A stretch of 64,000 nt of DNA from Flavobacterium sp. SLB02 (lineage in GTDB: Bacteria; Bacteroidota; Bacteroidia; Flavobacteriales; Flavobacteriaceae). The notes below the pieces were generated by a model. It had not been told where the DNA came from. It did no database searches and was given only the letters and a program-made list of their open reading frames with translations. The position numbers and the translations under genes were made by a program. The stretch is taken from positions 6,052,518-6,116,517 of the forward strand of contig NZ_CP045928.1 of assembly GCF_009664855.1 (NCBI RefSeq), read 5' to 3'. This document shows, in pieces, positions 1 to 64,000 of the stretch; the first letter of the stretch is position 1; every line of letters starts with the position of its first letter.

Positions 1-386
1 GTTCTTGCTACAGATTAGCAAATTTTAATATCGATACGCGTCAGACAGATTCATTTATTGGTTTGCCAACACCGGCAAATGCGCTGTTTATTTTAAGTCT
101 TCCTTTAGTTTTAGAATATTCAGATTCTTTAGCCGTATTCGAAATCCTAACCAATCGCTGGGTTTTGTTTGTTATAACATTATGTAGTGCTTATATTTTG
201 AATGCGGAAATTCCTTTATTTGCTTTAAAAATCAAGAAATTTACTCTGAAAGATAATGTGCTTCAAATAGTATTTTTGTTGGTTTCGTTGCTTTTATTAG
301 TAGGACTCCAATACATGGCAATTCCTTTAATTATCATTTTTTATGTATTATTATCAGTTGTTAATAATATGTTTTTGAAAAAGTAG
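1..386 (+). CDS. pssA: CDP-diacylglycerol--serine O-phosphatidyltransferase, C-terminal part (5' end outside window)
   Basis: The open frame runs in from the left edge (first full codon at base 3) and ends at 386, so the start lies outside the window. The enzyme makes phosphatidylserine from CDP-diacylglycerol and serine in the inner membrane, the first step to phosphatidylethanolamine. The visible part begins just after the CDP-alcohol phosphatidyltransferase motif, with R-L-A-N-F-N-I-D followed by S-F-I-G-L-P-T-P-A-N-A, the sequence seen at this place in bacterial PssA. Three or four hydrophobic segments follow. The catalytic DG..AR motif itself is not visible. The next gene starts 10 bases downstream, so the two are probably cotranscribed. 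The TTG at 63 is an internal codon, not the start. Confidence 0.85.
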   Translation, partial: SCYRLANFNIDTRQTDSFIGLPTPANALFILSLPLVLEYSDSLAVFEILTNRWVLFVITLCSAYILNAEIPLFALKIKKFTLKDNVLQIVFLLVSLLLLVGLQYMAIPLIIIFYVLLSVVNNMFLKK

Positions 387-396
387 TTGTATCTGA

Positions 397-1257
397 ATGG
401 CAAGAAAAACGACTACCCGAAGAACTTCTTATTCACGAAAATCGAAACCTCAGAAATCGTTTTTTGCAAGAGTAATTCGCTTTATTATTTATTCTTTTTT
501 TGTGTTACTCTTTTTTTTTGCAGTTTATCATTATCGTGATGGACTGGCATATTATCTTGGTTTTAAATCAAATAAAGTTTTAGACGAAGATGCTGTAGAT
601 AAACATTTATCTGATGTTAGAAACATTAAAGTACTTGAAAATCATAAAGGAAAAGTAATAGGAATTGATGTATCTGAATTTCAGGGAAAAGTACAATGGG
701 ATGAAGTTGAGGTATTAGAAGAGAAATATCCTGTACAATTTGTTTTTGTTCGCGCAACTGCGGGCAATGACAGAGTTGACAGACAGTTTAGAAAAAATTG
801 GGAAGGAGCAAAAGAGCATAAAATCATACGCGGAGCCTATCATTATTACCGCCCGAATGAAAACTCTATCGAGCAGGCCAATCTTTTTATTAAAACAGTA
901 AAATTGCAAAAAGGTGATTTACCACCAGTTTTAGATATAGAGAGATTGCCAAAAAATCAACCTTTAGATAGTTTAAAAAAAGGATTGAAGCGTTGGCTCA
1001 ATAAAGTAGAAGCCCATTATCAGGTGCGTCCTATAATTTATTCAGGCGAACGTTATTACAGTGATTTTTTGAAAGAAGAATTTGGAGAATATTTATTTTG
1101 GATAGCCAATTACAATTTCTACAGAGAAAAAATTGAAGACGATTGGCTTTTTTGGCAGTTTACAGAAAAAGCTTCTCTGCCTGGAATCAAACATCGGGTT
1201 GATGTAAATATTTATAACGGCGATTTAGAACAGCTGCAGTTTATTACGGTTGAATAA
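397..1257 (+). CDS. Glycoside hydrolase family 25 lysozyme-like protein, membrane anchored
   Basis: This 286-residue protein has a basic, Ser/Thr-rich N-terminus, one membrane segment at about residues 26-45 and then a GH25 muramidase domain. Family signatures are G-I-D-V-S-E-F-Q-G at 89-97, where D91 is expected at the active site, and P-P-V-L-D-I-E at 176-182, whose D180 and E182 match the catalytic acid pair. R-G-A-Y-H-Y-Y at 145-151 is also typical. The family cleaves the MurNAc-GlcNAc bond of peptidoglycan. The topology suggests an inner-membrane anchor with the enzyme in the periplasm. It lies 10 bases after pssA and probably shares its transcript. Whether it remodels the cell's own wall is inference. 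Confidence 0.85.
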   Translation: MARKTTTRRTSYSRKSKPQKSFFARVIRFIIYSFFVLLFFFAVYHYRDGLAYYLGFKSNKVLDEDAVDKHLSDVRNIKVLENHKGKVIGIDVSEFQGKVQWDEVEVLEEKYPVQFVFVRATAGNDRVDRQFRKNWEGAKEHKIIRGAYHYYRPNENSIEQANLFIKTVKLQKGDLPPVLDIERLPKNQPLDSLKKGLKRWLNKVEAHYQVRPIIYSGERYYSDFLKEEFGEYLFWIANYNFYREKIEDDWLFWQFTEKASLPGIKHRVDVNIYNGDLEQLQFITVE

Positions 1258-1289
1258 GTTTTCAGTCTCAGTCACAGTTTTCAGTGTGT
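1258..1289. repeat. Copy A of a CAGTCTCAGT-rich intergenic repeat
   Basis: A short T/C-A-G-T-rich stretch, TTTTCAGTCTCAGT followed by CACAGTTTTCAGT, directly after the lysozyme stop codon. The same wording recurs at 1538-1600 and 6853-6913. Together with the 1538 copy it brackets the small DUF5808 gene. Confidence 0.6.
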
Positions 1290-1306
1290 TCTTGCTATGC
1301 TTTAAT

Positions 1307-1528
1307 TTATTTCAATAAAAAAACCAGAGCAATTATTATCACCAGAGGTAATAGGAGTAGTACAGAATAAGGGTTAGCAAGGTTTAGTGTGTAACCCATC
1401 CATTCAATTCTTTTTGGAGGTAGTAACCTTTTGTCTTTCGGATTATAATAAAAGAAGCATAAATACCATTTTTTTGGATCTTTATGCCAATTGTCATAAT
1501 CTTCCTGAGTTGGTTTTTCTGACTTCAT
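1307..1528 (-). CDS. DUF5808 domain small membrane protein
   Basis: A 73-residue protein. The first half carries aromatic and proline-rich motifs (D-P-K-K-W-Y, Y-Y-N-P-K-D-K-R-L-L-P-P-K-R, W-M-G-Y-T-L-N-L-A-N-P) that match my recollection of DUF5808. This domain is found next to C-terminal membrane helices in many Bacteroidota and Firmicutes proteins. A single hydrophobic helix occupies residues 54-72. The function is unknown. It follows lptB on the same strand after about 80 bases, and both flanks hold copies of one intergenic repeat, so the gene looks like a bracketed unit. It may be cotranscribed with the lptB operon. Confidence 0.7.
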   Translation of the reverse strand: MKSEKPTQEDYDNWHKDPKKWYLCFFYYNPKDKRLLPPKRIEWMGYTLNLANPYSVLLLLPLVIIIALVFLLK

Positions 1529-1537
1529 TTTTAAATT

Positions 1538-1600
1538 AGTTTTCAGTCTCAGTTTTCAGTTTCAGTTTTCAGCATTCACTGAAACTAAAAACTGCGACTG
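1538..1600. repeat. Copy B of the CAGTCTCAGT repeat, imperfect inverted repeat
   Basis: The left arm AGTCTCAGTTTTCAGTTTCA reappears with few changes as the reverse complement of the right arm (ACTGAAACTAAAAACTGCGACT region), so the element can form a long imperfect hairpin. It lies between lptB and the DUF5808 gene. The same family is found at 1258 and 6853. Confidence 0.65.
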
Positions 1601-1610
1601 TATACTTTTG

Positions 1611-2351
1611 TTAGAATTCAAGTTTCTTTTTACGAAGTTCAAAGTTTTGACCTAAGTAAACGCGACGAACCATTTCGTCCTCTACTAGTTCTTCCGGAAC
1701 TCCCGCTTTCAAAATTCCACCTTCAAACATTAAGTATGTTTTATCTGTAATTGCTAATGTTTCCTGAACGTTGTGATCAGTGATTAGGATTCCGATATTT
1801 TTATTTTTTAACTGAGCAACAATTCTCTGAATGTCCTCAACCGCAACAGGGTCAACTCCTGCAAAAGGCTCATCGAGTAAAATAAACTTAGGGTCAGTTG
1901 CAAGAGCACGTGCAATTTCGGTACGACGACGTTCTCCTCCAGAAAGTAAATCTCCACGGTTGGTACGAATATGTTCTAAGCTAAATTCTTCGATTAAACT
2001 TTCCATTTTTGCAATTTGTTCTTCTTTAGAAAGTTTAGTCAATTGCAAAACACTCAAAATATTATCTTCAATACTTAATTTTCTAAAAACAGAAGCTTCT
2101 TGTGCTAAATAGCCAATTCCTTGTTGAGCGCGTTTGTACATCGGATAATCGGTAATATTCAAATCATCAAGATAAATGTTACCCTGATTTGGTTTTACCA
2201 ATCCTACAATCATGTAGAAAGAAGTTGTTTTTCCTGCACCATTTGGTCCTAGAAGTCCAACGATTTCTCCTTGGTTTACTTCAACAGAAATTCCTTTTAC
2301 TACGCTACGACCTTTATAGGTTTTGATTAAATTATCAGCTCTTAATTTCAT
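1611..2351 (-). CDS. lptB: LPS export ABC transporter ATP-binding protein LptB
   Basis: The 246-residue ABC ATPase has Walker A G-P-N-G-A-G-K-T-T at about 34-42, signature L-S-G-G-E-R-R-R-T-E-I-A-R-A-L at about 137-151 and Walker B F-I-L-L-D-E-P-F-A-G-V-D-P at about 156-168. The signature wording and the full length without extra domains fit LptB. LptB powers extraction of lipopolysaccharide from the inner membrane together with LptFG and the Lpt bridge. It is the last of four genes on the minus strand (kdsD, tatC, cmd, lptB). Linkage of a KdsD isomerase and LptB also occurs in Enterobacteria, which supports the call. LptFG are not in the window. Confidence 0.92.
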   Translation of the reverse strand: MKLRADNLIKTYKGRSVVKGISVEVNQGEIVGLLGPNGAGKTTSFYMIVGLVKPNQGNIYLDDLNITDYPMYKRAQQGIGYLAQEASVFRKLSIEDNILSVLQLTKLSKEEQIAKMESLIEEFSLEHIRTNRGDLLSGGERRRTEIARALATDPKFILLDEPFAGVDPVAVEDIQRIVAQLKNKNIGILITDHNVQETLAITDKTYLMFEGGILKAGVPEELVEDEMVRRVYLGQNFELRKKKLEF

Positions 2352-2378
2352 TTTTAAAGTTTAATCGTTTAAACGTTA

Positions 2379-2417
2379 GAATCGTTTATTCGCTACAAAT
2401 TAACGAATAAACGATTC
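2379..2417. repeat. Perfect 14-bp inverted repeat, 'CGTTTATT' family
   Basis: The arms GAATCGTTTATTCG (2379-2392) and CGAATAAACGATTC (2404-2417) are exact reverse complements around an 11-base loop, between cmd and lptB. A related element with 20-bp arms occurs at 60719-60774. There is no T-run after the stem on the minus strand, so a simple terminator is unlikely. Confidence 0.75.
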
Positions 2418-2438
2418 AGCAAATAAATGTATTAACAA

Positions 2439-2792
2439 TTATTTAGTTTCGGCTTCTTCTAAAGCTTCCCAAAATTCGTAAGCTCTGCGTAAATGAGGCA
2501 CTACAATTGTTCCTCCAACAAGAGTTGCAATTCCCATTGCTTCCATCATTTCTTCTTTAGTAACTCCTTCTTTATGGCTGGTTTCTAAGTGATATTTTAC
2601 GCAATCATCGCAACGTAAAACCGCCGATGCTACTAATCCTAAAAGTTCTTTTGTTTTTACATCAAGAGCTCCGGCTGCATATGCATTGGTGTCAAGATTA
2701 AAAATTCGCTTTACAATTTTGTTATTATCAGCTAGTAATTTTTCGTTCATTTTAGAACGATAGTCGTTAAACTCTTGTACGATATCAGACAT
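2439..2792 (-). CDS. Carboxymuconolactone decarboxylase / AhpD-like family protein
   Basis: A 117-residue all-helical protein with the AhpD-type motif C-D-D-C-V-K-Y-H at 61-68: two cysteines separated by two residues, followed by a histidine. Members act as peroxidase partners or small disulfide enzymes; true lactone decarboxylases lack this CxxC. The substrate cannot be read from the sequence. The start overlaps the end of tatC by 8 bases, which indicates translational coupling within the kdsD-tatC-lptB operon. The full expected family length is present. Confidence 0.85.
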   Translation of the reverse strand: MSDIVQEFNDYRSKMNEKLLADNNKIVKRIFNLDTNAYAAGALDVKTKELLGLVASAVLRCDDCVKYHLETSHKEGVTKEEMMEAMGIATLVGGTIVVPHLRRAYEFWEALEEAETK

Positions 2793-3600
2793 TTTCTTTC
2801 AATTTATTTTTATAAACAATCCTCGAAATCAGGATACTCACTTCGTAAATAATCAGCATTGGTATTGCTACAATAGTCTGGCTTACTACGTCTGGAGGAG
2901 TTACAATTGCGGCTACAATTAAAATAATTACAACGGCATATTTCCAATATTTTCTTAAGAAATCAGGAGTTACTAATCCTAGTTTAGTCAGGAAATATAT
3001 AATGATAGGTAATTCAAAAAACAATCCACTGGCAAGAATACTTGTTTTTACCATTCCCATATAAGAATCTAATGTAAATTGGTTTTTTACCACATCACTC
3101 ACAGAGAATGTAGCTAAGAAATTCACGGACATTGGTATTACAACAAAATACCCGAACAGTACTCCTAAAAAGAAAAGTAATGAAGAAGTGAAGATGAATA
3201 ACTTGGCATTTTTTCTTTCTTTTTCGTATAGAGCAGGGCTGATAAACTTCCAAAGTTCCCATAAAATAAACGGAAAACTAAGTATGAAACCGGCTAAAAG
3301 ACACATCCATACAAAAATATTTACTTGTCCTTCCATTTCCGTATTCTGAATAATAAAATTCAGTTCGGTAATACAAATGCTATCTGCGAATCCTAGTGCA
3401 TGCGATAAATCGCAAAACCAGACATAAGTAAAAAAGGTAGGTCTTATGGGGCCTAAAATAATCTGATCAAATAAATAATCACTAATAAAATAAGTAAAAA
3501 AAGCCATAACGCATATTGCAATTGTGCTTCTAACTAATAACCATCTAAGTTCTTCAAGATGGTCTAAAAATGACATCTCGCCAAGGTTCTTTTTTGCCAT
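2785..3600 (-). CDS. tatC: Sec-independent protein translocase TatC
   Basis: TatC is the multi-spanning receptor of the twin-arginine system, which exports folded proteins. The 271-residue protein starts with M-S-F-L-D-H-L-E-E-L-R at 9-19, the hallmark N-terminal motif, and shows about six membrane segments. The family pattern F-I-S-P-A-L-Y-E-K-E-R is seen near 133-143. A loop of roughly 50 residues between the first two helices contains two cysteines and is longer than in E. coli TatC. The ATG overlaps the kdsD stop as TAATG, so the genes are coupled. No tatA or tatB is present here. Confidence 0.93.
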   Translation of the reverse strand: MAKKNLGEMSFLDHLEELRWLLVRSTIAICVMAFFTYFISDYLFDQIILGPIRPTFFTYVWFCDLSHALGFADSICITELNFIIQNTEMEGQVNIFVWMCLLAGFILSFPFILWELWKFISPALYEKERKNAKLFIFTSSLLFFLGVLFGYFVVIPMSVNFLATFSVSDVVKNQFTLDSYMGMVKTSILASGLFFELPIIIYFLTKLGLVTPDFLRKYWKYAVVIILIVAAIVTPPDVVSQTIVAIPMLIIYEVSILISRIVYKNKLKENV

Positions 3601-4565
3601 TATACGATTCCTTCTTTTAAAATGTCATGTAAATGTAATACTCCTTTGTACTCTCCGTTATCTGAAACGATAAGCTGTGTTATCGAAAAATCTTCTAAAA
3701 TATTTAAAGCATCAACAGCCATAGTTTCTGAAGATACTGATTTGGGATTTTTTGACATAATATCTCTTGCAGTTAAGTCAGCTATAGTATCTACGTCATT
3801 TAGCATTCTTCGGATGTCTCCATCGGTAATAATTCCTATTATTTTGTCATCTTCGATTACCGCTGTAACGCCCAATCGTTTTTCAGAGATCTCAAAAATA
3901 ACTTTTTTAACTGACGTATCTGGCGTAACCATTGGTTTTAACGAGTGTTCAATCATATCTTTTACGCGAAGCAATAATTTTTTGCCTAAAGCTCCGCCTG
4001 GGTGATATACAGCAAAATCCTCAGGTTTAAAATCGCGCATTTCCATCAAACAAACTGCAAGAGCATCGCCCATAACAAGTTGTGCTGTGGTACTGTTTGT
4101 TGGCGCTAAATTTATTGGGCAAGCTTCCATTTCAACGGTTGTGTTCAGAACATAGTCAGAACCTTTTGCTAAAAATGAAGTTACATTTCCTGTTATGGCA
4201 ATTAAGGTGTTTCCAAAGCGTTTTAATAACGGAACCAAAACTTTAATTTCAGGACTGTTACCACTTTTAGAGATGCAAATAATAATGTCCTCGTTTTGTA
4301 TCATACCCAAATCTCCGTGAATAGCTTCTGAGGCGTGCAGAAACATAGAAGGGGTTCCTGTAGAGTTAAAAGTAGCTACCATTTTTTGAGCAATGATCGC
4401 GCTTTTTCCGATGCCTGTAACGATCAATCGGCCTTTAGTTTGGTAAATACGTTGGACAGCTTCGTAAAAATTTTCGTCTAAAAAATCAATTAGCTTTGTA
4501 ATTGCTTCACTTTCAGAGAGTATGGTTTTCTTGGCAATTGCCAATATATTTTCTTTTGTAATCAA
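3600..4565 (-). CDS. kdsD: Arabinose-5-phosphate isomerase KdsD (KpsF/GutQ family)
   Basis: The enzyme interconverts ribulose-5-phosphate and arabinose-5-phosphate, the first step to Kdo for lipopolysaccharide. A SIS domain (G-I-G-K-S-A-I-I-A-Q-K and F-L-H-A-S-E-A-I-H-G-D-L-G-M) is followed by two CBS domains, the standard KdsD layout. The frame is open up to an ATG at 4622, but that codon lies inside a good minus-strand -7 element (TAAATTTG, 4627-4620). I therefore prefer the TTG at 4565-4563, which gives M-I-T-K-E-N-I-L-A-I-A-K-K and the usual family length of about 321 residues. It is first in the operon with tatC, cmd and lptB. Confidence 0.9.
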   Translation of the reverse strand: MITKENILAIAKKTILSESEAITKLIDFLDENFYEAVQRIYQTKGRLIVTGIGKSAIIAQKMVATFNSTGTPSMFLHASEAIHGDLGMIQNEDIIICISKSGNSPEIKVLVPLLKRFGNTLIAITGNVTSFLAKGSDYVLNTTVEMEACPINLAPTNSTTAQLVMGDALAVCLMEMRDFKPEDFAVYHPGGALGKKLLLRVKDMIEHSLKPMVTPDTSVKKVIFEISEKRLGVTAVIEDDKIIGIITDGDIRRMLNDVDTIADLTARDIMSKNPKSVSSETMAVDALNILEDFSITQLIVSDNGEYKGVLHLHDILKEGIV

Positions 4566-4582
4566 AACAGGATATTTTAAAT

Positions 4583-4627
4583 TTGTATGTATAAAAGAAA
4601 GTTGTATCTTTATGTGTTGCAAATTTA
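4583..4627. promoter_or_regulatory. Divergent promoter region of kdsD and recQ
   Basis: On the plus strand, TTG at 4583-4585, a 19-base spacer and TATCTTTA at 4605-4612 form a near-consensus Bacteroidota promoter for recQ. On the minus strand, TAAATTTG (4627-4620) fits the -7 form TAnnTTTG for kdsD, but no TTG is seen at the expected upstream distance. The minus-strand element decides the kdsD start codon. Confidence 0.6.
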
Positions 4628-4652
4628 TACAAAATATCCATTAATATAAAGA

Positions 4653-6848
4653 ATGAATTCAAACGAAATTGAAATACACAAGGAATTAAAGAAGTATTTC
4701 GGCTTTAGCCAATTTAAGGGTTTGCAGGAGCAAGTCATTACGAGTATCTTAAACAAAAAGAATACCTTCGTGATCATGCCTACTGGCGGTGGAAAGTCTC
4801 TTTGTTATCAATTACCCGCTTTAATTCAGGACGGAACAGCTATCGTTGTTTCTCCCTTAATTGCTTTGATGAAAAATCAGGTTGATGCAATTCGAAGCCT
4901 TTCTTCTGAAAACGGAATTGCACATGTGCTAAATTCCTCTCTTACCAAAACAGAAATCGCACAAGTAAAAAAAGACATAACTTCTGGCTTAACCAAACTT
5001 TTGTATGTAGCGCCGGAATCTTTAACCAAAGAAGAATATGTAGCTTTTTTACAAAGCGTGCCTATTTCGTTTGTTGCTATTGATGAAGCACATTGTATAT
5101 CAGAATGGGGGCATGATTTTAGGCCTGAATACCGAAATCTGAAAAACATTATTAAACAATTAGGGCAAGTGCCCATCATTGGATTAACTGCAACTGCAAC
5201 TCCAAAGGTTCAGGAGGATATTCTTAAAAACCTGGACATGTCTGATGCAAATACTTTTAAAGCATCGTTCAACAGACCTAACTTATACTACGAAGTTCGC
5301 ACGAAAACTAAAAATATAGAATCGGATATCATTCGATTTATCAAGCAACATAAGGGCAAATCCGGGATTATTTACTGCTTAAGCCGTAAAAAAGTAGAAT
5401 CGATTGCCGAAGTTTTACAAGTAAACGGAATCAGCGCGGTTCCTTATCACGCAGGTTTAGATGCTAAAACACGAGCAAAACATCAGGATATGTTCTTGAT
5501 GGAGGATGTAGATGTGGTTGTAGCAACAATTGCCTTCGGGATGGGAATTGATAAACCAGACGTTCGTTTTGTAATTCATCATGATATTCCAAAATCACTT
5601 GAAAGTTATTATCAGGAAACTGGTCGTGCCGGTCGTGATGGAGGAGAAGGGCATTGCCTTGCTTATTACTCTTATAAAGATGTAGAAAAGCTGGAGAAAT
5701 TTATGTCCGGGAAACCAGTTGCCGAACAAGAAATAGGTTTTGCACTATTGCAGGAAGTTGTGGCTTACGCCGAAACCTCAATGTCGCGCAGAAAATTCTT
5801 ATTGCATTATTTTGGTGAAGAATTTGACAGCGAAACCGGTGAAGGTGCAGATATGGATGACAACGTTCGTAATCCTAAAACTAAAGTTGAAGCAAAAGAT
5901 CAGGCCGTTAAATTGCTTGAAATTGTTCGTGATACCAAACATATATATAAGTCAAAAGAAATTGTCTTTACTTTAATAGGTAGAATTAATGCAGTTATCA
6001 AAGCGCATAAAACAGATACGCAATCTTTTTTTGGTTCAGGATCAGACCATGACGAGAAATACTGGATGGCATTATTGCGACAAGTTCTTGTAGCTGGCTA
6101 TTTATCTAAAGATATTGAAACTTATGGAGTGGTAAAAATCACCAAAGAAGGTTTGAATTTTATTAAAAAACCAGTTTCATTTATGATGTCTGAAGATCAT
6201 GAATACAATGAATCTGAAGATGAAGCAATCGTTACCGCAGCAAAATCATCAGGAACTGCTGATGAAGTCTTAATGGGAATGTTGCGAGAATTGCGTAAAA
6301 AAGTAGCCAAAAAACTAGGAGTTCCTCCGTTTGTTGTTTTTCAGGATCCTTCTCTTGAAGATATGGCTTTAAAATACCCAATTACTTTAACCGAATTGTA
6401 TAATATTCACGGTGTTGGTGAAGGAAAAGCCAAGAAATATGGTAATGACTTCGTAACTCTGATAAATCGTTATGTAGAGGATAATGACATTATTCGTCCA
6501 GACGATTTAGTAGTAAAATCTACAGGAGTAAATTCAGCTAATAAATTATATATTATCCAGAATATAGATCGAAAATTACCATTAAGTGATATTGCTTCTG
6601 CAAAAGGACTTTCGATGGATGCTTTGATCAAAGAAATGGAACAGATTGTTTACGCTGGTACAAAATTGAATATCAAATATTGGGTTGATGATATGCTTGA
6701 CGACGATCAGCAAGAAGAAATTCACGATTACTTCATGGAATCAGAATCAGATAAAATCGAAGATGCTCTTAAAGAATTCGATGGTGATTATGATATTGAT
6801 GAATTGCGTTTAATGCGTATTAAGTTTATTAGTGAAGTTGCGAATTAA
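4653..6848 (+). CDS. recQ: ATP-dependent DNA helicase RecQ, without RQC zinc ligands
   Basis: A 731-residue superfamily 2 helicase that unwinds DNA 3' to 5' during recombination and repair. Walker A P-T-G-G-G-K-S is at 43-49, the DEAH box at 144-147, and the aromatic-rich loop and helicase C-terminal motifs (Q-E-T-G-R-A-G-R-D-G, 321-330) are intact. A winged-helix RQC region follows, then an HRDC domain at about 536-610 and an extra C-terminal segment of about 120 residues. Oddly, the zinc site of the RQC region is missing. After R-R-K-F-L-L-H-Y-F-G-E (379-389), the place of the usual C..NCDNC motif reads D-M-D-D-N without cysteine, and the Cys normally before RR is Ser378. Confidence 0.95.
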   Translation: MNSNEIEIHKELKKYFGFSQFKGLQEQVITSILNKKNTFVIMPTGGGKSLCYQLPALIQDGTAIVVSPLIALMKNQVDAIRSLSSENGIAHVLNSSLTKTEIAQVKKDITSGLTKLLYVAPESLTKEEYVAFLQSVPISFVAIDEAHCISEWGHDFRPEYRNLKNIIKQLGQVPIIGLTATATPKVQEDILKNLDMSDANTFKASFNRPNLYYEVRTKTKNIESDIIRFIKQHKGKSGIIYCLSRKKVESIAEVLQVNGISAVPYHAGLDAKTRAKHQDMFLMEDVDVVVATIAFGMGIDKPDVRFVIHHDIPKSLESYYQETGRAGRDGGEGHCLAYYSYKDVEKLEKFMSGKPVAEQEIGFALLQEVVAYAETSMSRRKFLLHYFGEEFDSETGEGADMDDNVRNPKTKVEAKDQAVKLLEIVRDTKHIYKSKEIVFTLIGRINAVIKAHKTDTQSFFGSGSDHDEKYWMALLRQVLVAGYLSKDIETYGVVKITKEGLNFIKKPVSFMMSEDHEYNESEDEAIVTAAKSSGTADEVLMGMLRELRKKVAKKLGVPPFVVFQDPSLEDMALKYPITLTELYNIHGVGEGKAKKYGNDFVTLINRYVEDNDIIRPDDLVVKSTGVNSANKLYIIQNIDRKLPLSDIASAKGLSMDALIKEMEQIVYAGTKLNIKYWVDDMLDDDQQEEIHDYFMESESDKIEDALKEFDGDYDIDELRLMRIKFISEVAN

Positions 6849-6852
6849 AAAA

Positions 6853-6913
6853 AGTTTTCAGTCTCAGTCTCAGTTTGCAGTTTTTACTGAGACTAAAAAC
6901 TGAGACTGCGACT
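6853..6913. repeat. Copy C of the CAGTCTCAGT repeat, inverted repeat
   Basis: The element lies between the convergent recQ and the 79-residue gene. The arms CAGTCTCAGTTT and AAACTGAGACTG are perfect 12-bp reverse complements, with further matching inside. Same family as 1258 and 1538. It could serve as a bidirectional terminator, but no clean T-tract follows. Confidence 0.7.
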
Positions 6914-6916
6914 AAA

Positions 6917-7156
6917 TTATCCTTCAAATACTTCCCCACGATGCGGTTTCAAAGCATCTCTTACCTGAATCATATTTTCATCAGTGACAACCATGAAAGC
7001 AGTTGCATGCATGTCGTTTACAATTTTAAAGCCCGTAATATTTAGCGGAAGTTTTTCGATAGTGATATACTCTTTTAAATGAATTTCGTGATGTTCAGCT
7101 GTTTTTGCAGCCGCCGGACCGCGAAAATCCCAAATCAGTTTTATTTTTCTAGACAT
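6917..7156 (-). CDS. Conserved-looking small protein of unknown function
   Basis: A 79-residue acidic-to-neutral soluble protein with no signal peptide or membrane helix. Visible features are I-W-D-F-R-G-P-A-A near the start, three histidines (H-H-E-I-H at 22-26), an M-H-A-T-A-F-M-V-V strand and an R-D-A-L-K-P-H-R-G-E end. The alternating strands and helices suggest a small alpha/beta fold. I do not recognise a named family. The ORF has good codon use and no competing frame, and it is bounded by repeats on both sides (6853-6913 and 7251-7307). It is convergent with recQ. Confidence 0.65.
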   Translation of the reverse strand: MSRKIKLIWDFRGPAAAKTAEHHEIHLKEYITIEKLPLNITGFKIVNDMHATAFMVVTDENMIQVRDALKPHRGEVFEG

Positions 7157-7250
7157 TTTTTTTATAGGTACAAAGGTTCAGAGTAGCAAAGGTACAAAGT
7201 CTTTTTTACGGAGCTTAAAAAAGTTTTTTTAAGCTTGTGTTTAATATGCA

Positions 7251-7307
7251 CGCAAAGTCACGAAAGTGTAAAGAAAATAAAAAACTTTGCGTCTTCGTGA
7301 CTTTGCG
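7251..7307. repeat. CGCAAAGTC family repeat, perfect 14-bp inverted arms
   Basis: CGCAAAGTCACGAA (7251-7264) and TTCGTGACTTTGCG (7294-7307) are exact reverse complements. The element sits in the 268-base gap between two divergent genes. Related sequence made of degenerate CTTTGCG / CTTCGTGA steps is found near 43750, 51280, 52550, 52790 and 63380-63510. Confidence 0.75.
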
Positions 7308-7345
7308 AGATTAAAAAAATAAATCTTAGCGCACTTTCAGGTTAA

Positions 7346-7377
7346 TTGTATAAAGTCAGTTCAAAATAGTATTTTTG
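7346..7377 (+). promoter_or_regulatory. Promoter of the FAD-dependent dehydrogenase gene
   Basis: TTG at 7346-7348, a 21-base spacer and TATTTTTG at 7370-7377 match the Bacteroidota consensus. The gene's ATG at 7425 lies about 40 bases after the expected transcription start. Confidence 0.7.
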
Positions 7378-7424
7378 CATGTTCTTTTCATAAATAGAAA
7401 AGCTAATTGAATAAATAAAACAAA

Positions 7425-8984
7425 ATGCCAAGAGAACTTTTACTTCAGGTAACACCGGAAATAGCTGCAAACGAATTGCTGCTTAAAGACTATTTGTCTA
7501 AACAAATAAAGGTTTCTCCTAAGGAAATTCAACATGTCTCTATTTTAAAACGATCTATTGATGCGCGCCAAAAAGCGATAAAAATCAACCTAAAAGTGAT
7601 TATCTATTTGCAAGGCGAGCCTTTTCAGGAAACTAAAATCGAGCTACCTATATATAAAGACGTTTCTTCGGCTCAGGAAGTGATTGTCGTTGGGGCAGGT
7701 CCTGCCGGACTTTTCGCAGCTTTGCAATTAATAGAATTAGGCTTAAAGCCAATTGTAATCGAACGCGGAAAAGATGTTCGAGGACGCCGACGTGACTTAA
7801 AAGCAATCAATGTAGATCATTTGGTAAATGAAGATTCTAATTATTGTTTTGGAGAAGGCGGAGCAGGAACTTATTCTGACGGAAAATTATATACACGTTC
7901 TAAAAAGCGTGGCGATGTAACCAGAATTTTAGAGCTTTTAGTAGCTTTTGGAGCTTCAGAAGATATTTTGGTTGAAGCACATCCGCATATCGGGACCAAT
8001 AAATTGCCTAAAATTATAGAAGATATTCGAAATAAAATCATCGAGTTTGGTGGTCAGGTTTTGTTTGATACACGAGTAACTGATATTTTGGTAAAAAATA
8101 ATGAAGTTGAAGGAATCGTTACTCAAAACGGAGATAAGATTTTGTCGAGTAAATTAATTTTGGCGACAGGACATTCGGCGCGTGATATCTTTGAATTATT
8201 AGATAAAAAGAAAATATTTATAGAAGCGAAACCTTTTGCTTTGGGAGTTCGTGCAGAGCATTCGCAACAATTAATTGATAGTATTCAGTACAGTTGCGAT
8301 TATCGTGGCGAACATTTGCCTCCCGCACCATATTCGATTGTAAAACAAGTTAACGGCCGCGGAATGTATTCGTTCTGTATGTGTCCTGGAGGTGTAATTG
8401 CGCCTTGCGCTACAAGTCCGGGCGAAGTGGTTACAAACGGATGGTCGCCATCTAAACGTGATCAGGTTACGGCAAATTCCGGAATTGTAATCGAATTAAA
8501 ATTGGAAGATTTTAAACCCTTTGCAAAATTTGGTGCTTTGGCCGGAATGGAATTTCAAAAAAGTATCGAGCAAAAAGCTTGGCATTTGGCAGGGGAAACT
8601 CAAAAAGTTCCTGCGCAGCGAATGATCGATTTTACTCAAAATAAAGTTTCTGCTGATATTCCTAAAACATCTTATGTACCGGGAACAACTTCGGTAGAAA
8701 TGGGACAGGTATTTCCCGGATTTTTATCGCAGATTTTACGCGAAGGATTTAAAGAATTCGGAAAATCGATGCGTGGTTATTTGACCAATGAAGCTATTTT
8801 GCATGCACCGGAAAGCAGAACTTCCTCTCCGGTCCGTATTCCGAGAGATCCAATTACTTATGAGCATTTACAAATAAAAGGTTTATATCCGTGTGGAGAA
8901 GGAGCAGGTTATGCGGGCGGAATTATATCGGCCGCGATTGATGGCGAAAAATGTGCTTTGATGATTGCTGAAACTTTAAAATAA
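7425..8984 (+). CDS. FAD-dependent dehydrogenase, COG2509 type
   Basis: A 519-residue flavoprotein. An N-terminal module of about 80 residues precedes the dinucleotide-binding motif V-I-V-V-G-A-G-P-A-G-L-F-A-A at about 86-99. Other family features are E-R-G-K-D-V-R-G-R-R-R-D, the segment N-Y-C-F-G-E-G-G-A-G-T-Y-S-D-G-K-L-Y-T-R and a C-terminal G-L-Y-P-C-G-E-G-A-G-Y-A-G-G-I FAD-binding motif. These identify the uncharacterised dehydrogenases of COG2509, present in many bacteria. The substrate is unknown. The next gene begins 8 bases after the stop, so the two form an operon under the promoter at 7346-7377. Confidence 0.85.
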   Translation: MPRELLLQVTPEIAANELLLKDYLSKQIKVSPKEIQHVSILKRSIDARQKAIKINLKVIIYLQGEPFQETKIELPIYKDVSSAQEVIVVGAGPAGLFAALQLIELGLKPIVIERGKDVRGRRRDLKAINVDHLVNEDSNYCFGEGGAGTYSDGKLYTRSKKRGDVTRILELLVAFGASEDILVEAHPHIGTNKLPKIIEDIRNKIIEFGGQVLFDTRVTDILVKNNEVEGIVTQNGDKILSSKLILATGHSARDIFELLDKKKIFIEAKPFALGVRAEHSQQLIDSIQYSCDYRGEHLPPAPYSIVKQVNGRGMYSFCMCPGGVIAPCATSPGEVVTNGWSPSKRDQVTANSGIVIELKLEDFKPFAKFGALAGMEFQKSIEQKAWHLAGETQKVPAQRMIDFTQNKVSADIPKTSYVPGTTSVEMGQVFPGFLSQILREGFKEFGKSMRGYLTNEAILHAPESRTSSPVRIPRDPITYEHLQIKGLYPCGEGAGYAGGIISAAIDGEKCALMIAETLK

Positions 8985-8992
8985 TATATCAT

Positions 8993-10084
8993 ATGAAAGA
9001 CTTCTTTTCTAATTTATTTGGTAGAAACAACGATCCGAAATCGATTTTATCGTTTGATGTTATGGATACTATTTATTCGGAGTTGTACAACGGGAATAAT
9101 AGTTTTGATTTTAAAATGAAAGGTGTTCATGATACGGTTTCTGTAAATTTATATTCATTTCCAAGTTCATTTAATAATGAAGAGGCGCAAAACGGAATTA
9201 ATAAAGCAGGATTTAAAAACGCTTACGAAGTTCTGAATGAAATATATAAAAAGATTAATATAGGTCCTGTTTCTGAAGAACAAATGCTTGAGGAATTAGA
9301 ATACGATTATATCCATATTCAGTTTTACACAGAGCCAGCGCCGGAAGCTAAAAAGTACCTGAAACATGTTTTGCATAATTTTATGATCTTTTTTTGTTGT
9401 ACCAATAGTCTGGAAACTAACGATTTTAGAATGATTTATAATAATAGTTATTTTCTTGATTATGCAAAAGGAATATTAGAAGCAGAATCTATTGATATAA
9501 AGGATCCTAAAAATGATACTCAGAAAATAGGTTTCAAAGAGTTTGAAAGGATTTTACAAGGAATTTGCCAATACTTAAAAATCGAATTACCGGAGAATAT
9601 CGAACTTCCTTCGCAGGAAAACTTACTACCTGAAGAGGTTGAGGTTACGCAGGAAACTTTTGAAGAGTTTATAAAATTGGTTTCAAGAGGAGATGTAGAC
9701 GAAAAATTGGTTCAAAAGCAATCAAAGAAACTCTTAAAGAACTTTAAAAAAGGTCATACAGAATATCAGGATATTGTCAAAGGGCAATGGGATTTTTTCG
9801 AAAGTATCGATGCCTGGAACAGTGACTGGAAATTTGATCCTGAAGATGCAGAATATTTTATCTCAGAAATGATAGGCGAAGATCTTAATTTCGATTATCC
9901 GGAAGAAACCTATAGTCATGATTTATTTCCTTATATCCAGTCGGCTTTAGAAAAACGAGGATTGGAATTAATGAGCTACGATACCCACGGAGATAATTAT
10001 TTGTTTTTTGTGGCGAATAAAAATGATGTTGCCAGAATTTTACAATTGTCTGAATTGACAAAAATTGAGGTGGATAGTTTGTAA
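8993..10084 (+). CDS. Hypothetical protein, second gene of the COG2509 operon
   Basis: A 363-residue acidic, probably cytoplasmic protein with no signal peptide or membrane helix. I do not recognise the family. The N-terminus M-K-D-F-F-S-N-L-F-G is followed by mixed alpha/beta sequence. A highly charged, Glu/Lys-rich stretch runs from about 195 to 265, and an aromatic C-terminal part contains D-T-H-G-D-N-Y-L-F-F-V-A. It starts 8 bases after the flavoprotein gene and must be cotranscribed with it. Proteins of this appearance are often single-domain immunity or housekeeping factors of unknown role, but nothing here proves either. Confidence 0.6.
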   Translation: MKDFFSNLFGRNNDPKSILSFDVMDTIYSELYNGNNSFDFKMKGVHDTVSVNLYSFPSSFNNEEAQNGINKAGFKNAYEVLNEIYKKINIGPVSEEQMLEELEYDYIHIQFYTEPAPEAKKYLKHVLHNFMIFFCCTNSLETNDFRMIYNNSYFLDYAKGILEAESIDIKDPKNDTQKIGFKEFERILQGICQYLKIELPENIELPSQENLLPEEVEVTQETFEEFIKLVSRGDVDEKLVQKQSKKLLKNFKKGHTEYQDIVKGQWDFFESIDAWNSDWKFDPEDAEYFISEMIGEDLNFDYPEETYSHDLFPYIQSALEKRGLELMSYDTHGDNYLFFVANKNDVARILQLSELTKIEVDSL

Positions 10085-10118
10085 AGATGAATTTAATTAG
10101 AATTTTACCGCATGCTAT

Positions 10119-10219
10119 TTGTCATTCCGAGGAACGAGTAATCTCCGTAAGTAGCTCGTCATGCTTAGTAAACTTTATGTTAGTTTCTTGTGGTGATTCC
10201 TCGTTCCTCGGAATGACAA
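10119..10219. repeat. About 100-bp inverted-repeat element, GTCATTCCGAGGAACGAG type
   Basis: The two 25-bp ends are reverse complements with two mismatches, around an inner part holding CTCCGTAAG and TAGTTTCTTG. A relative with the same layout lies at 51150-51247 and a half copy at 52721-52770. It is non-coding and placed between convergent genes. Confidence 0.85.
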
Positions 10220-10266
10220 AAATGAGATAAGCTTTATGTAAAACTATAATTCATGAATTTCTTTGT

Positions 10267-10292
10267 CTGTTCGCTATCGCTAGGGTCGTGGC
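10267..10292. repeat. Short dispersed repeat CTGTTCGCTATCG...GTCGTGGC, copy 1
   Basis: CTGTTCGCTATCG followed by CTAGG and GTCGTGGC. A second copy, differing only in the middle, lies at 13667-13693. Both sit just beyond the 3' end of minus-strand genes. Confidence 0.6.
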
Positions 10293-10300
10293 GAAAAGAG

Positions 10301-11260
10301 CTACGGAATCAGAATTATTTTTCCGGTACTTTTTCGGCTTTCCAGATAATCATGCGCCAGTTTTCCTTCTGATAATTTAAAAGAAGTGGGTTCAGAAAGT
10401 TTGATTTTTCCTTCGATGATCCAGTCGAATAATTGATTGGCTCTTTTGATTCTTTCTTCTTTAGAAACTAAGTAGCTCCACAAGTCACCACCTGTTAGGG
10501 TCTTAGAAGTATCCATTAACATTCTTGGATTTATGGGTTCAGGATCACCGCCTGCCATCCCAAAGAAAACGACCTGACCGCATTCTTTGGTAACTTCGAA
10601 ACTATCTTTTAAAGTACTTCCGATGCTATCGTAAACGACATCAACGCCTTTTGGAATCGTTTTAAAAATAGCCGATTTCCAATCTTCATTATATAGAAAA
10701 ACGTGATCAGCACCTTGTTCGATGGCTACTTTTGCTTTGTCTGCAGAGGAAGTTAAACCAATAACATTTACGCCTAATAATTTGCTGATTTGTGTTAGAA
10801 ACTGACCAACTCCGCCCGCAACAGCGTGAATTAAAACCGTTTCGCCTTTCGCGGTTTTATGACTATCAGTTGCCAGATAATGCGCCGTTAAACCTTGCAA
10901 TAGGATAGAAGCGGCAGTCTCGAAAGAAATGGCTTCGGGCAGCGGCAAAACATGGTTGGTATTCACAGCAACCAATTCTGCATTGGCAAAAGGCGCATCG
11001 GCGAAAGCCACTCGATCTCCAATTTTATATTCGGAGTGATTGTTGGCGTCGACTACAATTCCGGCACCTTCGTAACCAGCAATAAATGGCGGATTTCCTT
11101 TCAGGTGATAATTTCCTTTTCGTCTGTAAACATCGGCAAAATTTAATCCGATGGCTTTCATCTCGACTAAAATTTGATCACTTTTTAATTCCGGATTGGG
11201 AATTTCGATATATTTTAAAACATCTGAATCTCCGAAAGAAGAGAAGGTAAGTGCTTTCAT
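10301..11260 (-). CDS. Zinc-free quinone oxidoreductase-like protein (MDR superfamily)
   Basis: A 319-residue medium-chain dehydrogenase/reductase. An N-terminal GroES-like domain (F-A-D-V-Y-R-R-K-G, G-Y-E-G-A-G-I-V) precedes a Rossmann domain with the NADPH motif H-A-V-A-G-G-V-G-Q near 144-152. The cysteine zinc ligands of alcohol dehydrogenases are absent, and the pattern fits NADPH:quinone oxidoreductases (QOR/zeta-crystallin). It likely reduces quinones or reactive enones in the cytoplasm; the true substrate is unknown. It is monocistronic, and its downstream side holds two repeat types. Confidence 0.85.
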   Translation of the reverse strand: MKALTFSSFGDSDVLKYIEIPNPELKSDQILVEMKAIGLNFADVYRRKGNYHLKGNPPFIAGYEGAGIVVDANNHSEYKIGDRVAFADAPFANAELVAVNTNHVLPLPEAISFETAASILLQGLTAHYLATDSHKTAKGETVLIHAVAGGVGQFLTQISKLLGVNVIGLTSSADKAKVAIEQGADHVFLYNEDWKSAIFKTIPKGVDVVYDSIGSTLKDSFEVTKECGQVVFFGMAGGDPEPINPRMLMDTSKTLTGGDLWSYLVSKEERIKRANQLFDWIIEGKIKLSEPTSFKLSEGKLAHDYLESRKSTGKIILIP

Positions 11261-11382
11261 TTTTAGGTATTTTAAGAATACAAATTAAGTAAAATTGAAA
11301 ATTATGTTTGTCAGCAGGTATTGAATTTAGTTTTAAGACACAATCTTATTTTTGATGTTATTTATGGTTAAGAGTTGTTTTT

Positions 11383-12051
11383 TCAGCATAAAAGCCACCA
11401 CAAAGTAAAATAATTCAACTTTCCATCTTTAAAATAAAATAGAAAAGCATCGTCATTTAATTCTTTTAAATAAAATCTAAATCTTACTACGTTTAGATTT
11501 TCGGTAGTTTCCATTTCTGAATTCGGAAATTTGTGTCTGAATTCATTTAGTGTAGTGTTTTTGTTCAGTATTATATTATGTGAAATAATTTTAAAAGAAT
11601 TATTATCAGCGAAACCAGTATCAAATAATACAATATGTTTATTGGTGGCAAACTCAATATTTTTACTATATATTGTTGTTATTTCGCCATTGAATTTGCT
11701 AAATATTCCTGTTTCTCGATCTTCTTTCCCGTAAGTTTTAATCATCCATTCTGTGTCTAGCCAATTAAAGGGACTTCCGCATTCCCAAATCTGTGTTTTT
11801 GTAGAATCAATGTGAGTATAAATCGATTCAAATTCTGCTTTAGACAATATTACTTTATGACCATTGATTAAGACGTTTTTGATTGTAATAAATTTTGAAT
11901 CATAAATAGACTTATTGCTCAATCTTGTTTTTGCTGTTGATGGGCTGACGCTCTCTTTATTAATTGATTTTTTGGATCCTTTTGCTTTCTCATTATGACT
12001 ATTACAAGCTACTAATGCTGTAAAAAGCAATAAAAATAAATACTTTTTCAT
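11383..12051 (-). CDS. Hypothetical lipoprotein
   Basis: A 222-residue exported protein. The signal peptide M-K-K-Y-L-F-L-L-L-F-T ends in the lipobox L-V-A-C with Cys16, followed by a polar Ser/Lys-rich linker. The mature part shows beta-rich sequence with one W-E-C-G-S-P-F motif and a Cys-terminated end (W-W-L-L-C). I do not recognise a domain. Base composition is more AT-rich than its neighbours. It lies between two other minus-strand genes with gaps of 122 and 57 bases, so cotranscription with the aminopeptidase gene upstream is possible. Confidence 0.7.
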   Translation of the reverse strand: MKKYLFLLLFTALVACNSHNEKAKGSKKSINKESVSPSTAKTRLSNKSIYDSKFITIKNVLINGHKVILSKAEFESIYTHIDSTKTQIWECGSPFNWLDTEWMIKTYGKEDRETGIFSKFNGEITTIYSKNIEFATNKHIVLFDTGFADNNSFKIISHNIILNKNTTLNEFRHKFPNSEMETTENLNVVRFRFYLKELNDDAFLFYFKDGKLNYFTLWWLLC

Positions 12052-12108
12052 TTGTTTGATGATTTTTTTGGCTTTTGAATATAGAAACTCACCAGGCAGG
12101 ATCTTATA

Positions 12109-13515
12109 TTATATCTTAGGAAATTTCATTTCGTTGAAAGTGCTTTTTTGTGCAGAAAGTTTTTCGATATCCTGCCATTTTCTTGGGGATTCTACGGATA
12201 GATTTTCGTAGGAATCTTTTGTGATCGCAATATCATCTTCAATACGAATACCAATATTCCACCATTTTTTATCGCATTTGCTGTTTGCCGGAATATAGAT
12301 TCCGGGTTCAACGGTGAGCACCATATTCTCTTTTAGAATGCCGGCGTAATTTCCTTTGTCATGAACATCTAAACCCAGATAGTGCGAGCAACTGTGCGGA
12401 TAATATATTCGGGCATCTCTAGGATCTGTAATAATCCCAAGTTTGATTAATCCTGCTGCAATTACTTCTCTGGATTTTTGGTTTAAATCCTGGAATAGAG
12501 TTCCTGGTTTGGCGATTTTAAATACTTCTTCCTGAGCTTCGTAAACCAATTGGTAAATTGCTTTTTGTTCTTCGGTGAATTTTCCGTTTGCCGGAATTGT
12601 TCTGGTAACATCGGCAGAATAACCGTGATATTCAGAACCTACATCCATCAATAATAATTGATTGTCGATTTTTGTAGCGTTGTTTTCTCCGTAATGCAGG
12701 ATGCATCCGTTTGCTCCGGCGCCTACAATTGGCGGGTAGCCTTCGCCTTCGGCACCGTAATGTCTGTGCACGTACGCGTGAATTCCGTCGGCTTCGTTTT
12801 CGCTCATATTGGGTCCAATGGCTTTCATGACTTCGTTGTGTGCAATGCAGGAAAGTTTGATCGATTTACGAAGCAAATTCATTTCTTCGGGAGTTTTTAT
12901 TTCGCGAAGCGTGTTTGTAATGTTTGTAAAAAGATCTATTGATGAGGCTTCATTTTCTTTTGAGATGGCAGCTTTGGTTTTAAAACTTTCCAATAAGCTA
13001 TAAAGATCAAATCCGCTTTTATCATTACCAATATCTGTTGGGATTTTATCGTAAATGATCTTGTCGAATTTTTTAAAATCGATTTCAAAATCTTTAAAAT
13101 CTTTTCCGTTATAAACCGCTGTAAAACCTAGTTTAGATTTTGCGCCTTCGGTTCCAAGGCGTCTTCCGGTCCAGGTTTCCTTGCTGGCATTTCTTTCTCT
13201 CACAAAAAGAATTTCATTGTATTTTTCGGTTCCCTGAACATCTTTAAAAAGTAATAAAACAGCATCGGGTTCTTTGTATCCTGATAAATAATACAAATCA
13301 GGGTTTTGGTGGAAATTATAATTAATGTCTTTTGAAAAAACTCTTTCGGGATAAGAGAAAATTAATGCCACAGAATTTGCCGGCATGAGATTTCTAAAGG
13401 CTTCTCTACGGTCTTTATGAAATTCTTTTGAGAGATAATCTGTCGGTAAATTCTCCTGAGAATGTATTTGAAAAAATGTAAAGAATAAGGCAAAGAAGAA
13501 AAATAATTGCTTCAT
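12109..13515 (-). CDS. Exported Xaa-Pro aminopeptidase (M24B)
   Basis: The protein removes N-terminal residues preceding proline. Its 468 residues start with a signal peptide (M-K-Q-L-F-F-F-F-A-L-F ending near S-Q at 20), then the AMP_N domain, then the pita-bread catalytic domain. Metal ligands can be placed: the two Asp of M-D-V-G-S-E-Y-H-G-Y-S-A-D-V-T-R, His in H-S-C-S-H-Y-L-G-L-D-V-H-D, Glu in V-E-P-G-I-Y-I and Glu in I-R-I-E-D-D. All five expected ligands of the dinuclear centre are present. The signal peptide points to a periplasmic enzyme, common in Bacteroidota that digest proteins. Confidence 0.92.
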   Translation of the reverse strand: MKQLFFFFALFFTFFQIHSQENLPTDYLSKEFHKDRREAFRNLMPANSVALIFSYPERVFSKDINYNFHQNPDLYYLSGYKEPDAVLLLFKDVQGTEKYNEILFVRERNASKETWTGRRLGTEGAKSKLGFTAVYNGKDFKDFEIDFKKFDKIIYDKIPTDIGNDKSGFDLYSLLESFKTKAAISKENEASSIDLFTNITNTLREIKTPEEMNLLRKSIKLSCIAHNEVMKAIGPNMSENEADGIHAYVHRHYGAEGEGYPPIVGAGANGCILHYGENNATKIDNQLLLMDVGSEYHGYSADVTRTIPANGKFTEEQKAIYQLVYEAQEEVFKIAKPGTLFQDLNQKSREVIAAGLIKLGIITDPRDARIYYPHSCSHYLGLDVHDKGNYAGILKENMVLTVEPGIYIPANSKCDKKWWNIGIRIEDDIAITKDSYENLSVESPRKWQDIEKLSAQKSTFNEMKFPKI

Positions 13516-13666
13516 TATGTGCTTTTTAATTGGTTTGTGGCTGCAAATTACAAAAAATATGAATGGATTTTATAAAAAGAGTTAGCTACTAATTTTACGA
13601 ATTTTTACGAACCATAATGAGGATAACAAAAGAAAAAATTAGTGCTAATTCGTGAAATTAGTTCAT

Positions 13667-13693
13667 CTGTTCGCTATCGGCTCATGTCGTGGC
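13667..13693. repeat. Short dispersed repeat CTGTTCGCTATCG...GTCGTGGC, copy 2
   Basis: Matches the copy at 10267 at both ends (CTGTTCGCTATCG and GTCGTGGC) and differs by a few bases in the centre. Just upstream (about 13588-13660) lies a looser inverted repeat with CTAATTTTACGAAT and ATTCGTGAAATTAG arms. Confidence 0.6.
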
Positions 13694-13705
13694 AAAAAAA
13701 ATCAT

Positions 13706-13733
13706 AAAAAGACCGTCCATGAAAATGGACGGT
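13706..13733 (-). terminator. Terminator of the msrB-msrA operon
   Basis: On the minus strand the stem ACCGTCCA / TGGACGGT with a 6-base loop is followed by CTTTTT and a second T-rich run. It lies about 30 bases after the msrA stop. Confidence 0.8.
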
Positions 13734-13761
13734 AACTATTATTAACCAATATAAATGAGAA

Positions 13762-14379
13762 TTATTTCTTTTTTAATTTGTCTTTAAAGACTTTTTCGAA
13801 TTTTTCTATTTTAGGCTGAATCACCATTTTACAATAGGGCTGGTTCTTGTTGTTTGCGTAATAATTCTGATGATAATCTTCGGCTTTGTAAAACACTTTA
13901 AAAGGCTCGACTTTGGTCACAATCGGGCTGTTGTATACTTTTGCTTTGTTTAATTCTGCAATAATACTTTCAGCAGCATTTTTTTGTTCAGCGTTTTTAT
14001 AAAAAATTACAGAGCGATATTGGGTTCCAACATCGGCGCCCTGACGATTTAATGTTGTTGGATCATGAACCGTAAAGAAAACCTGAAAAATTTCATTGAT
14101 ATCTGTTTTGGTTTTGTCATAAGTTATCTGTACTACTTCGGCGTGACCGGTTGTTCCTGTGCAAACTTCTTCGTAAGTTGGGTTGGCTACTTTTCCTCCT
14201 GAGAAACCCGAAACTACCGATTTTACTCCGTCTAAATTTTCATAAACGGCTTCAACACACCAGTAACAACCTCCACCAAGGGTAATAGTTTCAAGGTTCG
14301 AAGCGCTTTTTGTTTTGGTATTTTGTGCAAATCCATTCAGGGATAATGCAAAAATGGCAATCAGAAATATATTTTTCAT
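13762..14379 (-). CDS. msrA: Exported peptide-methionine (S)-S-oxide reductase MsrA
   Basis: MsrA reduces the S epimer of methionine sulfoxide in proteins. The active-site motif G-G-G-C-Y-W-C-V-E-A is present with Tyr in the usual Phe place, and G-T-G-H-A-E-V-V-Q-I, Y-R-S-V-I-F-Y and E-D-Y-H-Q-N-Y are family blocks. The frame opens earlier, but the ATG at 14379 gives a clean signal peptide (M-K-N-I-F-L-I-A-I-F-A-L-S-L-N-G-F-A-Q), so I take that start; it lies 7 bases after the msrB stop. The protein is therefore expected outside the cytoplasm, repairing envelope proteins. It forms an operon with msrB, with a terminator right behind. Confidence 0.92.
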   Translation of the reverse strand: MKNIFLIAIFALSLNGFAQNTKTKSASNLETITLGGGCYWCVEAVYENLDGVKSVVSGFSGGKVANPTYEEVCTGTTGHAEVVQITYDKTKTDINEIFQVFFTVHDPTTLNRQGADVGTQYRSVIFYKNAEQKNAAESIIAELNKAKVYNSPIVTKVEPFKVFYKAEDYHQNYYANNKNQPYCKMVIQPKIEKFEKVFKDKLKKK

Positions 14380-14386
14380 CGTTGTT

Positions 14387-14941
14387 TTATTTAGAATCAG
14401 GAACAAAGTCAAGTGCGATCGAATTCATGCAATAACGTTTTCCGGTTGGCTCAGGTCCGTCATCAAATAAATGGCCTAAATGTCCGCCGCAACGTCCGCA
14501 AAGCGCTTCGATTCTTTCCATTCCCAGAGAATTATCATTTTTATATACTACGCTTTTTTTGTTGTCTTGTTCAAAAAAGCTTGGCCATCCGCAACTGCTG
14601 GCAAATTTAGCTCCGGAACGAAAAAGTAAATTGCCGCATGAAGCACAATAATAAGTTCCTTTTTCGTCAGTGTTCCAGTATTTTCCGGTAAAAGGTCTTT
14701 CTGTATCTGCATTTCGCATTACGTCATAAACATCTTCGGATAATACCTTTTTCCACTCAGCATTCGTGACATTAAGTTTGGTGGTATCTGTATTCGAATA
14801 ATAAGGATTTCCGGGTTTGCTGATTTTGTTTTCCATGACTACTGTGTTGGTGTTTTGTTTTTTTGCGCTTTGTCCGCATGCATGTAAAATAAAAAGCGGA
14901 ATTAAAAAGCAAAGGCTGAAGATTTGGGTTTTTGTTTTCAT
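14387..14941 (-). CDS. msrB: Exported peptide-methionine (R)-S-oxide reductase MsrB, lipoprotein
   Basis: MsrB reduces the R epimer of methionine sulfoxide. From the ATG at 14941 the protein has 184 residues with a signal peptide and lipobox (L-H-A-C), so it is probably anchored in the envelope. The catalytic motif R-Y-C-M-N-S-I-A-L-D-F and both zinc pairs (C-A-S-C and C-G-R-C) are intact, as is G-W-P-S-F. The upstream in-frame extension to 15016 would bury the signal peptide and is rejected. It is the first gene of the msrB-msrA operon, so together the two proteins cover both sulfoxide epimers in the same compartment. Confidence 0.92.
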   Translation of the reverse strand: MKTKTQIFSLCFLIPLFILHACGQSAKKQNTNTVVMENKISKPGNPYYSNTDTTKLNVTNAEWKKVLSEDVYDVMRNADTERPFTGKYWNTDEKGTYYCASCGNLLFRSGAKFASSCGWPSFFEQDNKKSVVYKNDNSLGMERIEALCGRCGGHLGHLFDDGPEPTGKRYCMNSIALDFVPDSK

Positions 14942-15236
14942 TGTTTTTGAGTGCTTTAATTCTGTGATTTCAAAGATACAACTAGATTTCGCCCTGAAAT
15001 CCTGTGTATTGTACAATTGAGATTTTTTTAAGTATGTTTTAACTTTTATTATGTACGTAAAACATTCCGTTTTAGTTTTTAGGGCTTATTTTTAAAGGAT
15101 TTTTGCGATTGAATGATGTGTATTTTGTTGTGAATCAGTTTTTTGTAAAATATCCAGCTCGTTAAACTTTTCACAATCTCTGTCAGGATTTTCAAGCCAT
15201 TTCTTTTTTCGTATTTTTGTTTGATCAATAAGCCCT

Positions 15237-15764
15237 ATGATAGAAGAAAACGTAATATTAGTAAACCAAAACGATGAGCAAATTGGCTTAATGCCAAAAT
15301 TAGAAGCACATGAAAAAGCAGTTCTGCATCGCGCTTTTTCGGTTTTTATTTTAAATGATAAAAACCAAATTATGCTACAGCAGCGTGCTCATCACAAATA
15401 TCACTCGCCTTTACTCTGGACCAATACATGTTGTAGTCATCAGCGTGAGGGAGAGACGAATGTTGATGCCGGAGGCAGAAGATTGTTTGAAGAAATGGGT
15501 TTTAAAGCCGAATTGAAAGAACTCTTTCATTTTATTTACAAAGCTCCTTTTGATAATGGTTTAACAGAGCATGAACTCGATCATGTTATGATTGGCTATT
15601 ATAACGATAATCCGGCCATCAATCCTGAAGAAGTTGAAGACTGGAAATGGATGAAGATTGAAGATGTAAAAGCAGATATCCAGAAACAACCTGAGATTTA
15701 TACTGTTTGGTTTAAAATAATTTTTGATGAATTTGATCATTATTTAGAAGATCATAAGCTATAA
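15237..15764 (+). CDS. idi: Isopentenyl-diphosphate delta-isomerase, type I
   Basis: The enzyme interconverts isopentenyl and dimethylallyl diphosphate for isoprenoid, quinone and carotenoid synthesis. The 175-residue Nudix-fold protein shows the type I signatures: W-T-N-T-C-C-S-H with the catalytic Cys, the E-E-M-G-F region of the Nudix helix, and an E-H-E-L-D-H-V segment carrying the second catalytic Glu. A TATTTTTG -7 element lies at 15212-15219, ahead of the ATG. queD follows 21 bases downstream and bcp 3 bases after that, so idi leads a three-gene operon. Confidence 0.93.
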   Translation: MIEENVILVNQNDEQIGLMPKLEAHEKAVLHRAFSVFILNDKNQIMLQQRAHHKYHSPLLWTNTCCSHQREGETNVDAGGRRLFEEMGFKAELKELFHFIYKAPFDNGLTEHELDHVMIGYYNDNPAINPEEVEDWKWMKIEDVKADIQKQPEIYTVWFKIIFDEFDHYLEDHKL

Positions 15765-15785
15765 CCCAGACTAACCAACCACCCA

Positions 15786-16196
15786 ATGAGAGTAACCATA
15801 TCAAGAAAAGCGCATTTTAATGCTGCACATCGATTGCACAGAAAAGATTGGACATCTGAAAAAAACAACGCTGTTTTTGGAAAATGTAATAATCCCAATT
15901 TTCATGGTCATAATTATGGTTTAACAGTAAGTGTTACGGGGAAAATTGACCCGGAAACTGGTTTTGTTTTAGATGTGAAAGTATTAGCGGATATTATACT
16001 GGAAGAAGTAGAAATTCCGTTTGATCACAAAAACCTGAATCTGGATGTTCCGGAATTTCAGGATTTGAATCCAACTGCAGAGAATATTGCTGTTGTGATA
16101 TGGAATAAAATTAGAAAAAGAATTCAGCCCGATTTTGACCTAGAAATCGTTTTGAATGAAACGGACCGCAATTTTGTAACTTATAAAGGAGAATAA
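15786..16196 (+). CDS. queD: 6-carboxy-5,6,7,8-tetrahydropterin synthase (QueD/PTPS family)
   Basis: This 136-residue protein belongs to the 6-pyruvoyl-tetrahydropterin synthase fold. Zinc-binding histidines are seen in F-N-A-A-H-R-L-H and F-H-G-H-N-Y, and the catalytic Cys in F-G-K-C-N-N-P. The C-terminal P-T-A-E-N-I-A and L-N-E-T motifs are also standard. In bacteria this family normally makes the queuosine precursor 6-carboxy-tetrahydropterin from dihydroneopterin triphosphate. No other queuosine genes are nearby, so the role is inferred from the family alone. It is tightly placed between idi and bcp. Confidence 0.88.
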   Translation: MRVTISRKAHFNAAHRLHRKDWTSEKNNAVFGKCNNPNFHGHNYGLTVSVTGKIDPETGFVLDVKVLADIILEEVEIPFDHKNLNLDVPEFQDLNPTAENIAVVIWNKIRKRIQPDFDLEIVLNETDRNFVTYKGE

Positions 16197-16199
16197 TAA

Positions 16200-16658
16200 A
16201 TGTCATTAAAAATAGGAGATATAGTTCCGAATTTTACTGCAAAAGATAGTCATGGAGAAGTTTTTGAAAGCCAAAGTGTTTTGGGTCGAAAGCCTCTTGT
16301 GATTTATTTTTACCCAAAAGATAATACACCTGGATGTACTACTGAAGCTTGTAGCTTTAGAGATCAGTACGAAGATTTTAAAGATCTTGGTGCTGAGGTT
16401 ATTGGTATAAGCAGCGATAGTGTAAAATCACATCATAAATTTGCCAATAAACATCAATTGCCTTTTATACTCTTGTCTGATCAGGATAAAAAACTGCGAC
16501 ACCTTTTCGGGGTACGCGATACCTTATTTGGTCTTTTACCAGGAAGAGTAACCTATGTTATTGATAGAAATGGTGTTGTTATTTTGATTTTTGATAGTAT
16601 GAATGCGGGAAAACACATTCCAAAAGCACTTGAAACTGTCAAAGAATTAGTCTTATAG
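16200..16658 (+). CDS. bcp: Thioredoxin-dependent peroxiredoxin, BCP/PrxQ type
   Basis: A 152-residue cytoplasmic peroxiredoxin that reduces hydroperoxides. The motif Y-P-K-D-N-T-P-G-C-T-T-E-A-C contains the peroxidatic Cys and, five residues later, the resolving Cys typical of PrxQ. It begins 3 bases after the queD stop codon, so translation is likely coupled. No signal peptide. Full family length. Confidence 0.93.
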   Translation: MSLKIGDIVPNFTAKDSHGEVFESQSVLGRKPLVIYFYPKDNTPGCTTEACSFRDQYEDFKDLGAEVIGISSDSVKSHHKFANKHQLPFILLSDQDKKLRHLFGVRDTLFGLLPGRVTYVIDRNGVVILIFDSMNAGKHIPKALETVKELVL

Positions 16659-16713
16659 AAGTAAAAATAATCTCAGACCGATATTAAATTAATAAAAATA
16701 GTAGCCCTAAAAA

Positions 16714-17682
16714 ATGAACCTAAAATCATACCCTTTGCAATTTGAGCCCATTTTAAAAGATAGAATCTGGGGAGGAGAGAAGTTGAAAACAATTTTGAAC
16801 AAACCAATCGTTTCTAAAATTACCGGTGAAAGCTGGGAACTATCAACCGTAGAAGGCGATATTAGTGTTGTTGCTAACGGAGTTTTGAAAGGAAAATCAT
16901 TGATGGAACTTATTGATGAAATGCCAAATGAAATTCTGGGAACAAAAGTGTATGAACGATTTGGAAAACAGTTTCCGTTGCTTTTTAAATATTTAGATGC
17001 CCGCGAAGACCTTTCGATACAAGTACATCCAAACGATAAATTGGCAAAAGAACGCCATAACTCTTTTGGTAAAACCGAAATGTGGTATGTAATGCAGGCT
17101 GATGCCGATGCGAGAATCATCGTTGGTTTTAAAGAAGATTCAAGCAAAGAGGAATATCTGAAACATTTAGAGGATAAAACATTAGTATCGATTTTAGATG
17201 ACGTAAAAGCAAAATCGGGAGATGTTTTCTTTCTTGAAACCGGAACTGTTCATGCCATTGGTGCAGGATTAGTAGTAGCCGAAATTCAGCAAACATCTGA
17301 TATTACTTATCGTTTGTATGATTTTGATCGAAAAGATGCTCAGGGAAATACAAGAGAGCTTCATGTAGATCTAGCGCTTGATGCTATCAACTATAATAAG
17401 GTACATACACAAAAGAAATATGAGACAAAAGTCAATACATCAAATGTAGTGGTTGATTGTCCTTATTTTACCACCAATTTTATTGCGTTAGAAAATAAAG
17501 TTGAAGTTGCTAAATCAGGAGAAACTTTTACCGTTTATATGTGTATCGAAGGAAGTTTTAAAATTGAATTTGAAGGATTCAGGCAAACCTATATAAAAGG
17601 AGATACCGTTTTGGTTCCCGCTGAGATAAATGCATTTATTTTAAGCGGAAAAGCTTCTATTTTAGAAATTTACATTTCATAG
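16714..17682 (+). CDS. manA: Mannose-6-phosphate isomerase, class I
   Basis: The enzyme interconverts fructose-6-phosphate and mannose-6-phosphate, supplying GDP-mannose for polysaccharides. The 322-residue length and motifs fit the short ManA form: I-Q-V-H-P-N-D zinc ligands, K-T-E-M-W-Y and F-L-E-T-G-T-V-H-A-I-G-A-G. It opens with P-L-Q-F-E-P-I-L-K-D-R-I-W-G-G. It lies 55 bases after bcp and could be read from the idi operon or from its own promoter. Confidence 0.93.
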   Translation: MNLKSYPLQFEPILKDRIWGGEKLKTILNKPIVSKITGESWELSTVEGDISVVANGVLKGKSLMELIDEMPNEILGTKVYERFGKQFPLLFKYLDAREDLSIQVHPNDKLAKERHNSFGKTEMWYVMQADADARIIVGFKEDSSKEEYLKHLEDKTLVSILDDVKAKSGDVFFLETGTVHAIGAGLVVAEIQQTSDITYRLYDFDRKDAQGNTRELHVDLALDAINYNKVHTQKKYETKVNTSNVVVDCPYFTTNFIALENKVEVAKSGETFTVYMCIEGSFKIEFEGFRQTYIKGDTVLVPAEINAFILSGKASILEIYIS

Positions 17683-17738
17683 CACTTAATAGAAAGATTA
17701 TATGTACTTTTGCAGTCGCAAATTAAAATAAAATAAAA

Positions 17739-18005
17739 ATGGCAAACGTTAAAAATTTAAAAAAAGACATCAACTTCGTATTAGGAGATATTATTGAGGC
17801 AATTTACTTATTCGAAATGTCTACAACAGGAAATCCAACTCCGGAAACGAATGCTTTGATCGATCAGGCTATCGCAGCTTTTGATACTTTGATCACAAAA
17901 GTGAATGCTAAGAACGTTGAAAACAAAAAAGCACACTTCAAACAAATCAATGTTGAATTGGAAGAAACTGCTAATCAATTGATTGCTAAAATCAACGAAT
18001 TGTAA
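17739..18005 (+). CDS. Small helical protein of unknown function
   Basis: An 88-residue, lysine- and asparagine-rich, fully helical protein (M-A-N-V-K-N-L-K-K-D-I-N-F-V-L-G at the start, E-T-A-N-Q-L-I-A-K-I-N-E-L at the end). No signal peptide, no membrane helix, no named domain that I recognise. A strong -7 element TACTTTTG is present at 17705-17712, and the codon use is that of a well-expressed gene. Similar short helical proteins are common in Flavobacteriaceae, but I know no assigned role. The tRNA genes follow with their own promoter. Confidence 0.7.
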   Translation: MANVKNLKKDINFVLGDIIEAIYLFEMSTTGNPTPETNALIDQAIAAFDTLITKVNAKNVENKKAHFKQINVELEETANQLIAKINEL

Positions 18006-18038
18006 GCAAAAAAAGTATAAAAAAAGTGCAAATTTATT

Positions 18039-18068
18039 TTGGTAAAACGAAAAACCGCTTTATATTTG
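18039..18068 (+). promoter_or_regulatory. Promoter of tRNA-Thr copy 1
   Basis: TTG at 18039-18041, a 19-base spacer and TATATTTG at 18061-18068, a full match to the Bacteroidota consensus; the tRNA begins 15 bases later. Confidence 0.85.
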
Positions 18069-18083
18069 CACCCGTAATGAGTC

Positions 18084-18157
18084 GCCAGCGTAGCTCAGTT
18101 GGCTAGAGCAGCTGATTTGTAATCAGCAGGTCGTGGGTTCGAGTCCCTCCGCCGGCT
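18084..18157 (+). tRNA. tRNA-Thr (anticodon TGT), copy 1
   Basis: A 74-base cloverleaf: acceptor GCCAGCG, D stem GCTC/GAGC, anticodon arm GCTGA-TTTGTAA-TCAGC giving anticodon TGT, and T loop TTCGAGT. CCA is not encoded. Two oddities are seen: the acceptor stem has an A4.C69 mismatch, and the T stem (GTGGG/CCCTC) has a T50.T64 mismatch. An identical copy lies 176 bases downstream. Confidence 0.95.
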
Positions 18158-18161
18158 CAAT

Positions 18162-18190
18162 AAAACCATCACTTTTAGTGGTGGTTTTTA
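18162..18190 (+). terminator. Terminator of tRNA-Thr copy 1
   Basis: AAAACCATCAC, a TTTTA loop, GTGGTGGTTTT and a further T. The hairpin is repeated almost exactly after copy 2. Confidence 0.8.
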
Positions 18191-18211
18191 ATTAAAATAA
18201 AGGGCAAATTA

Positions 18212-18244
18212 TTGTGGATAATTGAAAAGCCACTTGTATTTTTG
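18212..18244 (+). promoter_or_regulatory. Promoter of tRNA-Thr copy 2
   Basis: TTG at 18212-18214, a 22-base spacer and TATTTTTG at 18237-18244. The sequence differs from the copy 1 promoter while the bases right before the tRNA (CGTAATGAGTC) are the same. Confidence 0.75.
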
Positions 18245-18259
18245 TAAACGTAATGAGTC

Positions 18260-18333
18260 GCCAGCGTAGCTCAGTTGGCTAGAGCAGCTGATTTGTAATC
18301 AGCAGGTCGTGGGTTCGAGTCCCTCCGCCGGCT
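18260..18333 (+). tRNA. tRNA-Thr (anticodon TGT), copy 2
   Basis: Identical over all 74 bases to the copy at 18084, including the two stem mismatches. It has its own promoter and terminator. Confidence 0.95.
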
Positions 18334-18339
18334 CAACGT

Positions 18340-18371
18340 AAAACCATCACTTTTTAGTGGTGGTTTTTTTT
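18340..18371 (+). terminator. Terminator of tRNA-Thr copy 2
   Basis: AAAACCATCAC, TTTTTA loop, GTGGTGGTTTT followed by a T-run; near-identical to the hairpin at 18162. Confidence 0.85.
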
Positions 18372-18485
18372 TGGAATAAACTGAAATTATTTTTTACCCC
18401 AGACTTTGGTGATCAATACAAAATTTTAGTGAAAATTGTAACAATATTTTTCTTATGTTTGTTTCTTAACCAAAACATATAACAA

Positions 18486-18944
18486 ATGGAAGAAAATTCA
18501 GTTTTTGAAAAATTTGAGTTGCAACTCGATCAATCTGCAAAAGACTTTTTAAAAGAAACCGCAAAATGGGCTTACTTTTTATCGATAGTAGGTTTTGTGG
18601 GTATTGGACTTATGATGTTAATTGCTGTTTTTGCAGGGACATTTTTCGCAGCAATGGGAACTGCTATTCCTGGAGCCAGTGCTATGGGAGGTTCTTTTGC
18701 GGTAGTAATGGGAATAGTATATTTTATTATTGCAGCAATTTATTTCTTCCCGGTTTATTATTTATTCAAATTTGCATCTAATGCAAAAAAAGCTTTTAGA
18801 GACAATGATACCGAAGCATTAACCAGTTCTTTCGGTTATTTGAAGTCACATTACAAATTTATCGGTATTTTTATGCTGGCAATTTTAGTATTGTACGGAT
18901 TAATATTTGTTCTTTCTATGTTCGGAGCATTGTTGGGAAGATAA
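18486..18944 (+). CDS. DUF5362-type membrane protein
   Basis: A 152-residue protein with a short cytoplasmic start (M-E-E-N-S-V-F-E-K-F), then three to four membrane segments at about 27-55, 68-93 and 125-150. The loop contains S-N-A-K-K-A-F-R-D-N-D, and Y-F-F-P-V-Y-Y-L-F-K precedes it. This fits my recollection of DUF5362, small integral membrane proteins of unknown function in Bacteroidota. Its 3' end shares a long bidirectional hairpin with the convergent lipoprotein gene. Confidence 0.75.
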   Translation: MEENSVFEKFELQLDQSAKDFLKETAKWAYFLSIVGFVGIGLMMLIAVFAGTFFAAMGTAIPGASAMGGSFAVVMGIVYFIIAAIYFFPVYYLFKFASNAKKAFRDNDTEALTSSFGYLKSHYKFIGIFMLAILVLYGLIFVLSMFGALLGR

Positions 18945-18952
18945 AATGGAAT

Positions 18953-19045
18953 AAAAATCAAACTTTAAAAATCCCAAATTTCAATTCAATTATAAAGTTA
19001 GTTCGTTGTAGTTTGGAATTTGGAGTTTTAAAAATTTGGAGTTTG
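18953..19045. repeat. Degenerate intergenic inverted repeat, TTTGGAATTTGG type
   Basis: Segments such as CAAACTTTAAAAATCCCAAATTTC on the left are approximately reverse-complementary to GGAATTTGGAGTTTTAAAAA on the right. A looser relative of repeats near 45280 and 55765 that are built from 'caagtttcaggttt' steps. Confidence 0.4.
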
Positions 19046-19097
19046 CTAATAAAGCAAAAAAGTCCTGAGATTTCTCAGGACTTTTTTGCTTTATTAG
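19046..19097. terminator. Bidirectional terminator with a perfect 24-bp stem
   Basis: Bases 19046-19069 and 19074-19097 are exact reverse complements around a 4-base loop (ATTT). Inside the stem are an A6 and a T6 run, so both strands read as GC-rich hairpin plus U-tract. It separates the convergent DUF5362 and DUF4369 genes. Confidence 0.9.
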
Positions 19098-19104
19098 TGA
19101 TGTA

Positions 19105-19824
19105 CTATTGTTTTTGCTGCTCTTTTTTAATGTCGGCAACATATTTGGTTAGTTTTTTTCCGTAAAGCGACTGTGCTACTTTAGGAGTCATCGATTTTTG
19201 AATCGTATCAAGGAATTTGATATTGATGTCATAAATCTCTGATAACGCAATATAAGGTGCTATTTCGTGATCTTTATTGTTAAGAGCAAAGTTTGTAGTG
19301 TACAGGTATTTTCTTTTGATATTAGATTCTTGTTTTACGTCGATGCTGTCTATTGCTTTTTGATCCTGTCTTTTTATGGCTTTAAATCTTGATTCAACCA
19401 TAGAAAGGCTCTCATCATTAAAACGAGAGTTTATTTTTTTATACTCATCATATAGTTCCTGATTTTTAGATCCGGTAATTTTTGCACTAAAAATAAAGTT
19501 ATCTAAGTTAGTGTCGATATTGATGTTTCCTGGTTCTGCAAAAAACAAGATGTTATTGTCTAATGAATTTGTAACTCCGCGATCCAGGTATAAATAAAGT
19601 ACCTCAGGTGATTCCAGTTTAATGTCACTTTCAAAAGAAGAGTCTCCGTCTATTTTAATACTGTCAATAGCTACAAGAGAGGTATCAACGATTCTTTGAA
19701 TGTATAAAGTTCCGTTTTTTAATCCTTTTATATTTCCTGTAAGGTGCAAGTTGTCGGTAGATTCTTTTTTGCTACAAGATGCTAATAGTGCGAGTGTAAC
19801 AAAAGCGATAATTGATTTTTTCAT
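19105..19824 (-). CDS. DUF4369-domain lipoprotein
   Basis: From the ATG at 19824 the protein has 239 residues, a signal peptide and lipobox (L-L-A-S-C). The N-terminal mature part, L-H-L-T-G-N-I-K-G-L-K-N-G-T-L-Y-I-Q, is the opening strand of DUF4369, a domain often fused to thioredoxin-like proteins in Bacteroidota. Here no thioredoxin domain follows; the rest is helical and charged, so the gene is the short form. The upstream in-frame extension to 19896 is rejected because it would precede the signal peptide. Confidence 0.8.
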   Translation of the reverse strand: MKKSIIAFVTLALLASCSKKESTDNLHLTGNIKGLKNGTLYIQRIVDTSLVAIDSIKIDGDSSFESDIKLESPEVLYLYLDRGVTNSLDNNILFFAEPGNINIDTNLDNFIFSAKITGSKNQELYDEYKKINSRFNDESLSMVESRFKAIKRQDQKAIDSIDVKQESNIKRKYLYTTNFALNNKDHEIAPYIALSEIYDINIKFLDTIQKSMTPKVAQSLYGKKLTKYVADIKKEQQKQ

Positions 19825-19955
19825 TGGTTTTTTAGATTTTGCTGCAAAATAAAGAAAATAGTTTGAATGTAATGATGTAGTGTTTAAATTTTGCAAAAAA
19901 TAAATCCCAATCTATTTCTAAATTGGGATTCTTGAATTTTGTTAAAATTAGTAAA

Positions 19956-20786
19956 TTACATTACCAGATTAAATGAAGTTCCGTTTTCGTTTGTATAAGT
20001 GTATTTGCTGTCGCAGTCATTGTTTCCGTAATCAACAATTCCATTTAATATTCCGCCCTGAACCTTCAAGCTTCCTTTAGAAATAAATTCACAAGAGTAT
20101 TTTTTTATGAGTGTTTCCTGAACAGTAAGTGTTAGTTTTTCTCCGTTTTGTGCCGTTACGGTATGAGTTCCTTGTGGCATTTCGTAGATATTATCCATTA
20201 AAACAAATGGAGTATCTACCCCTGCAGTTTGTTTTATGGTAACTGTTCCGGTATTAAGATAAACTCTTCCAGCTAAATCTGTAAATTTCCCATTCGTTAC
20301 TGTTCTGGTAAACTGCGGTACAGTTGGAACGGTTGTGCTGTTGATATATTCAATTGTTCCTTCAAGTTTTATTCCGGTAATAGAATAATCGATTCTTTCG
20401 ATCGTCATTTTACTTCCTGTTGTTGTAACTGGTCCTGAAACTGTAATTTTTAGTTTTCCTTTTTTTATGATTGTATTATCGGTACAGCCTGTAGTTCCGT
20501 AATCTACTGTAAATACCTTTGGATAAGAGTCGGCACTTTGTTGTGTTACGGTAACAGTTGCACAAAGCCCCGGTGCGGTTTCGGCTGGCTTGCCTGTTGG
20601 AGAAGATGTTGTAGAAACCAATAATCCGGTTTTAATATCCATTTCTGTGGTGGCATCAATTGCAATTGATGCTCCAAGTGTTGAGACATCTGGCTGATTG
20701 GTTTTATTTTCGTCATTGCTGGAGCAAGAAGTATAAGTAAATCCTGTTGCGCAAATAGCCAGTAATAAAATAGCGGTTTTTTTCAT
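19956..20786 (-). CDS. Hypothetical lipoprotein
   Basis: A 276-residue exported protein. The signal peptide ends at a lipobox with Cys21 (T-Y-T-S-C), followed by S-S-N-D-E-N-K, a typical Bacteroidota surface-export style linker. The mature part is Thr- and Val-rich beta sequence with several Cys (G-L-C-A-T, T-G-C-T-D, Y-S-C-E-F, D-C-D-S-K), perhaps disulfide bonded. No recognised domain. It is separated from the downstream DUF4369 gene by 131 bases and has htpG upstream with its own terminator. Confidence 0.75.
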   Translation of the reverse strand: MKKTAILLLAICATGFTYTSCSSNDENKTNQPDVSTLGASIAIDATTEMDIKTGLLVSTTSSPTGKPAETAPGLCATVTVTQQSADSYPKVFTVDYGTTGCTDNTIIKKGKLKITVSGPVTTTGSKMTIERIDYSITGIKLEGTIEYINSTTVPTVPQFTRTVTNGKFTDLAGRVYLNTGTVTIKQTAGVDTPFVLMDNIYEMPQGTHTVTAQNGEKLTLTVQETLIKKYSCEFISKGSLKVQGGILNGIVDYGNNDCDSKYTYTNENGTSFNLVM

Positions 20787-20853
20787 AATGGTTTTTGTTA
20801 ATTGTTAGATTGATAAGGCATTCAAATGTAATAAAAAAAGTGAGGGCACAAAA

Positions 20854-20884
20854 AAAATCCTGTAAGCTTGGCCTACAGGATTTT
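20854..20884 (-). terminator. Terminator of htpG
   Basis: The arms AAAATCCTGTA and TACAGGATTTT are perfect, with a 9-base loop. On the minus strand a T-rich tract follows. The position is 25 bases after the htpG stop. Confidence 0.85.
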
Positions 20885-20908
20885 AAAACGTTTGTTTTAT
20901 GAAAAATA

Positions 20909-22792
20909 TTATTTAATCATTTCAAAACTTCTTTTTACAAAAGCAGTCAAAGCTTCTCCTTTTAATAAGTTTTGCGATAATTTAGCTAAGTCTAAAGCTT
21001 GTTTTACCAAGTGTTCCTGATGTGTTTTGTCCTCAGTATTCAAAATGTTGGTTGCCAAATCAGAATTGGTGTTTACTACCAAATTGTACATTTCTGGCAT
21101 ATTTCCCATTCCGAACATTCCACCGCCACCAGACTGACTCATTTCTTTCATTCTACGCATAAATTCAGGTTGAGTAATAATGAACGGAGCTGCCTGGCTA
21201 TCCATAGCTTCTAGTTGTACACTGTATGCTTTAGGAATATAAGCTTCTAATGAGGTTTTTAATGTCTCTTTTTCTTCGTCAGATAATTTAGAAATCGTGT
21301 TTTCGTCTTTTTTGATTAAGTTGTCAATATGATCAGAATCTACACGAACAAAAGTTACATCTTTGTTATCACCTTCAATTTTTTGAATCAAGTGTGAGAT
21401 AATCGGAGAATCTAAAAGCAATACTTCGTATCCTTTTTCTTTCGCTGTTTCAATATAAGAGTGTTGCGCTTCTTTGTTTCCTGCATAAAGAACGACTAGT
21501 TTTCCGTCTTTATCGGTTTGGTTTTCTTTTAGTTTCTCTTTTAATTCTTCAAGAGTAAAGTAAGTGTCATCTACAGTTGGGTATAAAACAAATGCACCCG
21601 CTTTTTCGTAGAATTTATCTTCAGAAAGCATTCCGTACTCTAAAACGATTTTAATATCATTCCATTTAGCTTCAAAATCAGCACGATTTTCGTTAAATAA
21701 AGCTTTAAGTTTATCGGCTACTTTACGGGTAATATAGTTAGAGATTTTCTTAACCGCACCATCTGCCTGTAATCCTGAACGAGAAACGTTCAATGGAATA
21801 TCCGGTGAGTCAATAACCCCTTTTAGCATTGTCAAAAATTCAGGTACAATTCCCTCCACGTTATCGGTAACGTAAACCTGGTTTTGATACAATTGAATTT
21901 TGTCTTTCTGAATTTGCATATCAGATCCTAACTTAGGGAAGTATAAAATTCCTGTCAGGTTAAACGGATAGTCTACATTTAAGTGAATGTGAAACAACGG
22001 ATCCTCAAATTGCATTGGATACAATTCTCTGTAGAAATTTTTATAGTCTTCATCAGATAATTCGGTTGGCTGTTTTGTCCATGCCGGATTAGGGTTGTTG
22101 ATGATGTTGTCTACTTCAAGAGTTTCGTTTACGTAATCTTCAGGAGCGTCTTCCGGTTTTGGAAGTGTTTCTGTTCTTGTTCCGAATTTAATCGGAATAG
22201 GCATAAACTTGTTGTATTTGTTTAATAATCCGCTGATTTTTGAATCTTCTAAAAATTCAAGAGAATCTTCGGCAATGTGCAGGATGATTTCTGTACCACG
22301 TGAAATTTTGTCAGCCGGCTCTAAAGTAAATTCAGGGCTTCCGTCACAAGTCCAGTGTGCAGCTGGTTCATCTTTGTATGATTTTGTGATGATTTCAACT
22401 TTCTCAGCAACCATAAATGCTGAATAGAATCCAAGACCAAAATGACCAATAATTCCAGAATCTTTCGCAGAATCTTTGTACTTGTCAAGGAATTCTTCGG
22501 CTCCTGAAAAAGCAACCTGGTTAATATATTTCTCTACTTCATCAGCTGTCATACCAAGACCCTGGTCGATAATGTGAATTTTTTTTCCTTCTTTATCGAT
22601 TTTTACTTCGATAAAAGGATTTCCATATTCAACTTTAGCCTCACCAATACTTATTAAATGTTTTAATTTTAAAGTAGCATCTGTACCGTTGGAAATTAAC
22701 TCACGTAAAAAGATTTCGTGATCGCTATACAAGAACTTTTTGATTAAGGGAAAGATGTTTTCTACCGAAACATTAATTTTACCTGTTGTCAT
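20909..22792 (-). CDS. htpG: Molecular chaperone HtpG (Hsp90)
   Basis: A 627-residue ATP-driven chaperone with the GHKL nucleotide-binding domain at the N-terminus: F-L-R-E-L-I-S-N-G-T-D-A near 23-34 with the catalytic Glu, D-Q-G-L-G-M-T near 76-82 and G-H-F-G-L-G-F-Y-S near 114-122. Note N-G-T-D-A, where the usual text is N-A-S-D-A. Middle and C-terminal domains are full length. It is monocistronic, with a terminator behind. The cytoplasmic role is folding and stress protection. Confidence 0.96.
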   Translation of the reverse strand: MTTGKINVSVENIFPLIKKFLYSDHEIFLRELISNGTDATLKLKHLISIGEAKVEYGNPFIEVKIDKEGKKIHIIDQGLGMTADEVEKYINQVAFSGAEEFLDKYKDSAKDSGIIGHFGLGFYSAFMVAEKVEIITKSYKDEPAAHWTCDGSPEFTLEPADKISRGTEIILHIAEDSLEFLEDSKISGLLNKYNKFMPIPIKFGTRTETLPKPEDAPEDYVNETLEVDNIINNPNPAWTKQPTELSDEDYKNFYRELYPMQFEDPLFHIHLNVDYPFNLTGILYFPKLGSDMQIQKDKIQLYQNQVYVTDNVEGIVPEFLTMLKGVIDSPDIPLNVSRSGLQADGAVKKISNYITRKVADKLKALFNENRADFEAKWNDIKIVLEYGMLSEDKFYEKAGAFVLYPTVDDTYFTLEELKEKLKENQTDKDGKLVVLYAGNKEAQHSYIETAKEKGYEVLLLDSPIISHLIQKIEGDNKDVTFVRVDSDHIDNLIKKDENTISKLSDEEKETLKTSLEAYIPKAYSVQLEAMDSQAAPFIITQPEFMRRMKEMSQSGGGGMFGMGNMPEMYNLVVNTNSDLATNILNTEDKTHQEHLVKQALDLAKLSQNLLKGEALTAFVKRSFEMIK

Positions 22793-22995
22793 ATTTTTTT
22801 AATTTTTTAGTTTAATGTGATGATTCTCATTTCTTCAAATAGAATACCAATTGCATTTTAAGTGACAAAATGTCGTAAGTGTTAATTTTGAAAGAAAATA
22901 ATTAGATTCTGGAACACAAGATATTCTTATGAATTGTATCTTTGTGGTATAATAATTGTTAAATAAGTAAGTATTAACTTAAATAAATGTACAAA

Positions 22996-23496
22996 ATGAA
23001 GAAAATTATTTTCATTTGCATGATCGCCACGATGTTATTCGCGTGTAAATCAGCTTCGACTACGGCTTCAACTGAAGCTACTACGCTATCGACTAAACTT
23101 GATAAATCTACTCAAGTCGCTCTTAAAGGAAATTGGGTTTTAACCAATGTATCTTATCCTGGTTCTGAATACATCAAAGTGAATTCTTTTGATCTTGCTG
23201 ATTCTAAGTGCTTTATTGGTAGTACATGGAGCTTTATCTCAAATAACAACAAAGGAACAATGGCATTGACTGCGCCAAGCTGTACTGGTTTTAGTTCACC
23301 AATTGTTTGGAGTATTAATAATCAGGGTATGTTTGTACTTAAGATTCTTGATGCTGGAATTAAAGCAAAGAAAGTAAGAGATGGTTACTTGTTAAAAGTT
23401 GGAAGTGTGACTGAAACTTCTTTTCAGTTAATCGATAATATTAATGTTGGAGGACAAGTAAAAGACGTTGTTTACCAATTTCAAAGAGCTAATTAA
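22996..23496 (+). CDS. Lipocalin-like lipoprotein
   Basis: From the ATG at 22996 the protein has 166 residues with a signal peptide and lipobox (L-F-A-C). The mature part has L-K-G-N-W-V-L-T-N-V, the strand that opens Bacteroidota lipocalin-like domains, then a Cys-containing beta sequence (D-S-K-C-F-I-G-S-T-W-S-F and A-P-S-C-T-G-F) and a C-terminal Y-Q-F-Q-R. Ligand unknown. It is probably cotranscribed with the OmpA-like gene 17 bases downstream; a TATCTTTG -7 element is at 22937-22944. Confidence 0.75.
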   Translation: MKKIIFICMIATMLFACKSASTTASTEATTLSTKLDKSTQVALKGNWVLTNVSYPGSEYIKVNSFDLADSKCFIGSTWSFISNNNKGTMALTAPSCTGFSSPIVWSINNQGMFVLKILDAGIKAKKVRDGYLLKVGSVTETSFQLIDNINVGGQVKDVVYQFQRAN

Positions 23497-23513
23497 AATT
23501 AAAAATATATAAT

Positions 23514-24209
23514 ATGAAAAAGATAACAGTTTTAGGTTTGAGTAGTTTACTTGTATTAGTAAGTTTCTTTACAAGTTGTGATTCAGTAAAAAACGCAAAT
23601 AACACACAAAAAGGTGCAGGTATTGGAGTAGTTGCCGGTGGACTTATTGGTGGTATTTTAGGAAATAATTTAGGACGTGGTGGAAACGCTGCTCTTGGTG
23701 CTGCAATTGGAGCTGCCGTAGGTGGTGGAACCGGAGCGCTTATTGGAAACAAAATGGACAAACAAGCTCGTGAAATTGATCAGGCTTTGCCAGGTGCTTC
23801 TGTAGAAAGAGTAGGTGAAGGAATTCATTTAACTTTAAATGAAAACTCTGTTCGTTTTGACACTAACAAGTCAACTTTGACAACTCAGGCAAAAGCAAAC
23901 TTGGATAAATTAGTTCCTGTATTTAATGAGTATGGAGATACTGATATTCAAATTTTTGGTTATACTGATAATACAGGAAAACCGGAATACAATTTAACGC
24001 TTTCAGGACAAAGAGCTGCTTCTGTGCAAGCTTATTTGGCTTCAAAAGGATTAAAATCAAGCCGTTTCAAAACTTCAGGTTTAGGAATTGCTGATCCTAT
24101 TGCAACTAATGATACCCCAGAAGGAAGAGCACAAAACCGTCGTGTAGAATTCTCAATTACTGCAAACGATAAAATGGTAAACGATGCAAAAGCAGAAGCT
24201 GGAAAATAA
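23514..24209 (+). CDS. OmpA-family lipoprotein with glycine-zipper region
   Basis: A 231-residue lipoprotein (signal peptide, lipobox F-T-S-C). Residues 33-80 form a glycine-zipper segment (G-A-G-I-G-V-V-A-G-G-L-I-G-G-I-L-G and G-A-A-I-G-A-A-V-G-G-G), and residues 105-220 an OmpA C-terminal domain with I-F-G-Y-T-D-N-T-G, L-S-G-Q-R-A-A-S-V and A-Q-N-R-R-V-E-F. OmpA domains bind peptidoglycan, so the protein probably ties the outer membrane to the wall; the layout resembles YiaD. It forms a pair with the lipocalin-like lipoprotein. Confidence 0.9.
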   Translation: MKKITVLGLSSLLVLVSFFTSCDSVKNANNTQKGAGIGVVAGGLIGGILGNNLGRGGNAALGAAIGAAVGGGTGALIGNKMDKQAREIDQALPGASVERVGEGIHLTLNENSVRFDTNKSTLTTQAKANLDKLVPVFNEYGDTDIQIFGYTDNTGKPEYNLTLSGQRAASVQAYLASKGLKSSRFKTSGLGIADPIATNDTPEGRAQNRRVEFSITANDKMVNDAKAEAGK

Positions 24210-24233
24210 GTTTCAAACGCAATAAAATTTCTT

Positions 24234-24268
24234 AAAAGCTGTTTCATAATTGAAGCAGCTTTTTTTTG
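24234..24268 (+). terminator. Terminator after the OmpA-family gene
   Basis: AAAAGCTGTTTCA and TGAAGCAGCTTTT pair with one wobble around TAAT, followed by T6. Confidence 0.85.
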
Positions 24269-24314
24269 ACTTTAGAAATTAAACATTGTAAATTTGTGCT
24301 TTCAAATATAACCC

Positions 24315-25265
24315 ATGCTGGACATTCAAAATATCTCTTTTTCGTATACCGAAAACCCTGTTATAAAAAACGTTTCTTTTACTATTAATAAAGGAGAAAA
24401 TATTGCTATTATTGGTGAAAGCGGCTGCGGAAAAAGTACGCTTCTTAAATTAATATATGGATTATATGATTTAAATGAAGGTAAAATTTTTTATAACGAA
24501 AAGCCTATTTTAGGCCCTAAATACAACTTGATTCCCGGAATGCCTTATATGAAATATCTGGCTCAGGATTTTGATTTGTCTCCTTTTGAAACTGTAGCTG
24601 AAAACGTTGGTAAGTTTCTTTCGAATGGTTTTGCGAATATGAAAAAACTTCGTGTTCAGGAATTGTTAGAAATGGTAGAAATGGAGCAATTTTCGAATGT
24701 AAAAGCGAAGTTTTTAAGCGGAGGACAACAACAAAGGGTTGCACTGGTAAGAGTTTTGGCTTTAGAGCCAGAAGTAATTTTACTTGATGAACCTTTTAGC
24801 CAAATAGATGCTTTTCGTAAAAATGCTTTACGCCGAAATTTATTTAAATATTTAAAACAAAAAGGAATCACTTGTATTATTGCCACGCATGATAGTACAG
24901 ATGCTTTGTCGTTTGCAGATCAGGCAATTGTAATGCGAAACGGAGAAGTTATCGTAAAAGATAATCCGGCAAAAATTTACGAAGATCCTGAAACTAAATA
25001 TGTAGCATCACTTTTTGGAGAAGTAAATGAAGTTCCTACTCATTTACTGCTTTCTTATGAAGATCAAACGCACAAGACTTTAGTTTACCCACATCAGTTT
25101 AAAATGGTTGCCGAATCGAATTTGCCGGTAAAAATTAGAAAAACTTATTTTAGAGGAAATCATTATCTGATTGAAACAGTGTATAAAAGACAATTAATAT
25201 TTTTTGAAAGTGAAATTGATTTGCCTCTTGAACAGGAAATATTTTTAGGTTTAAATTACCTGTAA
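24315..25265 (+). CDS. ABC transporter ATP-binding protein, orphan
   Basis: A 316-residue ATPase: Walker A G-E-S-G-C-G-K-S-T at about 36-44, signature L-S-G-G-Q-Q-Q-R-V-A near 136-145, Walker B V-I-L-L-D-E-P-F-S-Q-I-D and an H-switch in A-T-H-D-S-T-D-A. About 85 residues follow the ATPase core, resembling the TOBE-like tail of importers for iron(III), sulfate or polyamines. No permease or binding protein lies beside it, so its partner and substrate cannot be told. Terminators on both sides make it monocistronic. Confidence 0.85.
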   Translation: MLDIQNISFSYTENPVIKNVSFTINKGENIAIIGESGCGKSTLLKLIYGLYDLNEGKIFYNEKPILGPKYNLIPGMPYMKYLAQDFDLSPFETVAENVGKFLSNGFANMKKLRVQELLEMVEMEQFSNVKAKFLSGGQQQRVALVRVLALEPEVILLDEPFSQIDAFRKNALRRNLFKYLKQKGITCIIATHDSTDALSFADQAIVMRNGEVIVKDNPAKIYEDPETKYVASLFGEVNEVPTHLLLSYEDQTHKTLVYPHQFKMVAESNLPVKIRKTYFRGNHYLIETVYKRQLIFFESEIDLPLEQEIFLGLNYL

Positions 25266-25320
25266 TTAAATAATTTGCCCATTAGAAAATGAGATAATTT
25301 TTTATCTTTTGTGAAAATAA

Positions 25321-25350
25321 AAACCCGACAGCGATTAAACTGTCGGGTTT
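25321..25350. terminator. Bidirectional terminator between ABC ATPase and S9 peptidase
   Basis: AAACCCGACAG and CTGTCGGGTTT, perfect 11-bp arms with an 8-base loop, T-rich on both strands. Confidence 0.9.
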
Positions 25351-25376
25351 CTTTTTTATGGTTAATTCTGAAAAAT

Positions 25377-27788
25377 CTAGTTTTTTAAATATTTTTCTAA
25401 AAACTGATCTTGCTCCCAAAGCAGGTGTAAGATATTTTCCTTGGCAACATAACTATGTGCCTCTTTTGGTAAAATTACCATTCTTGTAGTTGCTCCCAAA
25501 CCTTTTAGAGCTTGATAATAACGTTCTGTCTGCAAAGTAAAAGTCCCTGGATTATTATCCGCTTCACCGTGAACTAATAAAAGTGGTGTTTTCATTTTAT
25601 CTGCATTCATAAAAGGAGACATTGCAGTGTAAACCTCAGGAGCTTCCCAGTAATTACGCTGTTCGCTCTGAAAACCAAATGGAGTTAAGGTTCTGTTGTA
25701 AGCTCCGCTTCGGGCAATTCCGCAGGCAAAAAGATTTGAATGTGTAAGTAAGTTTGCAGTCATAAAAGCTCCATAAGAATGTCCTCCAACAGCTACTTTT
25801 TTACGATTGATATACCCTAAAGCATCAACGGCATCAATTGCAGCTTCGGCATTAGCTACCAGTTGCGGTATAAAATTGTCATTAGGCTCTGTCGTTCCTT
25901 CACCAATAATCGGGAAAGCGGCATCGTCAAGAACCACATATCCTTTGGTTACCCAATAAACGAAAGATCCGTAATAAGGAAACGTAAATTCGTTTGAGTT
26001 TTGAGTCGATTGTCCAGCGCTGTTTTTGTCTTTGTATTCAGCCGGGTATGCCCAGATTAACAAAGGTAATTTCTCTTTTTTTGCTTTATCATAACCTGCA
26101 GGCAAATATAAAGTTCCCGAAAGTTCAACACCATCTTTACGTTTGTATTTGATTACTTCTTTGCTCACGTTTTTAATACTTTCAAACGGATTTTGGAAAG
26201 AAGTAATAGGCGTCAGGCTATTTTGTTTTTTAATATTTCTGAAGTAATAATTAGGATACTCGCTTTTAGACTGAATCTGAACTAAAACTTTACCTGATTT
26301 TAAATCTTCAATTTCTAATAAATCTTCTTTTTTATCTTTATAGGTCGAAGTATATACACGTTTTGCCTGTAGTGTTTTTAAATTGAATTCATCAATAAAA
26401 GGAAATTGTCCCTCTTTTGTATATCCTTCACCAATACGGTATGCATTGTCTTTTTCGATGGCTAAAACATATTTATTGTATTCATTCTTTTTAGTTTCAA
26501 AAACTCCCGGATCTGAGTAAACATCTTGTTGGTTTCGATCTGTAATTGCTTTTGGTTGCTGAGCCGGGTTTGACGGATTAATTAAATACGTTTTTGTATT
26601 ACGCGTGTCGTACCATTCGTCAGTAAGAAAAGCAGTATTGTCATTACCCCAAATAATGTCATTGTAACGTTGAGGTACTTTTACCAAAGTTGTTGCATTG
26701 TTTGTAAAAGGAGCTTCCCATAAAAAAACTTCATCTCTAAAATCAACTTTATTAGCTGGATCTCCTTCGTCTAAAGCTACAACATAAGATAATGTCGCTG
26801 GTTTGTCATTTCTCCAGGTCATTTCTCTTTTTCCTTTTCTAACTGCCATAAAACCTTTTGGGATTACTTCGTTTAAAGGAACTTCATTAACGATTTTAGT
26901 TTCTTTTCCTCTTGCATCATAAACAATTGTTTTAGATGGGAATCTGTTTAATGGAACTACGTATGAAAATGGTTTTTGGATTGTAGTTATCATAATAAAA
27001 TTACCATCTGGCGAAATTCTTTCTCCTGCATACATCGCTGCTTCTTTAAATAAAGTAGCAGTTCCGTTAAGGTTTACTTTGTACAATTCTGATGTAATGA
27101 TGTTCTCAAAATTAATTTCGTCATTTTGGTTTTTCAACATGTCAGGATAGGTTCTGTTTTGCGATTTTGCTCCTGATGTGCTCGAAATGATTGGACCTGT
27201 TGGTAAATCTTTTTTAGAATCCAATAAAGGCTTTCTGTTTTTAGGAAGCATTTTTACAAGGATAGTTTCATTGTCTAAAAACCAGCTAAACGGATTGCCT
27301 AGGTTTGCATTTACAGTGGCATCAGTAAGTTTTGTTGCTTTTGCAGTTGCTACATCTATAACCCAAAGTTCTACACCTGAATTTGTAGTATGCGAGAACA
27401 AAATTTTCTTATCATTTGGTGACCATGAAATGTTGCTTATTTTTGGATTGTCAGGTAAACCTGCTACCTGTATTTCGTTCTTCCCGCTAATCTTTCTTAA
27501 TTTAAGATTGATAATGTAAGTTACTGTACTCGATATGTTAGTTACCGGATTTATTCTAAGGCCGCCTAAACGAAGTTCTTCCTGGTTTAAATCGTCTAAT
27601 GTTTTATATGTGTTTCTATACATTAGTAACATGTTCTCCTTTTTAGTGTCCATAGATACTGTTGGAGCTTTTTCGTAATCGGCTAAATCTAATATCGATT
27701 TAGAAGGTTTTTGATAGGTTAAATTTTCCTGAGCAAAGGCAAAAAAGCCGACGTTAAGAAATAATAGGAGTGTAACCTTTAATTTCAT
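25377..27788 (-). CDS. Exported S9 family (prolyl oligopeptidase-like) serine peptidase
   Basis: An 803-residue enzyme with a signal peptide (M-K-L-K-V-T-L-L-L-F-L...A-F-A-Q). The middle is a beta-propeller-like region (N-I-S-W-S-P-N-D-K-K), and the C-terminal alpha/beta hydrolase domain has the nucleophile in G-G-H-S-Y-G-A (Ser671), the acid in H-G-E-A-D-N-N-P-G (Asp744) and His778 in E-A-H-S-Y. The H-S-Y-G-A form is shared with dipeptidyl and glutamyl peptidases of family S9. It is probably periplasmic and breaks down short peptides. Exact cleavage specificity cannot be read. Confidence 0.9.
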   Translation of the reverse strand: MKLKVTLLLFLNVGFFAFAQENLTYQKPSKSILDLADYEKAPTVSMDTKKENMLLMYRNTYKTLDDLNQEELRLGGLRINPVTNISSTVTYIINLKLRKISGKNEIQVAGLPDNPKISNISWSPNDKKILFSHTTNSGVELWVIDVATAKATKLTDATVNANLGNPFSWFLDNETILVKMLPKNRKPLLDSKKDLPTGPIISSTSGAKSQNRTYPDMLKNQNDEINFENIITSELYKVNLNGTATLFKEAAMYAGERISPDGNFIMITTIQKPFSYVVPLNRFPSKTIVYDARGKETKIVNEVPLNEVIPKGFMAVRKGKREMTWRNDKPATLSYVVALDEGDPANKVDFRDEVFLWEAPFTNNATTLVKVPQRYNDIIWGNDNTAFLTDEWYDTRNTKTYLINPSNPAQQPKAITDRNQQDVYSDPGVFETKKNEYNKYVLAIEKDNAYRIGEGYTKEGQFPFIDEFNLKTLQAKRVYTSTYKDKKEDLLEIEDLKSGKVLVQIQSKSEYPNYYFRNIKKQNSLTPITSFQNPFESIKNVSKEVIKYKRKDGVELSGTLYLPAGYDKAKKEKLPLLIWAYPAEYKDKNSAGQSTQNSNEFTFPYYGSFVYWVTKGYVVLDDAAFPIIGEGTTEPNDNFIPQLVANAEAAIDAVDALGYINRKKVAVGGHSYGAFMTANLLTHSNLFACGIARSGAYNRTLTPFGFQSEQRNYWEAPEVYTAMSPFMNADKMKTPLLLVHGEADNNPGTFTLQTERYYQALKGLGATTRMVILPKEAHSYVAKENILHLLWEQDQFLEKYLKN

Positions 27789-28050
27789 AATTTGAATTTT
27801 AGAAGTTTAAAAATGGTATTCGTTATGTTTGACTAAAGTAATTCAATCTTGTTACATTTTAAACGTTATTTTTCATACTTTTCATCATTTTGCGATAAAA
27901 ACTGATTTTTCAAAATGTAAATAGTCTTAATTGAATATATAATTAAAGTATATTAAATTGTCAATTACGAAAAAAACACTAATTTGTACGCTAATGATTT
28001 AAAGTATACTTAAATTTGCAATCCAAATTTTTAACAAATAATAAAATAAG

Positions 28051-29058
28051 ATGTATCATTCAAAAATAGCGGGCTTAGGATATTATGTTCCTTCAAATGT
28101 TGTAACCAACGACGATTTGTCTAAGATTATTGATACCAATGATGAGTGGATTCAGGAGCGTACGGGAATTCAGGAACGAAGACATATTATTCGTGGAGAA
28201 GATACCACAACAACAATGGGAGTAAAAGCAGCTAAAATTGCTATAGAACGTTCTGGCGTAGCCAAAGAAGATATTGATTTTGTGGTTTTTGCTACATTAA
28301 GTCCGGATTACTATTTTCCAGGACCTGGGGTTTTAGTACAACGCGATTTAGGATTAAGAACAGTTGGAGCATTAGATGTTAGAAATCAATGTTCGGGATT
28401 TGTGTATGCTATTTCTGTCGCAGATCAGTATATTAAAACCGGAATGTATAAAAATATTTTGGTAATTGGTTCTGAGGTACATTCTACAGGATTAGATATG
28501 ACAACCCGCGGACGTGGAGTTTCGGTGATTTTTGGAGATGGTGCAGGAGCAGCGGTTTTAAGCCGTGAAGAAGATTTGACAAAAGGAATTTTATCTACTC
28601 ACTTACATTCAGAAGGACAACATGCAGAGGAATTAGCTTTGCAGGCGCCAGGAATGGGAGCGCGTTGGGTAACGGATATTCTAGCAGATAACGACCCAAA
28701 TGACGAAAGTTATTACCCATACATGAACGGGCAATTTGTATTTAAAAATGCAGTAGTTCGTTTTGCAGAGGTAATCAATGAAGGTTTAGAAGCAAACGGT
28801 TTGCAAGTTTCTGATATTGACATGTTGATTCCGCATCAGGCGAATTTGAGAATTTCACAATTTATTCAAAACAAATTCAAACTAACGGATGATCAGGTTC
28901 ATAACAATATCCAGAAATACGGTAATACAACCGCAGCCTCAATTCCGATTGCTTTGACAGAAGCTTGGGAACAAGGAAAAATCAAATCGGGAGATACAGT
29001 TGTTTTGGCTGCTTTTGGTAGTGGTTTTACCTGGGCAAGTGCTATTATTAAATGGTAA
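28051..29058 (+). CDS. fabH: Beta-ketoacyl-ACP synthase III
   Basis: FabH condenses an acyl-CoA primer with malonyl-ACP to start fatty acid synthesis. The 335-residue protein holds the catalytic triad Cys114 (N-Q-C-S-G-F), His262 (I-P-H-Q-A-N) and Asn292 (G-N-T-T-A-A-S). Compared with E. coli FabH it has roughly 18 extra residues around 195-225 (A-L-Q-A-P-G-M-G to D-E-S-Y-Y-P-Y), a feature I associate with Bacteroidota enzymes that use branched primers. It stands alone rather than in a fab operon, so it may be one of several FabH paralogs. A TAAATTTG -7 element lies about 35 bases upstream. Confidence 0.9.
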   Translation: MYHSKIAGLGYYVPSNVVTNDDLSKIIDTNDEWIQERTGIQERRHIIRGEDTTTTMGVKAAKIAIERSGVAKEDIDFVVFATLSPDYYFPGPGVLVQRDLGLRTVGALDVRNQCSGFVYAISVADQYIKTGMYKNILVIGSEVHSTGLDMTTRGRGVSVIFGDGAGAAVLSREEDLTKGILSTHLHSEGQHAEELALQAPGMGARWVTDILADNDPNDESYYPYMNGQFVFKNAVVRFAEVINEGLEANGLQVSDIDMLIPHQANLRISQFIQNKFKLTDDQVHNNIQKYGNTTAASIPIALTEAWEQGKIKSGDTVVLAAFGSGFTWASAIIKW

Positions 29059-29083
29059 ATTAATTCATCTTGCATTATATTTT

Positions 29084-29117
29084 AAAACCTGCTCTTTTTT
29101 GGAGCAGGTTTTTTTTA
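29084..29117 (+). terminator. Terminator of fabH
   Basis: AAAACCTGCTC and GAGCAGGTTTT, perfect arms, followed by T-run. Confidence 0.9.
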
Positions 29118-29134
29118 TAAATTGCAAATTAAGA

Positions 29135-29166
29135 TCTAATAGGTTTTTAAAACCTGTTAGGTCTCA
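29135..29166. repeat. Near-palindromic repeat CTAATAGGTTTTTAAAACCTGTTAG
   Basis: CTAATAGGTTTT is the reverse complement of AAAACCTGTTAG with one mismatch. I recall the 'aaacctgttaggttt' motif as frequent between genes of flavobacteria. It lies just upstream of cutC. Confidence 0.55.
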
Positions 29167-29188
29167 TTAGAAAATTATTTTAATCAAA

Positions 29189-29878
29189 ATGAAAAAAAAT
29201 CAACTGGAAATAGCGTGTTTCAATTACGAATCGGCACTGATTGCAGAGCAAAGTGGTGCAGACAGAATTGAGTTATGCGAAAACATGCAACTTGGCGGAA
29301 CAACACCTAATGCTGTTTTGGCGGTAAGAGTTCGTGAAAAATTATCAATTAAAATGCATGTCATCATAAGACCTCGCGGAGGGGATTTTGTATATACTGA
29401 TGAAGAATTTACAGAAATGAAGCAAGATATAAAACACCTGAAAAAATTGGGTGTTGATGGTTTTGTTTTTGGGATCTTAAATCCTGAGGGAAGTGTCAAT
29501 AAAAAACAAAATCAGGAATTAGTCAATTTGGCCAGTCCGCTTTCCTGTACTTTTCATCGTGCTTTCGATAGTGTTAATTCGATAGGACAGGCTCTTGAAG
29601 ATGTTATTGATTGCGGTTTTCAAACAATCCTAACCTCTGGACGCGGAAAAAATGTAGAGGAAGGAATTGATGATTTAGAAATGATTCAGAAACTTGCCAA
29701 AGACCGAATCGAGATTATGCCCGGAGGAGGCCTACGATCTTCGAATATTAAATTATTACAGGAAAAATTAGAACCTACTTTTTACCATTCGTCAGCCATA
29801 ACAGATAATAGCCAAACAGGAAATCCCGAAGAGATAAAGGAATTGCGGAATTTTTTACACAAAATAAGAAAAGCCTGA
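29189..29878 (+). CDS. cutC: CutC family protein (copper homeostasis)
   Basis: A 229-residue TIM-barrel protein. Family motifs are E-I-A-C-F-N-Y-E-S-A near the start, A-D-R-I-E-L-C-E-N, H-V-I-I-R-P-R-G-G-D-F, F-H-R-A-F-D and G-R-G-K-N-V-E-E-G with M-P-G-G-G-L-R near the end. CutC was linked to copper tolerance in E. coli, but its biochemical role is not settled. The gene stands alone; its stop codon is inside a hairpin that probably terminates transcription. Confidence 0.92.
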   Translation: MKKNQLEIACFNYESALIAEQSGADRIELCENMQLGGTTPNAVLAVRVREKLSIKMHVIIRPRGGDFVYTDEEFTEMKQDIKHLKKLGVDGFVFGILNPEGSVNKKQNQELVNLASPLSCTFHRAFDSVNSIGQALEDVIDCGFQTILTSGRGKNVEEGIDDLEMIQKLAKDRIEIMPGGGLRSSNIKLLQEKLEPTFYHSSAITDNSQTGNPEEIKELRNFLHKIRKA

Positions 29879-29905
29879 AGTTGGCAAACTCCAGGCTTTT
29901 CTTTT
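29872..29905. terminator. Terminator overlapping the cutC stop
   Basis: AAGCCTGAAGTT and AACTCCAGGCTT form an imperfect stem around a TGGCA centre, followed by TTCTTTTC. It lies between convergent genes and can work in both directions. Confidence 0.7.
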
Positions 29906-29942
29906 CTACAAGAACTATTAAAATCTACTAGTAAAAGTGGGA

Positions 29943-32357
29943 TTAAAACATTCCGCCACCACCTTTATTAGTGTTGTCTTCTCTTTGTTTACGCTCAAGA
30001 TTTTTGATTTTTGCTCCACCAAAATTATAGGTTAATCCTAAATAAACGGTTTGGCTTTCCCATGTAAATTGTCCTTTCTGAGGATAAGGATACATCGTAT
30101 CAAAAGCATATTTCATTGTATTAAAGACGTCATTAAAACGTAAACTAATGTTCATCTTGTTGTCTAACAATGTATAACGCGAACCTATGTCCATTTTGTA
30201 CATTTCATGGCTATTATTTTGCAATCCATCAACAGCACCTCTGTAAAATCCGAATAATAAGAAGCTTAAACGTTTGTTTACTTTAAAGTTTGAGTTCATA
30301 CGACCGTTGAAAGCAGCAACCGTAACTTTTCTTTCAATTGGATTGCTGAGTTTTGTTGCCGGATCATATAAAAACACAACTCCTTGTTGGTTAATACTTG
30401 AGAAATCAATAGATGGAGAGATGTCCCACCATTTTGTTATCTTATAATTGAAAGAAACTTCGAAACCATAAGAAGTATTATGATCATAATTGGTAAAAGT
30501 CATGATTTGTTTGTTACCACTTGGATCTGTGTCATCCGGGTATAAAATTCTGCTAATTTGGTCATTGATGCTTCTGTAAAATACTCCTGTTGTAAAACTT
30601 CCTTTTTCGAAAGTTTTAGTGTAATTTACTTCTACTGAGTTGGTAAATTGAGGTCTCAATTCAGGATTTCCTAATGAAGTTACTAAAGGAGTAGAAAACT
30701 CACGAATAGGTTTTGTCTGTTCTAAACTAGGACGGTCTACACGACGGCTATAGCTAAATTGTAAAGTGTTTTTCTCATTCAAATTATAAGTGAAATAAGC
30801 TGATGGATATAAAGTAATATAATCATCATCAAATTTTTCAAGACCGTGATTTAAATTTGCAGCTACTTTATAGCTTTCAAAACGAGCTCCTAACTGGTAA
30901 CTGAATTTTTTAAATTTCTGTCCAAAAGTTACATAAGCCGAATAAATATCAGTGTCGTAAGTATAATTAGAAACCGGAATTTCAGCTAATGGGTTTCCTG
31001 TAGTATAATCGTTATCCGTTTTAGTAATTCTGGCTTCGGCACCTGCTTCAAGAGTAGTTTTCTCGTTTAACGGATTTACATAATCAACGTTTAAAGTACT
31101 TAATTTACGAGTACCTCTAATGTAGTCATCATAAATTACGCTATTTTTAGTATTGTCAAGTTTTGTTGACTGAGTATCAAATGAAGCATATTGTGTTTCT
31201 TTGTTATCGCTATAGTTTCCTTCAAAATCTAAAGTATGACCTTCTTTTTTAAAGATGTGTTTGTATGCTAAGTTGTAAGTTCCAACCTGATCCGGACCAG
31301 TATATTTAGATTTTTGAAAAACATTCAATAAATCAGAATCAGCTACATTGTTGTAATCAATGTTTGTGTCTACAAATCCTTTTCCGTTAGATTTGTTTTG
31401 GTTGGTATAAAATGATAAAGTGTTATGATCATCGATTAAATAATCCATTCCAATTTTATACAAGTAAGAATCATTGTCATTCTTAATATCTAAATTTTGA
31501 GTAATGTCCTGATCTAATCTTTTAATATAGCCCTCATTAAAATAAGTTCCAAAATTCTGACCTACGTTTCCAAAGAAATTTACTTTTCCGGTTTTATAAT
31601 TCAGGTTCAAAGACTGGTTGTATTTAGCCGTTTCTCCAAACGTGATTCCACCGCTGTAACTTCCGTTAAAACCAGTATTGGCATTTTTATGCAAAACGAT
31701 ATTAATGATTCCAGACATTCCTTCCGGATTGTACTTCGCACTTGGATTAGTGATTAACTCAATTTTTTTGATCGAAGTTGATGGAATTTGTTTTAATAAT
31801 TGAGCAGGATCAATATTTGATGGTCTGCCGTCAATTAATACACGAACATTATCGTTTCCACGAAGTGAAAGTTTTCCATCCTGATCCACGTTTACAGATG
31901 GAATGTTGTTCATAATATCAGATGCAGAAGCTCCGGCAGTTGTTAAATCTTTTCCGACAGTAATTACTTTTCGGTCAATTTTTTGTTCTATTGTCGAACG
32001 ATCGCTTACAATATTTACACCTTTAAGTTGCGTTGCTTCTTCTTCAAGAGCAGCATTAATTGTGGCTGATTTTTTACTGTCGCTAAAAATTACTGACCCA
32101 ACGTATTTTCTAAATCCAATGTACTGAATCTCGATAGTATAACTTTTTAAAGCCAAATTTTTAATCGAAAAGCTTCCATTATCATCTGTATTTACTCCTG
32201 TAACTACTTTTCCGTTATCTTTGATTGAGACTGTGGCGTAAGAAATAGGCGCATTATTCGATTTTTCGGTAATTTTCCCGGACACTGTTCCCGTGTTCTG
32301 GGCTTGTGTTGTTGCAATTACCCCCAGTAATGCAAACAGAAAGAATTTTAATTTCAT
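29943..32357 (-). CDS. TonB-dependent receptor family outer membrane protein
   Basis: An 804-residue outer membrane protein. Signal peptide (ends T-Q-A-Q), a carboxypeptidase-regulatory-like domain at about 22-105 (V-S-G-K-I-T-E-K-S-N-N-A-P-I-S-Y-A-T-V), a plug at about 125-225 (L-S-L-R-G-N-D-N-V-R-V-L-I-D-G-R-P) and a long beta-barrel with an aromatic-rich tail. The wording fits the OMP_b-brl_3 group, receptors common in Bacteroidota whose ligands are mostly unknown. The protein ends in N-K-G-G-G-G-M-F. It is monocistronic, and no SusD partner is present, so polysaccharide uptake is unlikely. Confidence 0.88.
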   Translation of the reverse strand: MKLKFFLFALLGVIATTQAQNTGTVSGKITEKSNNAPISYATVSIKDNGKVVTGVNTDDNGSFSIKNLALKSYTIEIQYIGFRKYVGSVIFSDSKKSATINAALEEEATQLKGVNIVSDRSTIEQKIDRKVITVGKDLTTAGASASDIMNNIPSVNVDQDGKLSLRGNDNVRVLIDGRPSNIDPAQLLKQIPSTSIKKIELITNPSAKYNPEGMSGIINIVLHKNANTGFNGSYSGGITFGETAKYNQSLNLNYKTGKVNFFGNVGQNFGTYFNEGYIKRLDQDITQNLDIKNDNDSYLYKIGMDYLIDDHNTLSFYTNQNKSNGKGFVDTNIDYNNVADSDLLNVFQKSKYTGPDQVGTYNLAYKHIFKKEGHTLDFEGNYSDNKETQYASFDTQSTKLDNTKNSVIYDDYIRGTRKLSTLNVDYVNPLNEKTTLEAGAEARITKTDNDYTTGNPLAEIPVSNYTYDTDIYSAYVTFGQKFKKFSYQLGARFESYKVAANLNHGLEKFDDDYITLYPSAYFTYNLNEKNTLQFSYSRRVDRPSLEQTKPIREFSTPLVTSLGNPELRPQFTNSVEVNYTKTFEKGSFTTGVFYRSINDQISRILYPDDTDPSGNKQIMTFTNYDHNTSYGFEVSFNYKITKWWDISPSIDFSSINQQGVVFLYDPATKLSNPIERKVTVAAFNGRMNSNFKVNKRLSFLLFGFYRGAVDGLQNNSHEMYKMDIGSRYTLLDNKMNISLRFNDVFNTMKYAFDTMYPYPQKGQFTWESQTVYLGLTYNFGGAKIKNLERKQREDNTNKGGGGMF

Positions 32358-32684
32358 AATGTTGTCGTGATTATTTTGATTTGATTGATGATGATGATTT
32401 GTTTTTTGTTTTTGTTTAGATTTTTTTTTGCTTCAAACGAATTCAAAGTCCCTATTAAGACTCTTTTATCATCGATATGTTACAGGAAAAATTAAAAAAC
32501 ATTTTGTTTTTTTTAAGATGCCCTGTTTTTTAATAGATTAGCATTTTAATTTTTTGATAATTTTAACAATCAGAATAAAAAGCTTTTTAAGAAGTTCTAA
32601 GTGTTTTGTTCTATTTTATATGTTTTTCATTTTCTGTAATTGATGAATAAGCAGTATCTTTGCTCACTTTAAAAATAAGTTTAC
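32358..32684. other. 327-base gap between divergent receptor gene and argS
   Basis: AT-rich, with T-runs and no convincing ORF. On the plus strand a -7 element TATCTTTG at 32655-32662 is well placed for argS. I found no clear promoter for the receptor gene on the minus strand and no repeat. Confidence 0.6.
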
Positions 32685-34463
32685 ATGTCATTATCACAAA
32701 TTCTTACTCCTTCTATACAAAAAGCAATACAAGCATTATTTGATGTTACTGTTGATAAAATCGAATTTCAAACTACCAGAAAAGAGTTTGAGGGCGATAT
32801 TACAATGGTAATTTTTCCTTTACTAAAAGTGATCAAAAGCAACCCGGTAGAATTAGGAAATAAAATAGGGAATTATTTAGTCGAAAATCTTCCTGAAGTA
32901 TCACGTTTTAACGTTGTTTCGGGCTTTTTGAATATTGTAATTGCCGATAGTTATTATTTGAATTTCTTTAATGAAATAAGAGACAATCACAAATTTGGAT
33001 ATGTAACTCCAAGTCCGGAGGACAAAGCTATTATGGTCGAATATTCTTCGCCAAATACGAATAAACCTTTACACTTAGGTCACGTTCGTAACAATTTGTT
33101 AGGATATTCTGTAGCCGAAATCATTAAAGCTTCAGGTAAAAAAGTATATAAGACTCAAATCATAAACGACCGTGGAATTCATATTTGTAAATCGATGCTC
33201 GCATGGCAGAAATTTGGAAATGGTGAAACTCCTGAAAGTTCAAACTTAAAAGGAGATAAGTTAGTAGGTAAATATTATGTGGAGTTTGATAAAGCGTATA
33301 AAGCAGAAATTTCACAATTAGTAGAAACCGGTAAAACCGAAGAGGAAGCTAAAAAACAAGCTCCCATTATTATTGAAGCACAGGAAATGCTTAAAAAATG
33401 GGAATCTGGAGACGATGCTGTAATTTCCCTTTGGAAAATGATGAACCAATGGGTTTATGATGGTTTTGCAACAACGTACACCAATCTTGGAGTTAATTTT
33501 GATAAATATTATTACGAAAGTAATACCTATTTATTAGGAAAAGATGTCGTTCAGGTAGGTCTTGATAAAGGCGTTTTCGAAAAAGATCCTGACGGTTCTG
33601 TTTGGATTGATTTAACAGATGAAGGTCTGGATCGTAAAATTGTTTTGCGTTCTGACGGAACCGCGGTTTATATGACACAAGATATTGGTACAGCGATTCA
33701 GCGTGTAAAGGATATGCCGGATGTTGGCGGAATGGTTTATACCGTTGGTAACGAACAGGATTATCACTTTAAAGTTTTATTCTTAATTCTTAAAAAGTTA
33801 GGTTTTGATTGGGCTTCAAGTTTATATCATTTATCATACGGAATGGTTGATTTACCATCAGGAAAAATGAAAAGCCGTGAAGGAACTGTTGTAGATGCTG
33901 ATGATTTGATGCAGGATATGACCGATACAGCACAACAAATTTCTGAAGATTTAGGGAAATTAGACAGTTATTCTGCTGAAGAAAAAGCGAGATTGTACAA
34001 AACAATTGGTCTTGGTGCTTTAAAATATTACATCTTAAAGGTAGATCCTAAAAAACGTATTTTGTTTAATCCTGAAGAATCTGTTGATTTTGCCGGAAAT
34101 ACAGGTCCGTTTATTCAGTACACATATGCCAGAATTCAATCGATAATCCGTAAAGCCGATTTTGATTTTTCTGCCACAACCCATACCGAAGAATTGCACG
34201 AAAAAGAAAAAGAATTGGTAAAACAAATCGAAGTTTTCCCTGAAGTAATTCAGAATGCAGCTCAAAATCACAGCCCTGCATTAATTGCAAATTATACTTA
34301 TGATTTGGTAAAAGAATACAATTCATTCTATCAGTCAGTACATATATTAGGAGAAGTAGATTTGACTAAAAAGATATTCAGAGTGCAGCTTTCGCAGAAA
34401 GTAGCCGAAGTTATAAAATCAGCATTTACATTATTAGGAATAGAAGTTCCTGAAAGAATGTAA
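32685..34463 (+). CDS. argS: Arginine--tRNA ligase
   Basis: A 592-residue class I synthetase. The N-terminal Add-1 domain occupies about 1-110; the HIGH signature reads H-L-G-H-V-R in N-T-N-K-P-L-H-L-G-H, and the KMSKS loop is represented by G-K-M-K-S-R-E-G. The C-terminal DALR anticodon-binding domain contains Y-T-Y-A-R-I-Q-S-I. Full length. Terminator 18 bases behind; monocistronic. Confidence 0.96.
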   Translation: MSLSQILTPSIQKAIQALFDVTVDKIEFQTTRKEFEGDITMVIFPLLKVIKSNPVELGNKIGNYLVENLPEVSRFNVVSGFLNIVIADSYYLNFFNEIRDNHKFGYVTPSPEDKAIMVEYSSPNTNKPLHLGHVRNNLLGYSVAEIIKASGKKVYKTQIINDRGIHICKSMLAWQKFGNGETPESSNLKGDKLVGKYYVEFDKAYKAEISQLVETGKTEEEAKKQAPIIIEAQEMLKKWESGDDAVISLWKMMNQWVYDGFATTYTNLGVNFDKYYYESNTYLLGKDVVQVGLDKGVFEKDPDGSVWIDLTDEGLDRKIVLRSDGTAVYMTQDIGTAIQRVKDMPDVGGMVYTVGNEQDYHFKVLFLILKKLGFDWASSLYHLSYGMVDLPSGKMKSREGTVVDADDLMQDMTDTAQQISEDLGKLDSYSAEEKARLYKTIGLGALKYYILKVDPKKRILFNPEESVDFAGNTGPFIQYTYARIQSIIRKADFDFSATTHTEELHEKEKELVKQIEVFPEVIQNAAQNHSPALIANYTYDLVKEYNSFYQSVHILGEVDLTKKIFRVQLSQKVAEVIKSAFTLLGIEVPERM

Positions 34464-34480
34464 TAAGGTTTATTGCAAAA

Positions 34481-34515
34481 AAAAGCCGATAGTCCTAAAA
34501 CTATCGGCTTTTTTA
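34481..34515. terminator. Terminator between argS and the DUF6607 gene
   Basis: AAAAGCCGATAG and CTATCGGCTTTT, perfect 12-bp arms with 8-base loop, T-runs on both strands. Confidence 0.9.
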
Positions 34516-34532
34516 TAACTAACACAAATATT

Positions 34533-35435
34533 TTATTTTACAAATTTGTCGATAATAGCATCTGTTTCTGCTTTTGTAGCAGTTGGTTTCAAATCGAACA
34601 ACAGAGAGTAAAGCGCTTTTCTGTCTACCTTAGCTTCAAGGTTTAAGTCTTTATGTCTGTCAAAAAGCGTTTGCCATTTGTCACGAACATTTTTCCAAAG
34701 CGCATTATTTTCCTTCCACCATTTTTGTCCGGCGATACATTTAATGTCTGCTACTTTAGTGTAAACATCCATACCTTTTTCCTGCGCTAACAAAACATCT
34801 TTTCCGCTCGCATCGCGAATCAATTTGTCATTATCTTGCTCGTGGTTCCATCCAGTAGCAGTAATTTCGTGAATGTTTCTTCTTTTCAATACATTGTAGT
34901 CATTACGTTTTGTTTGCTCTCTTCTAGGTAGAGGAGCATCAGCAACGTTTTTCCAATAATCTTGTCCGTCTACATGTACCCAAGTTGATGATCCCTCATA
35001 TCTCGGACTATCATCTACCTGATATACTTTTTGAGTCCATTGTCCTTTTACGGCTTTTTTGTCCAGTTTTTTATATTTCCAGGAAGTTCCTTTGTCAAAC
35101 GAGTATAAATCAGTGTTTTCATATAGCCAATCTTGTCTCCAGTGTTTGATGATCATATCGTCACTTACTATCAATAAATGTTGCATTACAATTTTATTAG
35201 GAGTGTCTTCTAATAGCTCTACCCATTCTAAAGCAGATTCATGTTTCGTTTCTGAAGGCTTGTAAGTAAGAGAATCTTTAGGATATTGAAAAGTTTCTGT
35301 AAAATTAAATTTCACTTCATAACAACCGCACATAGATTTGATTGATTTAATGTCTTGTTGTTTTTTATCCTGACTGAAACCAAGGCTACAAGTCAAAGCC
35401 ATAACGGCTGAAAAGAAGAGGCTTTTTGAAATCAT
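34533..35435 (-). CDS. DUF6607 family exported protein of the heme locus
   Basis: A 300-residue protein with a signal peptide (ends L-G-F-S-Q). Distinct motifs are S-M-C-G-C-Y-E-V-K-F-N-F-T-E-T-F, W-R-Q-D-W-L-Y-E-N and a repeated W pattern (G-Q-W-T-Q-K-V-Y, W-V-H-V-D-G-Q-D-Y-W). I recall it as DUF6607, a family found beside TonB-dependent receptor/HmuY pairs in Bacteroidota. The function is unknown; the location and signal peptide suggest a periplasmic or surface part in heme or iron handling. It diverges from the receptor gene across a symmetric promoter region. Confidence 0.75.
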   Translation of the reverse strand: MISKSLFFSAVMALTCSLGFSQDKKQQDIKSIKSMCGCYEVKFNFTETFQYPKDSLTYKPSETKHESALEWVELLEDTPNKIVMQHLLIVSDDMIIKHWRQDWLYENTDLYSFDKGTSWKYKKLDKKAVKGQWTQKVYQVDDSPRYEGSSTWVHVDGQDYWKNVADAPLPRREQTKRNDYNVLKRRNIHEITATGWNHEQDNDKLIRDASGKDVLLAQEKGMDVYTKVADIKCIAGQKWWKENNALWKNVRDKWQTLFDRHKDLNLEAKVDRKALYSLLFDLKPTATKAETDAIIDKFVK

Positions 35436-35462
35436 AACTTATTTTTTTGTTTTTAATTTTCG

Positions 35463-35510
35463 CAAATATATAAATTTATTTAGAACAAATAAAAATAGTT
35501 TATATATTTG
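35463..35510. promoter_or_regulatory. Symmetric divergent promoter/operator of the heme locus
   Basis: CAAATATATAAA (35463-35474) and TTTATATATTTG (35499-35510) are perfect 12-bp inverted repeats and carry the two opposing -7 elements TATATTTG. Between them lies TTTATTT-AGAAC-AAATAAA (35475-35493), a second perfect inverted repeat that is a good operator candidate. A TTTG is present upstream of the minus-strand -7, but only 15 bases away; no TTG is found for the plus strand. Confidence 0.65.
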
Positions 35511-35537
35511 TCCCATTATTAAGACTGAATAAAAATA

Positions 35538-37649
35538 ATGAAAATAAAATTTACCCTTTTTACAGCTTTCCTTTTTTGTCAAATTTCTTTTGCACAACAA
35601 AAGGATACAACAGCTGTAAATAAACTTTCTGAAGTGGTTGTTACTGGACAGTTTGAACCACAGTCAATTAAGAAATCGGTTTTTAATGTTCGTGTGATTT
35701 CAAATCAGGATATTCAAAATTTAGCAGCAAATAATTTATCAGATGTTTTAAATCAATATTTAAATATTACAGTTAGACCCAGCGGAACAAGTGGGCGATC
35801 TACAGTTTCATTATTTGGATTAGATGCGCAATATTTTAAAATTCTGGTTGATAATGTTCCTTTAATTAATGAAGCAGGTTTGGGAAATAATATTGATCTA
35901 TCACAGATAAACCTTAATGATGTTGATCATATTGAAATTGTCGAGGGTTCGATGGGAGTTAGTTACGGAGCAAACGCTGTAAGTGGTGTCTTGAATATAA
36001 TTACAAAAAAATCTTCGCAATATAAATGGGGCATTACAGCATCAGTTCAGGAAGAAACAGTAAGCAAAGAATATTCACTTTTTGATCAGGGACGCCATAT
36101 TCAGTCTTTAAAAGTTTCTCATACATTTAATAAGAATTGGTTTGTTTCACTTGGCGCAAGCCGAAATGATTTTCAAGGGTTTCTAAGCGATAAAAATGGA
36201 CCTGATTATATTGAAAATGACGGTACGCGTGGTTACCGATGGTTGCCAAAAGATCAGTTAAATGCAACAGCATTAATTGCATACCACAAAGATAATTTTC
36301 GCTTTTTCTATAAGTTCGAATACTTAGATGAAAATGTAGATTATTATAATAGTACCGTGCAATCTGGTTTTAATACTACTTTAGGATCGTATCGTTATGC
36401 AGATGATAAAAGATATTTAACAAACAGATATTTTCATAATTTAAATGCTACCGGTAAGTTGTTTTCTCAATTAAACTATAATGTTTCACTTTCTCATCAG
36501 AGACAAGCACGTGATATCGAAAGTTTCAGATATTATTTGTTTACTAAAAATGAAGCAAACAATGTTATTGTAAAAGATCAGTCGATGGAAGTACTTTATT
36601 CTACAGGAACCCTGAATAACTTTTTTTCAAGTAAAACGGTCGATTTGCAATTAGGTTATGAGTTTGTAAATAATCGTGGCTATTCGCTAGTTCAGGAAGC
36701 AAGTAATATTATGGCACCTGTTCGTAAAACGCTTGAAAATTACGATTTCTTTGCTGCTTCAGAAATTATGGCAAGTGATAGATTTTCGATCCGACCAGGA
36801 ATTAGATTTTCTGCTCAATCTCAGTTCGATAATCAATATGCTTCATCGCTTGGGTTAAGATATTTATTTGATAAGGGAGTTGAACTTCGAGGTTCTTATG
36901 GGAACTCTTTTAGAACACCAACTTTTGAGGAATTATACTCAAAACAAATTTTTGATGGACACTTTTTCGTTGGAAATGAAAATCTTATTCCTGAAACAAG
37001 TACTTCTTATGAAGCCAGTCTTAAAAAATCGACTACTTTTTCTTCTGGGGCGCAACTTTCAAATACATTCTCAGGAAGTTACTTAGATGTTAATGATAGA
37101 ATAGACATGGCACTTTCACGATTTAATCCCGATACAGGAAATCCGGAATATCAATATGTGAATATCAGCAAATACAGAATGTGGAATTTCTCAACAATGA
37201 ACCAATTCAAAAAAGATAATCTAACGGTTAATTTTGGTGCTGCAATAGTTGGGATTTCTCAGGAAATAAAAAATCAGGTATTTACTTCAGACGATAAATT
37301 TCTTTATTCGTTCAACTTAAATGCCAGTGCTTCTTATATGATTCCGAAATGGAAAACTATTGTGTCAGGTTATTATAAATATAATGGGCGAACACAACAA
37401 TTTGTTGAAGGTTCTTCATCATATATTTTATCTACAATTGACCCTAGTAACTGGCTTGATGTTTCTATCCGAAAAAACTTTTTCAAAGATCAGTTTGAAG
37501 TTACAATAGGGGCCAGAAATATACTGGATGTAACAAATGTGATTCAATCAGGAACAAATCAAAATGCTGTTCACGCTTCGTCAGGAGATGTAATGCTTGC
37601 TTACGGACGTTCGTACTTTTTAAAATTAGCATATAATCTTAATCTTTAA
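35538..37649 (+). CDS. TonB-dependent receptor, probable heme/iron uptake
   Basis: A 703-residue outer membrane receptor with signal peptide (ends S-F-A-Q), then directly the TonB-box/plug region (L-S-E-V-V-V-T-G-Q-F, S-L-F-G-L-D-A-Q-Y-F-K-I-L-V-D-N-V-P) and a beta-barrel with the F-R-T-P-T-F-E-E-L-Y signature. It has no carboxypeptidase-like N-terminal domain, which is the pattern of siderophore and heme receptors rather than Sus-type ones. A HmuY-like lipoprotein gene starts 18 bases downstream, so it is probably the HmuR-like receptor that passes heme across the outer membrane. The ligand is inferred from this linkage. Confidence 0.85.
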   Translation: MKIKFTLFTAFLFCQISFAQQKDTTAVNKLSEVVVTGQFEPQSIKKSVFNVRVISNQDIQNLAANNLSDVLNQYLNITVRPSGTSGRSTVSLFGLDAQYFKILVDNVPLINEAGLGNNIDLSQINLNDVDHIEIVEGSMGVSYGANAVSGVLNIITKKSSQYKWGITASVQEETVSKEYSLFDQGRHIQSLKVSHTFNKNWFVSLGASRNDFQGFLSDKNGPDYIENDGTRGYRWLPKDQLNATALIAYHKDNFRFFYKFEYLDENVDYYNSTVQSGFNTTLGSYRYADDKRYLTNRYFHNLNATGKLFSQLNYNVSLSHQRQARDIESFRYYLFTKNEANNVIVKDQSMEVLYSTGTLNNFFSSKTVDLQLGYEFVNNRGYSLVQEASNIMAPVRKTLENYDFFAASEIMASDRFSIRPGIRFSAQSQFDNQYASSLGLRYLFDKGVELRGSYGNSFRTPTFEELYSKQIFDGHFFVGNENLIPETSTSYEASLKKSTTFSSGAQLSNTFSGSYLDVNDRIDMALSRFNPDTGNPEYQYVNISKYRMWNFSTMNQFKKDNLTVNFGAAIVGISQEIKNQVFTSDDKFLYSFNLNASASYMIPKWKTIVSGYYKYNGRTQQFVEGSSSYILSTIDPSNWLDVSIRKNFFKDQFEVTIGARNILDVTNVIQSGTNQNAVHASSGDVMLAYGRSYFLKLAYNLNL

Positions 37650-37667
37650 TATAAAAACACAAATACA

Positions 37668-38759
37668 ATGAAAAAACTATTATTCTTATCAATAGCCTTA
37701 TTATCACTAGCATCATGCTCAAGTGATGACGACAATACTCCAAAACCTGAAGTTCCTTCAGTAGGTGCAACTTTATCAGCATCAGTAGGAGGTCCAAACC
37801 AACCTAATCAACTTTATTTAGATTTAAGTGCCGGAGAGTCAAAATCAGTTAATAGAGCTACTTGGGATTTTGGTTTCTCAAACTCAACAGATTTTAGAGT
37901 AATCATCAATGGATCTGTAAAGATGGCAGTGAAGAAATTAGAAACATCTGATATTACTTTGCCACAAGTAATTGATATAAAAGTTGTAGCAGGTGGTGGT
38001 GAAACTGCAGCATCAAATGGATATGTTGACAATCCTACAGGTGTTTTGGCAGGAGCTGGAGCAGGAGTTGGAACGGCAATTGCTGAAATTTCTGTAACAG
38101 ATGCTGAAAACAAAGTATATTTAGTAAACTTAGGATTTGCTGTTAGTAGTGCAAAACCAGCTGTAGGTGGTGTAGAAGTTGACGGAGCTGCTAGAGGATG
38201 GAAAAAAGTTAGAATTTTAAGAAGTGGAAATGGATATAAAATTCAATATGCAGATTTAGATTCTAAAACTTTTACAGAAAAGATAGTTGCAAAAGATGCC
38301 GATTTTAATTTTTCATTTTTTAGTTTGACTTCAGGAAATACTGTTTCAGTTGAACCAGCAAAAGTAAAATGGGACCTTAACTTTACTGTGTTTACAAATT
38401 ACTTAAATATGGGTAATGGGGATGTTACATATGGTTACTCTGATTTTATTACTTCAAATTCAAAAGGTGGAACACAAGTGTATCAGGTTTTAGTTTCTGC
38501 AGGAGGATCTTATGCAGATTTTACTAAAGCAAAAGTGGTTGAGGATAGTTTTAAAGCTTCTCTTACTGATCAAAGAATGATTGGTGCTAACTGGAGAAAT
38601 GGTGGAGGACAAAATGGTTCATTACCAAGTATCAGAACAGATCGTTTTTATGTAGTAAAAGATGCAGCAGGAAACTACTATAAAGTTAAATTCCTTACCA
38701 TGACAAATGATGCTGGAGAAAGAGGTTATGTTACTTTAGAGTATGCGATCTTAAAATAA
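37668..38759 (+). CDS. HmuY-family lipoprotein
   Basis: A 363-residue lipoprotein: signal peptide and lipobox (L-A-S-C), then S-S-D-D-D-N, a surface-export-like linker. The beta-rich mature part has A-T-W-D-F-G-F-S-N-S-T-D-F-R-V at 62-76 and W-D-L-N-F-T-V-F-T-N near 240-249, the repeated W-D-L/F pattern of HmuY-family heme-binding proteins. HmuY of Porphyromonas captures heme for the receptor HmuR. It is in one operon with the upstream receptor gene. Confidence 0.85.
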   Translation: MKKLLFLSIALLSLASCSSDDDNTPKPEVPSVGATLSASVGGPNQPNQLYLDLSAGESKSVNRATWDFGFSNSTDFRVIINGSVKMAVKKLETSDITLPQVIDIKVVAGGGETAASNGYVDNPTGVLAGAGAGVGTAIAEISVTDAENKVYLVNLGFAVSSAKPAVGGVEVDGAARGWKKVRILRSGNGYKIQYADLDSKTFTEKIVAKDADFNFSFFSLTSGNTVSVEPAKVKWDLNFTVFTNYLNMGNGDVTYGYSDFITSNSKGGTQVYQVLVSAGGSYADFTKAKVVEDSFKASLTDQRMIGANWRNGGGQNGSLPSIRTDRFYVVKDAAGNYYKVKFLTMTNDAGERGYVTLEYAILK

Positions 38760-38810
38760 TTGATTTATAAATCTAAAAAAATTAAAGATTGTTTTACCCT
38801 AACTAACAAA

Positions 38811-38901
38811 TGCCAAAGCATTAAAATTAGTGAATCATTAGCTTTGTTTTTTTTATTTTTTTTTTGATAAAGAGGTTAGATAAATCTAGCCTCTTTTTTT
38901 G
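38811..38901 (+). terminator. Two tandem terminators after the HmuY gene
   Basis: The first is CAAAGC / GCTTTG with a 21-base loop followed by a long T-run (38812-38860). The second is AAAGAGGTTAGA / TCTAGCCTCTTT (38869-38896), with one G.T wobble, followed by T4. Confidence 0.7.
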
Positions 38902-39035
38902 TTTTTATTTTAATGCTAAAAATAATTCATAAATTAATGTTTAATTCTATCTTTGCAGATACTTTTTTATAAGGAATTAATAGGAATTTTGAATAAAAAT
39001 TTTAACATATCCTTTCTTCAAATTTATAATTACTA

Positions 39036-40520
39036 GTGAACACAAAATCTTATTTTTTTCAGTCTTTTGCAATTGTAGCATTGGCATTCATAGCTTTCAT
39101 TGGATTTAAACAAATCTTACCTGATAAAATCTTTCCAGATAGTAAGGTAGATTCTAAAAATGTGCTTATAGATAGCTTGCTTTTAGAATCAGTAGCGAAC
39201 GACTCTTTGGCGCTAAAAGGCGACAGTATTTCTGAAAGTGAAAAGAAGGAAGCAGGAGAAAAAATTACTTTTGACGCTGCTGAGGGAATCGAATTTCCAT
39301 CTGAAACTTTTGATAATTATAAAGGATATCAATACCTGATTTCTTTTTATGAAAAATTATATCAACTCGAAAAGAATCCGCAGGCCAAAGTTAGGATTGC
39401 TTATTATGGAGATTCCATGACAGATGGCGATTTGATCGTGCAGGATGTTCGATCTAATTATCAGGAACGTTTTGGAGGTAATGGTGTTGGATTTGTTTCG
39501 ATAACTTCAGAATCTGCAGCTTCAAGAGGATCTGTAAAATCTTCGTATTCTAAAAATTGGAAAACACTCTCGTATTTAAATATTAAAAATCCAATTAGTC
39601 CTTTTGGAGTAAACGGTCATGTGTTTTTTGCAAATGACAAAGTAAATACCACCTGGGTTCAATACGAGGCAGGTCTTAATAAATACGCGACAACTTTAGA
39701 TAATCCTACTTTGTATTATGGAAGATCGTCTAAAAAAGGAAGTGTAAATTTTATTATCGGAAAAGATACTTTACGAAAAACTCTTGTCCCAAACAATTTG
39801 ATCAATACCTTAAAAGTAAGCTCGGGAAGTATCAAGGCATTCAAAGCTAATTTCATCCATGCTGATTCAATTCCTATTTATGGCTTTAATTTTGATAATG
39901 GGATTGGAGTTCACGTTGATAATTTCTCGCAAAGAGGAAATTCAGGATTACCAATATCGATGTTTAATGCCAATGTAATGCAGGGATTCAATAATAGCTT
40001 AAAATACGATTTGGTTATTTTACATTACGGAACCAACGTTTTAAACTACGGAACCAAGAATTATTCCTGGTATCAAAGAGGAATGACAAAAGCGGTGAAT
40101 AAAATAAAAGAATCTTTTCCGGGAGTTTCTATTTTGATTATTTCAACAGCTGATAAGTCTACAAAATATGATATGGAAATGAAAACAGATTCTGCCGTTG
40201 TGCCTTTAATGAAAGCTCAAAAAAGATATGCACTCGAAACCGAATCAGGATTTGTGAATCTGTATACTTTAATGGGAGGCGACGGATCTATGGTAAAATG
40301 GGTAGATGAATCTCCGGCAAAAGCCAATAAAGATTATACACACTTTAATCAAAGAGGAGCAAAAGCTATAGGTAAATTATTATACGATCAATTAAATAAA
40401 GGTTACGAGCAATATAAAGCATTGCGAGAAAATAGAGAAACTGACGTTAATAAGCGGAAAGCCGTCAGGAAAACAAATACAGATTCCGTTTCTGTAAAAA
40501 ATGATAGCGTAAATGACTAG
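39036..40520 (+). CDS. SGNH-hydrolase-like protein of an O-acetylation cluster
   Basis: A 494-residue protein starting at GTG, with an N-terminal membrane anchor at about 8-28, a charged linker of about 80 residues and an SGNH domain. Block I is Y-Y-G-D-S-M-T-D with Ser127, block III Y-G-T-N-V-L with Asn334, and block V D-Y-T-H-F with Asp433 and His436, so the catalytic set is complete. The charged tail is Lys/Asp-rich. The next gene overlaps its end by 8 bases and an MBOAT gene follows. The arrangement resembles PatA/PatB and AlgI/AlgJ/AlgX systems, in which a membrane acyltransferase hands acetyl groups to periplasmic SGNH enzymes. Confidence 0.8.
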   Translation: MNTKSYFFQSFAIVALAFIAFIGFKQILPDKIFPDSKVDSKNVLIDSLLLESVANDSLALKGDSISESEKKEAGEKITFDAAEGIEFPSETFDNYKGYQYLISFYEKLYQLEKNPQAKVRIAYYGDSMTDGDLIVQDVRSNYQERFGGNGVGFVSITSESAASRGSVKSSYSKNWKTLSYLNIKNPISPFGVNGHVFFANDKVNTTWVQYEAGLNKYATTLDNPTLYYGRSSKKGSVNFIIGKDTLRKTLVPNNLINTLKVSSGSIKAFKANFIHADSIPIYGFNFDNGIGVHVDNFSQRGNSGLPISMFNANVMQGFNNSLKYDLVILHYGTNVLNYGTKNYSWYQRGMTKAVNKIKESFPGVSILIISTADKSTKYDMEMKTDSAVVPLMKAQKRYALETESGFVNLYTLMGGDGSMVKWVDESPAKANKDYTHFNQRGAKAIGKLLYDQLNKGYEQYKALRENRETDVNKRKAVRKTNTDSVSVKNDSVND

Positions 40521-41934
40521 ATTAATGATTTTCTTTTGTTGCCTTTTTTTCGCAACAAACGATAAAATGCAAAAGCCAGATCCAATACCAATAACAAAAA
40601 ACATGATTCATAAAGTCGATACAGCAACAGTTGATTCTTTTTCAGAGGATGGAATCTATAATGCAAAAGTCTTAAAGCGTTTTTTTGAGAAATTAAAAGA
40701 AAACGAGGATCATAATAATCAAAAAATAAGTATTGTACATATTGGCGATTCTCATATTCAGAGTGATTTAATGACCAATGAAATCAGGCTTAATCTTCAG
40801 CGAAAGTTTGGTAATGCCGGCAGAGGATTGGTTTTTCCTTATCAACTGGCAAAAACAAATGGTTCTTATAACGAGCGTTTTTATTCGAACAGAGCATTGG
40901 AAAGTTATCGAAACATTCATCCTTTTAAAAATGTTCCTGTTGGTTTGAGCGGGATAGCATTATGGAGAGATAATGGTGGTTTTGCAATCGAATTGCATAT
41001 CAAAGAGGCAAATTTTAAGTTTAATACTATTCATATCATTACGCCCAAAAATGAAAATATGTTTGATTTGGCTACATCATCCCAGACCAAAACAATTCAG
41101 TCAACAGAGCGAAAAGTAATTACTCATAAAATTAAAAAAGGCGAAGCGATCTCGACAATTGCTGATAAGTATAACATCTCGATTGCTGAAATTAAACGAG
41201 AGAATCATCTGAAGTCAAATAACATCCGTGCGGGCAGAACGCTGAGGATTTTAACAAATGAAACAAAGCCTAAAAATATTACCAGTTCAGCATTTGTTTC
41301 ATTAGATCTCGAATCTGATTCTTTTTCTCATTCTTATCACTCGGATAAAGCATTGGATAAAATCTTTCTGATTCCGAATAAAAATGCTGATAAATACGCG
41401 CTTAACGGAATTGTTCTGGAAAAAGATGCGCCTGGAATCATGTACAGTGGTATTGGGGTAAACGGAGCAAAATTTTCGGATTATAATAAGTATCCATTAT
41501 TTTTTGAACAACTAAAAGCTTTGCATCCTGATATGTTGGTTCTTTCCTTTGGAACAAATGAAAGTTATGATCACATGGAAGCTTCAGCTTATATTGAACA
41601 GATTCGTCTCTTTATTAAGAAAGTGAGAGAGCAGAATATAAATGTGCCGATAATTATTAGTACGCCAGCACCTTCTTTGCTTAAAGGAAGAAGAACTAAT
41701 ACTTACATATTCGATTATGCGAGAGGTATAATTCAAATGACCGAAACGGACAATGTAGCTGTTTGGGATTTATATGATGAATTTGGTGGAATGCATGGAA
41801 TTCAGCAATTAAAATCTCAAGGATTAATAGGGCCCGATTGGGTTCATTATTCTAAAAAAGGATACGAAAAACAAGGAGACTTGTTTACAGAGGCGTTTTT
41901 AAAAGCATACGATAATTTTAAATTAAAAAAGTAA
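40513..41934 (+). CDS. SGNH-hydrolase-like protein with an internal LysM domain
   Basis: A 473-residue protein with a hydrophobic N-terminus (residues 3-15, probably signal peptide or anchor). SGNH block I is H-I-G-D-S-H with Ser80; block III is F-G-T-N-E with Asn349; block V is D-W-V-H-Y with Asp442 and His445. Between blocks I and III, at about 203-247, sits a LysM module (I-T-H-K-I-K-K-G-E-A-I-S-T-I-A, N-N-I-R-A-G-R-T-L-R-I). LysM binds GlcNAc-containing polymers, so the enzyme is probably held on peptidoglycan. It is coupled to the gene before (8-base overlap) and is directly followed by the MBOAT gene. Confidence 0.85.
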   Translation: MTRLMIFFCCLFFATNDKMQKPDPIPITKNMIHKVDTATVDSFSEDGIYNAKVLKRFFEKLKENEDHNNQKISIVHIGDSHIQSDLMTNEIRLNLQRKFGNAGRGLVFPYQLAKTNGSYNERFYSNRALESYRNIHPFKNVPVGLSGIALWRDNGGFAIELHIKEANFKFNTIHIITPKNENMFDLATSSQTKTIQSTERKVITHKIKKGEAISTIADKYNISIAEIKRENHLKSNNIRAGRTLRILTNETKPKNITSSAFVSLDLESDSFSHSYHSDKALDKIFLIPNKNADKYALNGIVLEKDAPGIMYSGIGVNGAKFSDYNKYPLFFEQLKALHPDMLVLSFGTNESYDHMEASAYIEQIRLFIKKVREQNINVPIIISTPAPSLLKGRRTNTYIFDYARGIIQMTETDNVAVWDLYDEFGGMHGIQQLKSQGLIGPDWVHYSKKGYEKQGDLFTEAFLKAYDNFKLKK

Positions 41935-41935
41935 G

Positions 41936-43621
41936 TTGATTACAATAGATAACATAAATAATTGGTTTGTTCAAAATTTCGGTGCAGTTACTTTAGAACA
42001 GGCTAAAAGTTGGTTCATATACAATCCCGAAGAAAAACTATTATTTAATACCGGTTTATTCTTAGGATTGTTTCTCGTGTTTTATTTTGTGTATGCTTTT
42101 TTACGCAAGACATTTTATTTGAGATTAACATACGTGATTCTTTTCTCGCTTTTCTTTTATTATAAGTCAAGCGGAATTTACTTTTTGCTCTTATTGCTTT
42201 CCTCGGTTGTAGATTACGGCTTAAGCCAAATTATCTATAGAGAAGCAAAAGACAGCCGAAAGAAAATTTATCTGGTTATAAGTGTAATCCTGAATTTAGG
42301 GTTATTGGGCTATTTTAAATACATGAACTTCATGATTGTAACATTCAATGATATGTTTCATGGTAATTATAAGCTTCATGATATTTTTCTGCCAGTCGGA
42401 ATTTCTTTCTATACGTTTCAGTCGATGAGTTATATTATCGAGATTTATCGTGAAGAAATCAAGCCAACAAAAAACTATATTGAGTATTTATTTTTCGTTT
42501 CGTTTTTCCCGCAGTTAGTTGCCGGACCAATTGTTAGGGCAAAAGATTTCTTGCCACAGATTTATCAAAAGCTAAATCTGACCAAGCAAGATGTAAACAA
42601 TGCTTTGTTTTTAATTATTGGTGGGTTAATCAAGAAAACGGTAATCTCAAATTACATCTCAATAAACTTTGTGGACCGTGTTTTCGACACGCCAATGAAT
42701 TATACGTCGTTCGAAAATTTAATGGCATCGTATGGTTATGCGATTCAAATTTATTGCGACTTTTCAGGATATTCAGATATGGCAATTGGAATTGCTTTAT
42801 TGTTAGGATTCAAATTACCGGCCAACTTTAGAACGCCATATAAGTCAACATCCATTACTGATTTCTGGAGAAGATGGCACATTTCATTATCCACCTGGCT
42901 AAAAGATTTCTTGTATATTTCTATAGGAGGAAATAGAGAAGGAACATTCGCCGGCTTTTTATTCCCAAGTTTGTTCTTTTTCGGATTATTGCTTTGGGGA
43001 ATGTCAAATATAAACGAGAGTTTTATTCCGTTAGGTATAGCAATTGGGGCAATTGTATTATTCTCTCTGACATTTTTACTTTCCAAGAAAAAACACCAGA
43101 CATTGGTAACCAATTTCAATTTGTTTACCACAATGCTTTTAGGAGGATTATGGCATGGAGCAGGAGCACAATTTATTGTTTGGGGAGCACTACACGGACT
43201 AGCGTTAGCAGTGCATAAAATCTTCATGGAATTTTTTCCTTCCAAAAAAGAAGGCAAAAGTTCCAATTTCTTATGGACGTTTTTCTCAATTGTAATCACC
43301 TTCCATTTTGTAGTTTTCTGTTGGATCTTTTTCCGCGCCAGAGATTTCGAAACAGCTTTGCAGGTCATCAACAATATTGGTCAGTTAACATTCGAACCAG
43401 AACATTGGCAAGCCATTATATTAGGATATAAAAATGTATTCGGATTAATGCTTTTTGGATATGTTTGGCATTTCCTACCAGAAGTGATCACATCAAAAAT
43501 GAAATTTGTTTTCGATAAAACCCCTTTAATAGGAAAAGCAATTATCCTGGGCTTTGTTTACTGGATAGTGTACGCTACAGCCGTTGCAGGTTCGCAGCCA
43601 TTTATCTACTTTCAGTTTTAA
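41936..43621 (+). CDS. MBOAT family O-acyltransferase (AlgI/PatA-like)
   Basis: A 561-residue polytopic protein starting at TTG one base after the previous stop. Signatures are Y-F-K-Y-M, F-L-P-V-G-I-S-F-Y-T-F-Q-S-M-S-Y, V-A-G-P-I-V-R, W-R-R-W-H-I-S-L-S-T-W (His315) and G-G-L-W-H-G-A-G (His407). The family moves acetyl groups across the inner membrane for periplasmic acetylation of alginate, peptidoglycan or other glycans. Between the two His motifs there are about 50 residues more than in AlgI-type proteins, including two additional hydrophobic stretches (336-355, 363-383). It is the third gene of the operon with two SGNH proteins. Confidence 0.9.
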   Translation: MITIDNINNWFVQNFGAVTLEQAKSWFIYNPEEKLLFNTGLFLGLFLVFYFVYAFLRKTFYLRLTYVILFSLFFYYKSSGIYFLLLLLSSVVDYGLSQIIYREAKDSRKKIYLVISVILNLGLLGYFKYMNFMIVTFNDMFHGNYKLHDIFLPVGISFYTFQSMSYIIEIYREEIKPTKNYIEYLFFVSFFPQLVAGPIVRAKDFLPQIYQKLNLTKQDVNNALFLIIGGLIKKTVISNYISINFVDRVFDTPMNYTSFENLMASYGYAIQIYCDFSGYSDMAIGIALLLGFKLPANFRTPYKSTSITDFWRRWHISLSTWLKDFLYISIGGNREGTFAGFLFPSLFFFGLLLWGMSNINESFIPLGIAIGAIVLFSLTFLLSKKKHQTLVTNFNLFTTMLLGGLWHGAGAQFIVWGALHGLALAVHKIFMEFFPSKKEGKSSNFLWTFFSIVITFHFVVFCWIFFRARDFETALQVINNIGQLTFEPEHWQAIILGYKNVFGLMLFGYVWHFLPEVITSKMKFVFDKTPLIGKAIILGFVYWIVYATAVAGSQPFIYFQF

Positions 43622-43649
43622 AAAAAAAGGTTCAAAGGGACAAAGTTAC

Positions 43650-43680
43650 AAAGGCGCAAAGGTTTTTCTTTTGCGCCTTT
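43650..43680 (+). terminator. Terminator of the O-acetylation operon built from the CGCAAAG repeat
   Basis: AAAGGCGCAAA and TTTGCGCCTTT are perfect 11-bp arms with a 9-base loop. The sequence belongs to the CGCAAAG repeat family, which continues to about 43850. Confidence 0.7.
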
Positions 43681-43751
43681 TATATTTAAAGCCATAAATT
43701 AAGTGGGTTTTGAAAATCAGCTAAAATCTTTTTTAATCTGCATGAAACAAT

Positions 43752-43850
43752 AAAAACTTTGCGTCTTCGCGACTTTGCGAGCAAAAAAAACTCAACGTTC
43801 TTGGTAAAAAAAACTTTGTGTCTTAGCGCCTTAGTGGCAAAAAACTACAT
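43752..43850. repeat. CGCAAAGTC family repeats between MBOAT gene and ffh
   Basis: Two degenerate blocks, AACTTTGCGTCTTCGCGACT... at 43756 and AACTTTGTGTCTTAGCGCCT... at 43812, made of short CTTNGCG steps. Related to 7251-7307. Confidence 0.65.
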
Positions 43851-43861
43851 ATAAATAAAAA

Positions 43862-43892
43862 TTGCCTGAAATACCTAATTAGATTATCTTTG
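43862..43892 (+). promoter_or_regulatory. Promoter of ffh
   Basis: TTG at 43862-43864, a 20-base spacer and TATCTTTG at 43885-43892; the ATG follows at 43915. Confidence 0.8.
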
Positions 43893-43914
43893 CACTTCAA
43901 ATAAAGAAAAAATT

Positions 43915-45267
43915 ATGTTTGATAATTTAAGTGATAAGTTAGATAAAGCCTTCCATATATTAAAAGGGCACGGTAAAATTACAGAAGTAAACGTTGCCGA
44001 AACCTTAAAAGAAGTTCGTCGTGCCTTACTTGATGCCGATGTTAACTTTAAAATTGCTAAAGATTTTACTGCCAAAGTAAAAGAAAAAGCAATAGGTCAG
44101 GACGTTTTAACAACACTTCAGCCAGGACAATTATTGGTGAAGTTAGTAAAAGACGAACTAACCGAATTAATGGGTGGCGATGTTGCTGGAATCAATCTTT
44201 CGGGAACACCAAGCGTTATTTTGATGTCAGGACTTCAGGGTTCTGGTAAAACGACTTTCTCTGGTAAACTTGCCAACTTTTTAAAAACTAAGAAAAACAA
44301 GAAACCACTTCTTGTAGCTTGTGATATCTACCGTCCTGCGGCGATCAACCAGTTACATGTTGTTGGGGATCAAATAGGTGTTGAGGTTTACTCAGAACCA
44401 GAAAACAAAAATCCTGTAGAGATTGCTCAAAACGCAATCAAACATGCAAAAGCAAACGGTTTTAATGTTGTTATTGTCGATACCGCTGGTCGTTTGGCAG
44501 TAGATCAGGAGATGATGGATGAAATTGCACGTGTTCACAAAGCAATTCAGCCACAGGAAACTTTGTTTGTTGTAGATGCAATGACAGGACAAGATGCTGT
44601 AAATACAGCAAAAGCCTTCAATGATATCCTGAACTTCGACGGAGTTATCTTAACCAAATTAGATGGAGATACCCGTGGTGGAGCTGCAATTTCGATTAAA
44701 TCGGTTGTCAACAAGCCAATCAAATTTGTAGGTACAGGCGAGAAGATGGAAGCAATTGATGTTTTCTATCCGGATCGTATGGCCGAGCGTATCTTAGGTA
44801 TGGGAGACGTTGTGTCACTTGTAGAAAGAGCGCAGGAACAATTTGACGAAGAAGAAGCCAGAAAACTTCAAAAGAAAATCGCTAAAAACGAATTCGGTTT
44901 TGATGATTTCTTAACGCAGATTCAACAAGTAAAGAAAATGGGTAATATGAAAGATCTGGTTGGAATGATTCCGGGAGCTTCAAAAGCCATGAAAGATGTA
45001 GAGATAGAAGATGATGCATTTAAACATATAGAAGCAATCATTCACTCGATGACGCCAATCGAAAGAAGCAAACCTGCCATAATCGACGTAAAAAGGAAAG
45101 CCAGAATCGCTAAAGGTTCCGGAACCAAAGTCGAGCAAGTAAATCAGTTAATGAAGCAATTCGACCAAATGAGCAAAATGATGAAGATGATGCAAGGTCC
45201 GGGCGGAAAAAACCTGATGAAAATGATGGGAGGCATGAAAGGAATGCCAGGCGGAATGCCGAGATAA
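43915..45267 (+). CDS. ffh: Signal recognition particle protein Ffh
   Basis: A 450-residue GTPase that, with 4.5S RNA, targets nascent membrane proteins to the translocon. N domain at 1-90, then G domain motifs G-L-Q-G-S-G-K-T-T-F near 107-116, D-T-A-G-R near 191-195 and T-K-L-D-G-D near 248-253, followed by the methionine-rich M domain. The tail (S-K-M-M-K-M-M-Q and M-K-M-M-G-G-M-K-G-M) is typical. Full length; monocistronic under its own promoter. No 4.5S RNA gene was recognised in the window. Confidence 0.97.
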   Translation: MFDNLSDKLDKAFHILKGHGKITEVNVAETLKEVRRALLDADVNFKIAKDFTAKVKEKAIGQDVLTTLQPGQLLVKLVKDELTELMGGDVAGINLSGTPSVILMSGLQGSGKTTFSGKLANFLKTKKNKKPLLVACDIYRPAAINQLHVVGDQIGVEVYSEPENKNPVEIAQNAIKHAKANGFNVVIVDTAGRLAVDQEMMDEIARVHKAIQPQETLFVVDAMTGQDAVNTAKAFNDILNFDGVILTKLDGDTRGGAAISIKSVVNKPIKFVGTGEKMEAIDVFYPDRMAERILGMGDVVSLVERAQEQFDEEEARKLQKKIAKNEFGFDDFLTQIQQVKKMGNMKDLVGMIPGASKAMKDVEIEDDAFKHIEAIIHSMTPIERSKPAIIDVKRKARIAKGSGTKVEQVNQLMKQFDQMSKMMKMMQGPGGKNLMKMMGGMKGMPGGMPR

Positions 45268-45396
45268 AGAAAAATTTGTTTAAGGTTTAAAGTTTCAAGT
45301 TGCTTGGAATTTTAGACCTTAAATTTTTTAACTATATTAATAATAGAGAAGCAGTTAACTTCTCACTTTTAACTCAAAACATTTAACTCAAAAGAA

Positions 45397-46281
45397 ATGC
45401 AACTACTAGACGGTAAAAAAACAGCTGAAGACATTAAAAACGAAATTGCAGCCGAAGTTCAATCGATAAAAGATGCCGGAGGAAAAGTACCTCATTTGGC
45501 AGCCGTAATCGTTGGTACAAACGGGGCAAGTTTAACTTACGTAGGAAGTAAAGTAAAATCTTGCCAGCAAATTGGCTTCGATTCAACTTTAGTAAGTTTA
45601 CCCGAAGATATTACCGAAGAAGCTTTACTGGCAAAAATCAAAGAACTTAACGAAGATGACGATCTTGATGGTTTCATCGTTCAGTTACCGTTACCAAAAC
45701 ATATCGACGAGCAAAAAATCTTATTGGCAATCGATCCGGATAAAGACGTTGATGGTTTTCACCCAACAAACTTCGGGAGAATGGCTTTAGAGATGGAAAG
45801 CTTTATTCCTGCAACGCCATTCGGTATAATGCAGTTACTAGAGCGTTACAACGTAGAAACTGCCGGAAAACATACCGTTGTTATTGGTAGAAGCCACATT
45901 GTAGGCCGACCAATGAGTATTTTAATGAGCCGTAAAGGAAATCCTGGAGATTCAACAGTAACTTTAACCCACAGCCGCACTAAAAATTTAGCCGAATTCA
46001 CTAAAAATGCTGATATTATTATCACCGCTTTAGGAGTTCCTGAATTCTTAAAAGCAGACATGGTTAAAGACGGAGTTGTAATTATAGATGTTGGAATTAC
46101 TCGTGTAGACGATGCATCAAACCCAAAAGGTTATGTAATCAAAGGCGACGTTGATTTTGACGAAGTAAGCAAAAAATCATCATTTATCACGCCAGTCCCT
46201 GGTGGAGTAGGGCCAATGACAATTGCAATGCTGCTTAAAAATACCCTTTTAGCCAGAAAAATGAGAAGCGCGAAAAAGTAA
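45397..46281 (+). CDS. folD: Bifunctional methylene-tetrahydrofolate dehydrogenase/cyclohydrolase
   Basis: FolD interconverts methylene-, methenyl- and formyl-tetrahydrofolate in one-carbon metabolism. The 294-residue protein has Y-V-G-S-K-V-K-S-C with the catalytic Lys, G-F-I-V-Q-L-P-L-P, the NADP site G-R-S-H-I-V-G-R-P and [10 protein letters not shown]. Full length, single gene, with a terminator (stem AAAGCCTA / TAGGCTTT, 46304-46329) behind it. Confidence 0.96.
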
Positions 46282-46303
46282 TTTTTCACATCAAATAATA
46301 AAC

Positions 46304-46334
46304 AAAGCCTATTCAATCGAGTAGGCTTTGCTGT
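46304..46334 (+). terminator. Terminator of folD
   Basis: AAAGCCTA (46304-46311) and TAGGCTTT (46322-46329), 10-base loop, followed by GCTGTTTT; the U-tract is weak. Confidence 0.6.
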
Positions 46335-46363
46335 TTTATATACTTTGGGCCCGACCATATCCC

Positions 46364-46381
46364 TCACGCAACGTTGCGTGA
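46364..46381. repeat. Perfect 18-bp palindrome TCACGCAACGTTGCGTGA
   Basis: Fully self-complementary with no loop, in the gap between folD and the regulatory locus. It sits immediately before the 51-bp-period array. It could be a protein-binding site or part of the repeat element. Confidence 0.7.
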
Positions 46382-46389
46382 TGCGGCAG

Positions 46390-46542
46390 TCCCAGAGGGA
46401 CGATATATTTATAGAAATATATGATTTATGTTTTGTAGAGCCCCATCGGGGTGACATATTAAAATATACAATATTTAATTTCCAGAATAAACTCCGCTAG
46501 GAGTTACCGGTTGTAAAGCGATTTAGGCGCATCGAAAAAAAA
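46390..46542. repeat. 51-bp-period array of GC-rich mini-hairpins
   Basis: Mini-palindromes TCCCAGAGGGA (46390), CCCCATCGGGG (46441) and CTCCGCTAGGAG (46492) start exactly 51 bases apart; the AT-rich stretches after the first two share GAYRATATT-like text. With folD's terminator and the 18-bp palindrome this fills the 336-base gap up to the next gene. Confidence 0.7.
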
Positions 46543-46568
46543 TCACAACAAAAAAATCAATTTTCTAT

Positions 46569-46613
46569 TTGCTAATTGAAAATAAAATATAACTTTGCAG
46601 TACAAAGTACTTT
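46569..46613 (+). promoter_or_regulatory. Promoter and operator 1 of the regulatory locus
   Basis: TTG at 46569-46571, an 18-base spacer and TAACTTTG at 46590-46597 form a consensus promoter. The operator ACTTTG-CAG-TACAAAGTACTTT (46592-46613) overlaps the -7 element and the expected start of transcription. The same text, with a different three-base centre, recurs at 47556-47577. Confidence 0.75.
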
Positions 46614-46617
46614 ATTT

Positions 46618-47232
46618 ATGAATCAGAAGCATCAAGAAGATTTAGCACACATTCGTTCCATGATGGAGCGCTCTTCAAGATTTATATCCCTAAGTGGACT
46701 CTCAGGAGTATTTGCGGGCCTATCGGCTTTAATTGGCGGATTGTACGTGTATCAGCTATTCAAAGTAAACGGGATAGAATATTTTACTGATCAACATATA
46801 TTGTTGACTAGTAACTTAGTTTCAGAATTATTCTGGATTGGCGTTGCAATTTTAGTTTGTGCTTTTGCTTTTGGTATATTTTTTACAATCAGAAAAAGCA
46901 GAAAATACGATTTACCAATCTGGACATCGGCAACAAAAAATATGTTATTCAATTTAGCCGTTCCTCTTTTGGCCGGAGGTATATTTTGTCTGGCACTTTT
47001 ATACCACGAAATTTATGGATTAGTCGCTCCGGCTACTTTAATTTTCTACGGCTTAGCACTTGTAAATGCAGAAAAATATACATTTTCTGATGTTAAGTAC
47101 TTAGGATTCTGTGAATTATTTTTAGGATTTGTTTCTCTTTTTTATATCGGATATGGTTTAGTTTTTTGGATCATCGGTTTTGGTATTTTGCATATCTTTT
47201 ACGGATTAATAATGTTCAAAAAATACAAATAA
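46618..47232 (+). CDS. Membrane protein of unknown function, first gene of a regulated locus
   Basis: A 204-residue protein. A soluble N-terminus of about 30 residues (M-N-Q-K-H-Q-E-D-L-A-H-I-R-S-M-M-E-R) is followed by about six membrane segments, with a cytoplasmic R-K-S-R-K-Y-D-L-P-I-W loop. The frame is open from 46576, but the promoter puts the transcription start near 46604, so the ATG at 46618 must be the start. I do not recognise a named family. The winged-helix regulator gene begins 9 bases after its stop and is surely cotranscribed; the operator upstream suggests self-limited expression. Confidence 0.75.
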   Translation: MNQKHQEDLAHIRSMMERSSRFISLSGLSGVFAGLSALIGGLYVYQLFKVNGIEYFTDQHILLTSNLVSELFWIGVAILVCAFAFGIFFTIRKSRKYDLPIWTSATKNMLFNLAVPLLAGGIFCLALLYHEIYGLVAPATLIFYGLALVNAEKYTFSDVKYLGFCELFLGFVSLFYIGYGLVFWIIGFGILHIFYGLIMFKKYK

Positions 47233-47241
47233 ATCCAAGCA

Positions 47242-47532
47242 ATGGGAATCATTGATAAACTAAATAAAGATTTTGAAAGCCGTGTCAGATTGGGTATTAT
47301 GTCCATCCTGATGGTCAATGAATGGGTTGATTTTACCGAGATGAAGAACCTTCTGAACATTACAGATGGTAATCTGGCCAGTCATTCCTCAGCGCTCGAA
47401 AAATCAGAATATATCGAAGTCAAAAAAGAGTTTGTGGGTAAAAAACCTAAAACCTCTTACCAGGTGACTCCCAGAGGACGTGCGGCCTTTAAGGAACACC
47501 TTTCTTACCTTGAAAAATTAATGAAATCGTAA
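47242..47532 (+). CDS. Winged-helix transcriptional regulator (HTH_34 / MarR-like)
   Basis: A 96-residue protein consisting almost entirely of a winged helix: L-N-K-D-F-E-S-R-V-R-L-G-I-M-S-I-L at the start, recognition helix region N-I-T-D-G-N-L-A-S-H-S-S-A-L-E-K and wing K-T-S-Y-Q-V-T-P-R-G-R-A-A-F. This is the short 'winged helix DNA-binding domain' family common in Bacteroidota. The gene lies between two membrane-protein genes, each preceded by the same palindromic site, so it is the natural candidate for the repressor that binds there. No ligand domain is present; dimerisation probably uses the terminal helices. Confidence 0.88.
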   Translation: MGIIDKLNKDFESRVRLGIMSILMVNEWVDFTEMKNLLNITDGNLASHSSALEKSEYIEVKKEFVGKKPKTSYQVTPRGRAAFKEHLSYLEKLMKS

Positions 47533-47555
47533 TAACTATATTTTTTTACCTAAAT

Positions 47556-47577
47556 ACTTTGAAATACAAAGTACTTT
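47556..47577 (+). promoter_or_regulatory. Operator 2, second copy of the shared palindromic site
   Basis: ACTTTG-AAA-TACAAAGTACTTT, identical to operator 1 outside the three-base centre. TACTTTG and CAAAGTA (47555-47572) form a perfect inverted repeat, and AAAGTACTTT is a 10-bp palindrome. It lies 14 bases ahead of the ATG at 47592. A TTTG end overlaps it as in promoter 1, but no good -33 is visible. Confidence 0.7.
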
Positions 47578-47591
47578 TAAAATTTAAAACA

Positions 47592-48980
47592 ATGAAAAAA
47601 CATCAAATCATTCTAGCTTGCAGTATACTATTTACACTGCTTTTTTACAACGAGTCAATAGGAGTAAACCTCGCTATTTTTGGACTATTCTTAACCGGTT
47701 CAATCTGTTATTTCTTTCAGGATCGCTTTACAGACAGATCACATTTAATCTTGGTTGTTACTTCGGTTTTATCTTGTCTGGCTTTTGCCTGGTACGGAGA
47801 TTTTGTTTCTTTTTTGGCTTTGGCAATCTCCATTCTCTTTTTGCAGTTTAAAACCCAGGAATCAAAACTTAAAATCATACAGGTATTTCCATTGGTATTT
47901 TTAAATGCATTCGCGTCGATAGGTCGTATTTTTATGTTCAGCCAATGGCTTCCGGAAAGAAAAATTCATAACAACTTTGCCAAGAAGCTGATCGCTTATT
48001 TCGTTATTCCAACAATTTTTATAATAGTATTTTTTACAGCCTATTCTTTTGGAAGTACTCATTTCTCTTCTCTACTTACAGATTATACTTTAGATATCGA
48101 TATTGTAGAAGTAATCTTAATTGGAATATTAGGGTTTTATATTTCATTCGGTTTCTGGAATTATTGGGTACCCGAAATTTGTTATGAAAAAAATGAATTA
48201 TTAGACAATGATTTTAATAACATAGCCGAAATTAAAAACCAAAATACATTTTCATTTTTAGATATTGACTTCGAGAGAAAAAGCGGTGAAATCACTTTAC
48301 TGTTGCTAAATATTATGCTTTTAGTATTTATTGTAACCTACAATTACGAACAGTTTTTTGAAGTGATAGAAAAATCAAACCTGAGCGCAGATACACACGA
48401 AAGAGTCAATTCGGTAATTTTCTCAATTGTTATGGCTGTTGGTGTTATTATGTTCTATTTTAAAGGCGGATTCAATTTTGATAAACAAGCAGCTAATCTC
48501 AAAAAACTGGCTAAAATTTGGATTGTCTTAAACGGACTTTTAATAGTAAGTACCATTATTAAAAACTCAGAATACATTTCAGTTTTCGGATTAACTTATA
48601 AACGATTGGGAGTTTATGCTTTTTTGACTTTGGCTATCATAGGTTTAGTTTTTGTTTTTCTAAAAATAACAAAACAAAAAACAAACGCTTATCTGGCCAA
48701 CCAAATGGTATGGTATTTTTACGGAACGGTTTTGTTGTGCAGTTTTGTAAATTGGGGAAATCTGATTACGACTTACAATATTGCAGTAAACAAATGTGTC
48801 GAACCACTATTTTTGAGCGGTTTGAATTTTAATGACGAAGCCCGAAGAGCGTATTTTTCAAAACTTCACTTAGATGGAAAATTAATTGAAATTAGAAAAG
48901 AAGAAGAGATTGATGAATATCAAAACAAGATATTTTTATCAAAAGCGTTGTACTATGAGTTTTTGAATAATAAAAAGTAA
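47592..48980 (+). CDS. DUF4173/DUF4153-like polytopic membrane protein
   Basis: From the ATG at 47592 the protein has 462 residues and about ten membrane segments. Visible features are W-L-P-E-R-K-I-H-N-N-F, F-G-F-W-N-Y-W-V-P and a C-terminal soluble end of about 75 residues with a Y-F-S-K-L-H-L-D-G segment. Proteins of this type are annotated as DUF4173 or DUF4153 and have no known function. The frame is open from 47559, but that start overlaps the operator; the ATG at 47592 is preferred. It belongs to the regulatory locus with the membrane protein and the winged-helix regulator. Confidence 0.75.
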   Translation: MKKHQIILACSILFTLLFYNESIGVNLAIFGLFLTGSICYFFQDRFTDRSHLILVVTSVLSCLAFAWYGDFVSFLALAISILFLQFKTQESKLKIIQVFPLVFLNAFASIGRIFMFSQWLPERKIHNNFAKKLIAYFVIPTIFIIVFFTAYSFGSTHFSSLLTDYTLDIDIVEVILIGILGFYISFGFWNYWVPEICYEKNELLDNDFNNIAEIKNQNTFSFLDIDFERKSGEITLLLLNIMLLVFIVTYNYEQFFEVIEKSNLSADTHERVNSVIFSIVMAVGVIMFYFKGGFNFDKQAANLKKLAKIWIVLNGLLIVSTIIKNSEYISVFGLTYKRLGVYAFLTLAIIGLVFVFLKITKQKTNAYLANQMVWYFYGTVLLCSFVNWGNLITTYNIAVNKCVEPLFLSGLNFNDEARRAYFSKLHLDGKLIEIRKEEEIDEYQNKIFLSKALYYEFLNNKK

Positions 48981-48991
48981 TTTTTTCCTCA

Positions 48992-49026
48992 AACCACCTT
49001 TAGTAAAATGCTCAAGGTGGTTTTTT
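48992..49026 (+). terminator. Terminator of the regulatory locus
   Basis: AACCACCTT and AAGGTGGTT with 13-base loop, followed by T4 and AGTATTT. Confidence 0.85.
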
Positions 49027-49051
49027 AGTATTTAATTATACTTTTAAACTT

Positions 49052-49080
49052 TTGGGTTTTAAAAATAAAGGATACTTTTG
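49052..49080 (+). promoter_or_regulatory. Promoter of corA
   Basis: TTG at 49052-49054, an 18-base spacer and TACTTTTG at 49073-49080. Transcription should begin near 49086, upstream of a short leader ORF. Confidence 0.8.
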
Positions 49081-49104
49081 CACCACTTAAAAAAAACTTC
49101 TCCA

Positions 49105-49137
49105 ATGGACGATTATTATTCGTTAGTATTAAATTAA
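49105..49137 (+). CDS. Possible leader peptide upstream of corA (10 residues)
   Basis: ATG at 49105 opens a frame M-D-D-Y-Y-S-L-V-L-N ending in TAA at 49137. It is the first ORF on the transcript expected from the promoter at 49052-49080. A hairpin follows at once, then corA. Two Asp codons follow the start. In enteric bacteria leader ORFs precede the Mg2+ transporter genes mgtA (mgtL) and corA (corL); the likeness here is by position only. Confidence 0.35.
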   Translation: MDDYYSLVLN

Positions 49138-49138
49138 A

Positions 49139-49167
49139 ATAGCTTTTGAATTATTTCAAAATGCTAT
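49139..49167 (+). promoter_or_regulatory. Leader hairpin ahead of corA
   Basis: ATAGC-TTTTGAA and TTCAAAA-T-GCTAT pair over 12 bp with a single bulged T and a 4-base loop. It lies directly between the leader ORF and the preferred corA start and covers the alternative start at 49166. No U-tract follows, so a role in translation is more likely than termination. Confidence 0.55.
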
Positions 49168-49189
49168 GATAAAACCCTGCAATTTTGAA

Positions 49190-50116
49190 ATGAAAGCCTT
49201 TTACAAAAACAACAACGGATTAACCGAGACAAAAGAATGGACTCCAAACTGCTGGATTAACATTGAGTCTCCTTCAGAAACAGAAAAAAAATACTTACTG
49301 GAAGAACTGCAAGTTCCTGAAGCCTTTTATAATGATATTGAAGATATCGACGAAAGACCTCGTATGGAATCTGAAGACGGCTGGACTTTGTTTATCATGC
49401 GTATCCCTGTAAAAAGTAATGATGTTAAACTGCCTTTTCAAACTATCCCGTTAGGATTAATTTTTAAAGAAGATATTTGTGTTACCATCAGTTTTTACGA
49501 AACCGAAATCATTTCTGATTTTGTACAATATACCAATCGAAAAAATATACACATAAGAGATAATTTTGATCTCGTTTTACGATTGTTATTATCCTCAAGT
49601 GTTTGGTACTTAAAATATCTGAAACAAATTAATCAAAAGATCAAACTGGCCGAAGATAATTTAGAGAAATCAATCAAGAACGAAGAATTACAAGCACTTT
49701 TGCAAATAGAAAAATGTCTGGTATTCTTTATTACTTCCTTAAAAGGAAATGATGTTTTGTTTCACCGAATTAAAAATCTAAAAGCCCAAAGAGAACATTT
49801 TGATCAGGATTTATTGGAAGATGTTGATATCGAATTAAGTCAGGCGCAAGACACTGCAAATATCTACAGCAATATCTTAACCGGAATGATGGATGCTTAT
49901 GCTTCGGTGATTTCGAACAATATGAATAATATTATGAAGCAAATGACTTCAATTTCTATTATTTTAATGATCCCCACTTTAATTGCCAGTTTATACGGAA
50001 TGAACGTGCCAAACGGTTTAGAAGAAAGTAAATACGGAATCTGGATATTACTTTTAGTATCGGTAATCTTATCTATTTTTGGTGTTTATCTATTCAAAAG
50101 AAGAAGATGGTTTTGA
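49190..50116 (+). CDS. corA: Magnesium/cobalt transporter CorA family
   Basis: A roughly 308-residue inner-membrane channel for Mg2+. The acidic N-terminal soluble domain (W-I-N-I-E-S-P, R-P-R-M-E) is followed by a long helix and two C-terminal membrane segments. The selectivity motif G-M-N is present in L-Y-G-M-N-V-P, and the basic R-R-R-W-F tail is typical. The frame also allows ATG at 49166, but this lies in the 3' arm of a hairpin; ATG at 49190 (M-K-A-F-Y-K-N) is the better start. A terminator shared with the convergent rluF follows. Confidence 0.9.
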   Translation: MKAFYKNNNGLTETKEWTPNCWINIESPSETEKKYLLEELQVPEAFYNDIEDIDERPRMESEDGWTLFIMRIPVKSNDVKLPFQTIPLGLIFKEDICVTISFYETEIISDFVQYTNRKNIHIRDNFDLVLRLLLSSSVWYLKYLKQINQKIKLAEDNLEKSIKNEELQALLQIEKCLVFFITSLKGNDVLFHRIKNLKAQREHFDQDLLEDVDIELSQAQDTANIYSNILTGMMDAYASVISNNMNNIMKQMTSISIILMIPTLIASLYGMNVPNGLEESKYGIWILLLVSVILSIFGVYLFKRRRWF

Positions 50117-50144
50117 TAAAATAAATTAGAAAAGCGTTATAAAA

Positions 50145-50182
50145 AAAAAGACCCTTCCGCAGCAACGAAAGGGTCTTTTTTT
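50145..50182. terminator. Bidirectional terminator between corA and rluF
   Basis: AAAAAGACCCTT and AAGGGTCTTTTT, perfect 12-bp arms, 12-base loop. Confidence 0.88.
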
Positions 50183-50193
50183 ATAAGATCAAT

Positions 50194-51045
50194 TTAATAA
50201 TCTCCTTTTTTCTTAAATCTGGGATCATCCTTTGATATAAAATCTGTTCGTCGCTTAGGAACATCATCTTTTGATAAAAAATCAGTTCGTCGTCTTGGAG
50301 CTTCAGGTTTTGGTAAACTTGCTTCTTCGGTTTTGCTTGACGGTTCAATTAAATGATTTAATTCTTTAATTTCATCATCAGTCAAATCACGATAACGTCC
50401 CACCGGAACATCAAGCGAAATATTGATAATTCTGATACGTTTAAGCGCCGTTACGTCATAACCCAGATATTCGGTCATTCTACGAATTTGGCGGTTTAAA
50501 CCCTGCGTTAAAATGATTTTAAAAGTAAATTGACTAATCTGCTCTACTTTACATTTTTTGGTTACAGTATCCAGAATCGGGATACCATTTCCCATACGTT
50601 GTATAAAACGTTCTGTAATAGGTTTGTTTACCGTTACGGTATATTCTTTTTCGTGGTTGTTTCTGGCGCGTAAAATTTTGTTTACAATATCGCCGTCATT
50701 CGTCATAAAAATTAATCCTTCACTGGCTTTGTCCAATCGTCCAATTGGGAAAATGCGTTTTGGATAATTAATATAATCCACAATATTATTTCGAACTTCA
50801 AGATTCGTGGTGCATTCAATTCCAACCGGTTTGTTGAAAGCCAGGTAAACCAATTTTTCGTGTTTCTCAATAATCAGTTTTCCGTCAATACGCACTTCGT
50901 CATTTTGCGAAACTTTCGTTCCCATTTCAGGTACAACACCATTTATTGTTACGCGTCCTTCTTCAATAAGTTTATCAGCTTCACGGCGGGAACAATATCC
51001 TGTTTCACCAATAAATTTATTCAGACGTTTTAAATTCTCTTCCAT
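50194..51045 (-). CDS. rluF: 23S rRNA pseudouridine synthase RluF
   Basis: A 283-residue enzyme: S4 RNA-binding domain at about 5-60, then the RsuA/RluF catalytic domain with [10 protein letters not shown] (catalytic Asp105) and [10 protein letters not shown] near 185. The R-L-D-K-A-S-E-G-L form fits RluF, which modifies position 2604 of 23S rRNA; RluB-like alternatives are possible. The last 40 residues are a charged tail containing two copies of a P-x-R-R-T-D-F-x-S-K-D-D unit, outside the family core. Monocistronic. Confidence 0.88.
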
Positions 51046-51149
51046 ACTGCAAAAGTAAGCAAAATTTGGACTTCTTAGAATTTTAGATTATTAGATCTTT
51101 GGATTGTTGGGTTGTTGGATTGGTAGAATTTTAGATTTCACACAATCTA

Positions 51150-51247
51150 GTCATCCTGAGGGACGAAGGATCACATGAGTAATTCCGTAAAGAAAGTTGA
51201 TAATCTTTGTCGAGTTTCTGGTGTGATCCTTCGTTCCTCAGGATGAC
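51150..51247. repeat. 98-bp inverted-repeat element, GTCATCCTGAGGGACGAAGG type
   Basis: The 26-bp ends (51150-51175 and 51222-51247) are reverse complements with one mismatch. Inner text has TTCCGTAAAG and GAGTTTCTGG, as in the relative at 10119-10219. It lies in the gap between two minus-strand genes, rluF upstream being transcribed away from it. No ORF. Confidence 0.88.
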
Positions 51248-51268
51248 AAACATGCGGTTACTTTATCT

Positions 51269-51312
51269 AAAAAAACCTTTGCCCCTTTGAACCTCTGCGC
51301 CTTTGAACCTTA
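51269..51312. repeat. CCTTTGCCCC / CTTTGAACC stepwise repeat
   Basis: Degenerate steps CCTTTGCCCC, CTTTGAACCT, CTGCGCCTTT, GAACCTT. Member of the CGCAAAG/CTTTGCG family; resembles the text at 43630-43660 read on the other strand. Confidence 0.5.
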
Positions 51313-51314
51313 TT

Positions 51315-51659
51315 TTAAGAATGAAACTCAGAACTATCCTCAGGCGTTTCTTTCCTCTCAAACATTCCGTAATCGCGAACAACTGTGGCAATTCTTAAAT
51401 GGTAGTCTTTAAAAACTTCATTTCGGCCTTTTGCCTGTGCGTGACGGTGCATTTCGAGATTTCGCCATTGCTGGATGCTTTCTTCATCTTTCCAAAAAGA
51501 TAAGGATAGAACTTTCTCAGGATCGCTAAAACTCTGAAAACGTTCTATCGAAATAAATCCGTCGATATAGTCTAATTCTGGTCGCAGACTTGCGGCGATG
51601 TTCAGATATTCTTCTTTTTTTCCTTCGTTAGGGATTACTTCAAAAATTACTGCTATCAT
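51315..51659 (-). CDS. Antibiotic biosynthesis monooxygenase (ABM) domain protein
   Basis: A 114-residue ferredoxin-like fold protein with the ABM pattern: I-A-V-I-F-E-V-I-P-N-E-G-K-K-E-E-Y, Y-I-D-G-F-I-S-I-E-R-F, L-S-L-S-F-W-K-D-E-E-S-I-Q-Q-W and M-H-R-H-A-Q-A-K-G-R. Such proteins include heme-degrading and quinone-modifying monooxygenases; the exact reaction cannot be told. It is divergent from an ArsR-family regulator gene 208 bases away, a common arrangement for a small enzyme and its regulator. Confidence 0.85.
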   Translation of the reverse strand: MIAVIFEVIPNEGKKEEYLNIAASLRPELDYIDGFISIERFQSFSDPEKVLSLSFWKDEESIQQWRNLEMHRHAQAKGRNEVFKDYHLRIATVVRDYGMFERKETPEDSSEFHS

Positions 51660-51841
51660 ATTTTGTTTTTTATTTTATCGCATCCAGATACTTTAGCTAA
51701 TCTGGCATTAATCAAGGGTTCGTATTTTATATTATTTTCTAAAAGTGTAATCGTTTTATATTCATGAAATAAAAACCATAAAACTTCACTAGGCTGACGG
51801 AATAAAGCAAAGTTATTTAACTTTACAAAAGAATACTTCAT
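51656..51841 (-). CDS. Possible small ORF upstream of the ABM gene
   Basis: A 61-residue frame that overlaps the ABM start as ATGA. It contains F-A-L-F-R-Q-P-S-E-V-L-W-F-L-F-H-E-Y, which reads like protein, but no family is recognised. It fills the intergenic region where the two divergent promoters must lie. A minus-strand TAACTTTG near 51810 lies inside it. I regard it as doubtful. Confidence 0.25.
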   Translation of the reverse strand: MKYSFVKLNNFALFRQPSEVLWFLFHEYKTITLLENNIKYEPLINARLAKVSGCDKIKNKI

Positions 51842-51867
51842 TCTATATTTAACTATGGAAACCTAAA

Positions 51868-52548
51868 ATGGAAGATCAATTTATAAAAGCGGCAGGATTA
51901 ATTGGAGACGCCACGCGTGCAGCCATTATGTGGACATTGTTAGACGGAAGAGCTTTTACAGCCACAGAGCTTTCGATTGCTGTAAATACATCGCCGCAAA
52001 ATATGAGTATGCATTTGGGTAAACTTCTTGAGGCAAATTTACTGACTGTCAAAAAACAAGGCCGACATAAATATTATAGATTTTCGAGTAAAGAAGTAGC
52101 CTACGTTGTTGAAGCTATGGCTAATCTTATCCCCAAGCCGGAGATTTCTTCAAAAAAGAAAACCGAAAATTATCCTCCCGTAAAATATTGCCGAACGTGT
52201 TATGATCATCTGGCGGGTAAAATAGGAGTGGCTTTAGCCGATAGTTTAGTAGAACAAAAAGTAATAATCGAAAAGAATAGTACTTTCGAAATTAGTCCCG
52301 AAGGAGAAAAATGGTTTTCAGATTTTGGAATTAATTTAGAAGAAGCTCAAAAGCAAAAAAGAATATTCTTAAAACCTTGCCTTGACTGGAGCGAAAGACG
52401 ATATCATATCGCAGGATCAGTAGGAACTTTGTTGTTGAATAAAATGCTGGAGAAAGACTGGATCAGAAAAACCAAAGATTCAAGGGCAATCATAATAACA
52501 GGAAAAGGCGAAAAAGAAATGTTGAAGTCTTTTAAAATAGTTGTTTAG
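51868..52548 (+). CDS. ArsR family winged-helix transcriptional regulator
   Basis: A 226-residue regulator. The N-terminal ArsR-type winged helix (L-I-G-D-A-T-R-A-A-I-M-W-T-L-L-D-G-R-A-F-T, then S-P-Q-N-M-S-M-H-L-G-K-L and K-K-Q-G-R-H-K-Y-Y-R) is followed by a C-terminal domain of about 120 residues with the conserved Y-C-R-T-C-Y-D-H-L-A-G-K and L-K-P-C-L-D-W-S-E-R-R. The cysteines of the second domain could sense metal or redox state; this is inference. It is divergent from the ABM monooxygenase gene, its probable target. Confidence 0.88.
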   Translation: MEDQFIKAAGLIGDATRAAIMWTLLDGRAFTATELSIAVNTSPQNMSMHLGKLLEANLLTVKKQGRHKYYRFSSKEVAYVVEAMANLIPKPEISSKKKTENYPPVKYCRTCYDHLAGKIGVALADSLVEQKVIIEKNSTFEISPEGEKWFSDFGINLEEAQKQKRIFLKPCLDWSERRYHIAGSVGTLLLNKMLEKDWIRKTKDSRAIIITGKGEKEMLKSFKIVV

Positions 52549-52821
52549 ATTTGCCACAAAGACACAAAGGCACTAAGTTTTATTTTCATTTTACGCTGAA
52601 AAAAGAAAAACTTAAAACAAAATAAATAGCTAATAATGATACGCAGATGACGCGGATTTGCATTGCAAAAACGCAGATTTAAACGGATTTTTTTCTTTAC
52701 AATCCTCTATTCTCAATCTTGTCATCCTGAGGAACGAAGAATCACACTAGAAACTCCGCAGAGAATATACAATACAATTAGAATGAAAAAAAAAACTCTG
52801 ATCCTTAGCGACTGAGCGGCA
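52549..52821. repeat. Intergenic region packed with repeat fragments
   Basis: In order: a CACAAAGACACAAAGGCACT stretch (52553), an ACGCAGATGACGCGG / ACGCAGATTTAAACGG direct repeat (52638-52690), a half copy of the GTCATCCTGAGGAACGAAG element (52721-52770) and a CTTAGCGACTGAGCGGC step (52802). No ORF. Confidence 0.65.
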
Positions 52822-53682
52822 TTAAGCCTTTTCTACAGAAAACAAAAACTCAATTACTTTCTCATACAATTCATCATCATGCATACCATGGCCTAAACCT
52901 TCAGTTTCTATAAACTGACTATTCTTCCAGTTACTGGCAATTTTTCGACCTTCTTCAAAAGCAACAATCTTATCTGAAGTATCATGAGCGATAAAACCGG
53001 CAACATTAAATTGTGATGCGAATTTTTGTGCGGAGAAATCCCCAATTTTAAAATTGAAACGATTGATGAATTTAGTTTCAAGAAGTGAAAACATCTTAGT
53101 ATTCAGACTCAACATGGCAATATAATTGTCGATCAGTGTTTTTAAGTCTGATGGCGCTCCAAGAATCACCATTTTATTAATGCTCGTATTCGGGAATAAA
53201 TATTGATGATAAACGCAAGCCGCACCACCAATTGAGTGACCAATAATAATGGTTGGTTGGTATTTCTCGACCGCTTTGTTTATAAATTCAGCATAAAGCG
53301 GAATATTAAATTCCTTACCGCTGCTTTGTCCGTGAGCGGGAGCATCAATAGCAATAATGGTACTTCCGGATTTCTGAAGATGTGGTAATGTTTTTTTCCA
53401 GCGCGAAGCATTACTTTCCCAACCGTGAACGAGAAGAATTTTGGTTTGATTCCCTTTCCATATATACGTCTGAAAATGATGTTCGTTATGATGAAACGTT
53501 TCGGTTTCTGTATTTTTTAATATTTTGGGTAAATCTTCTTTTTGTAATCGACCAACTCTGGGCTGGCTAAAAAGAGCATAAGAAAGTTCAACAGCTTTTT
53601 GTGGGCGAACATAGCTTAAGAAGTTGATATAAGACCCAACCGATTTTAATGTAATGAAACGAATTCCTTTTTTAATTCCCAA
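52822..53682 (-). CDS. Alpha/beta hydrolase
   Basis: A 286-residue hydrolase without signal peptide. The oxyanion region is L-L-V-H-G-W-E-S-N, the nucleophile G-H-S-I-G-G (Ser near 147), the acid in A-H-D-T-S-D-K-I-V and the His in G-L-G-H-G-M. The N-terminal 60 residues hold K-A-V-E-L-S-Y-A-L-F-S-Q-P-R and may be a lid or membrane-near helix. The substrate is unknown; lysophospholipase- or lipase-like esterase activity is possible. Single gene with repeats on both sides. Confidence 0.85.
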   Translation of the reverse strand: MGIKKGIRFITLKSVGSYINFLSYVRPQKAVELSYALFSQPRVGRLQKEDLPKILKNTETETFHHNEHHFQTYIWKGNQTKILLVHGWESNASRWKKTLPHLQKSGSTIIAIDAPAHGQSSGKEFNIPLYAEFINKAVEKYQPTIIIGHSIGGAACVYHQYLFPNTSINKMVILGAPSDLKTLIDNYIAMLSLNTKMFSLLETKFINRFNFKIGDFSAQKFASQFNVAGFIAHDTSDKIVAFEEGRKIASNWKNSQFIETEGLGHGMHDDELYEKVIEFLFSVEKA

Positions 53683-53736
53683 AACTTAATTTTTTTATAA
53701 AGGTAAAAAATAAGATTTTAAACTGGATAAAAATTG

Positions 53737-53827
53737 TTTTGCCACAGATTAAAAGGATTAACACAGATTGAATTACTCAGCTTTGAGATAAAATAATCCT
53801 TTATAATCTTTTTAATCTGTGGCAAAA
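53737..53827. repeat. 91-bp inverted repeat TTTTGCCACAGATTAAAAGG type
   Basis: The 24-bp arms (53737-53760, 53804-53827) are reverse complements with one mismatch; the inner part repeats ACACAGATT. Related steps ACGCAGATTT occur at 52638-52690. Located between two minus-strand genes. Confidence 0.85.
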
Positions 53828-53834
53828 AAAACAA

Positions 53835-53861
53835 AAAAAAAGTCCCGATAAAATCGGGACT
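53835..53861 (-). terminator. Terminator of the coiled-coil protein gene
   Basis: On the minus strand AGTCCCGAT / ATCGGGACT with 3-base loop, followed by T9. Confidence 0.9.
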
Positions 53862-53865
53862 CGTA

Positions 53866-54645
53866 TTAGAATTTAGAGAACAATTGTTCCATTTTTTCTT
53901 TTTCTTCTTCAGCTAATGCGCTGTCAACTAAAATTCTTCCAGAGTGCTCATCAGTAATGATTTTCTTTCTAGAAGCAATTTCTACCTGCGTTTGAGGTGG
54001 AATTGTGAAGAATGATCCTGCAGAAGCTCCTCTTTCGATAGATACAACCGCTAAACCATTACGAACACTACTTCTAATTCTAGTGTAAGCAGCTAATAAT
54101 CTTTCTTCGATCTGAGCAGAATACTCAGCTGATTTCTCAGACAAGAAGATTTCTTCTTTTTGAGTTTCAGCCATAATAGCATCAAGTTCAGATTTTTTAT
54201 GTTTTAAATGAGAACTTTTAGCGTCAAGTTTTTCTTTTAAGTTCGAAGTAACTTCTTTCTTATGTTCGATAGAAGCTTTCATTTCTTTGATTTGCTTTTC
54301 AGCCAATTGAATTTCTAATTCCTGAAATTCAACCTCTTTAGTCAAAGAATTAAATTCTCTGTTATTACGAACTGATTCTTGTTGTTTTGTGTATTTTTTG
54401 ATAACCTCTTTGTGCTCATCAATTGCATTTTTCTTTGCTTTGATAAGATCTTCAATAACCTCAAGTTCACTTTTCAGTTTCTCTGAACGCGTGCTTAAAC
54501 CTGCAACTTCATCTTCTAGATCTTCCACCTCTAAAGGAAGTTCTCCTCTCACGTTTCTGATTTCGTCAATTCTAGAGTCAATAAGCTGTAAATCGTATAT
54601 TGCTCTTAACTTGTCCTCAACACTTAATTCTTTCGTATTCGCCAT
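53866..54645 (-). CDS. C4-type zinc-ribbon family coiled-coil protein without zinc ligands
   Basis: A 259-residue protein, mostly one long helical hairpin (residues 1-190, heptad-rich in E/K/L), followed by the small C-terminal domain of the DUF164/CT398 family (I-P-P-Q-T-Q-V-E-I, S-G-R-I-L-V-D). In the family this domain is a zinc ribbon with two Cys pairs. Here the positions read E-R-G-A-S-A-G-S and T-D-E-H-S-G-R, without a single cysteine, so it cannot bind zinc that way. The family is linked to nucleic acid or membrane-traffic-like roles, but its function is open. nif3 lies 3 bases upstream, so the two are cotranscribed. Confidence 0.88.
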   Translation of the reverse strand: MANTKELSVEDKLRAIYDLQLIDSRIDEIRNVRGELPLEVEDLEDEVAGLSTRSEKLKSELEVIEDLIKAKKNAIDEHKEVIKKYTKQQESVRNNREFNSLTKEVEFQELEIQLAEKQIKEMKASIEHKKEVTSNLKEKLDAKSSHLKHKKSELDAIMAETQKEEIFLSEKSAEYSAQIEERLLAAYTRIRSSVRNGLAVVSIERGASAGSFFTIPPQTQVEIASRKKIITDEHSGRILVDSALAEEEKEKMEQLFSKF

Positions 54646-54648
54646 ATT

Positions 54649-55743
54649 CTATAAGTACTTAACTGGATTTGTATTTTCTTCTGATAAAATGATGGCAAAA
54701 TTAAGGATTTTTTTTCGAAGATAATCAACAATATAGTTTTTTGTATAGCGTTCGCTCTCAAAATGACCAATATCGGCTAAAAGTAGTTGGTTTTCGGCTT
54801 CATAAAATTGATGGTATTTTAAATCGGCAGTCAAAAAAGAATCGGCTCCGGCCATAATTGCATTTTTTATGGCAAAACTTCCTGAGCCTCCCAAAACGGC
54901 AACTTTCCTGATTTTTTTTCCTGTAAAGGCCGAATGACGAATTCCGTTGGCAATCATTTTATTTTTTACAAAAAGCAAAAAATCTTTTTCATCCATTTCT
55001 GTTTCAAATTCACCAATCATTCCCAAGCCAATATTTTGATGGGAGTTTTGTAAATCATAAACTTCATAAGCTACTTCTTCGTAAATATGATTCGCGAAAA
55101 GAGCTTTTAAAATTCGGGATTGTAAATGTTTTTCAAAAACAACTTCAATTTTTATTTCGGTTCCGGTATGTAATTTTCCTCTTTCTCCAATGACAGGATT
55201 ACTGTCTTCATTTCCCTGAAAAGTAAAAAAGCCTTCGGTATTAAAACTACAATTGTCATAATTGCCTATAGTTCCTGCTCCAGCCTGAAACAAGGCGTTT
55301 CGGACGTTATCAGCATTATCAGGAGTAGTGTAAGTAACTAGTTTTTTGATAAAACTCTGTTTCGGAATTAAAACCTTAGTATTCGTTAATCCTAAAGCAT
55401 CACAAAATATTTTATTAACTCCAGCCGAATGATTATCTAAAGCTGTGTGAACGGCATAAATAGCAATATCATTTTTGATGGCTTTCAGGATAGCGCGCTC
55501 TACATAATTTTTACCCGTAATTTTTTTAATTCCGGAGAATAAAATCGGGTGAAAGCAAACTACCAGATTGCAGTTTTTAGCAATGGCTTCATCGATTACA
55601 TTTTCTAAAGCATCATGACAAACTAAAATCCCAGTACTTTCGGTTTCAGCATCGCCAACTAAAAGACCAACATTGTCAAAATCTTCGGCGTAAGCCAAAG
55701 GAGCCATTTCTTCCAGGACTGCTAATATTTCTTTGATTTTCAT
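54649..55743 (-). CDS. Nif3-like dinuclear metal centre protein
   Basis: A 364-residue NIF3 family protein with the middle insertion domain (about 130-230) typical of YqfO-type members. Metal-ligand motifs are F-D-N-V-G-L-L-V-G-D, V-V-C-F-H-P-I-L-F-S-G, A-V-H-T-A-L-D-N and, near the end, D-I-G-H-F-E-S-E. The fold forms hexameric rings; the activity (GTP cyclohydrolase-like hydrolase or metal chaperone) is not settled. Operon with the coiled-coil gene downstream, 3-base gap; this pairing is common in Bacteroidota. Confidence 0.9.
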   Translation of the reverse strand: MKIKEILAVLEEMAPLAYAEDFDNVGLLVGDAETESTGILVCHDALENVIDEAIAKNCNLVVCFHPILFSGIKKITGKNYVERAILKAIKNDIAIYAVHTALDNHSAGVNKIFCDALGLTNTKVLIPKQSFIKKLVTYTTPDNADNVRNALFQAGAGTIGNYDNCSFNTEGFFTFQGNEDSNPVIGERGKLHTGTEIKIEVVFEKHLQSRILKALFANHIYEEVAYEVYDLQNSHQNIGLGMIGEFETEMDEKDFLLFVKNKMIANGIRHSAFTGKKIRKVAVLGGSGSFAIKNAIMAGADSFLTADLKYHQFYEAENQLLLADIGHFESERYTKNYIVDYLRKKILNFAIILSEENTNPVKYL

Positions 55744-55915
55744 TATTCTTTTGTTTCAGGTTTCAAGTTTCAGGTTTTACATTGTAATTTGAAACTTTAA
55801 ATTTGAAACAAATTAACGAAAAATAATATACTTTGAGAGCTTGATGCTTTAGTTAAAAGTTGTTGCCAAGTATAAATAGTTGATACTGGTGGTGTAAATT
55901 ACTGATATTAAATTG

Positions 55916-55934
55916 TACGATTTTCGTATATTTG
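55916..55934 (+). promoter_or_regulatory. Promoter/operator of the toxin-antitoxin pair
   Basis: TACGA-TTT-TCGTA (55916-55928) is a perfect inverted repeat that runs into the -7 element TATATTTG (55927-55934). Overlap with the promoter suggests an autoregulatory binding site. A -33 TTG at the usual distance was not found. Confidence 0.55.
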
Positions 55935-55953
55935 TAGTTCTAAACCTAAAGTC

Positions 55954-56196
55954 ATGACTACAATAAAAGTTAACGAGCAAACGAAGACAGGAAAAGCATT
56001 TATGGCGATGTTTGAAGCTTTTTTTAAAGGTGTTGAAGGTATTGAGATCGTTGAACCAACATATGGAAAGGTTAATGAAGAGCCAAGTATTTACAGCTCT
56101 GAATTTATTGAAAAAGTTAAAAAAGCGGAAGAGAATATTAGACAAGGAAAAACGACAAGATTAAATCCAGATGATATATGGGGAAGTATTTTGTAG
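55954..56196 (+). CDS. Antitoxin, DUF2683-like
   Basis: An 80-residue protein with an N-terminal strand M-T-T-I-K-V-N-E-Q-T-K-T-G-K-A and a C-terminal charged helix (S-E-F-I-E-K-V-K-K-A-E-E-N-I-R-Q-G-K) followed by N-P-D-D-I-W. It resembles the short antitoxin-type proteins, some filed as DUF2683, paired with YoeB/RelE toxins in Bacteroidota. Its end overlaps the toxin start by 19 bases, a strong sign of a toxin-antitoxin pair. The N-terminus probably binds DNA and the tail the toxin. Confidence 0.8.
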   Translation: MTTIKVNEQTKTGKAFMAMFEAFFKGVEGIEIVEPTYGKVNEEPSIYSSEFIEKVKKAEENIRQGKTTRLNPDDIWGSIL

Positions 56197-56459
56197 AATT
56201 TGACGATATTGCTCGTAAAGATTTAAAAAATCACTATAAATCAGAAAATAAAGCTACTATAAAAAAGATTGAAAAAATACTTTTAGAATTGACTGAAACT
56301 CCTTTTTTTGGAGAAGGACAACCGGAGGAATTGAAATATAATTTTAATGGGTATTGGTCTAGAAGGATTAATCAAAAAGACCGAATGATTTATCGAGTAG
56401 AAGAAGAAATTGTGACCGTTATTATAGTTTCTGCAATGGGACATTATTCTGATAAATAA
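56178..56459 (+). CDS. Txe/YoeB family mRNA endoribonuclease toxin
   Basis: A 93-residue RelE-fold toxin. Motifs of YoeB are intact: E-L-T-E-T-P-F-F-G-E-G-Q-P-E-E-L-K, G-Y-W-S-R-R-I-N-Q-K-D-R-M-I-Y-R-V and the terminal M-G-H-Y-S-D-K, which includes the catalytic Glu, Arg and His-Tyr end. YoeB cuts mRNA at the ribosomal A site. The gene overlaps its antitoxin by 19 bases and lies only 3 bases ahead of lpxK, so all three are probably on one message. Confidence 0.92.
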   Translation: MGKYFVEFDDIARKDLKNHYKSENKATIKKIEKILLELTETPFFGEGQPEELKYNFNGYWSRRINQKDRMIYRVEEEIVTVIIVSAMGHYSDK

Positions 56460-56462
56460 TAT

Positions 56463-57485
56463 ATGAACTTACTTCGAAAAATACTTTTTCCTTTCGCCGT
56501 TTTATACGGATTCATTACAAGCATTCGTAATTTTCTTTTTGATAAAGGATTTCTCAAATCGACTTCATTTAATATTTCTGTAATAGCCGTTGGGAATTTA
56601 AGCGTAGGTGGAACCGGGAAAACTCCTCAAATAGAATATTTAATACGGTTATTATCTGATCAATATAAAGTGGCTACTTTAAGCCGTGGTTATAAACGAA
56701 AATCTGAAGGTTTTGTTTTGGCCAGTTCAAGTTCTAATGCAGAAATTCTAGGCGATGAACCTTTTCAGTTTTATCAAAAATTCCCTCATATTCAGGTTGC
56801 AGTGGATGCCAACAGAACAAACGGAATTATACAATTGCTTTCGCAGAATGAAAAGCCAGAGGTTATTTTATTAGATGACGCCTACCAACACCGACAAGTA
56901 AAAGCGGGTTTTTATATTTTATTAAGTTCGTACGGTGATTTATATGCCGATGATTTTATGCTGCCAACGGGAAATCTTCGCGAGAGCAGAAGTGGAGCCA
57001 ATAGGGCAAATATTGTAATTGTTACGAAATGCCCGAAAGATTTGTCAGATACAGAACAAGCAGAAATTCTTTTGAAATTGAAACTGACTTGTTCGCAGCA
57101 AATCTATTTTACGTTTATAGATTACGATGATTATATTTATGGAGAAAATAAAAAAATAGCTGTAAATGAAATAAAATCAGAATCGAAATTGCTTCTTGCA
57201 GGAATTGCAAAACCAACGCCGTTTTTTAATTATTTAAAAAATGAAAATGATGAATGCCTGACTTATCCGGATCATCATAATTTCTCGGAGAGTGATTTAG
57301 AGTCGATTCAGGGTAAAGCGGGTAATAAAAAAATCATTACAACAGAAAAGGATTATGTGCGTTTAAAAGATTCTAAACTGGCTTCGCAATTGTATTATCT
57401 GCCAATAAGAAGTACGTTTATCAATCATCAGCAAAATTTTGACGCAACGATTTTAGAGTATGTTAAATTAAACTCCGAATCTTAG
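56463..57485 (+). CDS. lpxK: Tetraacyldisaccharide 4'-kinase LpxK
   Basis: LpxK adds the 4'-phosphate to lipid A at the inner membrane. The 340-residue protein has an N-terminal membrane helix (about 8-25), a Walker A G-N-L-S-V-G-G-T-G-K-T-P near 48-59, L-S-R-G-Y-K-R-K-S and L-D-D-A-Y-Q-H-R family motifs and an N-L-R-E-S segment. Full length. It follows the YoeB gene by 3 bases and is convergent with the histidine kinase gene. Confidence 0.93.
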   Translation: MNLLRKILFPFAVLYGFITSIRNFLFDKGFLKSTSFNISVIAVGNLSVGGTGKTPQIEYLIRLLSDQYKVATLSRGYKRKSEGFVLASSSSNAEILGDEPFQFYQKFPHIQVAVDANRTNGIIQLLSQNEKPEVILLDDAYQHRQVKAGFYILLSSYGDLYADDFMLPTGNLRESRSGANRANIVIVTKCPKDLSDTEQAEILLKLKLTCSQQIYFTFIDYDDYIYGENKKIAVNEIKSESKLLLAGIAKPTPFFNYLKNENDECLTYPDHHNFSESDLESIQGKAGNKKIITTEKDYVRLKDSKLASQLYYLPIRSTFINHQQNFDATILEYVKLNSES

Positions 57486-57497
57486 CAGCTACAAGAA

Positions 57498-59669
57498 TTA
57501 ATCGAAAAACTTCGCAATAATACTATAAAACTCATCGGGAACAAAAGGTTTTGTAATAACATCATTCATCCCAAAAGATAAAAGCATGTCTCTGTTTTCG
57601 TCAAGCGAAATTGCTGTTAAGGCAATAATTGGGGTTGTTTTATCAAATTCCCTGATTAATTTTGTGGCCGTTGTGCCATTGATTCCGGGTAAATGAACAT
57701 CCATTAAAATCATATCGAACCTTTTTACTTTTAAAAGCTCAACTGCATCTTCGCCATTATCGATTATTTCGCAGGTGATGGCTTTATTTTCTAGCATTTT
57801 TCGAGTAATCATTTGATTGATTTTGTTGTCTTCAATCAATAAAATCGACTTGTGTTTTAATTGTTTGTCGTTATAGGGTTTTGCTTCTTTTACCACTTCC
57901 AAAGGTTCATTGTTAATCTTAAATTTCAATTTAAAGGTAAAAGTAGAACCTTTACCCACTTCACTTTTTAGTTTTATTTCGCCTCCTAAAAGTTCAATCA
58001 GTTTTTTTACGATTGTTAATCCTAAACCAGTTCCGCCATATTTGCGATTGACTTCGATTGAGCCTTGCGAAAAGCTTTCAAAAACAGTTTGCAGTTTGTC
58101 TTCTGGAATACCAATTCCTGTGTCTACAATTTCAAAATAGACTGTAGCGCTATCTTCTTCTTTCGTATATAATTTTGCAATTACATTTACATTGCCGTTT
58201 TGTGTAAATTTTAAAGCATTATTAATTAGGTTTAAAATGATTTGAGAAATCTTAGTAGGATCACCAATTAAATTATCCGGAATAGCATCATCTATTTCAA
58301 GGTTGAAATAGTTTTTGTTGGCCGTTGCTAATTCTTTTAAGGAGCTTTGAATATTGAATAACAACTCTTTTAAATTGAAACTAATATTTTCTATTTCAAC
58401 TTTTGTCGAGTCGATTTTATTAATTTCCAGAATTTCATTGATAAATGTCGTGAGATAGTTTCCTGAAAACTTTAAAGATTCTAGATATTTTAATTGTGTT
58501 TTTTTTGGATTATCCTGAAGAAGTAAATGCGTAATTCCGTTAATAGCATTTAAGGGCGTCCGGAGCTCATGACTTACCGTTGATAGAAATTCGGATCTGG
58601 CTTTTGACGCCTTTTCAGCTTTGTTTTTGGCTAAAATAAGTTCTTTGTTTTTTTCTCTTAAAAGTAAGTTATTCTGATTTCGAATAATATTATTTTTATA
58701 CAATGCTAAGCTTAAAAGAGATAAAATCGAAATAAGTGCAATGGCCAGAATGCTGACCAATTTAGAATAACGATATGTTTTTAACTGAATTTTTTCTTCG
58801 CTTTCGCGTTTAATTGTATTGTTTAAGGATTGATTCTTTTTGAATTTTTCGAACTCATTAAGATCAAGTTTTGCATTTTTTATTTTTAAAATATAATTTT
58901 CTAACTGATAATGCTCATCCAGATAAGAGTAGGCGAGGTCAAAGTTTTTGTTTTTTTTGTAATATTGGCTTATCGCTAAAATGATTTTGGACTTCTGAGC
59001 CAGATTATTGCTTTTTGAATTGTATTCTAAGGCGCTGTCCAGATAAATTATAGCAGAATCATTTCGTTTAAGTTGTGTTTCGATTACCCCTAGTTGGTAA
59101 TAGGCATCAGTCTTAGTTTTTAGGATAGAAGGGGTGTCAGCTCTTTGTGTTATTTCGCGAAAAGATTTTGCAGCAAGAGGTAAATTTTTATTTGCTTTAA
59201 ATGCCATCGCTTTTTGATAGTTCAAAACTTGGGCATGATCAGTCATTTTTAACTGATTCAAAAGCGATTTGGCTTTTTTGTAATAAAGAGCAGCGGTTTC
59301 ATAATCGCCTTTTGCAGTATTAGCTACGCCAATATAGTGCAATGCCAGAACTTTGGTACAAGTTGGTTTTACGCTGTCAAATGAAGCAACACTTTTATGA
59401 AAACTCTTTAGGGCTTCATCGTATTTATGTTGTTTGTAGTAAATTTTTCCAAGCTTAAAAGTTTGATTGGCTAAACCTTCATGTTTGTGATTTGATTCGC
59501 AAAAATTGATAGATTTTTGGGTATAAAAAACAGCTTGGTTGTATTTTTTATTTTCCAGATTTTTATTGACTAATTTGTTGTAATAGGAAACACTGTCCGT
59601 ATTCTTTTTGGATTGAGAATACAAAAATGAATTAAAAAAACAAAAAAGAATAAAAAAGTGGTATTTCAT
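57498..59669 (-). CDS. Hybrid sensor histidine kinase with TPR sensor region
   Basis: A 723-residue hybrid kinase. Signal peptide (ends Y-S-Q-S), a periplasmic TPR region at about 30-265, a coiled segment, one membrane helix at about 302-324, then a HisKA domain with S-T-V-S-H-E-L-R-T-P (phosphoaccepting His367 from this start), HATPase (N-N-A-L-K-F, D-T-G-I-G-I-P, G-G-T-G-L-G-L) and a C-terminal receiver domain (E-D-N-K-I-N, M-D-V-H-L-P-G, K-P-F). The frame opens at a TTG at 59678, but the ATG at 59669 is preferred. No separate regulator with a DNA-binding domain lies nearby. It starts 26 bases behind gap on the same strand. Confidence 0.92.
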   Translation of the reverse strand: MKYHFFILFCFFNSFLYSQSKKNTDSVSYYNKLVNKNLENKKYNQAVFYTQKSINFCESNHKHEGLANQTFKLGKIYYKQHKYDEALKSFHKSVASFDSVKPTCTKVLALHYIGVANTAKGDYETAALYYKKAKSLLNQLKMTDHAQVLNYQKAMAFKANKNLPLAAKSFREITQRADTPSILKTKTDAYYQLGVIETQLKRNDSAIIYLDSALEYNSKSNNLAQKSKIILAISQYYKKNKNFDLAYSYLDEHYQLENYILKIKNAKLDLNEFEKFKKNQSLNNTIKRESEEKIQLKTYRYSKLVSILAIALISILSLLSLALYKNNIIRNQNNLLLREKNKELILAKNKAEKASKARSEFLSTVSHELRTPLNAINGITHLLLQDNPKKTQLKYLESLKFSGNYLTTFINEILEINKIDSTKVEIENISFNLKELLFNIQSSLKELATANKNYFNLEIDDAIPDNLIGDPTKISQIILNLINNALKFTQNGNVNVIAKLYTKEEDSATVYFEIVDTGIGIPEDKLQTVFESFSQGSIEVNRKYGGTGLGLTIVKKLIELLGGEIKLKSEVGKGSTFTFKLKFKINNEPLEVVKEAKPYNDKQLKHKSILLIEDNKINQMITRKMLENKAITCEIIDNGEDAVELLKVKRFDMILMDVHLPGINGTTATKLIREFDKTTPIIALTAISLDENRDMLLSFGMNDVITKPFVPDEFYSIIAKFFD

Positions 59670-59695
59670 GTAATGCAATGCTTTTACAATGAATC

Positions 59696-60694
59696 TTATG
59701 TTTTTCTTGTACGCAAAATCAAATCGATTAATCTTGATGAATAGCCAATTTCGTTATCGTACCAACCCACAACTTTTACCATTTTGTCAATGACAGAGGT
59801 TAATTGCGCGTCAAACAAACACGAATGTGTATTGCCAATTACATCAACAGAAACAATAGGATCTTCTGTGTAATCTAATATTCCTTTTAAATTTGTTTTT
59901 GAGGCTTCTTGAAATGCTTTATTTATTTCTTCAATAGTAACAGCACGTTTTACATTAAACGTAATATCTGTCAATGAACCATCGGGAACGGGAACGCGAA
60001 TTCCACAACCTCCGATTTTTTCATGCAATTTAGGAAAAATTTTTGTTAATGCCTTAGCTGCACCTGTAGTTGTTGGAACAATTGACTGACTTGCACCTCT
60101 TGCACGGCGTAAATCCTTATGTGGCTGGTCGTGAAGACTTTGGTCTGTAGTGTAAGAATGTATCGTTGTGATGTACGCTTGCTCAATTCCGCACAATTCA
60201 TCGATGATTTTTATCATCGGGGCAGCATTATTTGTGGTGCAACTTGCGTTTGAAATAATGTTTTCGCTTCCATCCAGGATATTTTCGTTAACTCCCAAAA
60301 CGACTGTTTTGATCGTATCCACTTCTGAAGGAGCTGAAAGAATTACTTTTTTAGCACCTGCTTCAAGATGAGCGTTTAGTTCTTCGTGGGTTTTGTATTT
60401 TCCTGTAGATTCTATTACAAAATCAATATTATGGCTTTTCCAGTCTAACTTTGAAATGCTTTTTTCATGAAAAAATAAATAATGTTTTTCATTAACAATT
60501 ATTCCTGTTTCGTCATGACTAACGATAAAAGGTAAAACCCCATGAATACTGTCGTATTTTGTCAAATGGGCCATGGTTTTGTTATCGGCAATATCGTTGA
60601 TGGCAACAACTTCAATGTCAGGATGGTTTAAAAGTAAGCGGAATAAATTTCTACCAATTCTTCCGAAACCATTAATAGCAATTCTTGTTTTCAA
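59696..60694 (-). CDS. gap: Glyceraldehyde-3-phosphate dehydrogenase, type I
   Basis: The glycolytic enzyme oxidises glyceraldehyde-3-phosphate with NAD; 332 residues. The NAD site is I-N-G-F-G-R-I-G-R and N-D-I-A-D (Asp34, favouring NAD). The catalytic Cys152 lies in S-N-A-S-C-T-T-N-N; the usual motif continues N-C, so the second, non-catalytic Cys is replaced by Asn156. W-Y-D-N-E-I-G-Y-S near the end is intact. The N-N form may mark a second GAPDH paralog. The histidine kinase gene follows 26 bases downstream and probably shares the transcript. Confidence 0.95.
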   Translation of the reverse strand: MKTRIAINGFGRIGRNLFRLLLNHPDIEVVAINDIADNKTMAHLTKYDSIHGVLPFIVSHDETGIIVNEKHYLFFHEKSISKLDWKSHNIDFVIESTGKYKTHEELNAHLEAGAKKVILSAPSEVDTIKTVVLGVNENILDGSENIISNASCTTNNAAPMIKIIDELCGIEQAYITTIHSYTTDQSLHDQPHKDLRRARGASQSIVPTTTGAAKALTKIFPKLHEKIGGCGIRVPVPDGSLTDITFNVKRAVTIEEINKAFQEASKTNLKGILDYTEDPIVSVDVIGNTHSCLFDAQLTSVIDKMVKVVGWYDNEIGYSSRLIDLILRTRKT

Positions 60695-60718
60695 GTGCTT
60701 TGTTTATTTGTTTAAATT

Positions 60719-60774
60719 GTTCAATCGTTTATTTGTTTCGCCGCTGATGCGATTAAACAAATAAACGATTGAAC
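60719..60774. repeat. Perfect 20-bp inverted repeat, 'CGTTTATT' family
   Basis: GTTCAATCGTTTATTTGTTT (60719-60738) and its exact reverse complement (60755-60774) around 16 bases containing CGCCGCTGATGCG. It lies between lipA and gap, both on the minus strand. Related to the element at 2379-2417. Confidence 0.85.
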
Positions 60775-60786
60775 CAATAACTTTTT

Positions 60787-61653
60787 TTATAGAATATGTT
60801 TTTGTGCTTTGTATGAAGAACGAACTAAAGGTCCACTTTCGACATGACGGAAACCTAATTCAAGACCAAATTTCTCGTATCGTGCAAATTGATCGGGGGT
60901 AATAAATTCTTTTACAGGTAAATGTTTTTTACTTGGCTGTAGGTATTGACCAATAGTAACAACATCAACATTTGCATTGCGTAAATCTGTCATAGTCTGA
61001 AAAACTTCTTCTTCAGTTTCTCCAAGACCTAACATAATTCCGGATTTGGTTCTGTTAATTCCTTTTTCTTTCAGGTAACGTAAAACCTCTAAACTACGAT
61101 CGTATTTTGCCTGAATGCGTACTTCACGAGTCAAACGACGAACCGTTTCAACGTTGTGAGATACTACTTCAGGATTTGCTTCCACAATTCGGTCCAGGTT
61201 TCTTTCGATTCCTTGAAAATCAGGGATTAAAGTTTCAAGAGTAGTGTGTGGATTCATTCTTCGAATGGCCTTTACGGTTTCGATCCAGATAATAGAACCG
61301 CCATCTTTCAAATCATCTCTGTCAACACTTGTAATAACAGCGTGCTTGATGTTCATGATTTTTATAGAACGAGCCACTTTTTCAGGTTCGTCCCAATCTA
61401 CGGTTTCCGGTCTTCCGGTTTTTACACCGCAAAATCCGCATGAACGCGTACAAACATTTCCTAAAATCATAAAAGTAGCTGTTCCTTCACCCCAACATTC
61501 ACCCATATTTGGGCAACTTCCTGAGGTACAAATGGTGTTTAAGCTATATTTATCGACCAAACCGCGAAGTTCAGTATATTTTTGTCCAATTGGAAGTTTT
61601 ACTTTTAACCATTTAGGTTTTCCAGTTGGTATATTTTCAATGACTGTTTCCAT
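60787..61653 (-). CDS. lipA: Lipoyl synthase
   Basis: A radical SAM enzyme that inserts two sulfurs into protein-bound octanoyl groups. The auxiliary cluster motif [12 protein letters not shown] and the SAM cluster motif C-T-R-S-C-G-F-C are both intact, as is the C-terminal R-S-S-Y serine ligand motif (V-R-S-S-Y-K-A). 288 residues, full length. A minus-strand -7 element TATCTTTG lies at 61679-61672. lipB is not in the window. Confidence 0.97.
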
Positions 61654-61980
61654 ATATCAAAATTCAAAGTACAAAGATAAGGAATGTAGTTTATTTGATG
61701 ATTCGTTTACCATTTAATTTGGTGTTGATCTCTTTATAGTTTGAAAAGCTGTTTTGATGATAATTCTACCCACGTGTTAAATTATTGTTTTTAAATCATG
61801 ATGCTAATAAAATCCGTTAATTTTTGTTTGTTTATTTGAGTAAGAAGGATAATTATAGCACAGGGTTGATTTTTACTCGTTTAATATTTATATCTTTATT
61901 TGTTATAAATTGTATTTAATTGAAATAGAAAAAACTAAACATTGTAATACATTTGTTGTTAAATTGTAATAATATAAAAC
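61654..61980. other. 327-base gap between divergent lipA and M48 peptidase genes
   Basis: Very AT-rich. It holds the lipA -7 element (61672-61679, minus strand) and, for the peptidase gene, TACATTTG about 35 bases before its ATG. No ORF with protein-like content, no repeat and no hairpin of note were seen. Confidence 0.6.
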
Positions 61981-62859
61981 ATGAAAAAGAAATTTATTGT
62001 ATTGGGAGTTTTGTTTGCCGCTTTTGGTTTTACTAAAATGAATGCGCAGATTAATTTTGGCGAAAAAGCCATTGGAGCTGTTCAAAAAGGAGTAACTGGT
62101 TTTACGTTTAGTAATGCCGATGCAGCTGCACTTTCTAAAGCTGCAGTAGATAAGATGGATACTGAAAATGAAGTTGCAAGTGCAACAGATCCTTACACTT
62201 TAAGATTGAACAGAGTTTTTGGAAAATATACTACTGGTGACGGATATACTTTAAATTATAAAGTGTATAAATTAAAGGAAGTTAATGCTTTTGCAACTGC
62301 AGACGGAAGTGTTCGTGTATATTCGGGTTTAATGGATATCATGGATGATAATGAGCTTCTTGCAGTAATTGGCCATGAAATTGGTCACGTTGCCAATAAT
62401 GATTCAAGAGATGCGATAAAAGCAGCTTACAGAAAAGAAGCTTTGTTAGAAGGTGCGGCTTCACAATCTGCTACGATTGCAAGCGTTACAGATAGTCAGC
62501 TGGGTAAAATAGGAAGCGCGATAATCGACAGTAAATTTAGCCGTAAACAAGAAGCCGAAGCTGATTTGTTCTCATACAATTTCTTGAAAAAGAATGGTTA
62601 TAATGTAAATGCCGAAGAATCTGCTTTTAGAATTCTGGCGAAGATGAGCGAAGGATCGCAAGCGTCATTTATCGATCAGATGATGAGTTCGCATCCGGAT
62701 TCACAACAAAGAGCCGAAGATGCTAAGAAAAGAGCAGAAAAAGATGGTTTGTACAAACCGTATGTGCAACAAAAAATTGTAAATACTGCACCGGTAGCTA
62801 CGAAAACAACAACCAAAAAAGCTGCCACTAGGAAAAAAACAACTACTAAAAAGAAATAA
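61981..62859 (+). CDS. Exported M48 family metallopeptidase
   Basis: A 292-residue protein with a signal peptide (ends M-N-A-Q). The zinc motif is G-H-E-I-G-H-V-A-N (HExxH near 129-133), and the downstream Glu ligand lies in R-K-Q-E-A-E-A-D-L-F-S. S-S-H-P-D-S-Q-Q-R is the usual C-terminal family motif. The last 25 residues are a Lys/Thr-rich tail. Members such as BepA/LoiP work in periplasmic quality control of outer membrane proteins; that role here is inferred. A terminator follows. Confidence 0.92.
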   Translation: MKKKFIVLGVLFAAFGFTKMNAQINFGEKAIGAVQKGVTGFTFSNADAAALSKAAVDKMDTENEVASATDPYTLRLNRVFGKYTTGDGYTLNYKVYKLKEVNAFATADGSVRVYSGLMDIMDDNELLAVIGHEIGHVANNDSRDAIKAAYRKEALLEGAASQSATIASVTDSQLGKIGSAIIDSKFSRKQEAEADLFSYNFLKKNGYNVNAEESAFRILAKMSEGSQASFIDQMMSSHPDSQQRAEDAKKRAEKDGLYKPYVQQKIVNTAPVATKTTTKKAATRKKTTTKKK

Positions 62860-62878
62860 TAATTTCTGACAGTAAAAT

Positions 62879-62916
62879 AAAACCCGATAAGTTTCTGAGA
62901 AATTTGTCGGGTTTAT
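62879..62916. terminator. Bidirectional terminator between M48 and PH-domain genes
   Basis: AAAACCCGA and TCGGGTTT with a 19-base loop, T-rich ends on both sides. Confidence 0.8.
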
Positions 62917-62927
62917 TATTTTTGATA

Positions 62928-63308
62928 CTAACCTAAAACGTGAAAAGCCAGTACTTTTTGTACATCATACACGTTTACAGATTTATTAAATTGTTTTACA
63001 ATACTTGGGTTTAGTTCGCTTGAAACCCAAATTTTTAATTCGGCATCAAGATCAAAAGTTCCTGCGGTTTCTACGCTAAAACGAGTGATGCTTTTGTAGG
63101 CGATCGATTTGTATTCTGTTTTGCTGCCCGTTATTCCTTGTACGTCAACTAAGATTAATCTTTTATTCGTAAAGATAAAAGTATCGCGGATTAATTTAAA
63201 ACCCATTTCGATCTCTTCATTATCAGTCAAAAGCTGACCGTATTTTTTAATTAAATCTTCCTGACTTACAGAACCGGCGTTGCCAAGGATAGCTGAAAAT
63301 ATTCCCAT
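62928..63308 (-). CDS. PH-domain (bPH-type) small protein
   Basis: A 126-residue cytoplasmic protein matching the bacterial PH-like fold: Y-G-Q-L-L-T-D-N-E-E-I-E-M-G-F-K-L-I-R-D-T-F-I-F-T-N-K-R-L-I-L-V-D, followed by K-S-I-A-Y-K-S-I-T-R-F-S-V-E. No ligand is known for this family. Single gene, terminator shared with the M48 gene. Confidence 0.85.
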   Translation of the reverse strand: MGIFSAILGNAGSVSQEDLIKKYGQLLTDNEEIEMGFKLIRDTFIFTNKRLILVDVQGITGSKTEYKSIAYKSITRFSVETAGTFDLDAELKIWVSSELNPSIVKQFNKSVNVYDVQKVLAFHVLG

Positions 63309-63604
63309 TTTTTAGTTTTTAATTTTGATAGATTTGATTTTCCTTTAAAAGGTGTTGTAAAAGTAATTAAAATTTAATCTCGTAAAGTCGCAAAGATGGA
63401 AAGCTTTTTAAAAATTTAATCGCGCAAAGGAGCAGAGTCGCAAAGCTTTTTTTAAAGTTTTGAATTTTTAAACTTTGCGTCTTTGTGGCTTTGCGTGAGG
63501 TTTTCTTTGCTGAGAAAAAAAAAACATAAAAATTTGAAGGAGCAAAGTCGTAATTTGGGGTATCAGGATGATCGAAAGAAATTTTCGTTGTTGAGGTAAC
63601 GCGC
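63309..63604. repeat. Intergenic region with CGCAAAG-family repeats
   Basis: Steps such as GTCGCAAAGATGG, GCGCAAAGGAGCAGAGTCGC, AACTTTGCGTCTTTGTGGCT and TTTGCGTGAGG occur between 63376 and 63505, with opposite orientations left and right, so the block can fold on itself. A 79-residue minus-strand frame through this block is not credible as a gene. Confidence 0.7.
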
Positions 63605-63636
63605 AAAAAAAAAGCAGAACCTAAATTCTGCTTTTC
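63605..63636 (-). terminator. Terminator of the tonB-like gene
   Basis: AAAAGCAGAA and TTCTGCTTTT, perfect arms, with T9 after the stem on the minus strand. Confidence 0.88.
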
Positions 63637-63644
63637 TATTTTTA

Positions 63645-64000
63645 TTATTGAGCTTCCGTTTTTATAGTGATCGGAAGGTTATAGGCAGTTCGAACTGCTT
63701 TCCCGTTTAATACTCCGGGAATCCATTTTGTTTTTAATGATTTTAATACTCTGATCGCTTCTTTTCCAAGTCCGTAACCAGGATCGTTTTTTACCATGAT
63801 ATCGGTAATAGAACCATCTCTTTCGATTACGAATGAAACATACACTCTTAATGTTTTTTCAGCATCCAATTCCGGTCTGTTGAAATTGTTACCTACATAA
63901 GTGTAAAACTTAGCCATTCCTCCTGGAAATTCCGGCATTTTATCTAAAAGTGCAGTTGGTAAAGGTTCATTAGTAATGACAGGTACTTCGGCTTCGCCAC
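63645..64000 (-). CDS. Energy transducer TonB family protein, C-terminal part (5' end outside window)
   Basis: The frame remains open to the right edge, so the start lies outside. The visible 118 residues are a linker (E-A-E-V-P-V-I-T-N-E-P) and a complete TonB C-terminal domain: M-P-E-F-P-G-G-M-A-K-F-Y, Y-V-S-F-V-I-E-R-D-G-S-I-T-D and W-I-P-G-V-L-N-G-K-A-V-R-T. In Bacteroidota such domains occur in TonB itself and in paralogs that energise outer membrane receptors, like the two in this window. The ATG at 63938 is internal. Confidence 0.88.
   Translation of the reverse strand, partial: GEAEVPVITNEPLPTALLDKMPEFPGGMAKFYTYVGNNFNRPELDAEKTLRVYVSFVIERDGSITDIMVKNDPGYGLGKEAIRVLKSLKTKWIPGVLNGKAVRTAYNLPITIKTEAQ

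Follow-up and report, generated by a model that had tools for sequence, protein, structure and literature searches.

Organization of the locus

The window (the whole 64,000-nucleotide stretch of Flavobacterium sp. SLB02 DNA that was analysed) contains, between positions 46569 and 48980, the gene of a small winged-helix regulator of the HTH_34 family, the genes of two membrane proteins, and two near-identical palindromes, here called operators 1 and 2. All features lie on the plus strand:

5' of operator 1, plus strand: 294-aa gene, which we take to be folD-like
46569..46571, plus strand: TTG of promoter P1 (-33-type element), 18 bases 5' of the -7 box
46590..46597, plus strand: TAACTTTG, the -7 box of P1, fitting TAnnTTTG in the available part of PMC9723704
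46592..46613, plus strand: operator 1, ACTTTGCAGTACAAAGTACTTT, predicted extent about -10 to +12
46618..47232, plus strand: gene1, a 204-aa membrane protein without a Pfam family above cut-off, partner of the regulator
47242..47532, plus strand: HTH_34 winged-helix regulator, 96 aa (PF13601, E 7.6e-31)
47541..47547, plus strand: T7 tract 5' of operator 2, conserved in the 80 Flavobacterium loci and in the class-sample site profiles
47556..47577, plus strand: operator 2, ACTTTGAAATACAAAGTACTTT, exact match
47592..48980, plus strand: DUF4153 membrane protein, 462 aa, predicted target gene (PF13687)
3' of the DUF4153 gene, plus strand: CorA-type gene

Both palindromes are exact and occupy the positions given for them in the initial annotation. 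Each had been placed 14 bases ahead of an ATG, which holds for copy 2 (ATG 47592), but copy 1 ends 4 bases ahead of its own (ATG 46618). The difference between the copies does lie within the three-base centre, as described, but concerns just two of the three bases (CAG in copy 1, AAA in copy 2). The 96-aa winged-helix ORF expected between the sites is present and shares the interval with a second gene, that of the 204-aa membrane protein. The large membrane protein had been called DUF4173-like; this identity was dropped, as the DUF4173 profile gives no match to it at E ≤1, and the protein matches DUF4153 instead (Pfam profile PF13687, 105.9 bits against a curated cut-off of 27, E 3.3e-30). According to the accessible part of PMC4822843, DUF4153 and DUF4173 were formerly grouped in one Pfam clan, and both were judged to have no relationship with Cache. 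The predicted model of the DUF4153 fold has a mean pLDDT of 54.3 and was set aside.

The overlap of copy 1 with a -7 element, noted earlier, is borne out: the palindrome overlaps TAACTTTG (46590-46597), with a TTG ending 18 bases ahead of the box. The primary sigma factor box of F. psychrophilum, TAnnTTTG, was mapped at -12 to -5 (PMC9723704, in the part available). By this mapping, transcription from P1 is predicted to start at about 46602 with a leader of 16 bases, and operator 1 would cover about -10 to +12. The arrangement TTG-N18-TAACTTTG is nearly invariant among the 80 Flavobacterium loci, in which operator 1 likewise overlaps this box; from the box we infer its placement relative to +1. 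Operator 1 lies over the -7 box and the predicted start of the regulator's own promoter, as is expected of an autorepressor.

Occurrence and conservation of the operator

The significance of the sites was assessed in the source genome (a single contig of 6,363,829 bases) with the core ACTTTG-N5-CAAAGT and with the reversed pattern as a control. In the window, three matches with up to three mismatches are found against 0.05 expected (100 shuffles, none of which reached three), the third match being copy 2 read on the reverse strand. The exact core occurs at two places in the genome, both at the HTH_34 locus. With looser criteria, the 22-base pattern at up to three mismatches gives 12 matches in the whole genome against 12 for the reversed control. 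Allowing up to two mismatches, the core matches 461 times per strand and its reversed control 599 times. Because loose matches do not exceed the control, only exact or near-exact matches are informative. The two sites at the locus are real and exceed what chance would give. When one mismatch is allowed, the reversed control still yields 0-3 matches per Flavobacterium genome, so a single isolated one-mismatch site may be due to chance. The near-matches elsewhere in the source genome (2-3 mismatches; L003, L005-L008) stand, in four of five cases, without a long ORF closely 3'. One near-match (L007) precedes a PadR-like gene, a label taken from the sequence of that gene.

The search of related genomes for the site and its gene linkage, proposed in the initial annotation, reveals strong conservation. 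Both operators are kept in 80/80 fetched Flavobacterium relatives, each with no more than one mismatch: the best site is exact in 78 of them for operator 1 (one mismatch in 2) and in 74 for operator 2 (one mismatch in 6). The palindrome arms are nearly fixed, while the five-base centre varies except at its second base, which argues for a protein-binding site. In the genus, a site with up to one mismatch is found in 65/65 genomes with an HTH_34 orthologue (at least 54% identity) against 2/16 without, where G308 and G362, whose matches are weak (32 and 35% identity), were placed among the genomes without. Two genomes that lack HTH_34, G325 and G327, have the site. G325 has one, and G327 retains it along with gene1 in two pieces, which looks like a relic. 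The 96-aa regulator is 100% identical to proteins in three Flavobacterium records. The locus is also present in F. johnsoniae strain CI04 (L054), where neither operator has a mismatch.

The co-occurrence of site and regulator extends across the class. Among 296 genomes, the exact 22-base site is present in 76 and the reversed pattern in none. An HTH_34 orthologue (E ≤1e-37) is encoded by 107 genomes, that is, by all 76 with the exact site and by 31 of the 220 without it (Fisher 9e-46 over the 296 genomes, kinship ignored); four genomes with weak matches (G025, G031, G289 and G292, E 6.9e-21 to 1.1e-23) were counted as lacking the orthologue. As most sites adjoin the HTH_34 gene, a more independent test is offered by 14 genomes, from nine families, in which the exact sites are all away from the regulator gene: the orthologue is found in 14/14 (Fisher 1.5e-11 against the site-less genomes, kinship ignored). 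In family f28, orthologue and site are restricted to the same two of the 12 genomes sampled.

All 98 listed class site clusters outside the source genome, comprising 133 sites, were fetched. An HTH_34 gene lies no more than 2.5 kb from 93 of the 133 sites (61 of the 98 clusters), and these sites are all on its strand. The exact 22-mer is absent from 31 regulator genomes, most of which have a version with one or two mismatches; a reading of 42 loci where the orthologue has no exact site revealed one with up to two mismatches in 37. An operator with at most two mismatches is thereby found at the regulator's own locus in 102/107 genomes (61 exact loci, the source locus, these 37, and three further in G071, G157 and G199). 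Two regulator loci, L328 and L335, show no operator even at 1-2 mismatches.

The regulator and its membrane partner

The 96-aa protein matches HTH_34 (PF13601) along the full profile (1-80 of 80) with 106.6 bits against a cut-off of 27, and it is the sole match above cut-off in the genome. Its scores are below cut-off for the PadR family (PF03551, 20.6 bits, cut-off 27) and the MarR family (PF01047, 13.5 bits, cut-off 24.6), and the LytTR profile gives no match to it. The nearest solved sequence is that of PH1061 (1ub9). The residues D-G-N in the presumed recognition helix are invariant (61/61), which fits the constancy of the operator.

The gene1 protein adjoins HTH_34 in all 141 fetched loci (80 from Flavobacterium, 61 from the class). 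Strong matches to it (E ≤1e-50) occur once each in 106 of the 296 genomes, which are the 107 regulator genomes minus G288, and in no other genome; a weak match in G125 (3e-12) was left out of the 106. Judged by this distribution of sequences, gene1 is a near-obligate partner of HTH_34. The most conserved part of the protein is an N-terminal stretch of about residues 12-34. The predicted model comprises six helices with a mean pLDDT of 74.9, and no PDB entry matches it at E ≤0.001 among the matches listed (best 50 of 136, E ≤10).

Promoter context of the sites

The site profiles of the class sample were built from 48 operator-1, 42 operator-2 and 43 other sites (133, none dropped). A TTG 16-23 bases upstream accompanies 40/48 operator-1 sites, 22/43 of the other sites and 4/42 operator-2 sites, and the strict TA preceding ACTTTG is found in 17/48, 7/43 and 9/42, respectively. 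The operator-2 sites have a conserved T7 tract in place of the TTG. These frequencies do not support the idea that operator 2 belongs to an ordinary promoter whose TTG stands at the -33 distance. In Flavobacterium, operator 1 has the appearance of an occlusion site, which is less clear for operator 2 and some outlying sites.

The exosortase link and the wider predicted regulon

A third site, with one mismatch, is located in the source genome at G000:C1:4068568-4068589, 2 Mb from the HTH_34 locus. It stands on TAGCTTTG, 15 bases 5' of the ATG of a XrtN-system VIT protein (TIGR04477, 867.9 bits against a cut-off of 250). The adjoining 437-aa ORF is a XrtN-like exosortase, recognized with a profile whose seed protein passes TIGR04476. 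The reversed control in the source genome also gives one match at one mismatch, so the third site rests on conservation and not on count. This conservation is complete in the genus: TIGR04477 is found in 12/81 Flavobacterium genomes, and the operator lies 12-19 bases 5' of the VIT ATG in 12/12. Of these sites, 6 are exact and 6 carry a single mismatch; that of the source genome stands on TAGCTTTG, the other 11 on TAACTTTG.

In the class sample, TIGR04477 is present in 13/296 genomes and the HTH_34 orthologue in 13/13 of these. The site stands directly 5' of VIT in nine of the 13 (up to two mismatches; four of the nine have two) and is separated from VIT by one gene in two, a DUF4153 gene in G280 and, behind operator 2, a 312-aa gene in G053; G116 and G167, both of one genus, show no site 5' of VIT. 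In G157, G199 and G071, from three families, the gene order is gene1, HTH_34, site, VIT, XrtN, and the exosortase operon occupies the position held by DUF4153 at the source locus. XrtN is a predicted target in 24 sampled genomes (12/81 and 13/296, with the source genome in both). A gene 506 bases behind an outlying site (L197) is VIT by profile in a genome without TIGR04477 and was not counted. Another exosortase, XrtF of F. johnsoniae, is required for normal surface colonisation and biofilm formation, as described in the part of PMC10936215 that is available; the XrtF findings are context, not evidence on XrtN.

The range of genes behind the operator is broader still. Target families were labelled with profiles built here from single seeds. 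Behind HTH_34, on the same strand and within 3.5 kb, the 61 class loci contain DUF4153 (28), a 180-aa membrane protein (23), a Coq4-like protein (10), a 414-aa protein (6), a 110-aa protein (5) and a VPLVAMQF protein (5); these target genes come and go between genomes, unlike gene1. The initial annotation had proposed that random scatter of the site away from this gene family would speak against its reading. Such scatter is not what is found: besides the presence of the regulator in all 76 site genomes, 25 of the 37 outlying clusters, away from HTH_34, precede families found behind HTH_34 in other genomes, namely a membrane protein with a VPLVAMQFTNEVNW run or similar (9), the Coq4-like protein (6; once behind a C92 amidase), the 110-aa membrane protein (4), DUF4153 (4), VIT (1) and the 414-aa membrane protein (1). 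The other clusters precede genes of polysaccharide export (4), B12/radical SAM genes (3), a DoxX-like gene (1) or nothing recognised (4). B12/radical SAM genes were also observed once behind HTH_34.

The initial annotation regarded the locus as self-contained. This description is not retained, because the same operator precedes XrtN/VIT in trans and, in other genomes, further recurring membrane-protein families; the HTH_34 locus is part of a wider predicted regulon.

Proposed mechanism and alternative explanations

From the observed sites, their conservation and orientation, the gene linkage, and the fact that site and regulator occur together even in trans, HTH_34, nearly always paired with gene1, appears to control its own genes and poorly understood envelope genes, including an exosortase system, through one operator. 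Of the earlier proposal of a negative feedback unit, the feedback unit is well supported, with a regulator, its membrane partner and a target under one palindrome; the sign of the control is read from the position of the operator. In the mechanism we propose, HTH_34, probably as a dimer, would occupy the ACTTTG-N5-CAAAGT sites: operator 1 at the promoter of its own gene1-HTH_34 operon, operator 2 upstream of the DUF4153 gene and, in the source genome, the third site upstream of VIT and the exosortase XrtN. On operator 1 and on the XrtN site, the bound protein would shield the -7 box and the start from RNA polymerase, because the left half-site is part of the -7 box. The predicted outcome is autorepression along with co-repression of DUF4153 and, where present, VIT/XrtN. 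The gene1 protein may pass an envelope cue to HTH_34, for example by holding or releasing it. We assign a probability of about 0.8 to this explanation as a whole, with gene1 as a possible input. Its parts differ in strength: binding of HTH_34 to these sites is very probable, repression rather than activation, judged from where the operators lie, is probable, and for gene1 as the input to the regulator, for which its constant pairing speaks, the chances are about even.

The role of gene1 has the strongest competitor. Ligand binding is common among MarR-like proteins, and gene1 may be merely a co-regulated envelope protein, with the regulator taking its cue from a small molecule or from its own abundance. 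We consider this a serious contender whose chances fall just short of even, given that gene1 accompanies HTH_34 in 106/107 genomes and is never found without it at strong scores, whereas the other targets come and go. Extending the proposed mechanism, gene1 and HTH_34 could form a distinct membrane-coupled one-component signalling pair, widespread in the class, in which gene1 would sense the state of the envelope and, by releasing or retaining a dedicated repressor, tune a changing set of envelope genes, including the XrtN system; this generalization is tentative.

Activation, or dual regulation, is an unlikely alternative to repression. The scarcity of the TTG at the operator-2 sites (4/42) and the lack of the strict box at many sites would suit a protein that aids RNA polymerase at operator 2 and at outlying promoters with poor elements, but operator 1, like the XrtN sites of Flavobacterium, lies over the -7 box, an unusual position for an activator, and related winged-helix families mostly function as repressors. 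It is highly improbable that the sites serve another regulator travelling with the locus while HTH_34 binds elsewhere, since HTH_34 is the one DNA-binding protein encoded there and is present in 76/76 site genomes of the class sample, including the 14 with exact sites only in trans. The least plausible reading, that the inverted repeat acts as a leader RNA hairpin, was set aside even though a 7-base stem can form around operator 2, as that region folds no better than its shuffles (z 0.69), the arms are fixed in sequence and do not covary, the left arm of operator 1 would lie upstream of the start predicted from the available part of PMC9723704 and so escape transcription, and the co-occurrence with HTH_34 would be left unexplained.

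Relation to known systems

In the literature searched, which included few subscription papers, nothing was found to link the motif, HTH_34/PF13601, DUF4153 and XrtN/TIGR04477, nor any paper naming PF13601 or HTH_34; the one relevant paper on DUF4153, in its available part, only takes the family out of the Cache clan (PMC4822843). The analysis supplies a predicted regulator, operator and targets for DUF4153, XrtN with VIT, and HTH_34, families for which that literature yielded none. The specificity of the exact site suffices for candidate targets to be listed in any genome bearing the regulator, and the analysis offers a handle on the timing of exosortase N production, hence on its function.

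A small winged-helix autoregulator is already known as a kind; what is new here is that the regulator has a constant membrane partner, that a half-site is shared with the -7 box, and that the predicted targets include an exosortase. In common with autorepressors of the MarR/PadR/ArsR kind, the locus has a small winged-helix protein and palindromes over its own promoter and before its targets. It differs from them in that HTH_34 scores below the PadR and MarR cut-offs, has a near-obligate membrane partner, and uses a half-site that doubles as the -7 box. With regard to the XrtN system (TIGR04476, TIGR04477), VIT lies next to XrtN and is predicted to be controlled through the same operator in the source genome and others, whereas the HTH_34 locus in the window is without an exosortase. 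The nearest published arrangement of a membrane protein and a regulator that we found is the LytTR Regulatory System (PMC6193735, as far as its available text describes it), likewise an autoregulated operon that encodes a membrane protein along with a transcription regulator. In such a system the membrane protein inhibits the regulator; for gene1, what is observed is its constant place beside HTH_34. The LytTR regulator belongs to another family and direct repeats upstream of -35 bring about positive feedback, whereas the HTH_34 locus has a palindrome on the -7 box and repression is predicted.

Sequences flanking the operators

Three features lie around the two operators (ACTTTG-N5-CAAAGT palindromes, predicted binding sites of the HTH_34 regulator):

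46436-46459, possible repeat TAGAGCCCCATCGGGGTGACATAT, upstream of operator 1
47541-47547, T7 tract, shortly upstream of operator 2
49166-50116, CorA-type Mg2+ transporter gene, same strand as the DUF4153 gene and 3' of it

The T7 tract is kept in the genus and class-wide profile of operator-2 sites, and no conserved T7 tract is found in the corresponding profiles of operator 1 or of the outlying sites (matches away from an HTH_34 gene). Genome-wide, TAGAGCCCCATCGGGGTGACATAT occurs as one exact copy and four copies with 3 mismatches (none for the reversed control), and is perhaps a thinly dispersed repeat. Apart from operators 1 and 2, the operator search gave no match anywhere in the 64,000-nucleotide window, the CorA-type gene included.

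Operators and HTH_34 proteins in other genomes

Some genomes of the class, e.g. G014, G174, G124 and G247, carry HTH_34 proteins of a second, more distant group, with E values between about 1e-20 and 1e-24. In genome G327, the fetched locus L338 contains the following feature:

about 3244-4136, - strand, apparent locus remnant

The exact operator site is retained here, gene1 (the membrane protein gene) is split in two pieces, no HTH_34 is found at the remnant with the exact site, and the neighbour is a small membrane protein from a recurring target family. This arrangement is an apparent relic of the gene1-HTH_34 locus.

In other Flavobacterium, a Coq4-like gene is preceded by the operator in three fetched loci (L187, L190, L255), accompanied in L190 and L255 by a C92 amidase gene; the SLB02 genome has no operator ahead of a Coq4-like gene at up to 1 mismatch. 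In L215, L219, L220 and L221 (from the site at 4001 on), the operator is located directly 5' of polysaccharide export genes, in each case with an 825-833-aa gene coming next (4 genomes, one family), and these export genes may represent an extension of the regulon.
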